From Magnetococcales bacterium (lineage in GTDB: Bacteria > Pseudomonadota > Magnetococcia > Magnetococcales > UBA8363), in assembly GCA_015232865.1 (NCBI GenBank), contig JADFYU010000018.1, positions 1 through 45,548 on the forward strand: a DNA stretch of 45,548 nucleotides, in the 5' to 3' direction. The notes under the pieces are model-generated. The model did not search any database. It was not told the DNA's origin and saw only the letters and a program-made list of their open reading frames with translations. Shown piece by piece: positions 1 to 45,548 of the stretch. Position numbers and translations under genes: made by a program. Every line of letters begins with the position of its first letter. The stretch's first letter is position 1.

Positions 1-758
1 ATGAGACTTTTTTCTAGTTTGCCAGGTGAATCAAGAGGTTGTGCCGATTGCGTGCGTACAACTGCCGGATCTAGGATCATGAGCCTCCAATGAAAAAGGC
101 TTCTCTCCCCCATCGAAACGAACCCCACTTGGAACAGAAGTTAACAGGGATTCATCTACAAATCAATTTGCAAAATACACTCAAGATTGGAAATATTCTG
201 TAAAAAGTGGGTTTCAATCGTCAATTCAGGCAGAGTGCCATAGCATTATCGAAAATTGAGTTTTTAGCAATGAGGGTCGCTCATTCCACGGATATCATTA
301 GATTTACTGGCAAACTTTGAATCGTGCGTTTGGAACGCGGGAGGAGATAAACTCCATTATTTTCTCGCAGACTTTGCGTTTTAGGTGGGCAGTTCCGGTA
401 TACTGTGTTTGGCGTTCACGCCAGCTTTGGCTTTGAAAGAATTTTTTTTTGATTTATAAAAGGTTACCTCATCTGGCTGAAAATGAATGCCCCTGACAAT
501 TGCCGCCGCTATTATTTTTATAAGCTCCATTTTTTTCAATGGGTTGGAAACAGGAAGCCAAAAAAATCGTTGAACAACCGCCTCAACTGTAAGAGGCTTC
601 CCAGTCCATTAACCAGGCATTTCGCCAAAGAACGTAACCATTTTTCTTGTTTTATCGGGCAAAGAACCTAACGGCAGCCGTTCGGTCCGACAGACTCCTG
701 AAAATGGCGGTTTATCAGAACGGTAATCACGCAATTGACCTGACAAACCGGAAAACCC
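1..758. other. Gene-free left edge
   Basis: No reading frame here has a credible start, ribosome binding site or recognisable product. The sequence is AT-richer than the neighbouring genes. The only structures I see are small inverted repeats: TGGCGT/ACGCCA around a 2-base centre at 410-423, and AACGG/CCGTT around 3 bases at 670-682. Neither is followed by a convincing U-tract on the strand of a nearby gene. A short open frame at 483-671 encodes a basic, low-complexity peptide with no family resemblance and is not called. Confidence 0.5.
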
Positions 759-1697
759 TCAGCCATCAGCTGTGATCACATTGATCAACTCGCTACGAAC
801 TCGGAAGGCCGATTCCGTACCGACCTGACAGGTTCCGGCACCATCATGACCACCCCCCCCATATTTGAGGCACAATTCACCAATTTTGGTATTGGATGAT
901 TTGTTAAAGATGGATTTTCCCAATGCAAAAACCGTCGTGCTGCGTTCAACACCCCATAAAATATGCATGGAAATGTTACACTGGGGATAGAGTGCGTAGA
1001 TCATGAAGCGGTTGCCTGGTACAATGATATCCTCACCTCTGAGATCGATGACCGCCAAATTGTTGATAATCTTTGTGCAGGTCTGAATCTGGGTTTTAAA
1101 CATCTCCTCCCGCTCAAAATAATAGTCCACCCGCTCACGAACATCCGGCAGAGCCAAAACATCCTCAACGGAGTGATCCCGGCAATAATCGATCAATTTC
1201 ATCATCAACTGGTAATTGGAGATGGTAAAATTTTTGTAACGACCCAACCCGGTTCTTGGGTCGGTGATGAAGTTGATCAACATCCATCCTTTGGGGCAAA
1301 AAATATCGTCGTCTTCAAACTGGGCAGAGTCGGCCTTATCGACGGCGGCCATAATTTCATCCCATTTACTTGAAAAAACATCGCTGCCGCCAAAGTGACG
1401 ATAAACCACCCGTGCTGCCGAAGGGGCCAACGGATCGTTGATGTGGTTTTTCGCCTCCAGCCCAGAGAGTCTTGAAGACTCACTCTCATGATGATCGAAT
1501 GCAAGGTGAATCCCCGAAGTATACGGCAGATTGGTCGAAATATCGTTTCCGGTTACTTCAATTTTTCCATCCAGCATGTCTTTGGGCTGCACAAACAGGA
1601 TCTCTTCTATCAGGTCCAACTCCTTTAAAAGCATGGCACTGACCAGACCATCAAAATCGCTGCGCGTGATCAGACGAAATTTTCGTTTTTCAGACAT
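759..1697 (-). CDS. DHH-family phosphoesterase, exopolyphosphatase-like
   Basis: A 312-residue soluble protein with the two-lobed DHH/DHHA1 phosphoesterase layout. The N-terminal lobe has the SDFDG motif near residues 13-17 and the DHHES motif near residue 68, both supplying metal-binding Asp and His residues. The C-terminal lobe carries the glycine-rich GGGGHDGAG substrate loop near residue 280. Members of this superfamily hydrolyse phosphodiester or phosphoanhydride bonds with Mn or Mg, acting on oligonucleotides, cyclic dinucleotides or polyphosphate. The substrate here cannot be read from sequence, and the polyphosphatase label is only the usual annotation of close relatives. The start is ATG with AGGAGA a few bases upstream. 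It is the last minus-strand gene after the stator/PilZ genes, separated by about 206 bp, so it may have its own promoter. Confidence 0.8.
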   Translation of the reverse strand: MSEKRKFRLITRSDFDGLVSAMLLKELDLIEEILFVQPKDMLDGKIEVTGNDISTNLPYTSGIHLAFDHHESESSRLSGLEAKNHINDPLAPSAARVVYRHFGGSDVFSSKWDEIMAAVDKADSAQFEDDDIFCPKGWMLINFITDPRTGLGRYKNFTISNYQLMMKLIDYCRDHSVEDVLALPDVRERVDYYFEREEMFKTQIQTCTKIINNLAVIDLRGEDIIVPGNRFMIYALYPQCNISMHILWGVERSTTVFALGKSIFNKSSNTKIGELCLKYGGGGHDGAGTCQVGTESAFRVRSELINVITADG

Positions 1698-1903
1698 GGA
1701 CTTCTCCTATTTCAACCCCCCGGAAAACGGCTTGACCAAAATGTTTGTTTAATTCTCACTATTACTAACACAACCGAAGCGATTCGTCACCTGAAACAAC
1801 CACGCCCTGACATGAGGATCGGGCAATGGAGCTGTTATATGCTCAGCGCCCCATCAAACGGCTTTCGGACCACAGAATGGTCCCTGAATTTTCACAAACA
1901 AAA

Positions 1904-3817
1904 TCAGTCATCGTATTCCGATTTCAATTGAGCCTTTTCCGCCAGGATTTCCCGCTGCCTTCGTGCAATATGGGCTGTAATGATCGCTTTAAACGACTCC
2001 GGCATGGGATCAATGTGGGTCGCAACCTTTATTTTTCCATCTTTCGGCCCTTGGACAAACACCACTTTGCCAAAACAGTTGACCGCTTTGAAATTTTTCC
2101 CTTCCGCACTTAAAAAAATCCGCATTTCCAGAAGATCACCCTGCTTGATCCACAAACGCCGGGTGCGGAAGGCAAACCCGGTTGCACTCAAATTGACCGT
2201 AAACAGATCCTTACCATCCAAAGAGGTACTGACCGGTTTATCCAGCATGCTGAGGTCAATATCATCGACCAAACCCTTGAGAAGTAGCAGATCCTCTGCC
2301 AGAGCCGGTTGCTCTTTGGCGAGAGCCGCAACAACCTTCTCCGTTTGCCGGTGAAGACTGCTCAAGGCGACCTTGGCCAACTCTATTCTCCCCTGTTCCG
2401 TGATCGAATTGGCCAGATCCCGCTCTTTTTGCTTTTCCAGTTGTCCCTTCAACTGCAAAACCACCTGAGCCAGCAGCCGCTCTGAACGACCCAATGGCAA
2501 AACGGCCTTTTTGGTGATTTCCAACAAAAGTGCCGTAAGACCCTGAAAATATTCCTCTTCATTTTCGGATGCCGCCCGGAGGAAAAGCCAAGAAAAATGG
2601 TCTTGCAGCCAGATCAAATATTTCCGAGAAGCGGACCGCTTTTTTTTCAGACGATCAAAGTAAGGTGTAAAGCTTTTCAAGAGGATCTGCTGGTTTATAA
2701 TCCGTTGTCGCAAGCCAAATTCATGGTACTTTTCAAAATGCGGCAGAGACTCATTCTGGAACGTCTCTTCTCGCACCACACTCCAGATAAACGGAATCCT
2801 GTCGTTGATCCGAAAATCCTTCCGATCATCACTGATCCGAACCGGCTTTTCAGTCACCGTGACCTTGGAGTCAATCACCTCCATACCTTTTTTCAAAATC
2901 TCATCATATTTTTTTTCCAAGTGTTGCAGGGGGGGGGATTTTGAATCCGGCATTTTTTCAATCCTCTTGGAAAGCGGGGTTGGCGAAACCGACGGTGTTT
3001 TCATCTCCTGTTTAACCGGACGAGGGGTGATGGATGGCGTTGGCTTTTGGCTCGAATGGGTGGCCATTTTCGGCGGAACTTTTCGGGTCAGATTGATGGG
3101 AAGCGTGCCCAAAGGCGCCCTTTTGGATTTTTGTTCAACCACCCTCTCTGCTGCAACCGGCGCTACAGGCTCGCTTTCACGGGCCGGCTTTGAAAGGGAA
3201 GCCCTTTTGAGAGCAGCCACAACCGGCCTTTCAGGTTCGAGCGGCTGTGGCGGTACGGCAAAAGCAGGAATTGACCGTTGCTCCCTCTGTAGCTCCACAA
3301 CACCCCGACCAATCGACTCGAAGATACAGAACACCCGGGTCAACTGGCTTCCCGGATCCAATTGCATCTCCGTCACCCGTCCAAAACAGTGGAACGGCCA
3401 GGAGGCTATGGTAGGAGATGAAAAGTGTAGCTCCAAAATGTCCGATACTTGAAGATCCGGCTGTTCAAGCCAAAACGTGACCCCCTGACCGTCTTTATCC
3501 AACTGAACAGGGGTTTTTTTACTGAGGGTCGGAATGATTGAGAGCAGAGTCTCGTTTAATTTTTTATTTAAAACCTCAAGCACGTTCATCCGCTGGCGAG
3601 GCTTACCCTCTCTGACCATACCTGACGGTCCCATACGGGCTTCGACATCGAGATGGGCAAACATCTTCGTATCCAAACCAACGTGCATGGTTGGAATAAA
3701 AGTGCCCATCCGCTGACAACGGACTACACGAGCCAGATAGACCGAAGAAACCCGACGCCACCAAAGATTGGTCGATTCTGAGGTATCCGGTGCTGTGGGT
3801 ATGGTTCTGTTTACCAT
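1904..3817 (-). CDS. Large PilZ-domain protein with helical insertion
   Basis: A 637-residue protein. Residues about 20-190 look like a degenerate PilZ-type beta domain, with a stretch (LELHFSSP...CFGRVTEMQ) that echoes the C-terminal domain. Residues about 195-315 are a proline- and basic-rich linker. From about residue 330 a second domain begins with the c-di-GMP motif RxxxR (RKDFR). About 190 mostly helical residues follow, and the partner motif NxSxxG appears as NLSATG near residue 550. The typical PilZ beta segment follows that motif. PilZ domains bind cyclic di-GMP through these two motifs, so c-di-GMP binding is likely for the C-terminal domain. It lies 89 bp downstream of a smaller PilZ gene of the same split design and of the stator genes, suggesting a role in motility control. 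The exact function is unknown. Confidence 0.75.
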   Translation of the reverse strand: MVNRTIPTAPDTSESTNLWWRRVSSVYLARVVRCQRMGTFIPTMHVGLDTKMFAHLDVEARMGPSGMVREGKPRQRMNVLEVLNKKLNETLLSIIPTLSKKTPVQLDKDGQGVTFWLEQPDLQVSDILELHFSSPTIASWPFHCFGRVTEMQLDPGSQLTRVFCIFESIGRGVVELQREQRSIPAFAVPPQPLEPERPVVAALKRASLSKPARESEPVAPVAAERVVEQKSKRAPLGTLPINLTRKVPPKMATHSSQKPTPSITPRPVKQEMKTPSVSPTPLSKRIEKMPDSKSPPLQHLEKKYDEILKKGMEVIDSKVTVTEKPVRISDDRKDFRINDRIPFIWSVVREETFQNESLPHFEKYHEFGLRQRIINQQILLKSFTPYFDRLKKKRSASRKYLIWLQDHFSWLFLRAASENEEEYFQGLTALLLEITKKAVLPLGRSERLLAQVVLQLKGQLEKQKERDLANSITEQGRIELAKVALSSLHRQTEKVVAALAKEQPALAEDLLLLKGLVDDIDLSMLDKPVSTSLDGKDLFTVNLSATGFAFRTRRLWIKQGDLLEMRIFLSAEGKNFKAVNCFGKVVFVQGPKDGKIKVATHIDPMPESFKAIITAHIARRQREILAEKAQLKSEYDD

Positions 3818-3906
3818 TCACTCAAATCAACGAAAAATCTGACCCCAAACAACCCCACCACCCGGTTATTCACTGGAGTTGGCAAAACAGTTGGTGACAA
3901 GAGAAA

Positions 3907-4509
3907 TCATCGGCTCCGTTTAGCACGAATCTCTTCGGTTTGTCGTTTAAAAATATGTTGAATCAGACTCTCCCGATCACCATCCAAAATAGGCTCAAAC
4001 TTACCGGCAACTTTGGAAAATCCCTCTCCATCGGGAGGAAACACCTTCATGACCCGAACATAACAGAGCACCGACGCCATAACTTCCAGGGAGAAGGAGA
4101 TCCGCAACTCCAGCATCTCACCGGCCTCCATGTCACAATTTTCTTCTTTGAAGGCGATGCCGCCGCCGCTCAGATTCATCCAGGTCGGAACCATGGGCCG
4201 CTCCTGCTCGCCCGGATGAAACAATCTGAGGAGTAGGTTGAGTTTAATGTCCATCCGACTCAAAATCCGCGACAAGGTCGGGTCGGATCGCTCGAGCTGC
4301 TTCAGGCGATCCGTCACATCCAAAGAGTTCAGGATCTGCTCTATGTCATTGTGCCGGGTCGGGAAGGCTCGGAATTTTTCATAGTGAGCCAGAATATCAG
4401 CCATTTCCTGATCACTGACCCGGCGCCAGGAGAGCGGCAACGTATCATCAACCCGGGCAAATTCACGCTGTTGATTGGTTGTTCCGGTTGCTTCTGCCGC
4501 CATGGTCAT
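3907..4509 (-). CDS. PilZ-domain protein in stator operon
   Basis: A 200-residue soluble protein with both PilZ signature motifs: REFAR (RxxxR) near residue 16 and NLSGGG (NxSxxG) near residue 113. In a standard PilZ domain these are separated by a short strand region. Here about 90 residues of predicted helix separate them, as in the larger neighbour. It follows motB by 81 bp on the same strand. A YcgR-like role, reading c-di-GMP to brake or tune the flagellar stator, is a reasonable inference from operon position but is not shown by sequence. The start is taken as ATG at 4509, with GAAAGAGTGA just upstream; an ATG two codons later is also possible. Confidence 0.75.
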   Translation of the reverse strand: MTMAAEATGTTNQQREFARVDDTLPLSWRRVSDQEMADILAHYEKFRAFPTRHNDIEQILNSLDVTDRLKQLERSDPTLSRILSRMDIKLNLLLRLFHPGEQERPMVPTWMNLSGGGIAFKEENCDMEAGEMLELRISFSLEVMASVLCYVRVMKVFPPDGEGFSKVAGKFEPILDGDRESLIQHIFKRQTEEIRAKRSR

Positions 4510-4590
4510 TCACTCTTTCAAACCCGTATGGGGATCGTCATGAAAATACTGTTATGGAATCCTTAGGATTTCAGCCCATCCCCTCCGAGC

Positions 4591-5352
4591 TTACTTATCC
4601 TCTTCATTTGGTGCCTGGATAAAGTCCGTACTCTCTAAAATTTGACTTTTTTCAAAAGTTGGCGTCTCACGGGAGATCAGAATTTCGATTCGCCGATTTT
4701 TGGCTCTGGCCTCTTCTGAGTCGTCGGTGTTGAGCGGAGAGTATTCCGCCATGCCACGAGCCTGAAAACGGGAAGGATCCACCCCACCCTCGGTTGAAAA
4801 AAAAGAAACCATCGAAGAGGCCATGGCCGAAGAGAGCGACCAATTGTTGGGATAGATACTGTTAGGGTCTGAGGGATGGTTATCAGTATGACCGGAGATA
4901 AAGATCATGTTGGGCACTTCGGCCAGCAACGTCGCAATCTGTTGGAGTTTTGGCTTAATGGTCTCTTTGACCGCCAAAGATTCATCAAAAAGCAGATCGC
5001 GGCTCAAACGGACCATAAACCCATTTTCCAGTTCAAGAACCTCCGCTTCGCCGTTATCGGTCTCGTTGACCAAGACAAAATCCAACTGCTCTTGCAGTTT
5101 GACCAAAACGACCTGCTGTTGAAAAGAGGTATCCACAACTGTCTCGCCGGTCGGGGTCGGTTGAATGTTTTCAATCCTTTGGGTGCCGAACGCATCTTTG
5201 AGAGAGCCGGAAGCCTCTTCGAACTTAACAATATCCAACTGGGCGAAGGAGAGCAATAGAACGAAAAAAGTCAACAACAGGGCCATCATGTCACCAAAGG
5301 TAACCATCCAGCCCGGAGCGCCTTTTTTACATGGGGGACATTTTTTTGCCAT
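4591..5352 (-). CDS. motB: Flagellar stator protein MotB/PomB
   Basis: A 253-residue inner-membrane stator subunit. The N-terminal segment has a CPPC pair, then PGWMVTFGDMMALLLTFFVL, a single membrane helix whose Asp near residue 21 is the ion-carrying residue of MotB/PomB. A plug and linker region follows, then an OmpA-like peptidoglycan-binding domain from about residue 120. That domain shows the usual GHTDNHP, NNWSLSSAMA and AKNRRIEI blocks. It anchors the stator around the rotor and, with MotA, forms the ion channel. The sequence looks closer to PomB (sodium type) than to enteric MotB, but the coupling ion cannot be fixed from sequence. It is 65 bp downstream of motA, and the start has GGAG and AGGAAAA upstream. 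Confidence 0.92.
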   Translation of the reverse strand: MAKKCPPCKKGAPGWMVTFGDMMALLLTFFVLLLSFAQLDIVKFEEASGSLKDAFGTQRIENIQPTPTGETVVDTSFQQQVVLVKLQEQLDFVLVNETDNGEAEVLELENGFMVRLSRDLLFDESLAVKETIKPKLQQIATLLAEVPNMIFISGHTDNHPSDPNSIYPNNWSLSSAMASSMVSFFSTEGGVDPSRFQARGMAEYSPLNTDDSEEARAKNRRIEILISRETPTFEKSQILESTDFIQAPNEEDK

Positions 5353-5417
5353 TTTTCCTATTAACTCCCTCTACTGCAAAAGCAGGGCGTGATCATTTGA
5401 GAAGATTAAACAACAGA

Positions 5418-6170
5418 TTATTCCAGATCTCGTTTTGATGGAGGCAGAGCCGCTTTGAGTGCCTCTTGCAACATGCGTGGATTCACCCCTTTTTGAATGC
5501 CGATCATGCCGTCAATGATAATCTGGCGAACCATCTGCTCCTCTTTACTATAGGCCGACAGCTTGACGGCAACCGGAATGGCAACCACGTTGGCCACGAT
5601 CGAACCGTACAACGTTGTCAACAAGGCCACAGCCATGGCCGGCCCAATGGATGACGGGTCTTCCATGCTGGCCAACATCTGCACCAGACCGATGAGCGTT
5701 CCGATCATTCCGAACGCCGGAGCCGTCTCACCCGCGCCATCCCAAATGGCGATCCCTTTATTGTGGCGCTCAGCCAGATAATCCAGATCCTTGGTCAGCA
5801 CGCTTTCCAGGAATTCCGGGTCCGCCCCGTCCACACAGTGGTTGATGGCACCCTGAAGAAAGGGATTGTCCGATTTGACCTTTTCCAACGCCAAAATCCC
5901 GTCCTTACGGGCAATATTCGCCATATCAACCAAGGTGTTGATCGTGGCTTCCGGATCGCTCTGGGTAACAAAGAAGGCTTTGGCCATGATGCCGATACAT
6001 CCAAACACCTCTTCCATTTTGTGTTTGATCAGCATGGCGGCAATAGTGCCCCCAATAACGATGAGTAAACTCGGCACGTTGATAAACATCACAATGTCGC
6101 CACCAAGCATGATGGCCATGATAATCAAGGCGAATCCGAGGACCATCCCGATAACGGTAGCTAAATCCAT
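5418..6170 (-). CDS. motA: Flagellar stator protein MotA/PomA
   Basis: A 250-residue MotA/TolQ/ExbB-superfamily membrane protein with four hydrophobic segments: residues about 5-22, 30-48, 145-170 and 178-200. The opening MDLATVIGMVLGFALIIMAI followed by INVPSLLIVIGGT is strongly PomA-like. The cytoplasmic loop between helices 2 and 3 carries the charged residues expected to contact FliG. It assembles with the MotB product as the torque-generating stator. It is the first gene of an apparent motA-motB-pilZ-pilZ operon on the minus strand. The ATG is preceded by CTGGAAGT, and 137 bp separate it from the mtnA stop, leaving room for a promoter. Confidence 0.93.
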   Translation of the reverse strand: MDLATVIGMVLGFALIIMAIMLGGDIVMFINVPSLLIVIGGTIAAMLIKHKMEEVFGCIGIMAKAFFVTQSDPEATINTLVDMANIARKDGILALEKVKSDNPFLQGAINHCVDGADPEFLESVLTKDLDYLAERHNKGIAIWDGAGETAPAFGMIGTLIGLVQMLASMEDPSSIGPAMAVALLTTLYGSIVANVVAIPVAVKLSAYSKEEQMVRQIIIDGMIGIQKGVNPRMLQEALKAALPPSKRDLE

Positions 6171-6308
6171 ACTTCCAGTTCCCTATCTGTTAGTCCAACC
6201 TTAAAAAAGGTCGGAAAAATTGTTACCATGGCCAATTTACTGTTGACAAGGCCTGCGCTACATCGAGAATATGCGAAAAACAGGCCAACTACTATAAATC
6301 CGTCTGTT

Positions 6309-7358
6309 TTATGAGTCAAACAGCTTTAAAATTTTCTCCGTGTCAGGACCGACAACCACCCCTTTTTCGGTGACTATGGCCGTGACCAACTCGGCCGGAG
6401 TCACATCAAAGGCCGGATTTCTCACTTTAACCCCTTCTGCGGCGGACCGATGTCCCATGCAGTGGGTCACCTCCTCCTCGGCCCGTTCCTCAATCGGTAT
6501 CCCGGCACCGGTTGCCGTATTCAGATCGATGGTTGAGAGCGGTCCGGCAACAATAAACGGAATGCCATGCCGTTTCGCCAACACCGCCAAGGTATAGGTA
6601 CCAATTTTATTGGCAACATCCCCATTGGCGGCAATGCGATCGGTTCCAACCACCACCACGTCGATCAAGCCCTGACTCATGATATGCCCGGCCATTCCGT
6701 CCGTGAGCAACGTGGTATCGATGCCATCCTTGAGCAACTCCCACGCCGTTAAACGCGCCCCCTGTAGGTATGGTCGGGTTTCATTGGCATAAACTTTAAC
6801 ATTTTTAAATAGATCCTTTGCCCCACGGATAACGCCGAGGGCCGTCCCATATCCGGCGGTCGCCAAAGCACCGGCATTGCAGTGGGTCATGATGGAGAGT
6901 GGGCGCCCCTGGGGACGAGGCAATATTTCCGCCCCCAGCCGCCCCATGGTTTTGCACGATTCAATATCTTCCAGGCGAATCAGCTCCGCCTCCTGTAGCA
7001 ATCGGACCGGGACATCCTCTTTGGGGACGGCATCCAATAGGAGTTGCATCCGATCCAAGGCCCAGGCCAGATTGACGGCTGTGGGGCGACTCTCCCGCAA
7101 CGCCGTCATTCCCGGTGCCATGGCCAAACTCCAGGATTCCGGCACACCCTGCTCCGCCAACCTCTTGGCTTCTACCGCTACACCAAAAGCGGTCGCACAA
7201 CCAATGGCCGGCGCGCCTCGCACCACCATGGACCGGATGGCCTCGGCCACCTCTTTGGCAGAGTCAAATTCCAGATAGACCTCTTGATGAGGCAAAAGAC
7301 GCTGATCCATCATGCGGACCCGTCCGTTTTTCCAAACAGCGACATCAAAGATACTCAC
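6309..7358 (-). CDS. mtnA: Methylthioribose-1-phosphate isomerase
   Basis: A 349-residue eIF2B-like sugar-phosphate isomerase of the methionine salvage pathway, converting 5-methylthioribose 1-phosphate to methylthioribulose 1-phosphate. Recognisable family blocks are MVVRGAPAIGCATAFG (residues about 44-59), THCNAGALATAGYGTALGVI near residue 160, NETRPYLQGARLTAWEL near residue 190, and GTDRIAANGDVANKIGTY near residue 240. The last block contains the catalytic Asp. The start codon is GTG at 7356-7358, and its GTGA overlaps the prmA stop by 4 bases, so the two are translationally coupled. No other methionine salvage gene is in the window. Confidence 0.95.
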   Translation of the reverse strand: MSIFDVAVWKNGRVRMMDQRLLPHQEVYLEFDSAKEVAEAIRSMVVRGAPAIGCATAFGVAVEAKRLAEQGVPESWSLAMAPGMTALRESRPTAVNLAWALDRMQLLLDAVPKEDVPVRLLQEAELIRLEDIESCKTMGRLGAEILPRPQGRPLSIMTHCNAGALATAGYGTALGVIRGAKDLFKNVKVYANETRPYLQGARLTAWELLKDGIDTTLLTDGMAGHIMSQGLIDVVVVGTDRIAANGDVANKIGTYTLAVLAKRHGIPFIVAGPLSTIDLNTATGAGIPIEERAEEEVTHCMGHRSAAEGVKVRNPAFDVTPAELVTAIVTEKGVVVGPDTEKILKLFDS

Positions 7359-8224
7359 AAGCCCGTGCCTTTTTTATTAAAGATCAACGTCACCCACTCC
7401 CCCATGACCAGCGAATCGACATGAAATAAATTGCGTTCCAGATAGGAGTCAACAACCTCCTTGGATTGTTCGAGCAAAATACCGGATAAAATCAGGTAAC
7501 CGTCAAGTGCGAGACTGTTTATCAAAGGATCTCTCATTGTCAGCAAGACTTCCGCCAAAATATTTACAACCACCGTTGAAAATGGACCGTCCGGCACCTC
7601 GGCGGCTTGGAGAAAGGCAATCTGTTTTTCCACGCGGTTGATCTGAGCATTTTTTTCGGCAGTCTCAACAGCAATCGGATCGTTGTCGATGGCCATTACC
7701 CGATCAGCCCCCAACAAAACCGCCCCAATGGCCAAAATCCCAGAACCGGTCCCCATATCCAAGAGGCTCCCCAACCCGACCAGATCCGCTACCCGCTCCA
7801 GACTTTCGAGACATCCCCGTGTTGTCTCATGAGAACCGCTACCGAAAGCCATTTCCGGGTCCATGCGGAGGATTTGACGGTCATTATCCGCATCCGGCGA
7901 AAGCCAGCTGGGAAGAATCAACAACCGCTGACCGGTCGGAACCGGCTTTGCGTGGACCTTCCAGGCACTTTCCCAATCTCCCTCCTCCACTTCAAACCAG
8001 TCCAGAGAAAGTTCCGCCGATTTTCTCCCCATCGCCACCAGCATCAGTTGCAGTTCGACAGCAATCTGCACTTTTTCCGGCTGTTCAAAATACCCTTTGA
8101 TCAAGGGCTTAGCCCGACCATTGACAATATCCACAACCATCCCCATGGAACCATGGCCATTCAAAATATCACAGACATTGTCCACCAAATCAGCCGTTAC
8201 GAACAGATGAATCTCATGAATCAT
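7355..8224 (-). CDS. prmA: Ribosomal protein L11 methyltransferase
   Basis: A 289-residue SAM-dependent class I methyltransferase that trimethylates ribosomal protein L11. The N-terminal 100 residues are the L11-recognition part. The catalytic domain begins with FGSGSHETTRGCLESL near residue 128, followed by the SAM loop DMGTGSGILAIGA near residue 156, the acidic VMAIDNDPIAVETA strand, and the NILAEVL motif near residue 220 that aligns with the PrmA active-site NILA. Length and motifs are normal for the family. The start is ATG at 8224 after GAGAAAAAATA. It is transcribed divergently from the tRNA-Phe promoter and precedes mtnA with a 4-base overlap. Confidence 0.93.
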   Translation of the reverse strand: MIHEIHLFVTADLVDNVCDILNGHGSMGMVVDIVNGRAKPLIKGYFEQPEKVQIAVELQLMLVAMGRKSAELSLDWFEVEEGDWESAWKVHAKPVPTGQRLLILPSWLSPDADNDRQILRMDPEMAFGSGSHETTRGCLESLERVADLVGLGSLLDMGTGSGILAIGAVLLGADRVMAIDNDPIAVETAEKNAQINRVEKQIAFLQAAEVPDGPFSTVVVNILAEVLLTMRDPLINSLALDGYLILSGILLEQSKEVVDSYLERNLFHVDSLVMGEWVTLIFNKKGTGL

Positions 8225-8243
8225 TATTTTTTCTCTATATTCA

Positions 8244-8272
8244 TTGACAGGGAACTAAACGAGCAGTATAAG
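8244..8272 (+). promoter_or_regulatory. Sigma70-type promoter of tRNA-Phe
   Basis: TTGACA at 8244-8249 and TATAAG at 8267-8272 are separated by 17 bp, which is close to consensus. The tRNA gene begins 63 bases after the -10 box, implying a 5' leader of roughly 55 nt. The promoter points away from prmA. Confidence 0.75.
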
Positions 8273-8323
8273 CAGACCCACCTTGGCAATGACAGGCATA
8301 AAGTTTCGTTGCCAGAAAATAGA

Positions 8324-8428
8324 TTCCGAGGTAACGCCCAGGTAGCTCAGTCGGTAGAGCAGGGGACTGAAAATCCCCGTGTCGGTGGTTCGATTCCGCC
8401 CCTGGGCACCACTCTTCTTACCTCGGAA
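8324..8428 (+). repeat. Inverted repeat bracketing tRNA-Phe
   Basis: TTCCGAGGTAA at 8324-8334 and TTACCTCGGAA at 8418-8428 are exact reverse complements. The left arm ends one base before the mature 5' end of the tRNA. The right arm begins six bases after its CCA. In the primary transcript they would pair to extend the acceptor stem, so the structure is more likely related to processing than to chance. Whether an enzyme uses it is not known. Confidence 0.7.
8336..8411 (+). tRNA. tRNA-Phe (GAA)
   Basis: A 76-base gene including the encoded CCA end. The acceptor stem GCCCAGG (8336-8342) pairs perfectly with CCTGGGC (8401-8407), followed by discriminator A and CCA. The D arm contains the TAGCTCAGTCGGTAGAGCA block. 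The anticodon stem GGGGA/TCCCC encloses the loop CTGAAAA, giving anticodon GAA at 8369-8371 for phenylalanine. The T arm contains GGTTCGATTCC. The whole gene is bracketed by an 11-bp perfect inverted repeat that could lengthen the precursor stem. Confidence 0.98.
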
Positions 8429-8660
8429 ATTCTCCGTTGGCAGTACGGGCAATCAGCCCGTTCAACGCCGCCAAAAACTCCCCAATGATTCCAATGGTTA
8501 CGAAGCCGCTGTTTTCGTGCGGCATGAAAACCTCCGTACCGGCCCACACCGAAAACGGCCCCCTATTCTCTCTTCTGCGCCATTTTCTCTGAAACCTGTT
8601 TACTTTGGCTCGAAAGGTACGGAACTCTCCGTTGTCCCTATCGGAAACCTCATACAGCCA

Positions 8661-8697
8661 AAATCGGCCTCGTCACCAGCTCTGGCGGGGCCGATTT
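8661..8697. repeat. Hairpin block of IS copy 1
   Basis: AAATCGGCC at 8661-8669 pairs with GGCCGATTT at 8689-8697. The loop contains a smaller CCAG/CTGG pairing. A block of the same length and stem sequence occurs at 10955-10991, at the same distance (about 156 bp) from the stop of the second transposase. It therefore belongs to the mobile unit, possibly as a terminator or an end structure. Confidence 0.65.
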
Positions 8698-8852
8698 CAG
8701 TGGACAAAGAGGGCGATTTCCGGGACAATCAGGCGTGAGGTGTGACTTGATGGCCCGTAGAAACCGCGTAATCACCGATTTTGCGCACGGCCAGTCGGAA
8801 CACTACCTCAAGCATGCTCTTTGAAAATCAGGAACCGATTAACTGACTTGTG

Positions 8853-9881
8853 TCAGGCGGCGACTTTTTCGTACCGATGGTGTAGGCCACCGAGGACGGG
8901 AAATGCGATGACTTTCCCCGATTCAACGCTCTGAACATCACGGTTGATTGGGCATTGTTTATCCAATCCAAGGTGAGTGCGTGTTGAGTGATAATAGACT
9001 TTGAACTCACCCAGACGTTGTCGCAGATGTTCTTCGTTCAACACAATGATGTGATCAAAGCATTCTCGGCGCAAGGTCCCAACCATCCTTTTCGCGACAG
9101 CGTTTTGCCAAGGCGAATGTGGTGCCGTGATGACGGTCTCCAGCCCCATTTTCTTCATTGATGACTGACTGGCCATGAAGAGTGGATCACGATCATGGAG
9201 AAGAAATCTTGGTGCTGTGTCCCACGGGAAAGCCTCACGAATTTGCTGGATAACCCAAGCTGACGTTGGATTGGTGGTAACGTTGAAGTGAACGATACGC
9301 CGCCGATCATGATCAATCAGAATCAGGACGTGAAGCACTTTAAAGAAGATGGTTGGGACTGTGAAAAAGTCCAGGGCGACAATTTGGTCAGCGTGGTTTT
9401 CCAAAAATGTCTTCCATGTCTGGGATGGCGGCTTTTTTGGCTTGATCATGTACTTGGCGACTGTGGTTTCACCGACATCATAGCCCAGTATCAGCAATTC
9501 TCCATGGATTCGAGGAGCTCCCCAAAATGGATTCTCCCGACTCATCTGTCTGATCAGATCACGCACTTCTTTTGGAACGGGTGGTCGTCCTGGTCGTTTC
9601 TTACGAGATCGCCATCGCCAAAACATTTTAAAGCCTGTCTGATGCCATTTCACCACAGTATCAGGCTTCACGATTACAAGGGCCTCTTTCCATCTTGGCC
9701 AGATTTGCGATAGCCAGACCCAGAATATTCTATCCCAATGGTTCAAGGCTGGTCGCTTTTTCTGTTGTCGGTGCAAGACACTGATCTGATGGCGAAGAGC
9801 CAGAATCTCAAGTTGCATGGCTGCCCTGCTTTGGAAAAAACACTGAACCGCCTTCAAGAATAGGTGTATGATATCGCTCAT
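8853..9881 (-). CDS. rve-type DDE transposase, catalytic Glu replaced
   Basis: A 342-residue integrase-core transposase of the type that begins with an ...LEILALRHQISVLHRQ coiled segment and ends in GGLHHRYE. The start is set at ATG 9881 (MSDIIHLF), which matches the N-terminus of copy 2; longer frames run into the neighbouring gene. Catalytic positions: Asp in ALDFFTVPT and Asp in HDRDPLF are present. The expected Glu in QNAVAERMVGTLRRE is Lys here (AKR), from a codon change GAA to AAA relative to copy 2. A lysine there should abolish DDE chemistry, so the frame is intact but the enzyme is probably dead. Confidence 0.8.
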   Translation of the reverse strand: MSDIIHLFLKAVQCFFQSRAAMQLEILALRHQISVLHRQQKKRPALNHWDRIFWVWLSQIWPRWKEALVIVKPDTVVKWHQTGFKMFWRWRSRKKRPGRPPVPKEVRDLIRQMSRENPFWGAPRIHGELLILGYDVGETTVAKYMIKPKKPPSQTWKTFLENHADQIVALDFFTVPTIFFKVLHVLILIDHDRRRIVHFNVTTNPTSAWVIQQIREAFPWDTAPRFLLHDRDPLFMASQSSMKKMGLETVITAPHSPWQNAVAKRMVGTLRRECFDHIIVLNEEHLRQRLGEFKVYYHSTRTHLGLDKQCPINRDVQSVESGKVIAFPVLGGLHHRYEKVAA

Positions 9882-9896
9882 TGATAATTTTTCTGA

Positions 9897-10889
9897 ATGA
9901 TTGAGGATGTGCTGGTGGCAAACCACGACAATGGATACAAGCAGATTTTCAGCCACCAAGAGATGGTGCGCGATCTTCTGCAAGGGTTCGTAAAGGAAGA
10001 GTGGGTTGAAAAGATTGATTTCAGCACCCTGGAAAAGGTCAGCGGCAGCTATGTAACGGATGATCTGCGAGACCGGCAGGATGACATTATCTGGCGGGTA
10101 CGCTGGGGAGATGAATGGCTTTTCATCTACCTGCTTTTGGAGTTTCAGTCGTCAGTTGATCCATTCATGGCGGTACGAATGACTGCCTATGTGATGCTCC
10201 TGTACCAGGATTTGATCAAGAGCGGGCAGATTAGGCCAGGAGAAAAGCTGCCCCCTACTCTACCGGTTGTTTTGTTCAACGGTCGACCCGAGTGGACGGC
10301 TGCTCAGGATGTGGGCGACCTGATCTCTCAGGTACCTGGTGGCCTGGACCGATACCGTCCATATATGCGGTATCTGTTGATTGATGAAGTGAGGTATCAG
10401 GATGCTGAGCTTGCATCACAACGAAACTTGGCAGCAACTCTTTTCAGATTCGAGAAGAGCCGGAGTCCTGAAGATGTCCGCTTAGTGGTGCGTGAGCTGG
10501 CAGATTGGTTGAAGGCACCAGAACAAGCAAGCCTTCGGAGAGCTTTTACGGTATGGCTAGGAAGAGTCTTACTACCAAAACGGGTGCCAGGGCAACAGGT
10601 ACCAGAAATGTCTGAATTGATGGAGGTGGATGCTATGTTAGCGGAAACTGTGCAGGAGTGGACCAAAGAGTGGAAACATGAAGGTTGGCTGGAAGGGCGT
10701 CAGGAAGGGCGTCAGGAAGGGCGTCAGGAAGGCGAGGCTGCTTTTTTACTACGGTTATTGCAACGCCGTTTTGGTGCATTACCGGTGTGGGTTGCCAGCA
10801 GAGTTCATTCCGCCACCCCGGAGACCTTGGAAATTTGGGGTGACCGGGTTCTGGAAGCTAAATCACTGGATGATGTTTTTACCGAGTAA
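9897..10889 (+). CDS. Rpn-family recombination-promoting nuclease
   Basis: A 330-residue protein of the Rpn/YhgA-like PD-(D/E)XK nuclease family, often annotated as a putative transposase. The N-terminus HDNGYKQIFSHQEMVRDLL is the family hallmark. The nuclease core has Asp in RQDDIIWRV (near residue 60) and Glu and Gln in LLLEFQSS (near residue 80). The C-terminal part after residue 250 has three EGRQ repeats (12-bp DNA units at 10692-10727), then a short helical tail beginning LLRLLQRRFGALP like the DUF4351 region. These proteins are known to promote RecA-independent recombination and to be variable between strains. It is divergent from the IS transposase with only 15 bp between start codons, and has no obvious ribosome binding site. 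Confidence 0.8.
   Translation: MIEDVLVANHDNGYKQIFSHQEMVRDLLQGFVKEEWVEKIDFSTLEKVSGSYVTDDLRDRQDDIIWRVRWGDEWLFIYLLLEFQSSVDPFMAVRMTAYVMLLYQDLIKSGQIRPGEKLPPTLPVVLFNGRPEWTAAQDVGDLISQVPGGLDRYRPYMRYLLIDEVRYQDAELASQRNLAATLFRFEKSRSPEDVRLVVRELADWLKAPEQASLRRAFTVWLGRVLLPKRVPGQQVPEMSELMEVDAMLAETVQEWTKEWKHEGWLEGRQEGRQEGRQEGEAAFLLRLLQRRFGALPVWVASRVHSATPETLEIWGDRVLEAKSLDDVFTE
10692..10727 (+). repeat. 12-bp tandem repeat within rpn-like gene
   Basis: Three exact copies of GAAGGGCGTCAG in tandem, encoding EGRQ repeats. The repeat is in frame, so changes in copy number would alter linker length without breaking the protein. Such EGR-rich hinge repeats are common just before the C-terminal tail in this protein family. 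Confidence 0.9.
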
Positions 10890-10954
10890 GCCAGGCCATA
10901 GAGTTGCCTCGAAATACGCATAACCTGTCCCTCTCGTTTATTCCATCCAGCCCA

Positions 10955-10991
10955 AAATCGGCCTTATCAACGAGCATGGCGAGGCCGATTT
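10955..10991. repeat. Hairpin block of IS copy 2
   Basis: AAATCGGCC at 10955-10963 and GGCCGATTT at 10983-10991 form the same 9-bp stem and 37-base span as at 8661-8697, although the loop sequence differs. A conserved stem with a changed loop suggests the pairing matters. Confidence 0.65.
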
Positions 10992-11148
10992 CACTGGACA
11001 TGGAGGGTAGATTTAGAGAAAATCTCTCCAGGAAGAGTAGGTTTGGCGACAGTCACTGTTTTGAATTGCTGATTTCAGGCAGGACGAAATGGACCGCTGA
11101 ACTGAAGCGCTCTTTGAAAATCCAGAAACCGAAATTGACTGACAAGGG

Positions 11149-12198
11149 TCAGGCAGCGACTCTTTCGTACCGATGATGTAGACCACCAAGAACGGGAAAA
11201 GCGACAATCTTGCCAGAGCCTTGTTGCTGAACATCACGATGCATTGGACACTCCTTACCCAATCCAAGGTGAGTACGCGACTCCTGATGAGTACGCGACT
11301 CCTGATAATAGGCGATGAACTCGCCAAGTCGCTTGCGCATGTGTTCTTCGTTCAACACAATGATGTGATCAAAACATTCTCGGCGTAAGGTCCCAACCAT
11401 CCTTTCCGCGACAGCGTTTTGCCAAGGCGAATGTGGTGCCGTGATGACGGTCTCGATCCCCATTTTCTTCAATGATGACTGACTGGCCATGAAGAGTGGA
11501 TCGCGGTCATGCAACAAGAAACGTGGTGTTGAATCCCAAGGGAATGCCTCCCGTATCTGCTGAGCGACCCATGCTGATGTTGGATTGATGGTGACATTGA
11601 AGTGAACGATGCGCCGCCGTTCATGATCAATCAGGATCAGGACGTGGAGTACCCGGGATAAGATGGTCGGCACGGTGAAGAAATCCATCGCCACAATCTG
11701 GTCAGCATGGTTTTCCAGGAAGGTCTTCCAGGTCTGGGATGGCGGCTTTGTTGGCTTGATCATGTACTTGCCAACCGAAGTTTCGCCCACATCATAGCCT
11801 AACATCAGCAGTTCACCGTGGATTCGAGGCGCACCCAAAGCAGGGTTTTCCCTGCACATTTGGTGGATGAGTCCTTTGACTTCACAGCTGACTTTGGGTC
11901 TGCCCGGAACCTGACCTGATTTGGATTTCCATTTCCAGTATAGCCGAAATCCTTCCCGGTGCCAGCGGATCACGGTTTCGGGCTTCACGACCACCAGCGA
12001 CTGCTGCTAATTTTGAAAAAACGTCACAGCGGCACACCATATCCATCGATCCAGTTTCCGCAATGGCAAACGTTTTGGTCGGGGACGCTGAAGCACATTC
12101 ACCTGCTGCCTCAGGAGCAGATTCTCAATCTGTAAAGTTGCCCTACTCCGAAACAGGTCTCGAATGAACTGGACCAACAACTGCCATAATAGCACCAT
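11149..12198 (-). pseudogene. rve-type transposase interrupted by amber codon
   Basis: The reading frame starts at ATG 12198 with GGAGGG upstream and continues in one frame to 11149, except for an in-frame TAG at 12007-12009. That TAG sits where copy 1 has a Trp codon (PRWKEAL), so a TGG-to-TAG change is the simplest explanation. All three catalytic residues are intact: Asp in AMDFFTVPT, Asp in HDRDPLF, Glu in QNAVAERM. Near the C-terminus an 18-bp tandem duplication (around 11275-11310) repeats QESRTH. Amber readthrough or a host suppressor could restore a full-length enzyme, but there is no evidence for that here. Confidence 0.8.
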
Positions 12199-12325
12199 CT
12201 TTCCCTCCAAATAGAGTCTGAATCAAATGTGATCGACTCTATGGAGTTCGGTCTGACAAGAAAATTCATCAGAACAATTTGTTATGCTCAGCCCTAATGA
12301 GTCAAATATTCCACATGAACGGCCA

Positions 12326-12610
12326 CTATGGGAGACGCAGGTCCTGCTGCCCCAAAATCCGTACGATAAAAATGCGGGTTGGTTCTATCCGGTAATAAAT
12401 CGAATGTGAACGGTATACACTGCGGCGATATCCGGCGCGGACATGGTCAACGGCTGCATAAAGTTTCGGTTGTTCTGCCAGTTCGTCAAAATGCTTTTTT
12501 AGCCCGTTCTGATAATCCACGGCTTGAGCAAGTCCGAATGTATCAATGCCAAAATCAAAGATATTTTCAAAGTCTAAGTCTGCAGCCTCTGACAATTCAT
12601 AACGTGCCAT
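12326..12610 (-). CDS. ParE/RelE-family toxin
   Basis: A 94-residue protein (start ATG 12610, MARYELSEAA) with the compact ParE/RelE fold signature. It has an N-terminal strand and helix (LSEAADLDFENIFDFGIDTFG), then GLKKHFDELAEQPKLY, then strands RRSVYRSHSIYYRIEPTRIFIVRIL and a final helix-end QQDLRLP. ParE toxins poison DNA gyrase and RelE toxins cleave ribosome-bound mRNA; the Tyr- and Arg-containing strands fit the ParE branch better. It overlaps the antitoxin stop by 14 bp, the usual coupled order with the antitoxin first. Its position between an IS and an IS remnant is typical of island addiction modules. Confidence 0.85.
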   Translation of the reverse strand: MARYELSEAADLDFENIFDFGIDTFGLAQAVDYQNGLKKHFDELAEQPKLYAAVDHVRAGYRRSVYRSHSIYYRIEPTRIFIVRILGQQDLRLP

Positions 12611-12848
12611 TTTTACGCCGTTTCTCAATCACAGCGTTTATAATATCGTCCGGTGTACGCTTGCTGGTTCCGCTCTCCTCGCCCCTGATGAGCGCTGCAC
12701 GGATTGCTTCTATTTCGTCTTGCTCTTTTCGAGCTTTGCGTATGAGGTCGTTTACAACCTCGCTACGGCTGGAAAATTCTTCACTATCGATCTGCAATTT
12801 TATCCATTCATCATTAGGCGGGGAAATTGAAATGCTGGCTCTAGCCAT
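12597..12848 (-). CDS. ParD-type antitoxin
   Basis: An 83-residue protein with an N-terminal ribbon-helix-helix DNA-binding domain (SISPPNDEWIKLQIDSEEFSSRSEVVNDLIRKAR). It is followed by a charged, probably disordered toxin-binding tail (EQDEIEAIRAALIRGEESG...). The ATG at 12848 has GGAGG eight bases upstream. It is the first gene of a two-gene operon and is expected to repress its own promoter together with the toxin. A 12-bp perfect palindrome lies over the predicted -10 box. Confidence 0.87.
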   Translation of the reverse strand: MARASISISPPNDEWIKLQIDSEEFSSRSEVVNDLIRKARKEQDEIEAIRAALIRGEESGTSKRTPDDIINAVIEKRRKNGTL

Positions 12849-12883
12849 GTCTTTGCCTCCAAAAGAGAGTGATGCACTTACGC

Positions 12884-12916
12884 TGTAATATTACATCATT
12901 CTTGCTTTTCTGCCAA
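12884..12916 (-). promoter_or_regulatory. Promoter and operator of parDE-like pair
   Basis: On the minus strand TTGGCA (12916-12911) and TAATAT (12893-12888) are 17 bp apart. The perfect palindrome TGTAATATTACA (12884-12895) covers the -10 box, an ideal site for autorepression by a ribbon-helix-helix antitoxin. The promoter lies 36-68 bp upstream of the antitoxin start. Confidence 0.55.
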
Positions 12917-13212
12917 GTCTCTTTTTTTCAGTAATAAATTTGCTATTCTCTGTTTACGTTGAAAAAAGCAGAAAATTTTCCAAAAAGTCACTTGGTATCG
13001 ACCCGGACAGTCTCGAACTTTTCTCTGGCAGGAAAAATAAACGACTCCGAACTATTGATGTTTTACAGTTTAAAATCAACATGTTGTGAGATAATAGAAT
13101 TTCGACTTAGCGATCAACCAGGATTCGGAATTTCTTTTCGCTGCACTGCAATACGAACAGAGAATTTGCAAAACAATGTCGCGTTCGGTCCAGTAGTTTT
13201 TTCGCACCTTTC

Positions 13213-13264
13213 GGGGGTCAAAATTCGACGCCGATAGGGGGTCAACTTTCAATGCCGATTGACA
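13213..13264. mobile_element. Orphan IS21-type terminus
   Basis: Two 23-bp direct repeats, 13213-13235 and 13237-13259, both begin GGGGGTCAA and end GCCGAT, 24 bp apart. They are followed by TGACA ending at 13264. Multiple terminal repeats of this form ending in CA are typical of IS21-family ends. No istA/istB-like frame and no second end is seen between 12849 and 13265. This is therefore a leftover end, lying one base beyond the stop codon of the ChaN-like gene. The rest of the gap 12849-13212 holds nothing I can support apart from the antitoxin promoter. Confidence 0.6.
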
Positions 13265-13265
13265 G

Positions 13266-14399
13266 TTATCGGGTCAAGTTGACTTTTATCTGTCGGCTTT
13301 CTTCACCACGATGAATGGTCAGGGTGGCGGCCTCGCCCCAGCGCAGGGATCGGGTCATTCGAACCAAAGTGTGGCGACTGGGAGTCTCTTGGCCGTTGAT
13401 GTGGGTAATCCGGTCGTCCGCCAACAGACCTCCAAGGGCGGCGGGAGACTCTTTAATCACTTTTTTGATCAATACGCCTGGGCCACTGTTCTCAACCGCT
13501 TCAGACGACTCTTCCAAAAAAACACCCAATCGAACCGGGGGATCGGTGGGATCGGATGGAGCGACACCCCAGGCATAATCAGCAGATTGGCTATCCACCC
13601 ACTCCTCTCCGGTGGTCCAGGGCAGCAAGGTGGCGATATGTTCTATTTGTCGCACCCGGAGTTGATGGGGAATGCCATGACCATGGATAATATGGCCACT
13701 GCCAGCTAGCCCGACCAACAGTCCATCCGGGTTTTTCTTCAACCACTGAACAATCTGCTCCGCCATAACCCCGTCCCACACCTGTTGCGCCTGTACGAAT
13801 TGGTCAAAATGGCCCATTTTTGACATCATCGGATGGCTGTCAAACACCTCTCTCAACCGAATCCGATAGTCGGAACTGGCCGGAGCTACGGTCGGCAGCT
13901 GATCTTTGATCGACTGCTCGACATCATCCACCCCCTTGACCCGAACCTGATGAACGATCTCCCGTTTTAGATTCAAAGCCACCAGGGGAATTTTTTGTTC
14001 ACGGGCAAAACGGAAAATCGGCAGATACAGCTCCGCCTCATATCCCCAGGTAAAATACCACTCAACGGCATCCAAAAAGTCTGTTTCGCTCAAACCACCC
14101 TTTATCCACTCGTCCAGTTGCGGCTGAAAATGCCGGGGCATCATCTCCAGACCGATGGCCAGATTGGGCCGCTCTGTTTGCAATCCTCGGATCACCTCCA
14201 ACTGAACCGCGTGATGTCCGGGGTCGGTGTGGGATTCACCGATTAAAACCACCTGGTTTTGTGCCAGTTGCGCAAAACTATCGGTTGCGCTGAGGGTGGT
14301 GCGATTTTTCAAGGAGATAATCTGATTTTTTTCAATTGGAATCGGACCCATAATCACCACCTGAAGAAAAGCCAAACCGACGAGAAGAAAAGGAATCAT
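13266..14399 (-). CDS. ChaN-like haem/iron-binding domain protein with PDZ domain
   Basis: A 377-residue exported or membrane-anchored protein. Residues 1-20 are a hydrophobic signal or anchor. Residues about 40-260 match the ChaN/DUF399 family: VVLIGESHTDPGHHAVQLEVI, AIGLEMMPRHFQPQLDEW, DAVEWYFTWGYEAELYLPIF and GLAGSGHIIHGHGIPHQL. This family is related to haem-binding and TIKI-type proteins, with conserved His and Glu. A PDZ domain follows from about residue 290 (GVLIKKVIKESPAALGGLLADDRITHINGQ). PDZ domains usually bind exposed C-termini. It is 9 bp downstream of an HD-domain gene and likely cotranscribed. The stop codon is one base from an orphan IS21 end, so the original C-terminus may have been altered slightly. 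Confidence 0.75.
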   Translation of the reverse strand: MIPFLLVGLAFLQVVIMGPIPIEKNQIISLKNRTTLSATDSFAQLAQNQVVLIGESHTDPGHHAVQLEVIRGLQTERPNLAIGLEMMPRHFQPQLDEWIKGGLSETDFLDAVEWYFTWGYEAELYLPIFRFAREQKIPLVALNLKREIVHQVRVKGVDDVEQSIKDQLPTVAPASSDYRIRLREVFDSHPMMSKMGHFDQFVQAQQVWDGVMAEQIVQWLKKNPDGLLVGLAGSGHIIHGHGIPHQLRVRQIEHIATLLPWTTGEEWVDSQSADYAWGVAPSDPTDPPVRLGVFLEESSEAVENSGPGVLIKKVIKESPAALGGLLADDRITHINGQETPSRHTLVRMTRSLRWGEAATLTIHRGEESRQIKVNLTR

Positions 14400-14408
14400 G
14401 ATTGATCA

Positions 14409-15965
14409 CTAGATCCACTGTTTGAGGGAGTGTTGAACCAGTTTCAAAATAGCCGATTCAGCACGGGGATCAACAAAAACACGCGCCTGACGACGATGAC
14501 TTTTGCCGAGAAAATGGATCAGGGAGGAGGCTTTTTCCGCTGGTTGCACCGAACCGGAATCCGAGACCACATAGACCGGATCGGACTGGCCCGGCGTATA
14601 TTGCAGGTGGGCGTAGGGGGATCGCTCCAACCGGTCAACATAAACCAGCAGATGAAGGGGAACCTGTCTGGGCTGACCATCAACGGAAACCACCTCGATC
14701 AGAGTCTCGGCCCGCTCTTTAAAAAACAGATCGATGGCTTCGGCGATGATCGAATCATGAATGATATCCGAAGACTCTTTTTCATCCACCGGCCCTGGAG
14801 TCAACTCCGAAGCCAAGCCGTTTTTGCCCTGGGTTTGCTGAAAGCCAAAGGCCAACTGTTCGCCCAAGCCGCCCATTTTGGGAATACGCCAGTAAATCCG
14901 CCGATAGAGGGGGGTCCGATCTCTGAACAAGCGGCATTTCCATTTCAGCTCCGCCTGGGCCGGAGTCTGAGGCTCCATTTCAGCCCACTGTCCAAAACAA
15001 TAATCGAGAACGGTGTCGTCCAGGGCCAGATAGTCGCTCAGGGTCGGTTGTTGGCCAGATTGCAGATGATCGAGAAAGCGGGACAGAGCCAACGGCATCC
15101 CCGTTGGCCAAACCTGTTCCTGCTGACAGACCCAGACAAAAATTTGAAAGATATGGATCAGCAGCGCCTCAAACGCTCGAACGGTTTTATGATCATAAAC
15201 CTGTCGATACATATGGTCGCGAGCGGAGATATAACTCTCCAGGGCAACCGGCCCCTTGGCCAGATTCACACAGAGGCGCGGAGTCTCATCGATGGTCTCC
15301 GCCCGCAGACTGTGCAGCAACCACTCCAGATCATAACGACCATAGGAGACCCCGGTAAAATGGGCATCTCGGAGCAGATAATCCATTCGATCGGCATCCA
15401 GTTGGCTGGAGATCACCTGCCGTCCCAGATGGATGGCGCCCTGGCGTGGATTGTGACCCCAGATGGAGCTGAGCTTTTCAAAAAAATCAACCGCATCCAA
15501 TTGTAACCGCTGACAATGTTTTTCGATGACCCGCCGGGCCGCCCCCGGCCCGGAGAGAATACGCCAGCCCCAGATTTCATGGTTGTCCAGTCCCGGCATG
15601 AGATGCTCAAAAACATGAGAATAGGGGCCATGACCGACATCGTGGAAGAGAGCGGCGACCTTGACGGCCAACATGGATTGCCGATCCATCAGTTGACCCG
15701 CGTGGTTGGGAAGAGCCGCAAGAATGCGTTTGGCCAGGTGCATGGTACCCAGGGCGTGGGAAAACCGGGAGTGTTCGGCACAGGGATAGATGCGCGAGGC
15801 CGGCCCCAGTTGGCGAATACGACGAAGTCGTTGCAATTCCGGGGTGTCGATGAGTTCGAGCAACATTCCGTCCCCCCACTCCGTCGGGTCGGAGGCCGGT
15901 TGATCCCGCTCTCGGTGGAGGGTGATCATGTTATGGATGGCATCCCGAAAGACCTTGCGGCTCAT
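14409..15965 (-). CDS. HD-domain phosphohydrolase (dGTPase/SAMHD1-like)
   Basis: A 518-residue protein. The N-terminus FRDAIHNMITL, then LQRLRRIRQLG and HSRFSHALGTMHLA, AALFHDVGHGPYSHVFEH and QLDADRMDYLLRDAHFTGV, give the complete H...HD...D metal-binding set of the YdhJ/SAMHD1-like HD family. Some relatives hydrolyse dNTPs to deoxynucleosides and triphosphate; for most the substrate is unknown. The C-terminal 200 residues are less conserved. The start has AGGGGAGTAA upstream. It follows a smaller HD-domain gene by 5 bp and precedes the ChaN-PDZ gene by 9 bp. A nadA-HD-HD-chaN transcription unit is therefore likely. Confidence 0.85.
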   Translation of the reverse strand: MSRKVFRDAIHNMITLHRERDQPASDPTEWGDGMLLELIDTPELQRLRRIRQLGPASRIYPCAEHSRFSHALGTMHLAKRILAALPNHAGQLMDRQSMLAVKVAALFHDVGHGPYSHVFEHLMPGLDNHEIWGWRILSGPGAARRVIEKHCQRLQLDAVDFFEKLSSIWGHNPRQGAIHLGRQVISSQLDADRMDYLLRDAHFTGVSYGRYDLEWLLHSLRAETIDETPRLCVNLAKGPVALESYISARDHMYRQVYDHKTVRAFEALLIHIFQIFVWVCQQEQVWPTGMPLALSRFLDHLQSGQQPTLSDYLALDDTVLDYCFGQWAEMEPQTPAQAELKWKCRLFRDRTPLYRRIYWRIPKMGGLGEQLAFGFQQTQGKNGLASELTPGPVDEKESSDIIHDSIIAEAIDLFFKERAETLIEVVSVDGQPRQVPLHLLVYVDRLERSPYAHLQYTPGQSDPVYVVSDSGSVQPAEKASSLIHFLGKSHRRQARVFVDPRAESAILKLVQHSLKQWI

Positions 15966-15970
15966 GGGGG

Positions 15971-16420
15971 TTACTCCCCTTCTGGAAGATCGTTAAGCAC
16001 CGACCAGGCCAGTCGATATTTTTTCAAGCGCTGCCAGTCCCGCTCGCCGGGGAGATGTTCCAAACGGCGAATATCCATATTGTCTTCCAGATCCTGGAGC
16101 TTGACCCGTTGAGCAAGAATATTTTTTTTGATGCGTTGAATATATGCTTCATAACTCTCCTCTTCCCGGTGGGTCAGATGATCCAAGGCGACAAGAATTT
16201 CCTCTGGAAACCCCTCGTTGCGCAAATCATCCAGGGTAGCATCGGTATCTTCGATGAGATCGTGCAGCACCGCTACAATCTGCGCCCGTTCGCTTTTCAT
16301 TCTCAACATCAGGCGCAAGGGGTGCAAAATGTAGGGAACATTGGCCTTATCCACCTGTCCGGCGTGACCCGCTACGGCGAGAGCGATGGCTTTTTCGAGC
16401 AGGGTGGCCATAGTCGGCAT
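15971..16420 (-). CDS. Small HD-domain protein, RelA/SpoT HD-like
   Basis: A 149-residue protein consisting of one HD domain. It has ALAVAGHAGQVDKANVPYILHPLRLMLRM and AQIVAVLHDLIEDTDATLDDL, which resemble the hydrolase half of SpoT-type (p)ppGpp enzymes and the small MESH1-like hydrolases. The metal ligands H, HD and a late Asp (RVKLQDLEDNM) appear present. No synthetase domain follows. Alarmone or nucleotide hydrolysis is a plausible but unproven role. The start at ATG 16420 overlaps the nadA stop as TAATG; a second ATG three codons later is possible. Longer frames read back into nadA and are rejected. Confidence 0.75.
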   Translation of the reverse strand: MPTMATLLEKAIALAVAGHAGQVDKANVPYILHPLRLMLRMKSERAQIVAVLHDLIEDTDATLDDLRNEGFPEEILVALDHLTHREEESYEAYIQRIKKNILAQRVKLQDLEDNMDIRRLEHLPGERDWQRLKKYRLAWSVLNDLPEGE

Positions 16421-17517
16421 TACACGACCGAGAGCATTCGGTCCAATGCTCTTTTGGCCGAAACGGCAATGGCTGGCGGGACGGTTATGGGATTGACCAC
16501 ATGACCGGAAAGCAGATTTTCCAGAGTCCAACACAGGTGTTGGGTATCGATGCGAAACATGGTGGAACACATGCAGATGGTCGGGCAGAGAAAGTGAATC
16601 TCCTTATCGGGCATCTCATGTTTTAAGCGGTTGACTAGATTCAACTCGGTGCCGATGGCCCATTTGGAGCCGGACGGGGCGTTGCGGACGGTGGTTTGAA
16701 TCATCTCCGTCGATCCGATGTGGTCGGCCTTTTCGCACACCTCATAGCTGCACTCCGGGTGTACCGTGATTTGAATGCCGGGAATCCGCTCCCTGAATTG
16801 ATCGATATGGAGCGACTGAAACATCTGATGTACCGAGCAAAAACCGTCCCAGAGAATCACCTTGGCCTGTTTGATCTGTTCGGCTGTCAATCCACCGTTG
16901 ACCTCGCCCGGTTTCCAGACGACCATCCGGTCCAGGCCGATACCCATGCGAGCGGCACTGTTTCGACCCAGATGTTGATCGGGGAAGAAAAGCACCTTTT
17001 CCCGTCTTTCGAAAGCCCAGGCCAAGATTTTTTCCGCATTGGACGAGGTACAGACCGTACCGCCGTGATCCCCGCAAAACCCCTTTAAATCAGCCATGGA
17101 GTTGACATAGGTTACCGGGGTGACCAGACGCTCGACATCGATCACCGCTCCGAGGGATCTCCAGGCCGATTCAACGGCAGGCAGATCGGCCATATCGGCC
17201 ATGGAACAACCGGCGGCCATATCGGGAAGAATGGCGATCTGGTCGGGGGCCGAGAGAATGTCCGCCACCTCAGCCATGAAATGAACGCCACAAAAAACAA
17301 TGTAACGGGCTTGGGGTTTTTGGCTGGCCAGGCGCGATAGTTTCAGGGAGTCCCCACTCAGGTCGGCGAATTGGTAGACCTCTTCTCGTTGATAGTGGTG
17401 TCCGAGGATGACACAGCGATCCCCCAGTTTTGTTTTGGCAGCTCGAATACGTTCCTCGACGACTTCGTCGGATAAATCGTACAGTGGTTCCAGAGGGACC
17501 GGACAGGAATCGGTCAT
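16420..17517 (-). CDS. nadA: Quinolinate synthase
   Basis: A 365-residue [4Fe-4S] enzyme that condenses iminoaspartate with dihydroxyacetone phosphate to quinolinate in NAD synthesis. Family blocks are VILGHHYQREEVYQFADLSGDSL (residues 36-58), FCGVHFMAEVADIL (75-88), DMAAGCSMADMAD (99-111, first cluster Cys), VTYVNSMADLKGFC, CTSSNAEKIL, LFFPDQHLGRN, HPECSYEVC (second cluster Cys) and the C-terminal CPTICMCSTM stretch. Length is that of the longer class of bacterial NadA. nadB and nadC are not in the window. The ATG at 17517 lies 43 bp from the divergent queG start, so the two share a short promoter region. Confidence 0.96.
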   Translation of the reverse strand: MTDSCPVPLEPLYDLSDEVVEERIRAAKTKLGDRCVILGHHYQREEVYQFADLSGDSLKLSRLASQKPQARYIVFCGVHFMAEVADILSAPDQIAILPDMAAGCSMADMADLPAVESAWRSLGAVIDVERLVTPVTYVNSMADLKGFCGDHGGTVCTSSNAEKILAWAFERREKVLFFPDQHLGRNSAARMGIGLDRMVVWKPGEVNGGLTAEQIKQAKVILWDGFCSVHQMFQSLHIDQFRERIPGIQITVHPECSYEVCEKADHIGSTEMIQTTVRNAPSGSKWAIGTELNLVNRLKHEMPDKEIHFLCPTICMCSTMFRIDTQHLCWTLENLLSGHVVNPITVPPAIAVSAKRALDRMLSVV

Positions 17518-17560
17518 AAAAATTTTATCTCACTAAAAAAGTACAGGGAATCGGTAAAAA

Positions 17561-18751
17561 TTGATCCACTCTACCAATCTGCAACAAAAACGAAAAGAGC
17601 AATTAAAAAGAATTGCTCAAGAAGAAGGCTTCGATGTGGTCTCCTTTGCCTCTCCGGCCCCACCGCCACGGGCCGAGTTTTTGACCCATTGGTTGGAACG
17701 GGGCAGCCATGGGGATATGGTCTGGATGGAACACAACCCTCATAAACGGATGGACCCCAACCAGTTGATGGAGAAGTTGGGTTGCATCATGGTGTTGGGA
17801 TTGAACTACCGGCCTCCTGGGGAACCCAGCCCCTATCTTTCAGATCCGGGAGCGTTGGGGATTTCAGCCTACGCCAGAAACCGGGAGTATCAGGGCTACA
17901 TCAAGAAAAAACTGAAAAAAATGGCCAGTCGGATCGAACAGACCGTTGGTCGAAGCGTCGAGGGCCGTATTTTTGTTGACACCGCTCCGGTCTTGGAAAA
18001 ACCCTTGGCGGCGGGAGCCGGATTGGGATGGCAGGGAAAAAACAGTTTTCTGGTCAATCGGAATTTTGGCTGTTGGCTGTTTCTGGCCGAGTTTTTTTTG
18101 GATCTCGACCTGCCCCCCGACCCACCGGATGCCGACCATTGCGGTCGCTGTGAGCGCTGTCAGGTGGTCTGCCCAACCGGCGCCTTGGATACCCCTTGGC
18201 AACTGGATGCCCAACGTTGTCTGGCCTATCTGAGCATCGAATCCTCCGGGCCGATTCCCCGTACCCATCGGCAGGCCATGGGCAACCGGGTATTTGGCTG
18301 TGACGATTGCCTGACCGCCTGCCCCTGGAACCGGTTTGCCCCGGTAACCAAAGCGGAATTTTTTCTGCCCAGAGCGGCTCTGGTCGCTCCCAGACTTCTG
18401 GATTTTGTCCATCTGGACGAAGCGGATTTTCGATCGTTGTTCAGCCAATCGGGCATCAAACGCAGTGGCCGGATTCGCTTTATGCGCAATCTGGCGGTCG
18501 CACTGGGAAATTGGGCCACTGAGGAGGCTTTTGCGGGGTTGACTCATCTTTTTGCCGACCCCCACCCCTTGATTCGAGGCCATGCAGCTTGGGGGTTGGG
18601 ACAAATCACAACCCCCAAAGCCCGCGAATTACTCAGATCGGCGCAATATTCAGAACCGGACCAATGGGTTAAAGAAGAGATTTTGTTGGCGTTGAATCAG
18701 ATGGTGACGTCTACCCGAGCCGCTACGCGATTGGAGGGGGCGACGGATTGA
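17561..18751 (+). CDS. queG: Epoxyqueuosine reductase
   Basis: A 396-residue cobalamin- and iron-sulfur-dependent enzyme that performs the last step of queuosine synthesis on tRNA. An N-terminal domain (DUF1730-like) includes GLNYRPP and ISAYARNREYQGYIKKKL. The motif VDTAPVLEKPLAAGAGLGWQGKN is diagnostic. Two [4Fe-4S] clusters are marked by CGRCERCQVVCPTGAL and CDDCLTACPWN. The C-terminus has HEAT-like repeats (RGHAAWGLGQI), as in full-length QueG. The start codon is TTG at 17561; the next in-frame ATG would delete about 50 conserved residues. Its 3' end overlaps the convergent hypothetical gene by 55 bp. Confidence 0.93.
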   Translation: MIHSTNLQQKRKEQLKRIAQEEGFDVVSFASPAPPPRAEFLTHWLERGSHGDMVWMEHNPHKRMDPNQLMEKLGCIMVLGLNYRPPGEPSPYLSDPGALGISAYARNREYQGYIKKKLKKMASRIEQTVGRSVEGRIFVDTAPVLEKPLAAGAGLGWQGKNSFLVNRNFGCWLFLAEFFLDLDLPPDPPDADHCGRCERCQVVCPTGALDTPWQLDAQRCLAYLSIESSGPIPRTHRQAMGNRVFGCDDCLTACPWNRFAPVTKAEFFLPRAALVAPRLLDFVHLDEADFRSLFSQSGIKRSGRIRFMRNLAVALGNWATEEAFAGLTHLFADPHPLIRGHAAWGLGQITTPKARELLRSAQYSEPDQWVKEEILLALNQMVTSTRAATRLEGATD

Positions 18752-19182
18752 AACGGGCTCTCCTGAGCCGTCGCCATCTGGACAAAAAGCTTGGCAACAG
18801 ACCGGCTCGGTCCGCGGCGTGAGACAATGACACTCGGCTTGGTAAAACCGATGCGAGACAGGGGCGGGCTGTTCAAAATCTCCTCACGGCGGCTATTGAC
18901 CTCCAACTCGTGACTCTCCAGGCGAAGCTGCTCCTCTTCCTGGACCTCGTTGACAATGGCCTCGTAGGAGGCGGCCAGATGACCGGAACCGCCCTTTTTT
19001 CTGTCTGGATTGACACGCTCCTGTTGAACATCGTCGGCGGAATGGTTGGGCTGAGCCCGCCGCACCGGGCTGACCCGCTGACTGCCATGGGCACGGATTT
19101 GCTGAATGTTGGCCTGATAATTGGCCCGATCTTCCAAATCGTTGGTCACACCGCTGATGGCGGTACTGTTGATCGGTAACAT
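18697..19182 (-). CDS. Hypothetical protein, convergent with queG
   Basis: A 161-residue protein that I do not recognise. It is supported by a strong ribosome binding site (AAGGAGGAGAGACA before ATG 19182). The protein is hydrophilic. It has a basic middle part (PDRKKGGSGHLAASYEAIVNEVQ) and a glutamate-rich helical stretch around residues 80-105. It has no signal peptide, membrane segment or cysteine. The last 18 codons lie antisense within the end of queG. A real but lineage-specific gene is the likeliest reading. Confidence 0.55.
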   Translation of the reverse strand: MLPINSTAISGVTNDLEDRANYQANIQQIRAHGSQRVSPVRRAQPNHSADDVQQERVNPDRKKGGSGHLAASYEAIVNEVQEEEQLRLESHELEVNSRREEILNSPPLSRIGFTKPSVIVSRRGPSRSVAKLFVQMATAQESPFQSVAPSNRVAARVDVTI

Positions 19183-19415
19183 TGTCTCTCCTCCTTTCCC
19201 ATGTCTGAGCGGTTGAGTGCGTCTCCCTTGACCCTTACCGAACCGCTATTGATGTTGACCTACTAAAAATCTCCACCTTCTGGTATCCTTATCGGCACCA
19301 GTTGAAACGAACATTAAATTTTTCTTCTGACGGTGCGTTGACGCGCTTGAACATAAAAACGGTCGAACGTTTTAAGATCATTTAAAAAAACTTGAAATCA
19401 AGATTGGATGAGCGA

Positions 19416-20468
19416 ATGCGACTGACTTGTTCCATAAAATGGGTTTTCCTGTTGGGTTGTCTCCCCTTTATTTTGCTCACCGTTGCTTCGCCAGGTCACA
19501 GCCAAGGAGCTATCGAGCATCAGTTGCCGCCAACTTTCGATCCAAACCTGAAAGGACCGGAATTTTCCGATCCCTCTCTGAGCATGTCCAAATCAAAAGC
19601 CTGGCAGCAGACCCCCGTTTCCTATGACTATTGGGCCAAGGATGCCGATATTGCCATTACCCTGGACCAACATCTCTATCCGGCCCTGAGCCCACTGCTG
19701 AACGGCTTTGCCAAAGAGCGTGGAATTCGGATTGCCGTCAAAGAGGGAACTTGCGGCGTTTCCCAGGGTTTATTGAACAGAAAACGAGTGGATATGGCCG
19801 GGTTTTGTTGTCCCCCTGCCCTGACAGACCGACTGCCCGGCCTGGCCTTTCACACCCTGGCCATCTCGGCCCTGGCCATCATCGTCAACCATACGAATCC
19901 CATCGACAATCTCAGCGTCGTCCAGATTCAATCGCTTTTCAGGGGAACCATCGCCGACTGGCAGGATATTTCGACAACGGGGGTGACCGATCAGACCGAT
20001 CAATCGGTTTGGGTGGTTGGGCGGCTTCACTGCAAGATCCGTCCGGGCCATTGGCGGTTGATATTGGATCATGAAGATTTATTCTCTCCGCAAATGGATG
20101 AGGCGGGCAATATTCCCAACATGATTCATAAAGTCTCCCGTTATACCAATGCCATTGGCTATGAGGTTCTCTGGGATATCCAACAGTATGGCGGCCATCC
20201 CAGTCGGGTTAAAGTGGTCTCGGTGGATGGGGTCTCACCGGCCCGATCGGATCAAGTCATCCAGGGACGCTACCCGTTTTATCGCACCCACAGCCTGGCC
20301 ATCTGGGAGAATGAGGCCCAGACCAACCCCCATGCTCAAGCTCTACTGGAATTCATCAAGGAACGGATTTCAGAACTCTCGCAAAGCTACTCCCTCATCC
20401 CGGCGGAGCAACTGCGCAAAGCCGGTTGGCAATTCCAGGGTGACGAATTGATCGGTGGCCTGCCATGA
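19416..20468 (+). CDS. PstS-like periplasmic binding protein with Cys-rich ligand loops
   Basis: A 350-residue exported protein. The start ATG 19416 gives a signal peptide of about 29 residues ending near PGHSQG. The mature part has a PstS-type oxyanion-binding fold: ITLDQHLYPALSPLLNGFAKERG, VDMAGFCC, LAIIVNHTNPIDNLSVVQIQSLFRGTIADWQDI, and a late VSRYTNAIGYEVLW. Where PstS has a GSGAG-type phosphate loop, this protein has GTCGVSQG (C113). After the VDMA strand it has GFCCPP (C131, C132). A further motif is LHCKIRPGHW (H205, C206, H212). The ligand is therefore probably not plain phosphate. There is no permease gene. The stop overlaps the next kinase start (ATGA), so a sensory role is inferred. 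Confidence 0.8.
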   Translation: MRLTCSIKWVFLLGCLPFILLTVASPGHSQGAIEHQLPPTFDPNLKGPEFSDPSLSMSKSKAWQQTPVSYDYWAKDADIAITLDQHLYPALSPLLNGFAKERGIRIAVKEGTCGVSQGLLNRKRVDMAGFCCPPALTDRLPGLAFHTLAISALAIIVNHTNPIDNLSVVQIQSLFRGTIADWQDISTTGVTDQTDQSVWVVGRLHCKIRPGHWRLILDHEDLFSPQMDEAGNIPNMIHKVSRYTNAIGYEVLWDIQQYGGHPSRVKVVSVDGVSPARSDQVIQGRYPFYRTHSLAIWENEAQTNPHAQALLEFIKERISELSQSYSLIPAEQLRKAGWQFQGDELIGGLP

Positions 20469-22606
20469 TCACCCCCCCCTTCTCCATCAACGGTGCGACC
20501 ATTTTTTGGAAACAGCGGGTGCCGCTCACTTCCAAGGTGCTGCTGGTTATCAGTGCGGTTGGTCTCATCTTATGGATGGTTCAGGACAGGCTTCAGGACC
20601 GATGGGCGGAATCCCTGTTTGCCAGCCATTATGCCACGACCCTGGAGCAACAGTTTCAAACGGGCCTGACCCAGTTGGAAACCGTTTTGCTGCGCCAAAA
20701 GCAGGCGGTTAAACTCTACGTCCAACGAGATGGTTTTCGGACCTATCTGGAGGAGCGTCAGAGTGAACACAGTACCAAGCCGGCAACCGTCATCATTCAC
20801 GCCTTGCCCCCACCCTGGCTGCCGTCGCCTTCCATATTGCGCAGCTTCTCCCGCAGTGCCTATTTTTTATTGCTGGACGATCAAAATCGGATTCAGGAGC
20901 TGTTTGGCAGCGGTCGTCATCCCCCCAGGGCGACGCAATTCGAGGACCATTTTTTTGATTATACTCGGGAAGGTGGTCCAACCAGCATCACAGAAATCAA
21001 CGGATTTCCCCATTTCATCTCCTCCTCTGCGTTACGCAATGAAAAAGGGCGCCTGTTGGGGTCTCTGGTCATCGTCATTCCCTTTGACAGCCATTTTTTA
21101 ATCGATTTCCATCGACGATTTGACCTGCCCGGCATCCAGGTATTCATCAACAGCGAGACCCAAACCATCATGGCCAGCAGTGATCCGCCCATTGTTGCGG
21201 TCGGTACACCCATGAATACGTTAAACCGGGATTATTTGATTGTCGGTCAAGATTTTTTCAACTATGAATTCTCTTCTGAAATGATCTTCAGGGTTGCCAC
21301 CGTTGTTCCGCGAGCCAGCCTGCAAACCCTACAAAGAAATATCATCAAACAGGGGCGTGAACAAAAATCCGTCTCTTTTTTGGTTTTTGTCGGCGCCTTT
21401 TTTCTGGTCATGTTTTGGCTCTCGCGCAAACTCAACCGCCTGACCGGACAGATCGAACGATTTTCCGAAGACAACCTGGGCGTCCATCTGGACCGGCCGG
21501 TGGGAGATGCCCTCTATGGGCTGGATGAATTGCTCCAGCGATTTACCGATGAGATCAGCCGCTCAAAGCGGCATCTGACCGAGGAGTTGAGGGAGCGTAG
21601 AATCATTGAATCCCGATTGCGCCGGGGTCAGGCCCGCTACCGGAATTTGGTTGAAAACACGACTGACTGGGTGTGGGAGTTGGATGATCAAGGGCGTTTC
21701 AGCTACTCCAGTCCACGGATTTTTGAACTGTTGGGCTACCGCCCGGAAGAGGTTCGCGGCCACCCCCCCTACACCTTCATGAACGCCGCTGAGGCCCACC
21801 GGGTCGAGCAATATTTTTCAACCGCCTTTTTAGCCTTACAACCTTTGGAGACATTCACCAGTTCCCTCATTCACAAGAATGGTCAACAGGTCATCCTGGA
21901 GACCAATGGTGCTCCGTTTTTTGATAAAAACAACCATTTTCTCGGTTATCATGGCATCTCCCGCAATATTACCGCCCAACGAAAACTTCAGGAATCCATT
22001 CGAGAAATCAAAAACCGCCTGGAGATTGACGAACGCAAACGGCTGGGCAATCTTCTCCATGAAGGATTGGGACAATCGTTGCAGGCCATCAAATTGGGCT
22101 TGGAGATGAAGCAAGGTTCTGCCGGAGCGGCCGAAGAGATTATGGAACTCAAAGAGGCTATTGAGCAACTGCGGGATGTCACAACCATTTTACGCCCCCT
22201 GTTTTTAGAACGGATGGATCTGGATGAAGCGGTCCAATGGTGGTGTCAGAGACAGGCCCGCAACACCACGGGGCAGATCAAAATTCAAACCCAAGGCGAT
22301 TTTTCAAACTTGGGTCAGGAGGCCAAATATAATCTGTTCCGAATTATTCAGGAATCCCTGACCAACGCCCTCAAACATGCCGAGGCAAAAAAAATTGTCA
22401 TATCCCTGCGTCGAGAGTGCCATGGCACCCTGTATATGCGGATTTCCGACAATGGTCGGGGCATGGTTTTGGCCGAAAGCGAGCGAAGAAGCAAAGGGCT
22501 GGGACTGTCGATCATCCGCGAACAGGCGGAACGACTGGGCGGTCGTGCCCATTTTGAGACCAGCCCCAATACCGGTTTAACCCTGACCGTGGAGATCCCC
22601 GCATGA
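20465..22606 (+). CDS. Membrane PAS sensor histidine kinase (NarX/HisKA_3 type)
   Basis: A 713-residue kinase. A membrane helix is at about 24-40, then a periplasmic sensor of about 250 residues with Cache-like features, and a second helix around 298-318 (SFLVFVGAFFLVMFWL). A HAMP-like segment follows (NRLTGQIERFSEDNLGVHLDRPV), then a PAS domain at about 392-510 (NTTDWVWELDDQGRFSYSSPRIFELLGY). A HisKA_3 dimerisation helix with phospho-acceptor His comes next (ERKRLGNLLHEGLGQSLQAIK), then an HATPase (NALKHAEAKK, DNGRGM, GLGLSIIREQAERLGG). It overlaps the binding-protein gene upstream and the response-regulator gene downstream by 4 bases each. The three products are expected to work as binding protein, kinase and regulator. 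Confidence 0.9.
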   Translation: MITPPFSINGATIFWKQRVPLTSKVLLVISAVGLILWMVQDRLQDRWAESLFASHYATTLEQQFQTGLTQLETVLLRQKQAVKLYVQRDGFRTYLEERQSEHSTKPATVIIHALPPPWLPSPSILRSFSRSAYFLLLDDQNRIQELFGSGRHPPRATQFEDHFFDYTREGGPTSITEINGFPHFISSSALRNEKGRLLGSLVIVIPFDSHFLIDFHRRFDLPGIQVFINSETQTIMASSDPPIVAVGTPMNTLNRDYLIVGQDFFNYEFSSEMIFRVATVVPRASLQTLQRNIIKQGREQKSVSFLVFVGAFFLVMFWLSRKLNRLTGQIERFSEDNLGVHLDRPVGDALYGLDELLQRFTDEISRSKRHLTEELRERRIIESRLRRGQARYRNLVENTTDWVWELDDQGRFSYSSPRIFELLGYRPEEVRGHPPYTFMNAAEAHRVEQYFSTAFLALQPLETFTSSLIHKNGQQVILETNGAPFFDKNNHFLGYHGISRNITAQRKLQESIREIKNRLEIDERKRLGNLLHEGLGQSLQAIKLGLEMKQGSAGAAEEIMELKEAIEQLRDVTTILRPLFLERMDLDEAVQWWCQRQARNTTGQIKIQTQGDFSNLGQEAKYNLFRIIQESLTNALKHAEAKKIVISLRRECHGTLYMRISDNGRGMVLAESERRSKGLGLSIIREQAERLGGRAHFETSPNTGLTLTVEIPA

Positions 22607-23223
22607 TCCGACTCTTTATCGCTGATGACCATGTCATCTTTCGTCAAGGATTGGCCCACCTGCTTAAAAGCCATGCCGACATCGATCTGGTCGGAGAGGC
22701 CGGACGGGGGGATGAGGCCATTCATCAAATTCTTGATTTAAGCCCGGATGTGGCGGTATTGGATCTTTCCATGCCCGGTATGAACGGCATCGAAATCACC
22801 AAGCAGCTGCGCTCTGCCGATTTTCCCACCCAAATCGTCATTTTGACCATGCACGACGATCCAACCCTGGCAATCGAAGCACAAGAGGCCGGTGCCTTGG
22901 GTTACGTGGTCAAAGATTACGCGTTTTCCGAGCTATTGGACGCCATTCACAGCGTCCAGGCCGGACGACGATTTTATAGCAAGTCGGTTTTGGAAAAGGT
23001 CGATGAACTGGATATTCTCGACCACTCCACCCCTGCCCTATCCCCCAGAGAACGAGAGGTGGTGGCCCAGGTCGCCGCCGGAAAAACCAACAAGGAAATC
23101 GGCCGCCTTCTGGGCATCAGCCCAAAAACCGTTGACACCCACCGCACCCGCCTGATGAAAAAACTAAAAGTCCACACCACCGCCGACATGGTTCGCTACG
23201 CCATCCGGGTCGGATTGGCCTGA
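22603..23223 (+). CDS. NarL/FixJ-family response regulator
   Basis: A 206-residue two-domain regulator. The receiver has the acidic pair in FIADDHV (residues 6-12), phospho-acceptor Asp in VLDLSMPGMNG near residue 54, Thr in ILTMHDD and Lys in VVKDYA. The C-terminal LuxR-type helix-turn-helix is LSPREREVVAQVAAGKTNKEIGRLLGISPKTVDTHRTRLMKKLKV. It pairs with the upstream HisKA_3 kinase. It lies directly before the sox genes, with a long dyad at 23281-23306 in the intervening DNA, so regulation of sox is a reasonable inference. Confidence 0.93.
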   Translation: MIRLFIADDHVIFRQGLAHLLKSHADIDLVGEAGRGDEAIHQILDLSPDVAVLDLSMPGMNGIEITKQLRSADFPTQIVILTMHDDPTLAIEAQEAGALGYVVKDYAFSELLDAIHSVQAGRRFYSKSVLEKVDELDILDHSTPALSPREREVVAQVAAGKTNKEIGRLLGISPKTVDTHRTRLMKKLKVHTTADMVRYAIRVGLA

Positions 23224-23280
23224 TCAATCCGGGGTTTGTTTGAGACGATTCGCCAACACCGCCCCCCACGCCGTCTGTCC

Positions 23281-23306
23281 GGTAAATACCCTATAGGGTG
23301 ATTACC
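23281..23306. promoter_or_regulatory. 26-bp dyad upstream of soxX, candidate operator
   Basis: The 26 bp read as two half-sites, GGTAAATACCCTA and TAGGGTGATTACC. The central ACCCTATAGGGT is a perfect 12-bp palindrome and the outer GGTAA/TTACC also pair. Only the two positions between inner and outer arms do not match, giving 22 of 26 symmetrical bases. It is 138 bp before the soxX start and 58 bp after the regulator stop. The symmetry suits a dimeric NarL-type regulator, but binding has not been shown. It could alternatively be a terminator stem, since a T-tract (ATTTTTTT) lies just downstream at about 23310. Confidence 0.5.
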
Positions 23307-23418
23307 GGATATTTTTTTCTTTATCCCCCCTCCATACTGCACAAACATATATTCAACAGCCTGTTTTGGACTGTCTTATTCAGGTTTGGATTCTATCCAC
23401 TTCGACAAGGAGAACACA

Positions 23419-23874
23419 ATGAAACGATTAAGAACCGTTGGCCCTGTGTTGTTGGCTGCGGCGATTTTGGCTGGATGTGCCAGCACCCCTGACGGTACAT
23501 CCGATCAATCCAGGCAGGTGATGGGAATCGCCACGCCTCTGACCGACAAACCAGGCGATCCGGTCGCTGGGAAAAAGTTGGCCAATACCCGTTCCAAAGG
23601 CAACTGTGTCGCCTGTCACAATCTACCGGACGCCGTTTTGGCCGGCAATGCCGGTCCCGATCTGGTCGAGGCGATGAACAACATGGAACGATCGACAGCC
23701 TGGATTCGCCAGAAAATCGTCGATCCGAAAGTGGATAATCCCGACACGCTGATGTTTACCTTCTACAGCAATGAAGGCAAAAAACAGGTTCGCAACGATT
23801 GGATCGGAAAACGGGTTCTCGAAGCTCAGGAAGTGGAGGATATCATCGCTTACCTGTTGACCCTGCGTCAATAA
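23419..23874 (+). CDS. soxX: SoxX, sulfur-oxidising c-type cytochrome subunit
   Basis: A 151-residue monohaem cytochrome that partners SoxA in loading thiosulfate onto SoxY. The start ATG 23419 follows CAAGGAGAACACA. The signal peptide ends in LAGC (C20), a lipobox, so the protein is probably a periplasmic lipoprotein. The haem motif is CVACH at 63-67. A downstream Met in DTLMFTFY (about residue 112) is a candidate axial ligand. The C-terminus EAQEVEDIIAYLLTLRQ is typical of the family. It is the first gene of the soxXYZAB cluster. Confidence 0.93.
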   Translation: MKRLRTVGPVLLAAAILAGCASTPDGTSDQSRQVMGIATPLTDKPGDPVAGKKLANTRSKGNCVACHNLPDAVLAGNAGPDLVEAMNNMERSTAWIRQKIVDPKVDNPDTLMFTFYSNEGKKQVRNDWIGKRVLEAQEVEDIIAYLLTLRQ

Positions 23875-23926
23875 CAGCCCGCGTTGAAGGGCTCACTTAA
23901 TATATTTGCATCAAGGAGTAAACAAC

Positions 23927-24400
23927 ATGTCCCATTCGATGGAAACCCCCATCTCTCGTCGCACCCTCTTCTCCGAAGCCGGTCGCTTGAGTGTGGCTGC
24001 CGCCCTGGTCGGTGGATTCATTAAAATTCCAGAAGCCCACGCCGACATCAATGATGAGATCAAAAAAGCCATGGGTAGTTCTGATGTGGATTACAACCAG
24101 GTAACCATTGATGCGCCGATTATTGCCGAAAATGGCAAGGTTGTCCCTTTGAAAATCAGTGTGGATCACCCCATGGATGCCAACAACTATATTGAGTCCA
24201 TCGCGCTGATCATTGACAACAATCCAACCCCCTTGATTGCCACCTTCACCTTGACGCCGAAAAATGGCAAAGCCCAGGTGGCCACCCGTGTAAAAATGGG
24301 TAAAACATCCAATGTACGAGCCATTGCCCGAACCAATACCGGCAAATTGCTGGGGGCGATCTCTGAAGTCAAGGTCACCATTGGTGGTTGTGGCGGTTGA
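23927..24400 (+). CDS. soxY: SoxY, sulfur carrier subunit
   Basis: A 157-residue periplasmic carrier of sulfur intermediates. The N-terminus has a Tat-type signal (SRRTLFSEAGRLSVAAALVGG) with cleavage near EAHA. The C-terminus is GGCGG, the swinging arm whose cysteine carries the thiosulfate-derived adduct. Start ATG 23927 follows AAGGAGTAAACAAC. It is 52 bp after soxX and 74 bp before soxZ. The gap to soxZ holds a small CCCCT/AGGGG hairpin at 24403-24416. Confidence 0.96.
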   Translation: MSHSMETPISRRTLFSEAGRLSVAAALVGGFIKIPEAHADINDEIKKAMGSSDVDYNQVTIDAPIIAENGKVVPLKISVDHPMDANNYIESIALIIDNNPTPLIATFTLTPKNGKAQVATRVKMGKTSNVRAIARTNTGKLLGAISEVKVTIGGCGG

Positions 24401-24474
24401 CCCCCCTGCTTAGGGGAGCAACGCGCTTAATCGATTGATCATTACAAAATCTGCTAGATAAAAAGGATATTGAC

Positions 24475-24810
24475 ATGGCCTCAAGTATTGGAAAAGCCAA
24501 GATCCGGGTTCCAAAAAAAGTAAAAATCGGTGACGTTATCGAAGTAAAAGCCCTGATTCGTCACCCCATGGAGACCGGCCTGAGAAAAGACAAAAAAACC
24601 GGTCAAAAAGTGCCAGCCCATTTCATCGATACCGTATCGGCGACCTTCAATGGAGAGACGGTCTTGCACTCCACCTGGGGAGCAGCCATCTCACAAGACC
24701 CCATGATCGGTTTTCACCTGAAGGTGGATGGTTCCGGCCCGCTGGTCATCACCTGGAAGGATAACAAGGGCGGCGTCTATACATCAACCAGCCAGGTCAT
24801 GGCTGAATAG
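24475..24810 (+). CDS. soxZ: SoxZ, sulfur carrier partner subunit
   Basis: A 111-residue immunoglobulin-like protein that forms the SoxYZ heterodimer. Family blocks are KIRVPKKVKIGDVIEVKALIRHPMETGLRKD and FNGETVLHSTWGAAISQDPMIGFHLKV, ending in SQVMAE. It has no signal peptide, as expected, since it is exported bound to SoxY through the Tat pathway. It is 10 bp before soxA. Confidence 0.95.
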   Translation: MASSIGKAKIRVPKKVKIGDVIEVKALIRHPMETGLRKDKKTGQKVPAHFIDTVSATFNGETVLHSTWGAAISQDPMIGFHLKVDGSGPLVITWKDNKGGVYTSTSQVMAE

Positions 24811-24820
24811 GAGAGTTACA

Positions 24821-25714
24821 ATGAAGCGGAAAAACTACCGACTTTACGGGGCCATCCTGGGAGCTGTGGCCATCGCTGTGGCCGCCGGACCGGGTGAAGC
24901 GTTGGAGCTTAACGGGTATGACTCAACCCTGGATCAGGGACTCTACAAATATTCGCCCCGTTTTCGGGAAATGGCGGAGTTTCCTCCCACGGAGGGGTTG
25001 ATTGACGAAGGACAGGATCTCTTTAAAAAAGACCGGGACGGCAAATCCTGTGAAACCTGTCACGGTGAGGACGGCGAACGGTTGGTCGGTGCGGCGACCG
25101 GCTATCCCAAATACAACCCTAAATTGGGCAAACCCCAATTGATTCAACAGAAAATCAATGAATGCCTGACCGAACAGATGGGCCAAGCTCCACTGAAAGA
25201 TGAGAGTTCGGAACAGATCCTTCTGATTACCTATGTCAAAGCCCTCTCCAACGGCATGCCGTTGGCCGTTCAAACCGATGGTCCCATGGCCCCATTTTTA
25301 AAAGCCGGGAAAGAGTCTTATTTTACCCGGATCGGCCACTTTGACGTCTCCTGCTCTAGTTGTCATCACAATGCCGCCGGTGCAAACATCCGGGCAGAAT
25401 ATCTCAGCACCACCGATAATACCGGTCAGAGCAAGTTCAATGAATTGGTCGTCCAGGCCATGGCGCAAAAAAATGAGCAGGATCAGCGTAATATGGCTGG
25501 CGGAACCATCGGCTCCGGCTCCATTGACCATTGGCCGACCTACCGGCTGAAATGGGGACAGGTCGCCACCATGCAACGACGTCTGAAGACCTGCAACAAA
25601 AATGTTCGGGCGCAACCGAAAGCATCCGGGGATGACTATTATGTCAATCTGGAACTTTATCTGGCTTCCATTTCCAACGGATTGCCCATGAACGTACCGG
25701 GAATCCGGCCATAA
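24821..25714 (+). CDS. soxA: SoxA, dihaem cytochrome subunit
   Basis: A 297-residue exported cytochrome, the catalytic subunit of SoxAX that couples thiosulfate oxidatively to SoxY. The signal peptide is about 28 residues. Two haem-binding motifs are present, CETCH (77-81) and CSSCH (178-182), so this is the dihaem type of SoxA. The active-site cysteine that is persulfidated in characterised SoxA is expected at C258 (RLKTCNKNVRAQP). Start ATG 24821 follows GGAGAGTTACA; a longer frame that begins inside soxZ is rejected. Confidence 0.95.
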   Translation: MKRKNYRLYGAILGAVAIAVAAGPGEALELNGYDSTLDQGLYKYSPRFREMAEFPPTEGLIDEGQDLFKKDRDGKSCETCHGEDGERLVGAATGYPKYNPKLGKPQLIQQKINECLTEQMGQAPLKDESSEQILLITYVKALSNGMPLAVQTDGPMAPFLKAGKESYFTRIGHFDVSCSSCHHNAAGANIRAEYLSTTDNTGQSKFNELVVQAMAQKNEQDQRNMAGGTIGSGSIDHWPTYRLKWGQVATMQRRLKTCNKNVRAQPKASGDDYYVNLELYLASISNGLPMNVPGIRP

Positions 25715-25816
25715 CACCCATTATCCTAGATTGGGCAGTTGTAAGTGCGTAAGCGGTGCAACATATTGGTTTATCTGGTGAACTAGAAAAAATTGCGTTG
25801 TGAAAGAGAATTTAAC

Positions 25817-27511
25817 ATGAATCTAAACCGTAGAGAGCTATTGGAAATGGGGCTTTTATCGGCGGCGGCTTTTGTGGCCGGACCGGGAATCAGTCTGGGA
25901 CAGGCCGCCAATCGAGCCTCGGCCCAAGATCTGCTTCGCTTCCCGGATACCGGCAAGCTGACCCTGCTCCATTTTGCCGATTGTCATGCCCAACTGCTGC
26001 CGGTCTATTTTCGCGAACCCGATACCAATCTTGGCGTCGGAGCGGCGATTGGCCAACCGCCACACCTGACCAACCAAGCCTTTTTGTCCCACTTTGGCAT
26101 AGCGGACGGCTCTCCTGAAGCGTACGCTTTTTCGGCACCGGACTATATAAAACTGGCCCATGAATTTGGTGCCGTCGGTGGCATGGCCCATATGGCAACG
26201 GTGGTCAAACATGTCCGAGACCAACGGGGAGCCGACAATGTTTTGCTGTTGGACAGCGGCGACACCTGGCAGGGTAGTTATACGTCCATGGTAACCGAAG
26301 GGGACGATATGATCCAGGTGGCCAACCTGCTGGGGGTCGATGCCATGACCGCCCACTGGGAGTTCACCTATGGGGCTGAAAAGGTCAAGGAGAATATAGA
26401 AAAACTCAATTTTTCCTTTCTCGCTCACAACGTCAAGGATTCCGAATGGGAAGAGCCGGTATTCAAACCCCATGAAATTTTTGAAAAAGGCGGCGCCAAA
26501 GTTGCGGTGATCGGCCAGGTTTTTCCCTACACCCCCATTGCCAACCCGCGTCGATTGATTCCGAACTGGTCCATGGGCATCCAGGAAAAATCGGTGCAGG
26601 AGCAGGTCGATGAGGTTCGATCCCAAGGGGCGACGGTTGTGGTTCTGCTCTCTCATAACGGTATGGATGTCGATCTGAAATTGGCCTCACGAGTCAGCGG
26701 AATCGACGTCATTCTGGGAGGACACACCCATGACGCCATCCCCCACCCGACCCAGGTGCACAATTCCGGGGGTATCACCCTGGTCTGCAACTCCGGCTCC
26801 AATGGCAAATTTTTAAGCCGCATGGATCTGGATGTCGATCAATCCGGCCTGCGAAGCTGGCAATATAGACTGATTCCCATCCTCTCACAGATCATTCCGC
26901 CTGATGCGGAAATGGCTGCCCTGATTGAAAAAATACGCCGACCCCACGAGGCGGAATTGAACCGGGTTATCGGCCATAATGAATCACTCCTCTATCGGCG
27001 GGGCAGTTTTAACGGCACCTTTGACGACCTGATTTGTCAAGCGTTGACCACTCAGATGGATGCTGAGATTTCCCTGTCGCCGGGATTTCGCTGGGGAACC
27101 TCTCTCCTACCCGGTCAACCGGTCACCATGGAGGCCATCTACAACCAGACGGCCATCACCTATCCCAACATCTATCGACGGACCATGACCGGTCAACAGA
27201 TCAAAGTGATTTTGGAGGATGTGGCAGACAACCTCTTCAATCCAGACCCCTATCGGCAACAGGGGGGAGACATGGTCCGGGTGGGAGGTATGCGTTATGC
27301 CATACGGATCAACGCGCCCATCGGCCAACGTCTGCAACAGATCGAGGTGGGCGGCAAACCCCTGGAGCTTGGTAAAGAGTATGTGGTCAGTGGTTGGGCC
27401 TCCATGGGAGAGGTGGAAGGACCACCGGTGTGGGAGGTTGTCAAAGATTATGTCGGCCAACAACAGGTGATCCGAATCAATCCCGGCCATACCTTGAAAG
27501 GAGTTTCATGA
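25817..27511 (+). CDS. soxB: SoxB, sulfate thiohydrolase
   Basis: A 564-residue periplasmic dimanganese hydrolase that releases sulfate from the SoxY-bound sulfone. The N-terminus NRRELLEMGLL is a Tat signal. The metallophosphatase domain has LLHFADCHAQL (D55, H57), DSGDTWQGS near residue 155, LSHNGMDVD and GGHTHDAIPHP near residue 300. A 5'-nucleotidase C-terminal domain follows (NGTFDDLICQALTTQMDAEISL...AITYPNIYRRTMTG). It lies 102 bp after soxA and its stop overlaps the start of the DUF302 gene. Confidence 0.96.
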   Translation: MNLNRRELLEMGLLSAAAFVAGPGISLGQAANRASAQDLLRFPDTGKLTLLHFADCHAQLLPVYFREPDTNLGVGAAIGQPPHLTNQAFLSHFGIADGSPEAYAFSAPDYIKLAHEFGAVGGMAHMATVVKHVRDQRGADNVLLLDSGDTWQGSYTSMVTEGDDMIQVANLLGVDAMTAHWEFTYGAEKVKENIEKLNFSFLAHNVKDSEWEEPVFKPHEIFEKGGAKVAVIGQVFPYTPIANPRRLIPNWSMGIQEKSVQEQVDEVRSQGATVVVLLSHNGMDVDLKLASRVSGIDVILGGHTHDAIPHPTQVHNSGGITLVCNSGSNGKFLSRMDLDVDQSGLRSWQYRLIPILSQIIPPDAEMAALIEKIRRPHEAELNRVIGHNESLLYRRGSFNGTFDDLICQALTTQMDAEISLSPGFRWGTSLLPGQPVTMEAIYNQTAITYPNIYRRTMTGQQIKVILEDVADNLFNPDPYRQQGGDMVRVGGMRYAIRINAPIGQRLQQIEVGGKPLELGKEYVVSGWASMGEVEGPPVWEVVKDYVGQQQVIRINPGHTLKGVS

Positions 27512-28065
27512 TGAAAACCATACGATGGGTGGTGTTGATGGCTGGCTTGCTCTTGACCCCCATTTTCTCTTCTCACGCGCAGGAAGCTCCGAAGGGCTAT
27601 GAAATCACAGCTTCAGAAGCCCGCTTGAACGCGTTACCAGGGGTGCGTCATCACGGTCCGGTTTTGGAAATCCCTCTGTTGGAAGGGGCCTCTTTTGACG
27701 ATCTGGTCATGACCTTGGAGGGGGAGATGCCGGAAGCCAACCTGAATATTGTCGCCCGACAGGATATGGGCAATGCCATTACCGCTCGAACGGGCATCCC
27801 CATGCCTCGGTATGTCATTTTCAATATTTGCAATCTGGAGGTGGGCCGCAAGATCATCACCGTCGAACCGGCTTTTGGAGCCTTTATGCCGTGTAAGGTG
27901 GTCTTATACGAAGAGTCCATGGACGGACGGGTCTGGGCGATTACCTATAAACCTGCTTTTGCCATCCCCTACTTTCCCAACCTGCCCCAAGAGGCGTTGG
28001 ATGCCGCCAGAGAGGTAGGAGACAAAATGTTTGATATCCTCTTCCTGATGGCGACGGAGGGATAG
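27511..28065 (+). CDS. DUF302-domain exported protein
   Basis: A 184-residue protein with a signal peptide ending near SSHAQ. The DUF302 domain has SFDDLVMTLEGEMPEANLNIVARQDMGNAI, then YVIFNICNLEVGRKIITVEPAFGAFMPCKVVLYE and VWAITYKPAFA. DUF302 proteins are frequently found with sulfur-metabolism and cytochrome genes, but their biochemical role is not established. Two conserved cysteines (CN and PCK) are present. ATGATG at 27508-27513 offers two starts; the second leaves better spacing after AAAGGAG and overlaps the soxB stop by one base. Confidence 0.8.
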   Translation: MKTIRWVVLMAGLLLTPIFSSHAQEAPKGYEITASEARLNALPGVRHHGPVLEIPLLEGASFDDLVMTLEGEMPEANLNIVARQDMGNAITARTGIPMPRYVIFNICNLEVGRKIITVEPAFGAFMPCKVVLYEESMDGRVWAITYKPAFAIPYFPNLPQEALDAAREVGDKMFDILFLMATEG

Positions 28066-28126
28066 CAAAATTCTGGTTCAATACACTCTTTTGAACCTAT
28101 AACAGTGGATCAATCAGGAGTTGAAC

Positions 28127-28660
28127 ATGCGTAGATTTTGGATGGCTTTGGTAACGGCTTGCGCTCTATTTTCCTTGCACGGAACCGCTCAGGCTCTGAT
28201 GAACGAACCCTTCTTTGAAGACTCCTTTCTAAACTTCAAAGAGGATGCCGAGTCGGCAGCGGATCAGGGAAAAATTCTCATGGTCTTTTATGAGCAGGAG
28301 GGCTGCCCCTATTGCACCGAACTGCACCAGAAAACCCTGAAAGATCCAGCGGTATTGGATTATATGGAGCAGCATTTCTATCCGATTCTGGTCGATATCT
28401 TTGGTGCCCGTGAAGCCATGGGATTCGATGGCGCGCCAACCCGAGAAAAAGCCCTCTCCCGAGCCCAACGGGTCCACTACACCCCCACGGTCGTCTTCTA
28501 TGGTCCCAGTGGAGTCGAGCTGTTTCGTCTGGCCGGATTCTGGAAACCGTTTCACTTTTTGGCCAGCATGGAATATGTCTTCGAAGATCATCACCACAAA
28601 ATGAACTTTCAAGATTTTATCCGAGCAAAAATCAATGCTGAAAAATCCGAGAAAAAATAG
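28127..28660 (+). CDS. soxW: SoxW-like periplasmic thioredoxin
   Basis: A 177-residue exported thioredoxin-fold protein with the active site CPYC at 60-63 after LMVFYEQEGC. The following TELHQKTLKDPAVLDYMEQHFYPILVDIFG and the cis-Pro region VHYTPTVVFYGPSGVELFRLAGF are as in SoxW and related thioredoxins. It probably keeps a Sox component reduced, for example the SoxY cysteine. The ATG at 28127 follows AGGAGTTGAAC. The gene symbol is assigned on context and fold. Confidence 0.8.
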   Translation: MRRFWMALVTACALFSLHGTAQALMNEPFFEDSFLNFKEDAESAADQGKILMVFYEQEGCPYCTELHQKTLKDPAVLDYMEQHFYPILVDIFGAREAMGFDGAPTREKALSRAQRVHYTPTVVFYGPSGVELFRLAGFWKPFHFLASMEYVFEDHHHKMNFQDFIRAKINAEKSEKK

Positions 28661-28874
28661 TCCGATTCACCCCTTTTACTCAAGAGATATCGACAAGACC
28701 GGTTTGCTCTCCTTTTTTCTGGTTTTTGCCTTGAATTTTTCACTGTTGCAAGCTGATGAGCGGGTTCGAGCTTACCCCCCTCAGCAGATAGCCGAACACA
28801 CCTATGTGATTCATGGTCCTCTGGGCTACCCCAGCCCGGAAAACTGGATGTGGAACAGGAGCTTTTTTAGTTGA
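28635..28874 (+). pseudogene. 5' remnant of SoxH-like metallo-beta-lactamase gene
   Basis: A 79-codon frame that starts inside the end of soxW. A hydrophobic export segment (LLSFFLVFALNFSLLQA) is followed by YPPQQIAEHTYVIHGPLGYPSPEN, the characteristic opening of SoxH-type and quinohaemoprotein-relay metallo-beta-lactamase-fold hydrolases. Homology stops abruptly after PEN, and seven unrelated residues lead to a stop. No HxHxDH metal motif is found downstream in any frame before the next gene at 28897. The gene has evidently lost its catalytic part by deletion near 28850. Confidence 0.6.
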
Positions 28875-28896
28875 TGGATTGGATGGGTTTTACCGC

Positions 28897-29772
28897 TTAC
28901 TCACGGTCCAATTCCGAGTCCAAATCCAAAGCGGTATCTGGAATATCCAGAAAACTTTCCGTCGTCTGAATGGCGTCTGAATCGTTGATCTTATACTCGA
29001 TGACACTGAGCAGATAGACAATCTCTCGACTTAAATCCAGGGTATGTTTGTAGTGGTCTTCGGCACGCCTGTGTTGCTTGTTTCGCAGAGCTCGCAAGAC
29101 TTTTTCCGCCTGTTCGTGGAAGGCTTTATGGGCGCTGTCCAGTTGAACCATTTCCGAAAACCCGCTAAACCGGCTTAAACCGGTGGCGTGAATCCAGACC
29201 CCCAGTGAGCAAAGCTCCGCCGACTCCAGGGAGACCCCCTTACCCCAATGGCGAAAAGCGGTCATGAGATTTTTAACCCAGCGCAGATGGATCAGGCGGG
29301 CTTGGCTGATTTTAAGGATTCCATGGTCTTCGGGCAAAGCCCGGAAGGGGCCGGCAAACAGTCGCTGAAAGTGAGCGCGGGCTGGCCGTCTGGTTGGCGG
29401 CATCTGATGGTTGATTTCCAGAGATTCCAGTTCAATTTCAGTCAGGTGAAAAATAACCTCCTGACTGAACTCGCGAACCGTCTGCAACTCTTGAGCGACT
29501 CGCAGCCGGCTCCCGCCATTTTCGTGGATCAGGGCCATTCTACGAGCAGCCAAATGAAATTTTTCATGGGCAATCTTGAGCGGATGAATGGCTTCCAACC
29601 CCCCATAATCATCCATTCCGGGGCCGTCCAACCATCGGCCCAAAGCGCACTCGTCATCAGATTGAGATGCGGTTGTAATGGTTCCACCACGGGAGGCGGC
29701 TTCCATCTCATATTCCCAGTTGATATGGGCGGTACGTGCCAACCCCAGGTCTAATTTTGGTTTTGAAGCCAT
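28897..29772 (-). CDS. Protein with two tandem CZB zinc-binding domains
   Basis: A 291-residue cytoplasmic protein containing two chemoreceptor zinc-binding (CZB) domains and nothing else recognisable. The first, residues about 8-115, has AHINWEYEME, then CALGRWLDGPG, then HPLKIAHEKFH. The second, residues about 155-265, has IHLRWVKNLM, CSLGVWIHATGL and LDSAHKAFHEQAEK. The expected His, Cys, His, His zinc ligands are visible in each. CZB domains normally occur singly at the end of chemoreceptors or diguanylate cyclases and sense zinc or hypochlorous acid. There is no kinase or receptor domain here. It lies convergent to the sox genes and downstream of feoB, suggesting a free metal or redox sensor. 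Confidence 0.75.
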   Translation of the reverse strand: MASKPKLDLGLARTAHINWEYEMEAASRGGTITTASQSDDECALGRWLDGPGMDDYGGLEAIHPLKIAHEKFHLAARRMALIHENGGSRLRVAQELQTVREFSQEVIFHLTEIELESLEINHQMPPTRRPARAHFQRLFAGPFRALPEDHGILKISQARLIHLRWVKNLMTAFRHWGKGVSLESAELCSLGVWIHATGLSRFSGFSEMVQLDSAHKAFHEQAEKVLRALRNKQHRRAEDHYKHTLDLSREIVYLLSVIEYKINDSDAIQTTESFLDIPDTALDLDSELDRE

Positions 29773-29885
29773 TAAAAAACAAGATCCTCAAATAGAGTCA
29801 TCCCTGACGAAGAAGAACCGAATTCAGGGTTGGTCGTTATCACGCTCCGTCATGCCGTCAACTGCCGTCTCGGGATGATGCGAAA

Positions 29886-30092
29886 TCAGGTGCCAGAGGG
29901 AAGCGAGTCGCCACAACCCCCGGCTTTTTTTTCCTCTTGTTTCACTCGACAAGAACCGCTGGCCGAACAGCCACAAGAGATCCCTTTTTTTTTGTTGGAA
30001 AAAAGATCATGGGCACTCTTGTAGATGTAGCGCAGACATAACGCCAAAACAGTGCCCAAAATCAATAATTCGATCCAACTGATCTCATTCAT
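29886..30092 (-). CDS. FeoB-associated Cys-rich membrane protein
   Basis: A 68-residue protein with one membrane helix (WIELLILGTVLALCLRYIYKS). A cytoplasmic tail contains five cysteines (CGCSASGSCRVKQEEKKAGGCG). Its ATG at 30092 overlaps the feoB stop by 4 bases. This is the usual form and position of the small FeoB-associated Cys-rich proteins, which may help ferrous iron transport or sense iron or oxygen. A longer frame reads back into feoB and is not used. Confidence 0.8.
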   Translation of the reverse strand: MNEISWIELLILGTVLALCLRYIYKSAHDLFSNKKKGISCGCSASGSCRVKQEEKKAGGCGDSLPSGT

Positions 30093-32227
30093 ATGAATAG
30101 ATTTCCAACCGTAACGATAAGAAAAGCCAGACTCCACGCCAGCATAAGTGAGAATCCCACCGAAAATCCAGCCCAATGCCAGCCACCAGCCTCCCGACGA
30201 ATCGTCGCGATGGTTGCCAGGCAGGGAGAGTATAACAAAGCAAAGATCATAAAAGCAAAAGCGACAAGAGGCGACATGGTTTTTCCGAGTACGGCTCGCA
30301 GGCTGCCCGACTCTTCCGTAGACTCTTCATCTTGGGAGTAGATGACCGCATAACTGGCCACCACCACCTCTTTGGCGACAAATCCGGTCAAAATCGCCAC
30401 GGTATCGCGCCAGGTAAAATCCAGTGGAGCAAAGATCGGAGCAATGGTCCGGGCCACTTGTCCGAGATAACTCTCAGACAGTTTCTCTTGAGCTTTTTGT
30501 TGTTTGAAGGTGCGTATGGATTCCTGATTCTCCGGGCTTTCCGGCAAGGCTTGGAGTTGCTCGATTTTGGTTTCAAAATCCATGCTGTAATCGACTTGAG
30601 TCGGGAAGGCCTGCAAAAACCAGATGACAATGGAACCAACCAGAATGACGCCGGCAATTTTTTGCAGAAAGTTCAACGCTTTATCCCACATATGAACCAG
30701 TACGGCCCGCAAGGTCGGCAGACGGTAGGGCGGCAACTCCATGACAAAGGCTTCGTGGGCGCCTTTCGGCAGCAATTTATTCAGAAGAACCGAAGCCCCC
30801 ATTGCGATGATGATGCTCAACATGTACATGATAAAAACCATGGTGCCGGCCATCTCGCTGAAAAAAGCCCCGGCAAACAGAATGAAGACCGGCAACCGGG
30901 CTGCACAGAGCATAAACGGGTTGATCAAGATCGTAATCAGACGGGAGCGGTCACTTTCGATGGTGCGGGTGGCCATCACCGCCGGAACATTACAACCAAA
31001 GCCCATCACCAGGGGAATCAGGGCCTTGCCATGCAAGCCAAAGGTGTGCATGGCCCGGTCCATCAGAAAGGCTGCACGGGTCAAATAGCCGGTCTCACTG
31101 AAAACAGCCATAAAAAAGAACAAAATGACAATGTTGGGCAGAAAAATAATGGTTCCACCCACCCCAGCGACAATTCCGTCGATAAACAGATCATGAACCA
31201 TGCCGGCCGGAATCTGCCCATCCAAAAAGTCCGAAACCAGCGTCACCCCGGAGTCGATCCAGTTCATGGGAATCTCACCCAGAGAGAAGGTGGTTTGGAA
31301 CATCATCCAGAGCAGTCCGACAAAAATCGGAATTCCGAACAGACGGTGGAGGAAAAACTTGTCCAGCTTACGGGTCAGGTCGTAGCGGCTGTTGGGATCG
31401 TCAGAAACTTGGACCGCTTCAAGGACCATACCGTGAACAAACCCGTATCGGGCATCGGCGAAGAGCATCTCACACTCACCGTCATGATCACGGGCCAAAT
31501 CGTAACGCTCACGTCGAACCATCTCCAACAGGTGACTGTGATCCTCCTCCTGGCGTAAAAGCGCCTCATCCCCCTCCAACAATTTGATCGCCAACCAGTG
31601 GGTCTGCTTATCACTCATCTCTTGAGGATGCAGTTGGGTTATCTTTTCCTGAACACGAACCACCGCTTGAGCCAGATGATCATCATATTTTATTGTAAAA
31701 CGAGTGTCTTTTAGAGGGCCGGATCGGGCCGTATCGATGATGGCCTCTTTGAGAGCGTCCAGACCTTCACCACTTATGCCGTTGGTCTCGATGACCGGCC
31801 CACCCAACATGGATGACAGAGCGCTGGAGTCGATTGTCAACCTCTTTCGTCGAGCCTCGTCAATCATGTTCAGAACAAAAACAACCGGCTGTCCCATCTC
31901 GATCAACTGACTGGTCAAGAATAGTGACCGCTCCAAATTGCCGGCATCAAGAATATTGACAATGACGTCAGCCTTTTCTGAATGGATGAAATCGCGGCTG
32001 GCACTCTCCTCAGGAGAAAGAGTTGTCAAGGCATAGATTCCAGGCAGGTCGGTGATACTGACTTTCTGATTATGATGGACAAAAGATCGCTCTTGGGCGG
32101 AAACCGTCACGCGCGGATAGTTCCCGACATTATCTTTAGAGCCACACAGTTTGTTTAAAATAGTCGTTTTCCCACAGTTGGGGTTTCCGACCAAACCAAT
32201 GGTAATGGCTGGTGTGGCTGCTTCCAT
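30089..32227 (-). CDS. feoB: Ferrous iron transporter FeoB
   Basis: A 712-residue GTPase-coupled ferrous iron permease. The N-terminal G domain has GNPNCGKTT (G1), a DLPG motif in TDLPGIYAL (G3) and NMID (G4, in FVLNMIDEA). A helical spacer follows, then the membrane part with gate regions: LFIDGIVAGVGGTIIFLPNIVILFFFMA, MDRAMHTFGLHGKALIPLVMGFGCNVPAVMATRTIE and LFAGAFF. A final block is VAILTGFVAKEVVVASYAVIYSQ...SPLVAFAFMIFALLYSPCLATIATIRREAG. The start is ATG 32227, following AGGGATC; an upstream TTG is less likely. It is 323 bp downstream of feoA, with a long hairpin between. Confidence 0.96.
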   Translation of the reverse strand: MEAATPAITIGLVGNPNCGKTTILNKLCGSKDNVGNYPRVTVSAQERSFVHHNQKVSITDLPGIYALTTLSPEESASRDFIHSEKADVIVNILDAGNLERSLFLTSQLIEMGQPVVFVLNMIDEARRKRLTIDSSALSSMLGGPVIETNGISGEGLDALKEAIIDTARSGPLKDTRFTIKYDDHLAQAVVRVQEKITQLHPQEMSDKQTHWLAIKLLEGDEALLRQEEDHSHLLEMVRRERYDLARDHDGECEMLFADARYGFVHGMVLEAVQVSDDPNSRYDLTRKLDKFFLHRLFGIPIFVGLLWMMFQTTFSLGEIPMNWIDSGVTLVSDFLDGQIPAGMVHDLFIDGIVAGVGGTIIFLPNIVILFFFMAVFSETGYLTRAAFLMDRAMHTFGLHGKALIPLVMGFGCNVPAVMATRTIESDRSRLITILINPFMLCAARLPVFILFAGAFFSEMAGTMVFIMYMLSIIIAMGASVLLNKLLPKGAHEAFVMELPPYRLPTLRAVLVHMWDKALNFLQKIAGVILVGSIVIWFLQAFPTQVDYSMDFETKIEQLQALPESPENQESIRTFKQQKAQEKLSESYLGQVARTIAPIFAPLDFTWRDTVAILTGFVAKEVVVASYAVIYSQDEESTEESGSLRAVLGKTMSPLVAFAFMIFALLYSPCLATIATIRREAGGWHWAGFSVGFSLMLAWSLAFLIVTVGNLFI

Positions 32228-32245
32228 TCTTTTGATCCCTATCAA

Positions 32246-32550
32246 ATTGCGGTGTTAACACAAATAATCCAAAATCGCAGACAAGATAAAACCACCGGAT
32301 ATCCGGTCACTCCGGGTCTGACCGGAGTAACCGGATATCCTCAATTTTTTCCTGAATTCGGCAGTTGGCTCCGCGAAAATGGTGCGACGGTTTGGTTTGT
32401 CTGGGGAATGAAAAAAAATTGAACGCACCTGATTGGCGATTTTTTTTCAGTTAGCCCGGTGAAAAAGAAAGTGCGTCCGTCCTCTGCAAACAACGACCAA
32501 ATCCGGGTTGAATGCTGGTCACTCTTTCAAAAAGTGATGAGCGACAGCCA
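32246..32550. other. feoA-feoB spacer
   Basis: A spacer between two genes that are usually adjacent. It holds the 44-bp hairpin at 32297-32340 and no supported gene. Its length and structure suggest post-transcriptional or attenuation control of feoB, or a relic of inserted DNA. No convincing Fur box could be picked out by eye. Confidence 0.4.
32297..32340. terminator. Long hairpin between feoA and feoB
   Basis: A 19-base arm at 32297-32315 (GGATATCCGGTCACTCCGG) and a 19-base arm at 32322-32340 (CCGGAGTAACCGGATATCC) pair at 18 of 19 positions around a 6-base loop GTCTGA. The left end also forms the perfect palindrome ACCGGATATCCGGT. On the plus strand it is followed by TCAATTTTTT, but no plus-strand gene precedes it. 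On the minus strand, the direction of feoA-feoB transcription, it is followed by GGTGGTTTTATC, a weak T-tract. It may act as partial terminator or mRNA stabiliser. Confidence 0.55.
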
Positions 32551-32808
32551 CTATCCGTTTGAAACCAGAATTTTTTCGGCATCATCGTTACGGATGGTTA
32601 AACGGTATCCAAGGATAGAATAAATTCGAGGATCACCAAGGGGGGCCTGGGTATCGAGTGAAATCTCTTTTCCGCGAACAATTCCCAAGGCCATCAAACG
32701 TCTTTTACTGATATCATCCCCTTTCAAACCAACAATGCGAACAACTTTTCCACCTTTTAATTTGTCCAACGTGATTGTGCTGGCTGTCTGTTCTGTTTGG
32801 TCAGGCAT
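32551..32808 (-). CDS. feoA: Ferrous iron transport protein FeoA
   Basis: An 85-residue SH3-like cytoplasmic protein required for FeoB activity. It has ITLDKLKGGKVVRIVGLKGDDISKRRLMALGIVRGKEISLDTQAPLGDPRIYSILGYRLTIRNDDAEKI, a full FeoA domain. The start is ATG 32808 (MPDQTEQ), nine bases after AAGGAT; an ATG three codons earlier is possible. It is the first gene of the feo operon, with a promoter-like element at 32853-32881. Confidence 0.93.
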   Translation of the reverse strand: MPDQTEQTASTITLDKLKGGKVVRIVGLKGDDISKRRLMALGIVRGKEISLDTQAPLGDPRIYSILGYRLTIRNDDAEKILVSNG

Positions 32809-32852
32809 GTTAAGCATCCTTCAGTATCTTAATTGTGTTGAGAATCATCCGC

Positions 32853-32881
32853 ATTTAACGTTCTTTCCAAAGGATAGTCAA
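32853..32881 (-). promoter_or_regulatory. Sigma70-like promoter of feoA
   Basis: On the minus strand, TTGACT (32881-32876) and TTAAAT (32858-32853) are 17 bp apart, about 45 bp upstream of the feoA start. GATGATTCTCA follows the -10 box and faintly resembles half of a Fur site. The rest of the 32809-33202 gap holds no supported gene. Confidence 0.4.
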
Positions 32882-33202
32882 GTGCTTTTTTCCATGGAGG
32901 ACCGGCTTATTTTTGCAACGGCGGTTGGCGATGCGTGCCTGGTGCAATCCAAACGATTGTTGAACAAAAATGGTGTCGGAGATAATCGGTTGTTTTCCCA
33001 GGTTACCGCGTTGCCCAACACAAGGACCAACCAAACCCAATAAATTTGTAAAACATTAAAATAATAAGATATATTATGAACATTTAAAGAAGTAAGGGCT
33101 TATACCCATGCAGAATAATCTATAGCCGTTTGAAGCATTAATGTTTATAGTGGGTCGTATCGACTGTTATGAACAATTCAACTTTTCCACTTTTGGGTTG
33201 CG

Positions 33203-35674
33203 ATGATCTCTTTACCTCCGACATCACAGATCACCTCTTCTGTGCACTCCCACTCCAATGCACCGCAAATGGATGGAGTGATTGTCGTCAACTCTTCCGG
33301 AACCATAATCTCGATCAACAATTCTGCTCAGCACCTCCTTCAGTATCACACCGTTGATCTATTGATTGGTCAGGATGTCAGCCCGTTGTGTTGCGTCTCA
33401 GATCTGGAAGAGTATAAAACCTGGGCTTCGGTCTATCCAGAAATCGATGGACTGACTCTCATCAATTTATTGCGAACAAATCCTCATATCGAGATAAAAA
33501 CCTGTTTAAAGACCGCCAAAAAAACCGTCGAACCGGTGCGGATCTCCGCCATACAACTGAATCTGAATAATCAGCCAACTTTTTTCATCCTCTCCCTCAA
33601 AGAGATGCGGGAGAAGACGCTTTCAGCGTCGAAGGCAAAGCTTCAATCTCAGTTTAAAAATATTTTCAACGCTCTTTTGCAAACCTCATTTTATGATCTC
33701 TCTATTTTGGGCAATCCCCTCCAAGAGAACCTTAAACTGGCTTTGAGCATTATTCTTTCGGCCCCTCTATTACCCAAACAGCCTTCCGGGGCCATTTTTC
33801 TGGTCAATCGAGATGAAAAAAGTGTGCAACTGGCCTGTCAATTGGGTCTCTCCAGCGAAAGCGAACAGAGCTATGCCAACTGTTGGATGGAGCAGTATGA
33901 TTTTGGCCAGATCTTGAACACAAAACGGGTCCATTTTTCATCCGAGTTAACCGATCATTATTCTGACTTTTGCCCGCAAGCGACCATAACCCCTCACTAT
34001 CTGGTTCCCATCATGCGTGAAGAGGGACGGGTTTTGGGCGTGCTGATGGTTTTTCTGGATTATGACTGGGTCAGACATCCGGAATTAGAGCGGTTTTTAA
34101 GTGAAGTTGTCATGGTCCTGGCTATGGCAATCAGTCGGAAATATTTTGAGAACAAGCTGTTGAACTCCGAAAGTCAGTTCAGTTCCATTGCCAACACCTC
34201 CAATGACGGCATCATCTCCATCAACCAAGAGGGAAAGATCGGCTTTTCCAACCAATCGGCAAACCGAATTTTTCAGTACGAAGAGGGAGAACTTCTCGGA
34301 CAACCGCTGACGCGGATTATTCCCAGCCGTTACCATTCAGCCCATAAAGCCGGTATTAAAAATGCGTTAAAGACCGGCAAAATCAGCATTCCCGGAAAAA
34401 TTATCGAGTTTCTTGGCCTGCGGAAAGATGGTCTTGAGGTTCCTGTTGAAATCTCTCTATCCATGTGGGAGAGCAATCAGCAAACAACCGTCGCCGCTTC
34501 CATTCGAGATATTTCCGAGCGAAAAAGAATGGAAGAGACCCTCAAACTACAATTGACCTCCATGAAATATGCGGCCAACAGTATTCTCATTACTGATTCT
34601 GAGGGCAACATAGAGTGGGTCAATCCGGCTTTTGAAAAACTAACTGGCTTTACCTTTGATGAGGTTGTGGGCCGCAATGCCAATATTCTCAACTCCGGTC
34701 TCAATGACCCCGCCGTTTTTGTTGAGCTTTGGCGGACCATAAAGTCGGGAAAAATATGGCAAGGACATCTTCAAAACAAAAAAAAATCGGGCGAACTTTT
34801 TTGGGAAGAGGAGACCATTACCCCTATTTTGGATCAGAACAATATCATCAGCCATTTTTTAGCCATCAAGGTCGATATTACGGCTCAAAGAGAGATTGAC
34901 GAAACACTTTGGCGGGCTAAAATCGCCCTTGAAGATTCTAATGATCGATTGGAAAAGGCCAACGCGCAACTATTGGAAGAACGAAGCATCATCGAAAATA
35001 TTGTCTACAATATTCAAAACTCCCCATTATTCGACAGATCCAATCTTCGAATTCTTGAAAAACCCATCGAGAAAACAACCGGGGATCTGATCTGTGCGAC
35101 TCAATTATCCAATGGAGTGCGACGTATTCTATTGGGCGATTTTACTGGCCATGGTTTGACGGCGGCCATCGGTGGCCCGTTGGCTACAGAAATTTTCTAT
35201 GCTGCATCATCTCTTACGATTGCACACATGTTTAGAATTCTCAACGAACGTCTCCTGCACGCCCTCAACAGAGATATGTTCATGGCTTGTAGTTGCGTGG
35301 AGTTGGACATCGATAAAAATCAGGCCACTCTTTTCAATGCGGGGATGGTAAATATTTTTATTCTTCGAGAAGGTAAAACCATACACAAAGAACCCTCAAA
35401 ATATGTCCCGAGGGGTTTGATGGACGTACCGGACTGTGAACCGACCGTTTTCCCCATTCGTCATGGCGATAAAATCATTCTCTGTACGGACGGTTTTGAA
35501 GAGACCACCGACCCCAGTGGCAACATGTTTGGAGAACAACGCTTTTTACCTCTATTGGAAGAGGTCATCGCCAACAACGAACCATTGGAAATTCTCGTTC
35601 AAAAGCTGGCCCTATTTAGACAGGGAAGGAAACAGGAGGATGATATCACGCTGATTGAGTTGACATGCAAATGA
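33203..35674 (+). CDS. Multi-PAS sensor with SpoIIE-type phosphatase
   Basis: An 823-residue cytoplasmic protein. Residues about 23-130 form a PAS-like domain (DGVIVVNSSGTIISINNSAQHLL). Residues about 180-320 look like a GAF domain (YDLSILGNPLQENLKLALSIIL...). Two more PAS domains follow at about 325-445 (ISINQEGKIGFSNQSANRIFQY) and 447-570 (ILITDSEGNIEWVNPAFEKLTGF). After a coiled linker comes a PP2C/SpoIIE phosphatase at about 620-823, with TGDLICATQL, LLGDFTGHGLTAAIG and LCTDGFEETTDPSGNMFGEQRF. Such phosphatases dephosphorylate STAS antagonists, and a STAS gene follows 77 bp downstream. The start is ATG 33203, but it lacks a strong ribosome binding site. Confidence 0.88.
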   Translation: MISLPPTSQITSSVHSHSNAPQMDGVIVVNSSGTIISINNSAQHLLQYHTVDLLIGQDVSPLCCVSDLEEYKTWASVYPEIDGLTLINLLRTNPHIEIKTCLKTAKKTVEPVRISAIQLNLNNQPTFFILSLKEMREKTLSASKAKLQSQFKNIFNALLQTSFYDLSILGNPLQENLKLALSIILSAPLLPKQPSGAIFLVNRDEKSVQLACQLGLSSESEQSYANCWMEQYDFGQILNTKRVHFSSELTDHYSDFCPQATITPHYLVPIMREEGRVLGVLMVFLDYDWVRHPELERFLSEVVMVLAMAISRKYFENKLLNSESQFSSIANTSNDGIISINQEGKIGFSNQSANRIFQYEEGELLGQPLTRIIPSRYHSAHKAGIKNALKTGKISIPGKIIEFLGLRKDGLEVPVEISLSMWESNQQTTVAASIRDISERKRMEETLKLQLTSMKYAANSILITDSEGNIEWVNPAFEKLTGFTFDEVVGRNANILNSGLNDPAVFVELWRTIKSGKIWQGHLQNKKKSGELFWEEETITPILDQNNIISHFLAIKVDITAQREIDETLWRAKIALEDSNDRLEKANAQLLEERSIIENIVYNIQNSPLFDRSNLRILEKPIEKTTGDLICATQLSNGVRRILLGDFTGHGLTAAIGGPLATEIFYAASSLTIAHMFRILNERLLHALNRDMFMACSCVELDIDKNQATLFNAGMVNIFILREGKTIHKEPSKYVPRGLMDVPDCEPTVFPIRHGDKIILCTDGFEETTDPSGNMFGEQRFLPLLEEVIANNEPLEILVQKLALFRQGRKQEDDITLIELTCK

Positions 35675-35751
35675 TTATCTACTAGATTGATTCGGATTTT
35701 CTGATTGATAAATTTTGTTTATTAACTCTGTTTGATCCGAAGAGACATGAA

Positions 35752-36057
35752 ATGGCTGACAGCTCTCTCTCAGTGTCCCGAGAAGGGGATACTTTGATCT
35801 ACCGAATTGCAGGTGTTTTTGACTATTCCCTGGTCAAACTGTTCAAGACCACCTATCAATCCGAAGGAAAAGCGGGCCGTTATGTTTTGGACTTGATGAT
35901 GACGGATAAAATTGACAGTTCCGCAATCGGTGGGTTGATGTATTTTCATCATTTTGCGGGCGGAAAAGAGGCCGACATTACCCTGATCAACGCCAGCAAA
36001 GAGATCAAACGCCTGCTCAACATTGCCCAACTTCACCACGCCTTTAAAATTCTTTGA
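35752..36057 (+). CDS. STAS-domain anti-sigma factor antagonist
   Basis: A 101-residue single STAS domain. It has DTLIYRIAGVFDYSLVKLFKTTYQ, then YVLDLMMTDKIDSSAIGGLMYFHHFAGG, with the expected phosphorylatable Ser in KIDSSAIGGL (about residues 57-58), then ITLINASKEIKRLLNIAQLHHAFKI. It is the likely substrate of the preceding SpoIIE phosphatase and of the HATPase protein encoded convergently. The last 14 bp overlap the end of that gene. Confidence 0.88.
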   Translation: MADSSLSVSREGDTLIYRIAGVFDYSLVKLFKTTYQSEGKAGRYVLDLMMTDKIDSSAIGGLMYFHHFAGGKEADITLINASKEIKRLLNIAQLHHAFKIL

Positions 36058-36967
36058 CTTTGCTGTTTTTCGAACATTTTTGATATACCACGGCAGTCAC
36101 CTGATTGCCACAGCCATGGTATTCCAAACGATCAAAACTTCCCCCTTTAGCCATGGCAATTCCAAATCCATGGCTTTTATGGGTTTCGAACGGGTTCATT
36201 CCCATGTAGTGCTTCCAATCGAACCCCTGGCCTTGATCCTGAATCAAAAATTGAACCTCACTCTCGGTTCTAGTGGCCTGAACGGTAACACATTTCGTGA
36301 TGTTTTCAGGAAGAGCCAAACGACGCTCAACCTCCTCGTCCCAGACATCCTTTTCATTGAGAAGGGTTTTTTCTTCGTAGGTGATTCCCAGGTTGCCATG
36401 TTCGACCGCATTGACAAACAGCTCTCTTAATCCGAACACCCGCTTTTCAGGTTCTGGACAGAGCAAGGCCAGAAGATCGGCGATTTTACGGGCATCTTCC
36501 AGGGTTCTAAAACGGAAGGTCGAATGGTGCATCATCAGGAGAGAATCGTCAAACAGACGGATTTTTTCTCTGAATTTTTCTTGCGCCGCATGGTTGGACA
36601 ACCAACGCTCCATGGAGGGAACCAAAGAGGTCAGGTTCTCTCTCAACACCACATCACTGACACCGCAATTCAAAAGTTTGACTGCATCTTCTCGATCAAT
36701 GGCTTCCGTAACGAGAATGATCGGAATTCCATCCCCCTCCTCTTTCCAGACAAAATAGATATCTGAGCCATAAAAAAAATCGTGCTTGCAATTGGCAATG
36801 ATCAAGTCCCAATGCCGAATATCCAACGCTTCACTCATGGCCGACGCCGTATTGACATGAAAGCATTTGATATCGAAGCTACAACGGTGTAGCTCGTTGC
36901 GAATATTTAAAAAATTATCAGGAGCACACTCAATGACCAGGATGTAGAAAACCTCTTTTGCAATCAT
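36044..36967 (-). CDS. Pseudo-receiver fused to RsbW-type HATPase
   Basis: A 307-residue protein. Residues 1-125 resemble a response-regulator receiver, but the phospho-acceptor Asp is Asn (DLIIANCKHDFF), the acidic pair is Glu-Cys in ILVIECAPDN, and the conserved Lys is Arg (VVLREN). It therefore probably does not accept phosphate. Residues about 155-300 are an anti-sigma-type HATPase with FGLRELFVNAVEHGNLGI (N box), QFLIQDQGQGFDW and SHGFGIAMAKGG. The kinase half would phosphorylate a STAS partner, most simply the convergent STAS gene product overlapping it by 14 bp. Confidence 0.8.
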   Translation of the reverse strand: MIAKEVFYILVIECAPDNFLNIRNELHRCSFDIKCFHVNTASAMSEALDIRHWDLIIANCKHDFFYGSDIYFVWKEEGDGIPIILVTEAIDREDAVKLLNCGVSDVVLRENLTSLVPSMERWLSNHAAQEKFREKIRLFDDSLLMMHHSTFRFRTLEDARKIADLLALLCPEPEKRVFGLRELFVNAVEHGNLGITYEEKTLLNEKDVWDEEVERRLALPENITKCVTVQATRTESEVQFLIQDQGQGFDWKHYMGMNPFETHKSHGFGIAMAKGGSFDRLEYHGCGNQVTAVVYQKCSKNSKVKEF

Positions 36968-37159
36968 TTTTTTCTTCCAACCTCGATGTTCATCCTCGTT
37001 TCGGCATCAATCCCCACGCGACGGTAAAACTTTTTTGGTTAGCCGGTTGAGTCAGGAAAAGCAGGCATATATTTTCTATCAACTTTTTTTCCCGCAGCAA
37101 GCGAGCCAAAAGACAAAAAGAAGATCAAGATATTTGATTACATCGCCCAATCCGACTGG

Positions 37160-38482
37160 TCAACCGGTATGCTTCAACAATCCTTGCAACAGGGAAGGCA
37201 AGGTTTTGAGCACAACAAAAGTCAAAAGGGGAAGGTGAAGAATCAACATCAACCCAATGACCACATCGGCGATAGACCAAACCAGCGCGACCGGAAAAAA
37301 TGGTCCGCAAAAGGTGACCGCAGAAAACAACCACCGAAAGGTGACAATATTGCCGCCCCAAAGATATTCATAACAGCGTTCGGAAAAATAGGCCCAGTTG
37401 ATGATGGTTGTGAAGGCAAACAGACTCAGGCAGGTAAAAACCAAAAATTTACCAAGAGGACCCAAACCGGTTTGAAAAGCCGAAACCGTTAGATAGGCTC
37501 CGGTCAGATCGTGCCAGTCTCCGACCGAGAGAATCACCAAGCCGGTGACGGTACAAACGATTAACGTGTCGACCAGAGGAACCAAAGCCGCCAGATAAGA
37601 ACCTTGGGCTGGATGATCATCGTTGGCCCCATGGAGAAAAGGAGCGATCCCCATGCCGGAAAAATGAGAGAAAACCCCTCTGGAAACACCAAATTGAATC
37701 GACTGCATCAGGGTGTATCCGGCCACCCCACCACCGATGGAATAGGGTGAGAACGCGTGGGAAAAGACCAAGCCAATGGCTCGTAAACTCTCTTGCGGAT
37801 TGAGCAAAAGAATAACAATACCACCAATAACGTACGCGACGACCATCAATGGCGCACTGGCGACGCTAAAGTTGACGATGGATTTTATTCCACCAACCAC
37901 GACGATGGCGACCGATGCAAACAGTACCAAGGCAACAAAAACGGTCGAAAAGCCCAATTCGTTGGTGACAGCGTGGGAAACCGAATTGGCCTGGATCAGA
38001 TTGGCACTCACCAACCCTTGAAACAAAATCAATCCTGCCATCAACGGAGCAAAACCCGACCAGGTTTTGCTGGCGAATTTTTCGATGTAGGACATCGGTG
38101 TGGCGAAAAGAGGTGAGTTGGGGTCGGTTGGCCCGTGGGAGATGGAGATATAAACGGAACACATTCTGAAGGAGGTCCCAGCCAGTGCCGACATCCACAT
38201 CCAAAACAGCGCACCCGGACCGCCGAGGTGGATTGCCGTTCCGACCCCCGCCAGATTGCCGACACCGATCCCAGCGGCCAGAGCGGTAATAAACGCGTCG
38301 GTATGTTTGATGTGACGCTCGGTGTTTTTTCCAGAATTAAAGCGATCCTTCCAGGTCTGTTTAAGAATACCCAAAGAGTGCTTCAGTGCCGCTCCACGAG
38401 TAAGAACCAAAAAAAGAACGCCGACTTCCAGATAAATCAAACTGAGCAACGGATTCCAAATCCAGGCCGCCAGCGACTCCAT
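37160..38482 (-). CDS. Sodium:alanine symporter family (AGCS) transporter
   Basis: A 440-residue membrane protein with about ten hydrophobic segments. Family features are GIGVGNLAGVGTAIHLGGPGALFWMWMSALAGTSF near residue 70-105, FQGLVSANLIQANS, and the signature region GVSRGVFSHFSGMGIAPFLHGANDDHPAQGSYLAALVPLVDTLIVCTVTGLVIL near 265-320. These proteins import alanine or glycine with sodium. The ATG at 38482 follows GAGGAG. No neighbouring metabolic gene points to the substrate. The 5' flank (38483-38886) has only a broken membrane-protein frame. Confidence 0.92.
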   Translation of the reverse strand: MESLAAWIWNPLLSLIYLEVGVLFLVLTRGAALKHSLGILKQTWKDRFNSGKNTERHIKHTDAFITALAAGIGVGNLAGVGTAIHLGGPGALFWMWMSALAGTSFRMCSVYISISHGPTDPNSPLFATPMSYIEKFASKTWSGFAPLMAGLILFQGLVSANLIQANSVSHAVTNELGFSTVFVALVLFASVAIVVVGGIKSIVNFSVASAPLMVVAYVIGGIVILLLNPQESLRAIGLVFSHAFSPYSIGGGVAGYTLMQSIQFGVSRGVFSHFSGMGIAPFLHGANDDHPAQGSYLAALVPLVDTLIVCTVTGLVILSVGDWHDLTGAYLTVSAFQTGLGPLGKFLVFTCLSLFAFTTIINWAYFSERCYEYLWGGNIVTFRWLFSAVTFCGPFFPVALVWSIADVVIGLMLILHLPLLTFVVLKTLPSLLQGLLKHTG

Positions 38483-38530
38483 GAATAAAGCTCCTCAACA
38501 CATTTCAAAAAAGGAACCTGGACAAACTTA

Positions 38531-38790
38531 TCAACGACTTAATGACAAGAGATAAGCCAAGAAGGTTTTAAATAGTAGACCGACAAGAAGGGCAATGAGG
38601 ATGGCATAACCCAACTTGCCAAGAAAGCTGATCTCTCGATCTGACACTTTAATGCAATAACCTCAAAAAAATGGTTCCCACCTCTGACACCGTCCAGATG
38701 AATCCTAAGGACAATCTGACTCAATATTGTCCCAATGGCAAGGTATACTGAGAGATTAAAACAATCAAACCCCATCGAGAAGAGCACCAA
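38531..38790 (-). pseudogene. Possible frameshifted small membrane protein
   Basis: In the minus strand one frame gives AIGTILSQIVLRIHLDGVRGG and FFEVIALKCQIE. A second frame gives ISFLGKLGYAILIALLVGLL and ends LAYLLSLSR before a stop at 38531-38533. The two join if a GA dinucleotide duplication in GAGAGATC (near 38634) is removed, producing one protein with two hydrophobic helices. I do not recognise the family, and the N-terminus is unclear. It could be a coincidence of AT-rich sequence. Nothing else is seen between 38483 and 38886. Confidence 0.3.
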
Positions 38791-38886
38791 CGGGCAGAGT
38801 GCTGCGGGAAGATCGATGGTTCTGAAGGTATGGAAAACTGGCGGGGATTTTTGTGGGAAAGTAAAAAATAATTTGGGCTGAGGCCA

Positions 38887-39687
38887 TCAGTTACGCCGTG
38901 GCCAGGCACTTGCATCCACCGTTTCCAGGTAAGCATGCCAGGTGGCGTGACCGAGTACCGGGAATATCACCACCAGCCCCAACAGCCCGGTTATCACCGA
39001 GACAAGCACACCGCCGAGGATTGTCGCCGCCCAGAGAAGTGACACCTTGCGATTGCGCAACACAGCGTTGATGCTGGTAACAACTGCCGTGAGCAGATCG
39101 GTCTTGCGTTCCATGATCATGGGCAACGAATATGCGCTGATACAGAAGGTGATCATCGCAAACACACCTCCCACCACGGTCCCGATGCCGAAAAAGAAGA
39201 TCAGGTCCACCGGCTCACTGTCAAACCCGCCGGCCGCGAAGATCATTTGCAGCAGATGCCCGACGTGAATCCAGAACAAAAAAAGGATGATGAGAACGCT
39301 GGAAAACAGCGCCAGGTTACCGATCCCCCCCGATTTGTCACGCAGACAGTAAGTTAATAGCGGCTCCCGTCCGGTTTTCAGCTGACAACTGAGGGAGTAG
39401 AGACCGATGGCCATCACCGGGCCGATCAGGGTCAGGCCGGAAAGGATGGTCAAAAACACCAAAGGCCCGCTGATGACGAATCCGGCATAGCCAGCGACGT
39501 AACACATCAGCAACGCTACCAAGCCATAGACAAGGCTTTTTTTACGGGTGCGTTTCAGATCGGCCATGCCCAGTCGCAGCCAACGTTTCGGTGCCTCCAT
39601 GTCCAACTCACGACAAGGCGCGACTAAGGGCAAGGGCTTGGCATCGTCCACCGGATTTTGTGCCTCCTCGTCGATTTGTTCTGACAT
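38887..39687 (-). CDS. DUF2189 integral membrane protein
   Basis: A 266-residue protein with an N-terminal soluble stretch of about 50 residues, then six hydrophobic segments. The beginning LGMADLKRTRKKSLVYGLVALLM and the LLGLVVIFPVLGHATWHAYLETV near the C-terminus are characteristic of DUF2189. Its function is unknown. Its start ATG 39687 is 212 bp from the hybrid kinase stop, and it is probably a separate unit. Confidence 0.8.
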   Translation of the reverse strand: MSEQIDEEAQNPVDDAKPLPLVAPCRELDMEAPKRWLRLGMADLKRTRKKSLVYGLVALLMCYVAGYAGFVISGPLVFLTILSGLTLIGPVMAIGLYSLSCQLKTGREPLLTYCLRDKSGGIGNLALFSSVLIILFLFWIHVGHLLQMIFAAGGFDSEPVDLIFFFGIGTVVGGVFAMITFCISAYSLPMIMERKTDLLTAVVTSINAVLRNRKVSLLWAATILGGVLVSVITGLLGLVVIFPVLGHATWHAYLETVDASAWPRRN

Positions 39688-39899
39688 ATCGCTCCATTAT
39701 AATCAACGAATGTTAGAGATGCCGTTTGTCAGATCATGTCTGGACAAGTACAGTTCACCCCTTCTGATAAAATCCATTTCCAATCAACAACCTGCCATAC
39801 CCCGTCCGAATCTCGCAAACCGGTTTTTTGTCAAAACCTTATCCATTTTTCCTGAAAAATCAACGGAGAGTGGTTTGATTTCGGCTTGACTCGGCCCAC

Positions 39900-41789
39900 C
39901 TACACAATCAATTCCCGAACCTTTTGCACGGCCTTTTCAGCTTCGTCCTTGATCATCCGAACGTATTCGTCGGCACGGGAGGTCATCTCGGCGGGACCAA
40001 ATTTTTCCAATGTTTCAGCCAGTATCGCCACGCGCGTAACGCCTAATTGGCGGCTGGATATCTTCAGTTCAGAAGCGGCCTTGGTCATGACGTCCGTATT
40101 CCCACCATTGACCACCGCGCGCTGCAAGGCATTCACGCGTTCCGACAGAGCCATGAGGTAGAGACGTCCCACGGTTTGAAAGTTCTCCCGCAAATCCTCC
40201 TGGAGTTCTTTGATGACCGTCTGGTCCAGAACTGAAAAATCGGACAAAACCGGCATGGTCCGGCAAGGTTTCCTTTGGTTGTTGTTGCCGCCGAGCCAAT
40301 GGTGAAGCGAGCGGCGCAGCTCTTCCACACGGAGCGGCTTGCTGAGAAAATCATCCATTCCCGCCGAAAGGCAGGCTTCACGGCTCTCATCCATGACGTT
40401 GGCGGTCAAGGCGATCACTTTTGTGTAATGGAGACTCTTATCTGCCTTCTCTCTATCACGCAATCTCTTGATGGCGGTGATACCGTCCATCCCGGGCATT
40501 TGAACATCCATAAAGACCAGATCATAGTCGGTCTCAGCGATCTTCAGTAACGCCTCCCCACCGGTGCAGGCCAGGTTCGGACTAAGCCCCATACGCTTGA
40601 GAATTTTCAGCATGACCAGCTGATTGATCGGGTCGTCCTCCACCAGAAGAATGCGGCTCTCTGGAGGAAGGCGTTTCGGCAGATGCGATTCTCGATCGGT
40701 GAGGTGGGAAGAGACCGATCCTTGCAAGCTTCCTGGTTCGTTCGTCATGAATTCTGCATCGACGGAGGGAAACGGCGCCGTAAAGGAGAAGGCGCTTCCC
40801 TCTCCTTCCAGGCTATCCACCCAGATGCGCCCGCCCATGACTTTGAGCAATTTTTGGGAGATGGCCAGCCCCAAGCCCGTGCCTCCATAGGCCCGTTGGG
40901 CAGAGGAGTCGATCTGGACGAAGGAGTCGAAGATCAGATGTTTCTTCTCCTCCGGGATACCGATGCCGGTATCCCGGACAGAGAATTTGAGTCCTTCACG
41001 ATCCCCTTTCGTGTCGATGCCGAGAACCACTTCAATTTTTCCGAACTCGGTGAACTTGATCGCATTGCCGATCAAATTGATCAATATTTGCCGAATGCGC
41101 CGATGATCGCCTCTCACCAAGAATGGCACATGAGGGTCAATCGTCAGGATCAAGTTCAGCCCTTTTTGCGTTTCCGTCGGATGCCGCATGATTCCGTATA
41201 CGCTTTGCAGGAGGTCACGAGGGGAGAAGACCTCCTCTTCAATCGCCACCTCTCCCGCTTCGATCCTCGCCAGATCAAGGATGTCGTTGATGAGCGTGAT
41301 GAGGGCGTGGCCGGACTCCTTGATGATGCTGACCGCCTCTTCTCTCTCCTCCTTGGTGCCCTCGCTGTCGATCATGTCCGCCATGCCGATAATGGCGTTC
41401 ATGGGAGTGCGGATTTCGTGGCTCATGGTGGCCAGAAAGGCGCTTTTAGCGACATTGGCCGCTTCAGCCGCCTCTTTGGCCGCATTGAGGATCTGAATAT
41501 GCTCTTCCCGTGCCGCCACATGCTTTCGGAAGGCCAGCCCGTAGGCCATCAGAAGTTCCATGAGGGGTGGAGAGACCAGAAGGGGGATCTGTTGTAAGGT
41601 GGGCGCGTTGTCCAACCGCGCCAGTTCGGTCAATGCGCGTTCTTGAACATCCGCAATCTCTTCCGGCGGAACGCCCTCACTGACCATGCGCCGTCCCAGG
41701 TCGGCAGCCTCGGCCAGATGGACCTCTTGGGGGTCGGCGACGTACTGCAGAAGCAGCCGAAGATATTGATCACTGAAGGTTTCGTTCAT
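39900..41789 (-). CDS. Hybrid histidine kinase with RsbU_N-like N-terminus
   Basis: A 629-residue cytoplasmic kinase; the start is ATG 41789 ([10 protein letters not shown]). Residues 1-85 ([45 protein letters not shown]...) resemble the N-terminal RsbT-binding domain of RsbU. HisKA follows with [18 protein letters not shown], then HATPase ([40 protein letters not shown]). A receiver follows, with [11 protein letters not shown] and [12 protein letters not shown]. The last 110 residues have the fold pattern of an Hpt domain, but the phospho-acceptor His is replaced: [13 protein letters not shown] has Ser (codon TCT, 40071-40073) where AAHxLKGSS is expected. It lies at the end of the rsb operon, 147 bp after the RsbX-like gene. 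Confidence 0.88.
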
Positions 41790-41936
41790 GACGTTCCGGT
41801 CAATAAGGCGATTTGTCCTCTTTGGATGTGCAATTCTGCTGCACCTGTCAACCAGGACCGGCAAAACCAAGAAACTCGTTCAGCCACTGGACGGCCTCTT
41901 TCCGGTCCCGTCAATCCAGCGTCGCAACATGAGGGG

Positions 41937-42572
41937 TCAGTCTCCATTAGAGCCATCTTCCTCGGGTTGGAGATCCGCATCGAACCGGTATAGTAGGATT
42001 CCTGTATCGTCGTGTCTGCGACTCCAATCCTCCAAAATCTGTATTCCCAGTCTCTTGAGATCATCCAAAAGGGGGCGGCGATACGCCAAAATATTCATCC
42101 TCTCCTTGACGCCGTCCGTATGGAGCACCAGAAGATCACCCCGGAGGAAAGGGATGGTTTCGGGTCGGACACGCCTGTACCCACCACCCACAATCCCAGG
42201 ATCGCTTGAGAAGCGGTTGGCACTCCTGTTGCTCCTGAGAATAAGCATGCTGATGTTACCCACCCCCGCGAAGGTGACTGTTTCCGCCTGTGGATCGAAG
42301 ATGGCAATCCCCATGGCAACCCCCCGCGTATTCCGAATGTGCTGGTTGCACCCATCGAAGAGTTTCTCCAATGGGCTGTCAAGCCCATTTTCCACGAACT
42401 CCCGCGCGCTCAGAGCGGCGGCTTCCGCCTCCTTGCCATGCCCCAACCCGTCGGCGGCAAAAAAAAAGTGTCGCCCCTTCTCTTGCCAATGGGCCAGTTG
42501 ATCCCCACAAAAAGGCCCCTGGCTGTTTGCCGGATGCGTGATTATGACAGCGGTCACAGCCTCTTTCTCCAT
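41937..42572 (-). CDS. rsbX: RsbX-like SpoIIE/PP2C phosphatase
   Basis: A 211-residue phosphatase domain. Metal-binding Asp residues are in FFAADGLGHGKEAEAAA and VLHTDGVKERM, with GVAMGIAIFDPQAETVTFAGVGN in between, as in RsbX and the C-terminal halves of stressosome-linked ATPase-phosphatases. It should dephosphorylate RsbS and RsbR to reset the stressosome. Its ATG at 42572 lies inside the end of the preceding ATPase gene (19-bp overlap, another frame), so translation is probably coupled. Confidence 0.82.
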   Translation of the reverse strand: MEKEAVTAVIITHPANSQGPFCGDQLAHWQEKGRHFFFAADGLGHGKEAEAAALSAREFVENGLDSPLEKLFDGCNQHIRNTRGVAMGIAIFDPQAETVTFAGVGNISMLILRSNRSANRFSSDPGIVGGGYRRVRPETIPFLRGDLLVLHTDGVKERMNILAYRRPLLDDLKRLGIQILEDWSRRHDDTGILLYRFDADLQPEEDGSNGD

Positions 42573-43012
42573 TTGTAGGCAATAATTCGGGAACCATGCC
42601 CCGGAGTGGAGAAGATCTCGAAAGCGTCAGCGAGCCGCTTCACACCAGGTAGTCCACACCCCATGCTTCCAGTCGTGGAAAAGTGATCCTGCATGGCTTT
42701 CTCCATGTCGGGAATGCCGGGACCCGTATCTTCGGCGACAACCTCAATTCCCATTTTTCCATCCTTGCGAAGGGGAGTCAATCGAATGAATCCACCGTGG
42801 GTCGCATGCCAGAATTGATTGGCCGCCAATTCAGAAACGATGGTGCCCAACGCGTGGACTTCCGCCTCTTTGAATCCGACTTGCCGAGCCAGGGCCATGG
42901 CCCGGGTACGAACGAGGGCTATATGGTACTCCTCGACGACCAGGCAGGTCAATCCGGGAACTGGGGTCGTCTCCCAGTCGTCATCAATGCTCTTCGGGTT
43001 AGAGACATTCAT
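42554..43012 (-). CDS. Second RsbT-like HATPase (serine kinase family)
   Basis: A 152-residue GHKL ATPase. It resembles the adjacent RsbT over its length: ALARQVGFKEAEVHALGTIVSELAANQFWHA (N box), VVAEDTGPGIPDMEKAMQDHFSTTGSMGCGLPGVKRLADAFEIFS. The N box has ANQ in place of RsbT's RN pair, and an extra N-terminal 25 residues are present. In many stressosome operons a domain like this is fused to a SpoIIE phosphatase in one polypeptide; here the two are separate frames with a 19-bp overlap. It starts at ATG 43012, seven bases after the rsbT stop. Confidence 0.82.
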   Translation of the reverse strand: MNVSNPKSIDDDWETTPVPGLTCLVVEEYHIALVRTRAMALARQVGFKEAEVHALGTIVSELAANQFWHATHGGFIRLTPLRKDGKMGIEVVAEDTGPGIPDMEKAMQDHFSTTGSMGCGLPGVKRLADAFEIFSTPGHGSRIIAYKWRKRL

Positions 43013-43019
43013 AAGCAAA

Positions 43020-43427
43020 TCAACGCATTTTGCGCTGCATGCCGATGGAAATCCGCGTATGACCGGGTTCAGAGAAGATATGAAAACTATCCATCAGCCG
43101 GCGCGTTCCTGGAAGGCCTGCCCCCAGTCCACCAGCCGTGGAAAAACCATCCTCCAGAGCCTGCGAAATATCCGAGATTCCGGGACCGTGATCCTCGACG
43201 ACAACCTCCAGGTGGCTGGTTTGATTCTCCTGCCATCCCTTGATGAAGCACTCCCCCCGCACGGCGTGAACAAGAACGTTACGGGTCAACTCGGAAATGG
43301 CCGTGGCCAGGCGAGTCTGTTCAATGGCGCGAAACCCGACTTCCTGAGCGATCTTCCGGCCCTTTTGCCTGGCCAGAATAACGTCGTTACCCTCGACAAT
43401 GTTGACGTGACCCTCCCTTTCGATCAT
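43020..43427 (-). CDS. rsbT: RsbT, stressosome switch kinase
   Basis: A 135-residue GHKL serine/threonine kinase that phosphorylates RsbS and RsbR on stress and then leaves the stressosome to bind its output partner. Motifs are QTRLATAISELTRNVLVHA (N box), VVVEDHGPGISDISQALEDGFSTAGGLGAGLPGTRRLMDSFHIFS and HTRISIGMQRK. The ATGA start overlaps the rsbS stop by 4 bases. Size and order (rsbR-rsbS-rsbT) match the module known from Bacillus and several proteobacteria. Confidence 0.92.
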   Translation of the reverse strand: MIEREGHVNIVEGNDVILARQKGRKIAQEVGFRAIEQTRLATAISELTRNVLVHAVRGECFIKGWQENQTSHLEVVVEDHGPGISDISQALEDGFSTAGGLGAGLPGTRRLMDSFHIFSEPGHTRISIGMQRKMR

Positions 43428-43834
43428 GTCGAGCCGTCCATTTCATCATCGTAATCATCGTCATCATCGATCAGGGCGTTGGATTCCCGGAGGGCTTCCA
43501 GCTTTTCCAGTCCATGATCCAGGTTGAGAGCGGTGTCGACATTCACCAATTCCCGGCCCATCTCCACCAGCGTCAGGGCAACGTAGGGTTGCATTCCGCA
43601 AACCACTGCGTGTGCACCCATCATTTTGACCATGTGGGCGGTTTCGCTCAAGATCCTGGCCATATAGGAGTCTACAGTATCCAAGGAGGTGATATCGATG
43701 ACCACACCCTCAGGCTCTACCTTGGCAATTTTATCCAGAAGATCCTCGCGAAACTGACTGAGATCGTCATCGGTCAGGTCCGTTTGGATTGAGGTCAGAA
43801 GTTGATTCTTGATTTGCAGGATCGAAACTTTCAT
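43424..43834 (-). CDS. rsbS: RsbS, stressosome STAS scaffold protein
   Basis: A 136-residue STAS protein beginning MKVSILQIKNQLLTSIQTDL, as RsbS does (start ATG 43834; an upstream in-frame TTG is less likely). The phosphorylation motif VIDITSLDTVDSYMARIL carries the Ser equivalent to Bacillus Ser59 in DSYMAR. It forms the stressosome core with RsbR and sequesters RsbT. The C-terminus is unusual: LIDDDDDYDDEMDGST, a strongly acidic tail beyond the STAS fold. It starts seven bases after the rsbR stop. Confidence 0.92.
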   Translation of the reverse strand: MKVSILQIKNQLLTSIQTDLTDDDLSQFREDLLDKIAKVEPEGVVIDITSLDTVDSYMARILSETAHMVKMMGAHAVVCGMQPYVALTLVEMGRELVNVDTALNLDHGLEKLEALRESNALIDDDDDYDDEMDGST

Positions 43835-43841
43835 ATGCGGC

Positions 43842-44717
43842 TCACTGCCTCTTGCCAACGCCGACCGTCAGATTGAGTTTTCGGAACGCCTCCTGAACGC
43901 CTGCTCGCAGGGATCCCCTGGTGCGTAGTTCTCCGAGATTAACACCCAGTTTGGTCATGGTCTCGGCGTTGGCGGGACTGATCCCGGTCAGGATCACTTC
44001 AGCACCCAGCATGCTGGAGGCCGTAATGGTCGAAAGAAGATGGCGGGCCACCTGGGTGTCGATGACCGGTACGCCGGTAACGTCGACAATCACGATACGC
44101 GCTTCATTTCCCACGATGGACTCAAGCAGTGTCTCCATGATGTGTTGCGCCCGGGCGGTATCGATGACCCCCACCAGGGGAAGCAGAAGAATCTGCTGCC
44201 ACAATTTGATGATGGGGCTGGAGATCTCCAGCAAACTTTCGGTTTGCGCCTGAATGACCTCTTCCCGCCTCGCGGCGAAAGCCTCGAAAGTGACCAGACC
44301 CAGCCGGTCGATGATCTGGCCGGTTTTGATCACCTCTTGAGTCAATGCCTGGGCATCCTCCCATTCTCCGGTTTGGAGGAGTTCCAGCAGGGTGTCCTTG
44401 AGCGAGAAAATGAAAGTCGCCGTCTCTGACGGGGAAAAACCCTGTTCCGCCCGGGCCACGCTGATCCTTTTGAGCATGGTGATGGCGTTCTCATACCCGA
44501 TCTGTTCCATATCCAGATGATCTTTAAGGGAAAAGACCCCGGACAGAGCGCCCAACAGGTTACCGGCTTCCTGACGAAGCTCTTTCTCCGTCATGAGGAT
44601 CAAGGTTCTGTTTCCCTGCAACCCTTTGATGTTCCTTATCCAAACCTCCAACACCTCATCTTGCCGGTCTCTCATCATTACTGAAGTTATTTTTGATTCT
44701 ACTGTTGGCTTTGTCAT
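43842..44717 (-). CDS. rsbR: RsbR, stressosome sensor protein
   Basis: A 291-residue protein (start ATG 44717 after AGGGGAG). The N-terminal domain, residues 1-150, is all-helical and of RsbRD/globin-like sensor type ([14 protein letters not shown]..., [21 protein letters not shown]). It does not carry an obvious haem proximal histidine that I can assign. The C-terminal STAS domain has [51 protein letters not shown] and [19 protein letters not shown]. These carry the two threonines expected as RsbT sites (in DTQVA and TGISP). It is the first gene of the stressosome operon. Confidence 0.92.
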
Positions 44718-44767
44718 GAGCGACACTCCCCTATCCCCCATTTACGAGGCGCGTTAAATTCCAAGGA

Positions 44768-44797
44768 TCTATACCGATATTATTTTAATGAATGCAA
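44768..44797 (-). promoter_or_regulatory. Possible promoter of the rsb operon
   Basis: On the minus strand TTGCAT (44797-44792) and TATAGA (44773-44768) are separated by 18 bp, about 51 bp before the rsbR ATG. Both are partial matches to sigma70 boxes, so this is a weak assignment. Confidence 0.3.
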
Positions 44798-44964
44798 CCA
44801 TGGTAGTTCATCGTCCGGCTTTTGTATAGTCAAATGAATTGCAGAGTCACTGAAAACGTGGACACCAAGTTAACCTTAACGAAACTAAAGTTCAAAACAA
44901 GCGAAAGGATTGAATTTCGCCTCTGTTGAGTTCACGATGTATCCACCAGACAAGGGAGGGTGCC

Positions 44965-45330
44965 ATGAAGATCTTTTCAGACCAATTCAAATCCAATATT
45001 TCTTTTCAATATTCGTGCTTTGATCGCGTAGTGATCCGGGGATACATTCTCAACCTTTTTACTACCGGTGGAATCGTTATTCTCCTTCGAGCCCTTGGCT
45101 TTCATAAGCTTTCGGACGGGATCATGCGCATTTTGACCGACCAACTCAATGCACATATTTGCAAAGAAGCTGAATTCCACAACATCCCCATTCATTGGTG
45201 GCCATCCGTTGACGGCGGAAAGAGTGGGGCCAAGCTGAAGTATGTCACTGATCCACTAGTACAGACTGGCGGGAATAACGCTTTAGATAGAAAGCTATCA
45301 AAGAGATGGCATCGTCCAAAGTTTCGTTAA
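44965..45330 (+). pseudogene. 5' fragment of uncharacterised family, interrupted
   Basis: The frame starts at ATG 44965 after AAGGGAGGGTGCC and begins MKIFSDQFKSNISFQYSCFDRVVIRGYI. It continues GGIVILLRALGFHKLSDGIMRILTDQLNAHI and IPIHWWPSVDGGKSGAKLKYV, which I recall as the start of a much longer (about 500-residue) uncharacterised family. From about 45250 the sequence changes to unrelated residues and stops at 45330. The break coincides with the presumed left end of an IS630-type element, so the gene is disrupted. Confidence 0.55.
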
Positions 45331-45389
45331 TCGAGAAAAACTGGCATGATGCTCCAAGGTTTCAATAATCTGGAGCGGAGATAGTAATC

Positions 45390-45548
45390 ATGCCGGGACC
45401 AAAAGCAAGCCAAATTGTACTTACGACAAATCAAAAGAGGATTTTGGAACAGAGAGTACGTTTCCGAACATGTCTTCAGCATGAAGGTAAACGTGCGAGG
45501 ATCCTTTTGGAAGCCGCAACAGGGTTGGATAATCAGGCAATTGCACAC
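45390..45548 (+). CDS. IS630-family transposase, 5' part at window edge
   Basis: An open frame of 53 codons from ATG 45390 to the window end without stop. The peptide MPGPKASQIVLTTNQKRILE continues with QRVRFRTCLQHEGKRARILLEAATGLDNQAIAH. This matches the N-terminal helix-turn-helix region of IS630/Tc1-type transposases (typical opening MPGPKAPxIxLT, then RARIxLLAAxGxxNxxIA). GGAGCGGAG lies 9-17 bases upstream as ribosome binding site. The left end of the element is probably close to the TA in CACTAGTACAGA near 45257, since this family targets TA, but no terminal repeat could be confirmed. Confidence 0.7.
   Translation, partial: MPGPKASQIVLTTNQKRILEQRVRFRTCLQHEGKRARILLEAATGLDNQAIAH

Follow-up and report, generated by a model that had tools for sequence, protein, structure and literature searches.

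Layout of the stressosome operon

The window analysed here is a stretch of 45,548 nucleotides from a Magnetococcales bacterium, and its minus strand carries a stressosome operon of six genes that is read from 44741 down to 39900. The first gene, rsbR (43842..44741), encodes a 299-residue RsbRD-type sensor/co-antagonist with Pfam domains RsbRD_N (PF14361, E = 3.4e-20) and STAS (PF01740, E = 4.7e-15); a second in-frame ATG lies at 44717, from which the operon may begin instead. It is followed by rsbS (43424..43858; STAS, E = 5.6e-9), whose product is a STAS antagonist of 144 residues when counted from a TTG start, with an in-frame ATG eight codons downstream, and by rsbT (43020..43427), encoding a 135-residue switch kinase (HATPase_c_2, E = 4.3e-8). 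A second RsbT-like ATPase gene (42554..43018; 154 residues; HATPase_c_2, E = 1.2e-10) is overlapped at its end, in a different frame, by the first 19 nt of the gene for a 211-residue RsbX-like PPM phosphatase (41937..42572; SpoIIE, E = 6.9e-14). All five genes from rsbR to rsbX are closely packed or overlapping, and by gene order and Pfam domains the locus has RsbR, RsbS, RsbT and RsbX genes together as an RSTX module. The last gene, 39900..41789, encodes a hybrid histidine kinase of 629 residues with RsbU_N, HisKA, HATPase_c and REC domains. The original prediction had named these six genes in this order, and all six were found.

The kinase ATG (41789) lies 147 nt beyond the phosphatase stop (41937). 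An alternative TTG start at 41870 would add 27 residues; the ATG agrees with the start positions of the nearest relatives. Scans for promoters and terminators gave counts close to those expected from shuffled sequence, and RsbT had no relative among the viral contigs searched. The kinase gene is followed on its own strand by a gene for a DUF2189 membrane protein (38887-39687), while a 134-residue open frame on the opposite strand upstream of rsbR (44926-45330) has no Pfam match at E 0.01.

Elsewhere in the window, 24728-28660 encodes a SoxA/TsdA-type cytochrome, a protein with a 5'-nucleotidase C-terminal domain and a thioredoxin-like protein, a set consistent with thiosulfate oxidation. The host had been called a sulfur oxidiser in advance; this gains partial support from the SoxA/TsdA cytochrome domain (24728-25711) and the 5'-nucleotidase C-terminal domain protein (25793-27508), which we take to be SoxB.

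Domains of the hybrid histidine kinase

Residues 8-86 of the kinase (41532..41768) match the RsbU_N profile PF08673 (E = 2.1e-8) with 34.6 bits against a cut-off of 25.5, covering profile positions 2-75 of 75. When the single kinase sequence was compared with the PDB sequences using phmmer, it matched the Bacillus subtilis RsbU entries 2j6z (E = 4.5e-8), 2j70 (1.2e-7), 2j6y (2.2e-7) and 1w53 (4.9e-6), with the first non-RsbU match appearing only at E = 0.61. This direct match to the sequences of RsbU structures led us to reject chance similarity. Judged by sequence, the kinase begins with a genuine RsbU_N domain, the putative docking site of RsbT. The original prediction had the first 85 residues resembling RsbU_N and proposed a profile comparison as the check; since the match spans residues 8-86 counted from the ATG, it was correct on this point.

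The remainder of the kinase consists of a HisKA domain (residues 114-179; 41253..41450; PF00512, E = 3.3e-22) with phospho-acceptor His124, a HATPase_c domain (residues 227-341; 40767..41111; PF02518, E = 1.3e-28), a receiver domain (residues 380-494; 40308..40652; PF00072, E = 8.9e-26) with phospho-acceptor Asp428, and a C-terminal region. His124, Asp428 and the motifs LIGNA at 239, DTGIG at 273 and GTGLG at 303, which we take to be the N and G boxes of a histidine kinase, identify the protein as a hybrid histidine kinase. In the predicted structure, an unbroken helix (residues 68-121) runs from the last part of RsbU_N to three residues short of His124.

The C-terminal region, residues 523-629 (39903..40223), is predicted to form an Hpt-like four-helix bundle, with a mean pLDDT of 80.8 in a single-sequence AlphaFold2 model and ten-residue means of 80-96 across the bundle. 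Its closest match is HptB (7c1i). Against the Pfam Hpt profile PF01627 it scored 14.2 bits (E = 0.053), under the cut-off of 24.6, and when relatives of this domain alone were sought, none of 354 candidates was retained except the kinase itself. Ser573 (codon 40073-40071) stands opposite the histidine of the AHSFKG stretch in Pseudomonas aeruginosa HptB in a weak alignment made by phmmer (E = 0.24); this histidine is presumably the phospho-acceptor. The Hpt-like domain of the kinase itself seems to lack a phospho-acceptor histidine, and a complete H-D-H relay within one chain was rejected because of Ser573 at the acceptor position in this weak alignment.

A second partner-switching set is present about 3 kb from the kinase (33203-36967), consisting of a PAS/SpoIIE phosphatase (33203-35674, plus strand), a STAS protein (35752-36057, plus strand) and a receiver-ATPase protein (36044-36967, minus strand). 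The last of these was considered as the cognate regulator of the kinase and rejected: its receiver scores below the Pfam threshold, the acceptor Asp position appears by eye to be Asn, and nothing links it to the kinase.

Recurrence of the arrangement in other genomes

Genomes with RsbU_N over the Pfam cut-off numbered 9/398 in the phylum of Magnetovibrio, 5/297 in that of the SeepSRB2 locus, 9/251 in that of the Anaerolineales locus, 1/68 in that of the Nitrospiraceae locus and 1/84 in that of the Poribacteria locus, where each count includes a seed genome picked for carrying RsbU_N, which is the only carrier in the last two phyla. One class within the Magnetovibrio phylum had 6/78 carriers, overlapping the 9/398 set. 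A separate search yielded nine loci with close RsbU_N domains.

The neighbourhoods of 40 RsbU_N genes were then counted. Genes with less than 2.5 kb upstream and no ATPase were dropped (L008, three in L055, and L056), after which 35 genes remained, spread over 31 loci; an ATPase was present at 22 of these loci, the window among them. L003, which our overlap rule removed from one neighbourhood table, is part of this count. The short loci L059 and L060, which are near-copies of each other, were kept since an ATPase was found, and this biases the count towards a link with RsbT. The RsbU_N of L071 was under the cut-off of our own profile yet found by Pfam, and that of L062 was under the Pfam cut-off.

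The census loci (L048-L072) come from the phyla of Magnetovibrio, the SeepSRB2 locus and the Anaerolineales locus. At 15 of the 22 assessable ones (15 of 19 genomes), an RsbT-like ATPase gene shares the strand of RsbU_N and lies no more than about 6 kb from it, and 11 of the 15 also have rsbS-like and rsbX-like genes. An RsbU_N protein carries histidine kinase domains at 12 of the 15 (L048, L050-L053, L059, L060, L063-L066 and L068, with L060 typed by our own profiles only), and HD output domains at L049 and L057; the output at L070 was not typed. At L063 the kinase gene precedes rsbR. Among relatives typed with Pfam (n = 29, part of those found), 19 RsbU_N proteins have histidine kinase domains, six have GGDEF or HD domains and four, which are short, cut off or scanned as a piece, have no output domain. 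Two RsbU_N genes occur in tandem at L005, L048, L050 and L053, and where typed their outputs differ: GGDEF and HD-domain proteins at L005, a GGDEF protein and a hybrid kinase at L053.

At the other seven of the 22 assessable census loci, RsbU_N was found without an RsbT-like gene nearby. Such loci would suit an account in which RsbU_N is a mere dimerisation domain left over from domain shuffling, the neighbourhood is incidental and the stressosome exerts no control over the kinase; so would the loss from the window kinase of the tyrosine corresponding to Tyr28 of RsbU. However, the pairing of RsbT-like and RsbU_N genes recurs in several phyla, and the RsbU_N match begins only 9-24 nt past the phosphatase stop at 13 loci. 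(The corresponding distance in the window, 163 nt, is longer than in 14 of 16 relatives.) The window kinase also keeps the equivalent of E24 and the basic residue of the linker, and we regard an incidental neighbourhood as improbable.

Contact residues for putative RsbT docking

In B. subtilis the contacts involve RsbU residues E24, Y28, I74, I78 and R91 and RsbT residues R19, R23, N24 and D92 (PMC12143880). The aligned kinase residues are E22, A26, M77, M81 and R94; E24 and R91 are thus kept, I74 and I78 are replaced by Met and Y28 by Ala. Across 40 aligned RsbU_N domains, the window included, Glu occupies the E24 position in 34, and the R91 position is Arg or Lys in 17. At the positions of RsbU T89 and G92 the kinase carries Ala and Glu, respectively; the known suppressors of Y28I in B. 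subtilis RsbU include T89A and G92E (PMC12143880). In a protein with Y28 absent, these residues fit the suppressor pattern, although this is suggestive only.

Turning to the ATPases, the window RsbT keeps the equivalents of R19, R23 and D92 and has Lys at N24. The second ATPase keeps R19 and D92, with Met at R23 and Ala at N24. Of the 23 loci with an aligned RsbT-like gene, 14, including the window, have a pair of such genes and the other nine have one. Comparing the 14 pairs, first ATPases always have Arg at 19 with Arg or Lys at 23 (14/14), whereas basic residues at both positions are found in only 5/14 second ATPases. Asp at position 92 shows the opposite bias (4/14 first versus 8/14 second ATPases).

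The frequency of the second ATPase, and its retention of Asp at the D92 position, a residue predicted to pair with the Arg in the linker of RsbU, raise the alternative that it is this protein that docks on RsbU_N of the kinase, with RsbT merely cycling on the stressosome core. Asp at 92 is indeed present in 8/8 of the second ATPases that group with that of the window (the window and seven others; support 94/88). Against this stand the R23 and N24 replacements in the window protein, the scarcity of the paired basic residues at 19 and 23 among its counterparts, the overlap or fusion of second ATPase genes with rsbX described below, which points to a role alongside the phosphatase, and the finding that loci with a single ATPase (e.g. 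L052, L068) carry RsbU_N kinases too. We consider docking by the second ATPase unlikely; the contact residues give mixed evidence, tilting to the first ATPase, RsbT, as the kinase partner.

The second ATPase and RsbX

At 10 of the 14 two-ATPase loci (the window, L003-L006, L053 and L063-L066) the beginning of the phosphatase gene and the end of the ATPase gene share 4-19 nt, read in different frames. L001 and L057 have the two genes separated, and L059 (5964-6965) and L060 (1147-2148) encode them as one fused protein, the L059 fusion having ATPase and SpoIIE domains by Pfam in a single 332-residue translation. This overlap or fusion suggests that the second ATPase and the RsbX-type phosphatase are a functional pair.

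In a tree of 38 ATPases, first and second ATPases do not form two clean clades. The second ATPases fall in several separate groups, require three changes, and are set apart from the rest by a single branch in 1% of 200 bootstrap trees. The group of eight that holds the window protein is slightly below the level at which branches were starred, and six first ATPases group with one single ATPase at support 98/96. The starred branches may still be compatible with one origin of second ATPases. Literature searches, which covered titles and the opening lines of abstracts for part of the matching papers, listed no work on the second ATPase.

A tentative reading, less likely than not, is that the modules are R-S-T-ATPase-X devices in which RsbX and the second RsbT paralogue work together as a single unit of kinase and phosphatase that resets the stressosome. 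Control of the histidine kinase would then involve a pair of RsbT-type kinases in competition, not one. In either case, the recurrent second ATPase poses a concrete question for study.

Proposed mechanism

The gene set with its order and domains, the homology to RsbU_N and the repeated occurrence of this layout in other genomes are observed directly, and wiring from RsbT through RsbU_N to the histidine kinase is likely, given the sequence, the recurrent gene order and some of the contact residues. Our preferred model, which we think is probably correct, is that a Gram-negative-type stressosome module controls the hybrid histidine kinase through RsbT acting on RsbU_N. The core would consist of RsbR, with its RsbRD-type input domain, and RsbS, together holding RsbT. 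By analogy with the B. subtilis and Vibrio literature, stress would lead RsbT to phosphorylate the core and be set free, RsbX would reset the core by dephosphorylation, and the free RsbT would dock on the dimeric RsbU_N domain with which the kinase begins. Docking could then alter autophosphorylation of His124 through the modelled helix connecting the end of RsbU_N with the DHp domain, with the direction of the effect again taken by analogy. Because the Hpt-like domain of the kinase seems to lack a histidine, the phosphate would go to Asp428, to a separate protein from another locus (a response regulator or an Hpt protein), or to both. The idea that RsbT acts through RsbU_N on a phosphorelay in place of sigma B is thus upheld as likely wiring, but not as a complete H-D-H relay.

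A different mode of control, Ser/Thr phosphorylation, has been proposed for downstream kinases without RsbU_N (Heinz 2022, PMC9237108). If it applied here, a stressosome kinase would phosphorylate the histidine kinase instead of docking on it allosterically. However, the proposal concerns proteins without RsbU_N and the window kinase has the docking domain, making this very unlikely.

Comparison with known systems

Links from stressosomes to other signalling proteins have precedents. RsbU_N-like N-termini occur in signalling proteins encoded downstream of RsbX in certain alpha-, beta- and gamma-proteobacteria, suggesting that these proteins are RsbT targets; most downstream proteins are without RsbU_N, and phosphorelays of HisKA and REC proteins are listed among stressosome outputs (PMC9237108). 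Examples of RsbU_N histidine kinases are noted in eLife 2025 (PMC12143880). In support of the preferred model, Vibrio vulnificus showed similar phenotypes when either its stressosome genes or the adjacent sensor kinase was deleted (PMC10014275). Since an RsbU_N-mediated link from stressosome to kinase appears in PMC9237108 and PMC12143880, the main idea is already published: the joining of a stressosome to two-component signalling, as originally predicted, survives as likely wiring but not as a novelty. The operon adds evidence for RsbU_N as a portable RsbT socket. With its docking domain directly beside the DHp helix, it would also be a convenient system for testing whether RsbT switches a histidine kinase as it does RsbU.

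The proteobacterial RSTX modules of these two papers resemble the window in having RSTX genes followed by an RsbU_N signalling protein, with HisKA/REC relays among the outputs. The Heinz 2022 survey began from globin-type RsbR, whereas the window sensor is of the RsbRD_N type, and relative to those modules the window adds a second ATPase gene and a kinase ending in an Hpt-like domain seemingly without the histidine. B. subtilis RsbU shares the N-terminal RsbU_N and the helical linker that follows, but its output domain is not a histidine kinase but a PPM phosphatase whose substrate is RsbV. In Moorella thermoacetica, RsbU_N likewise joins a stressosome to a non-sigma output, MtG, a stressosome-controlled diguanylate cyclase whose output is GGDEF, unlike that of the window kinase (cited in PMC12143880). 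The V. vulnificus RSTX genes with VvD1/VvD2 adjoin a two-component sensor kinase, as in the window; unlike the window kinase, VvD1 had no RsbU_N detected, according to PMC9237108. TorS/ArcB-type tripartite hybrid kinases share the order HisKA-HATPase-REC followed by an Hpt-like fold, and the NCBIfam TorS model aligned with kinase residues 102-620 at 393 bits, below its cut-off of 676.5 bits; the window kinase differs from them in Ser573 at the Hpt phospho-acceptor position and in its N-terminus. The details that are new here are the non-globin sensor, the recurrence of a second ATPase whose gene overlaps rsbX or is fused with it, and the C-terminal Hpt-like domain with Ser at the apparent phospho-acceptor position.
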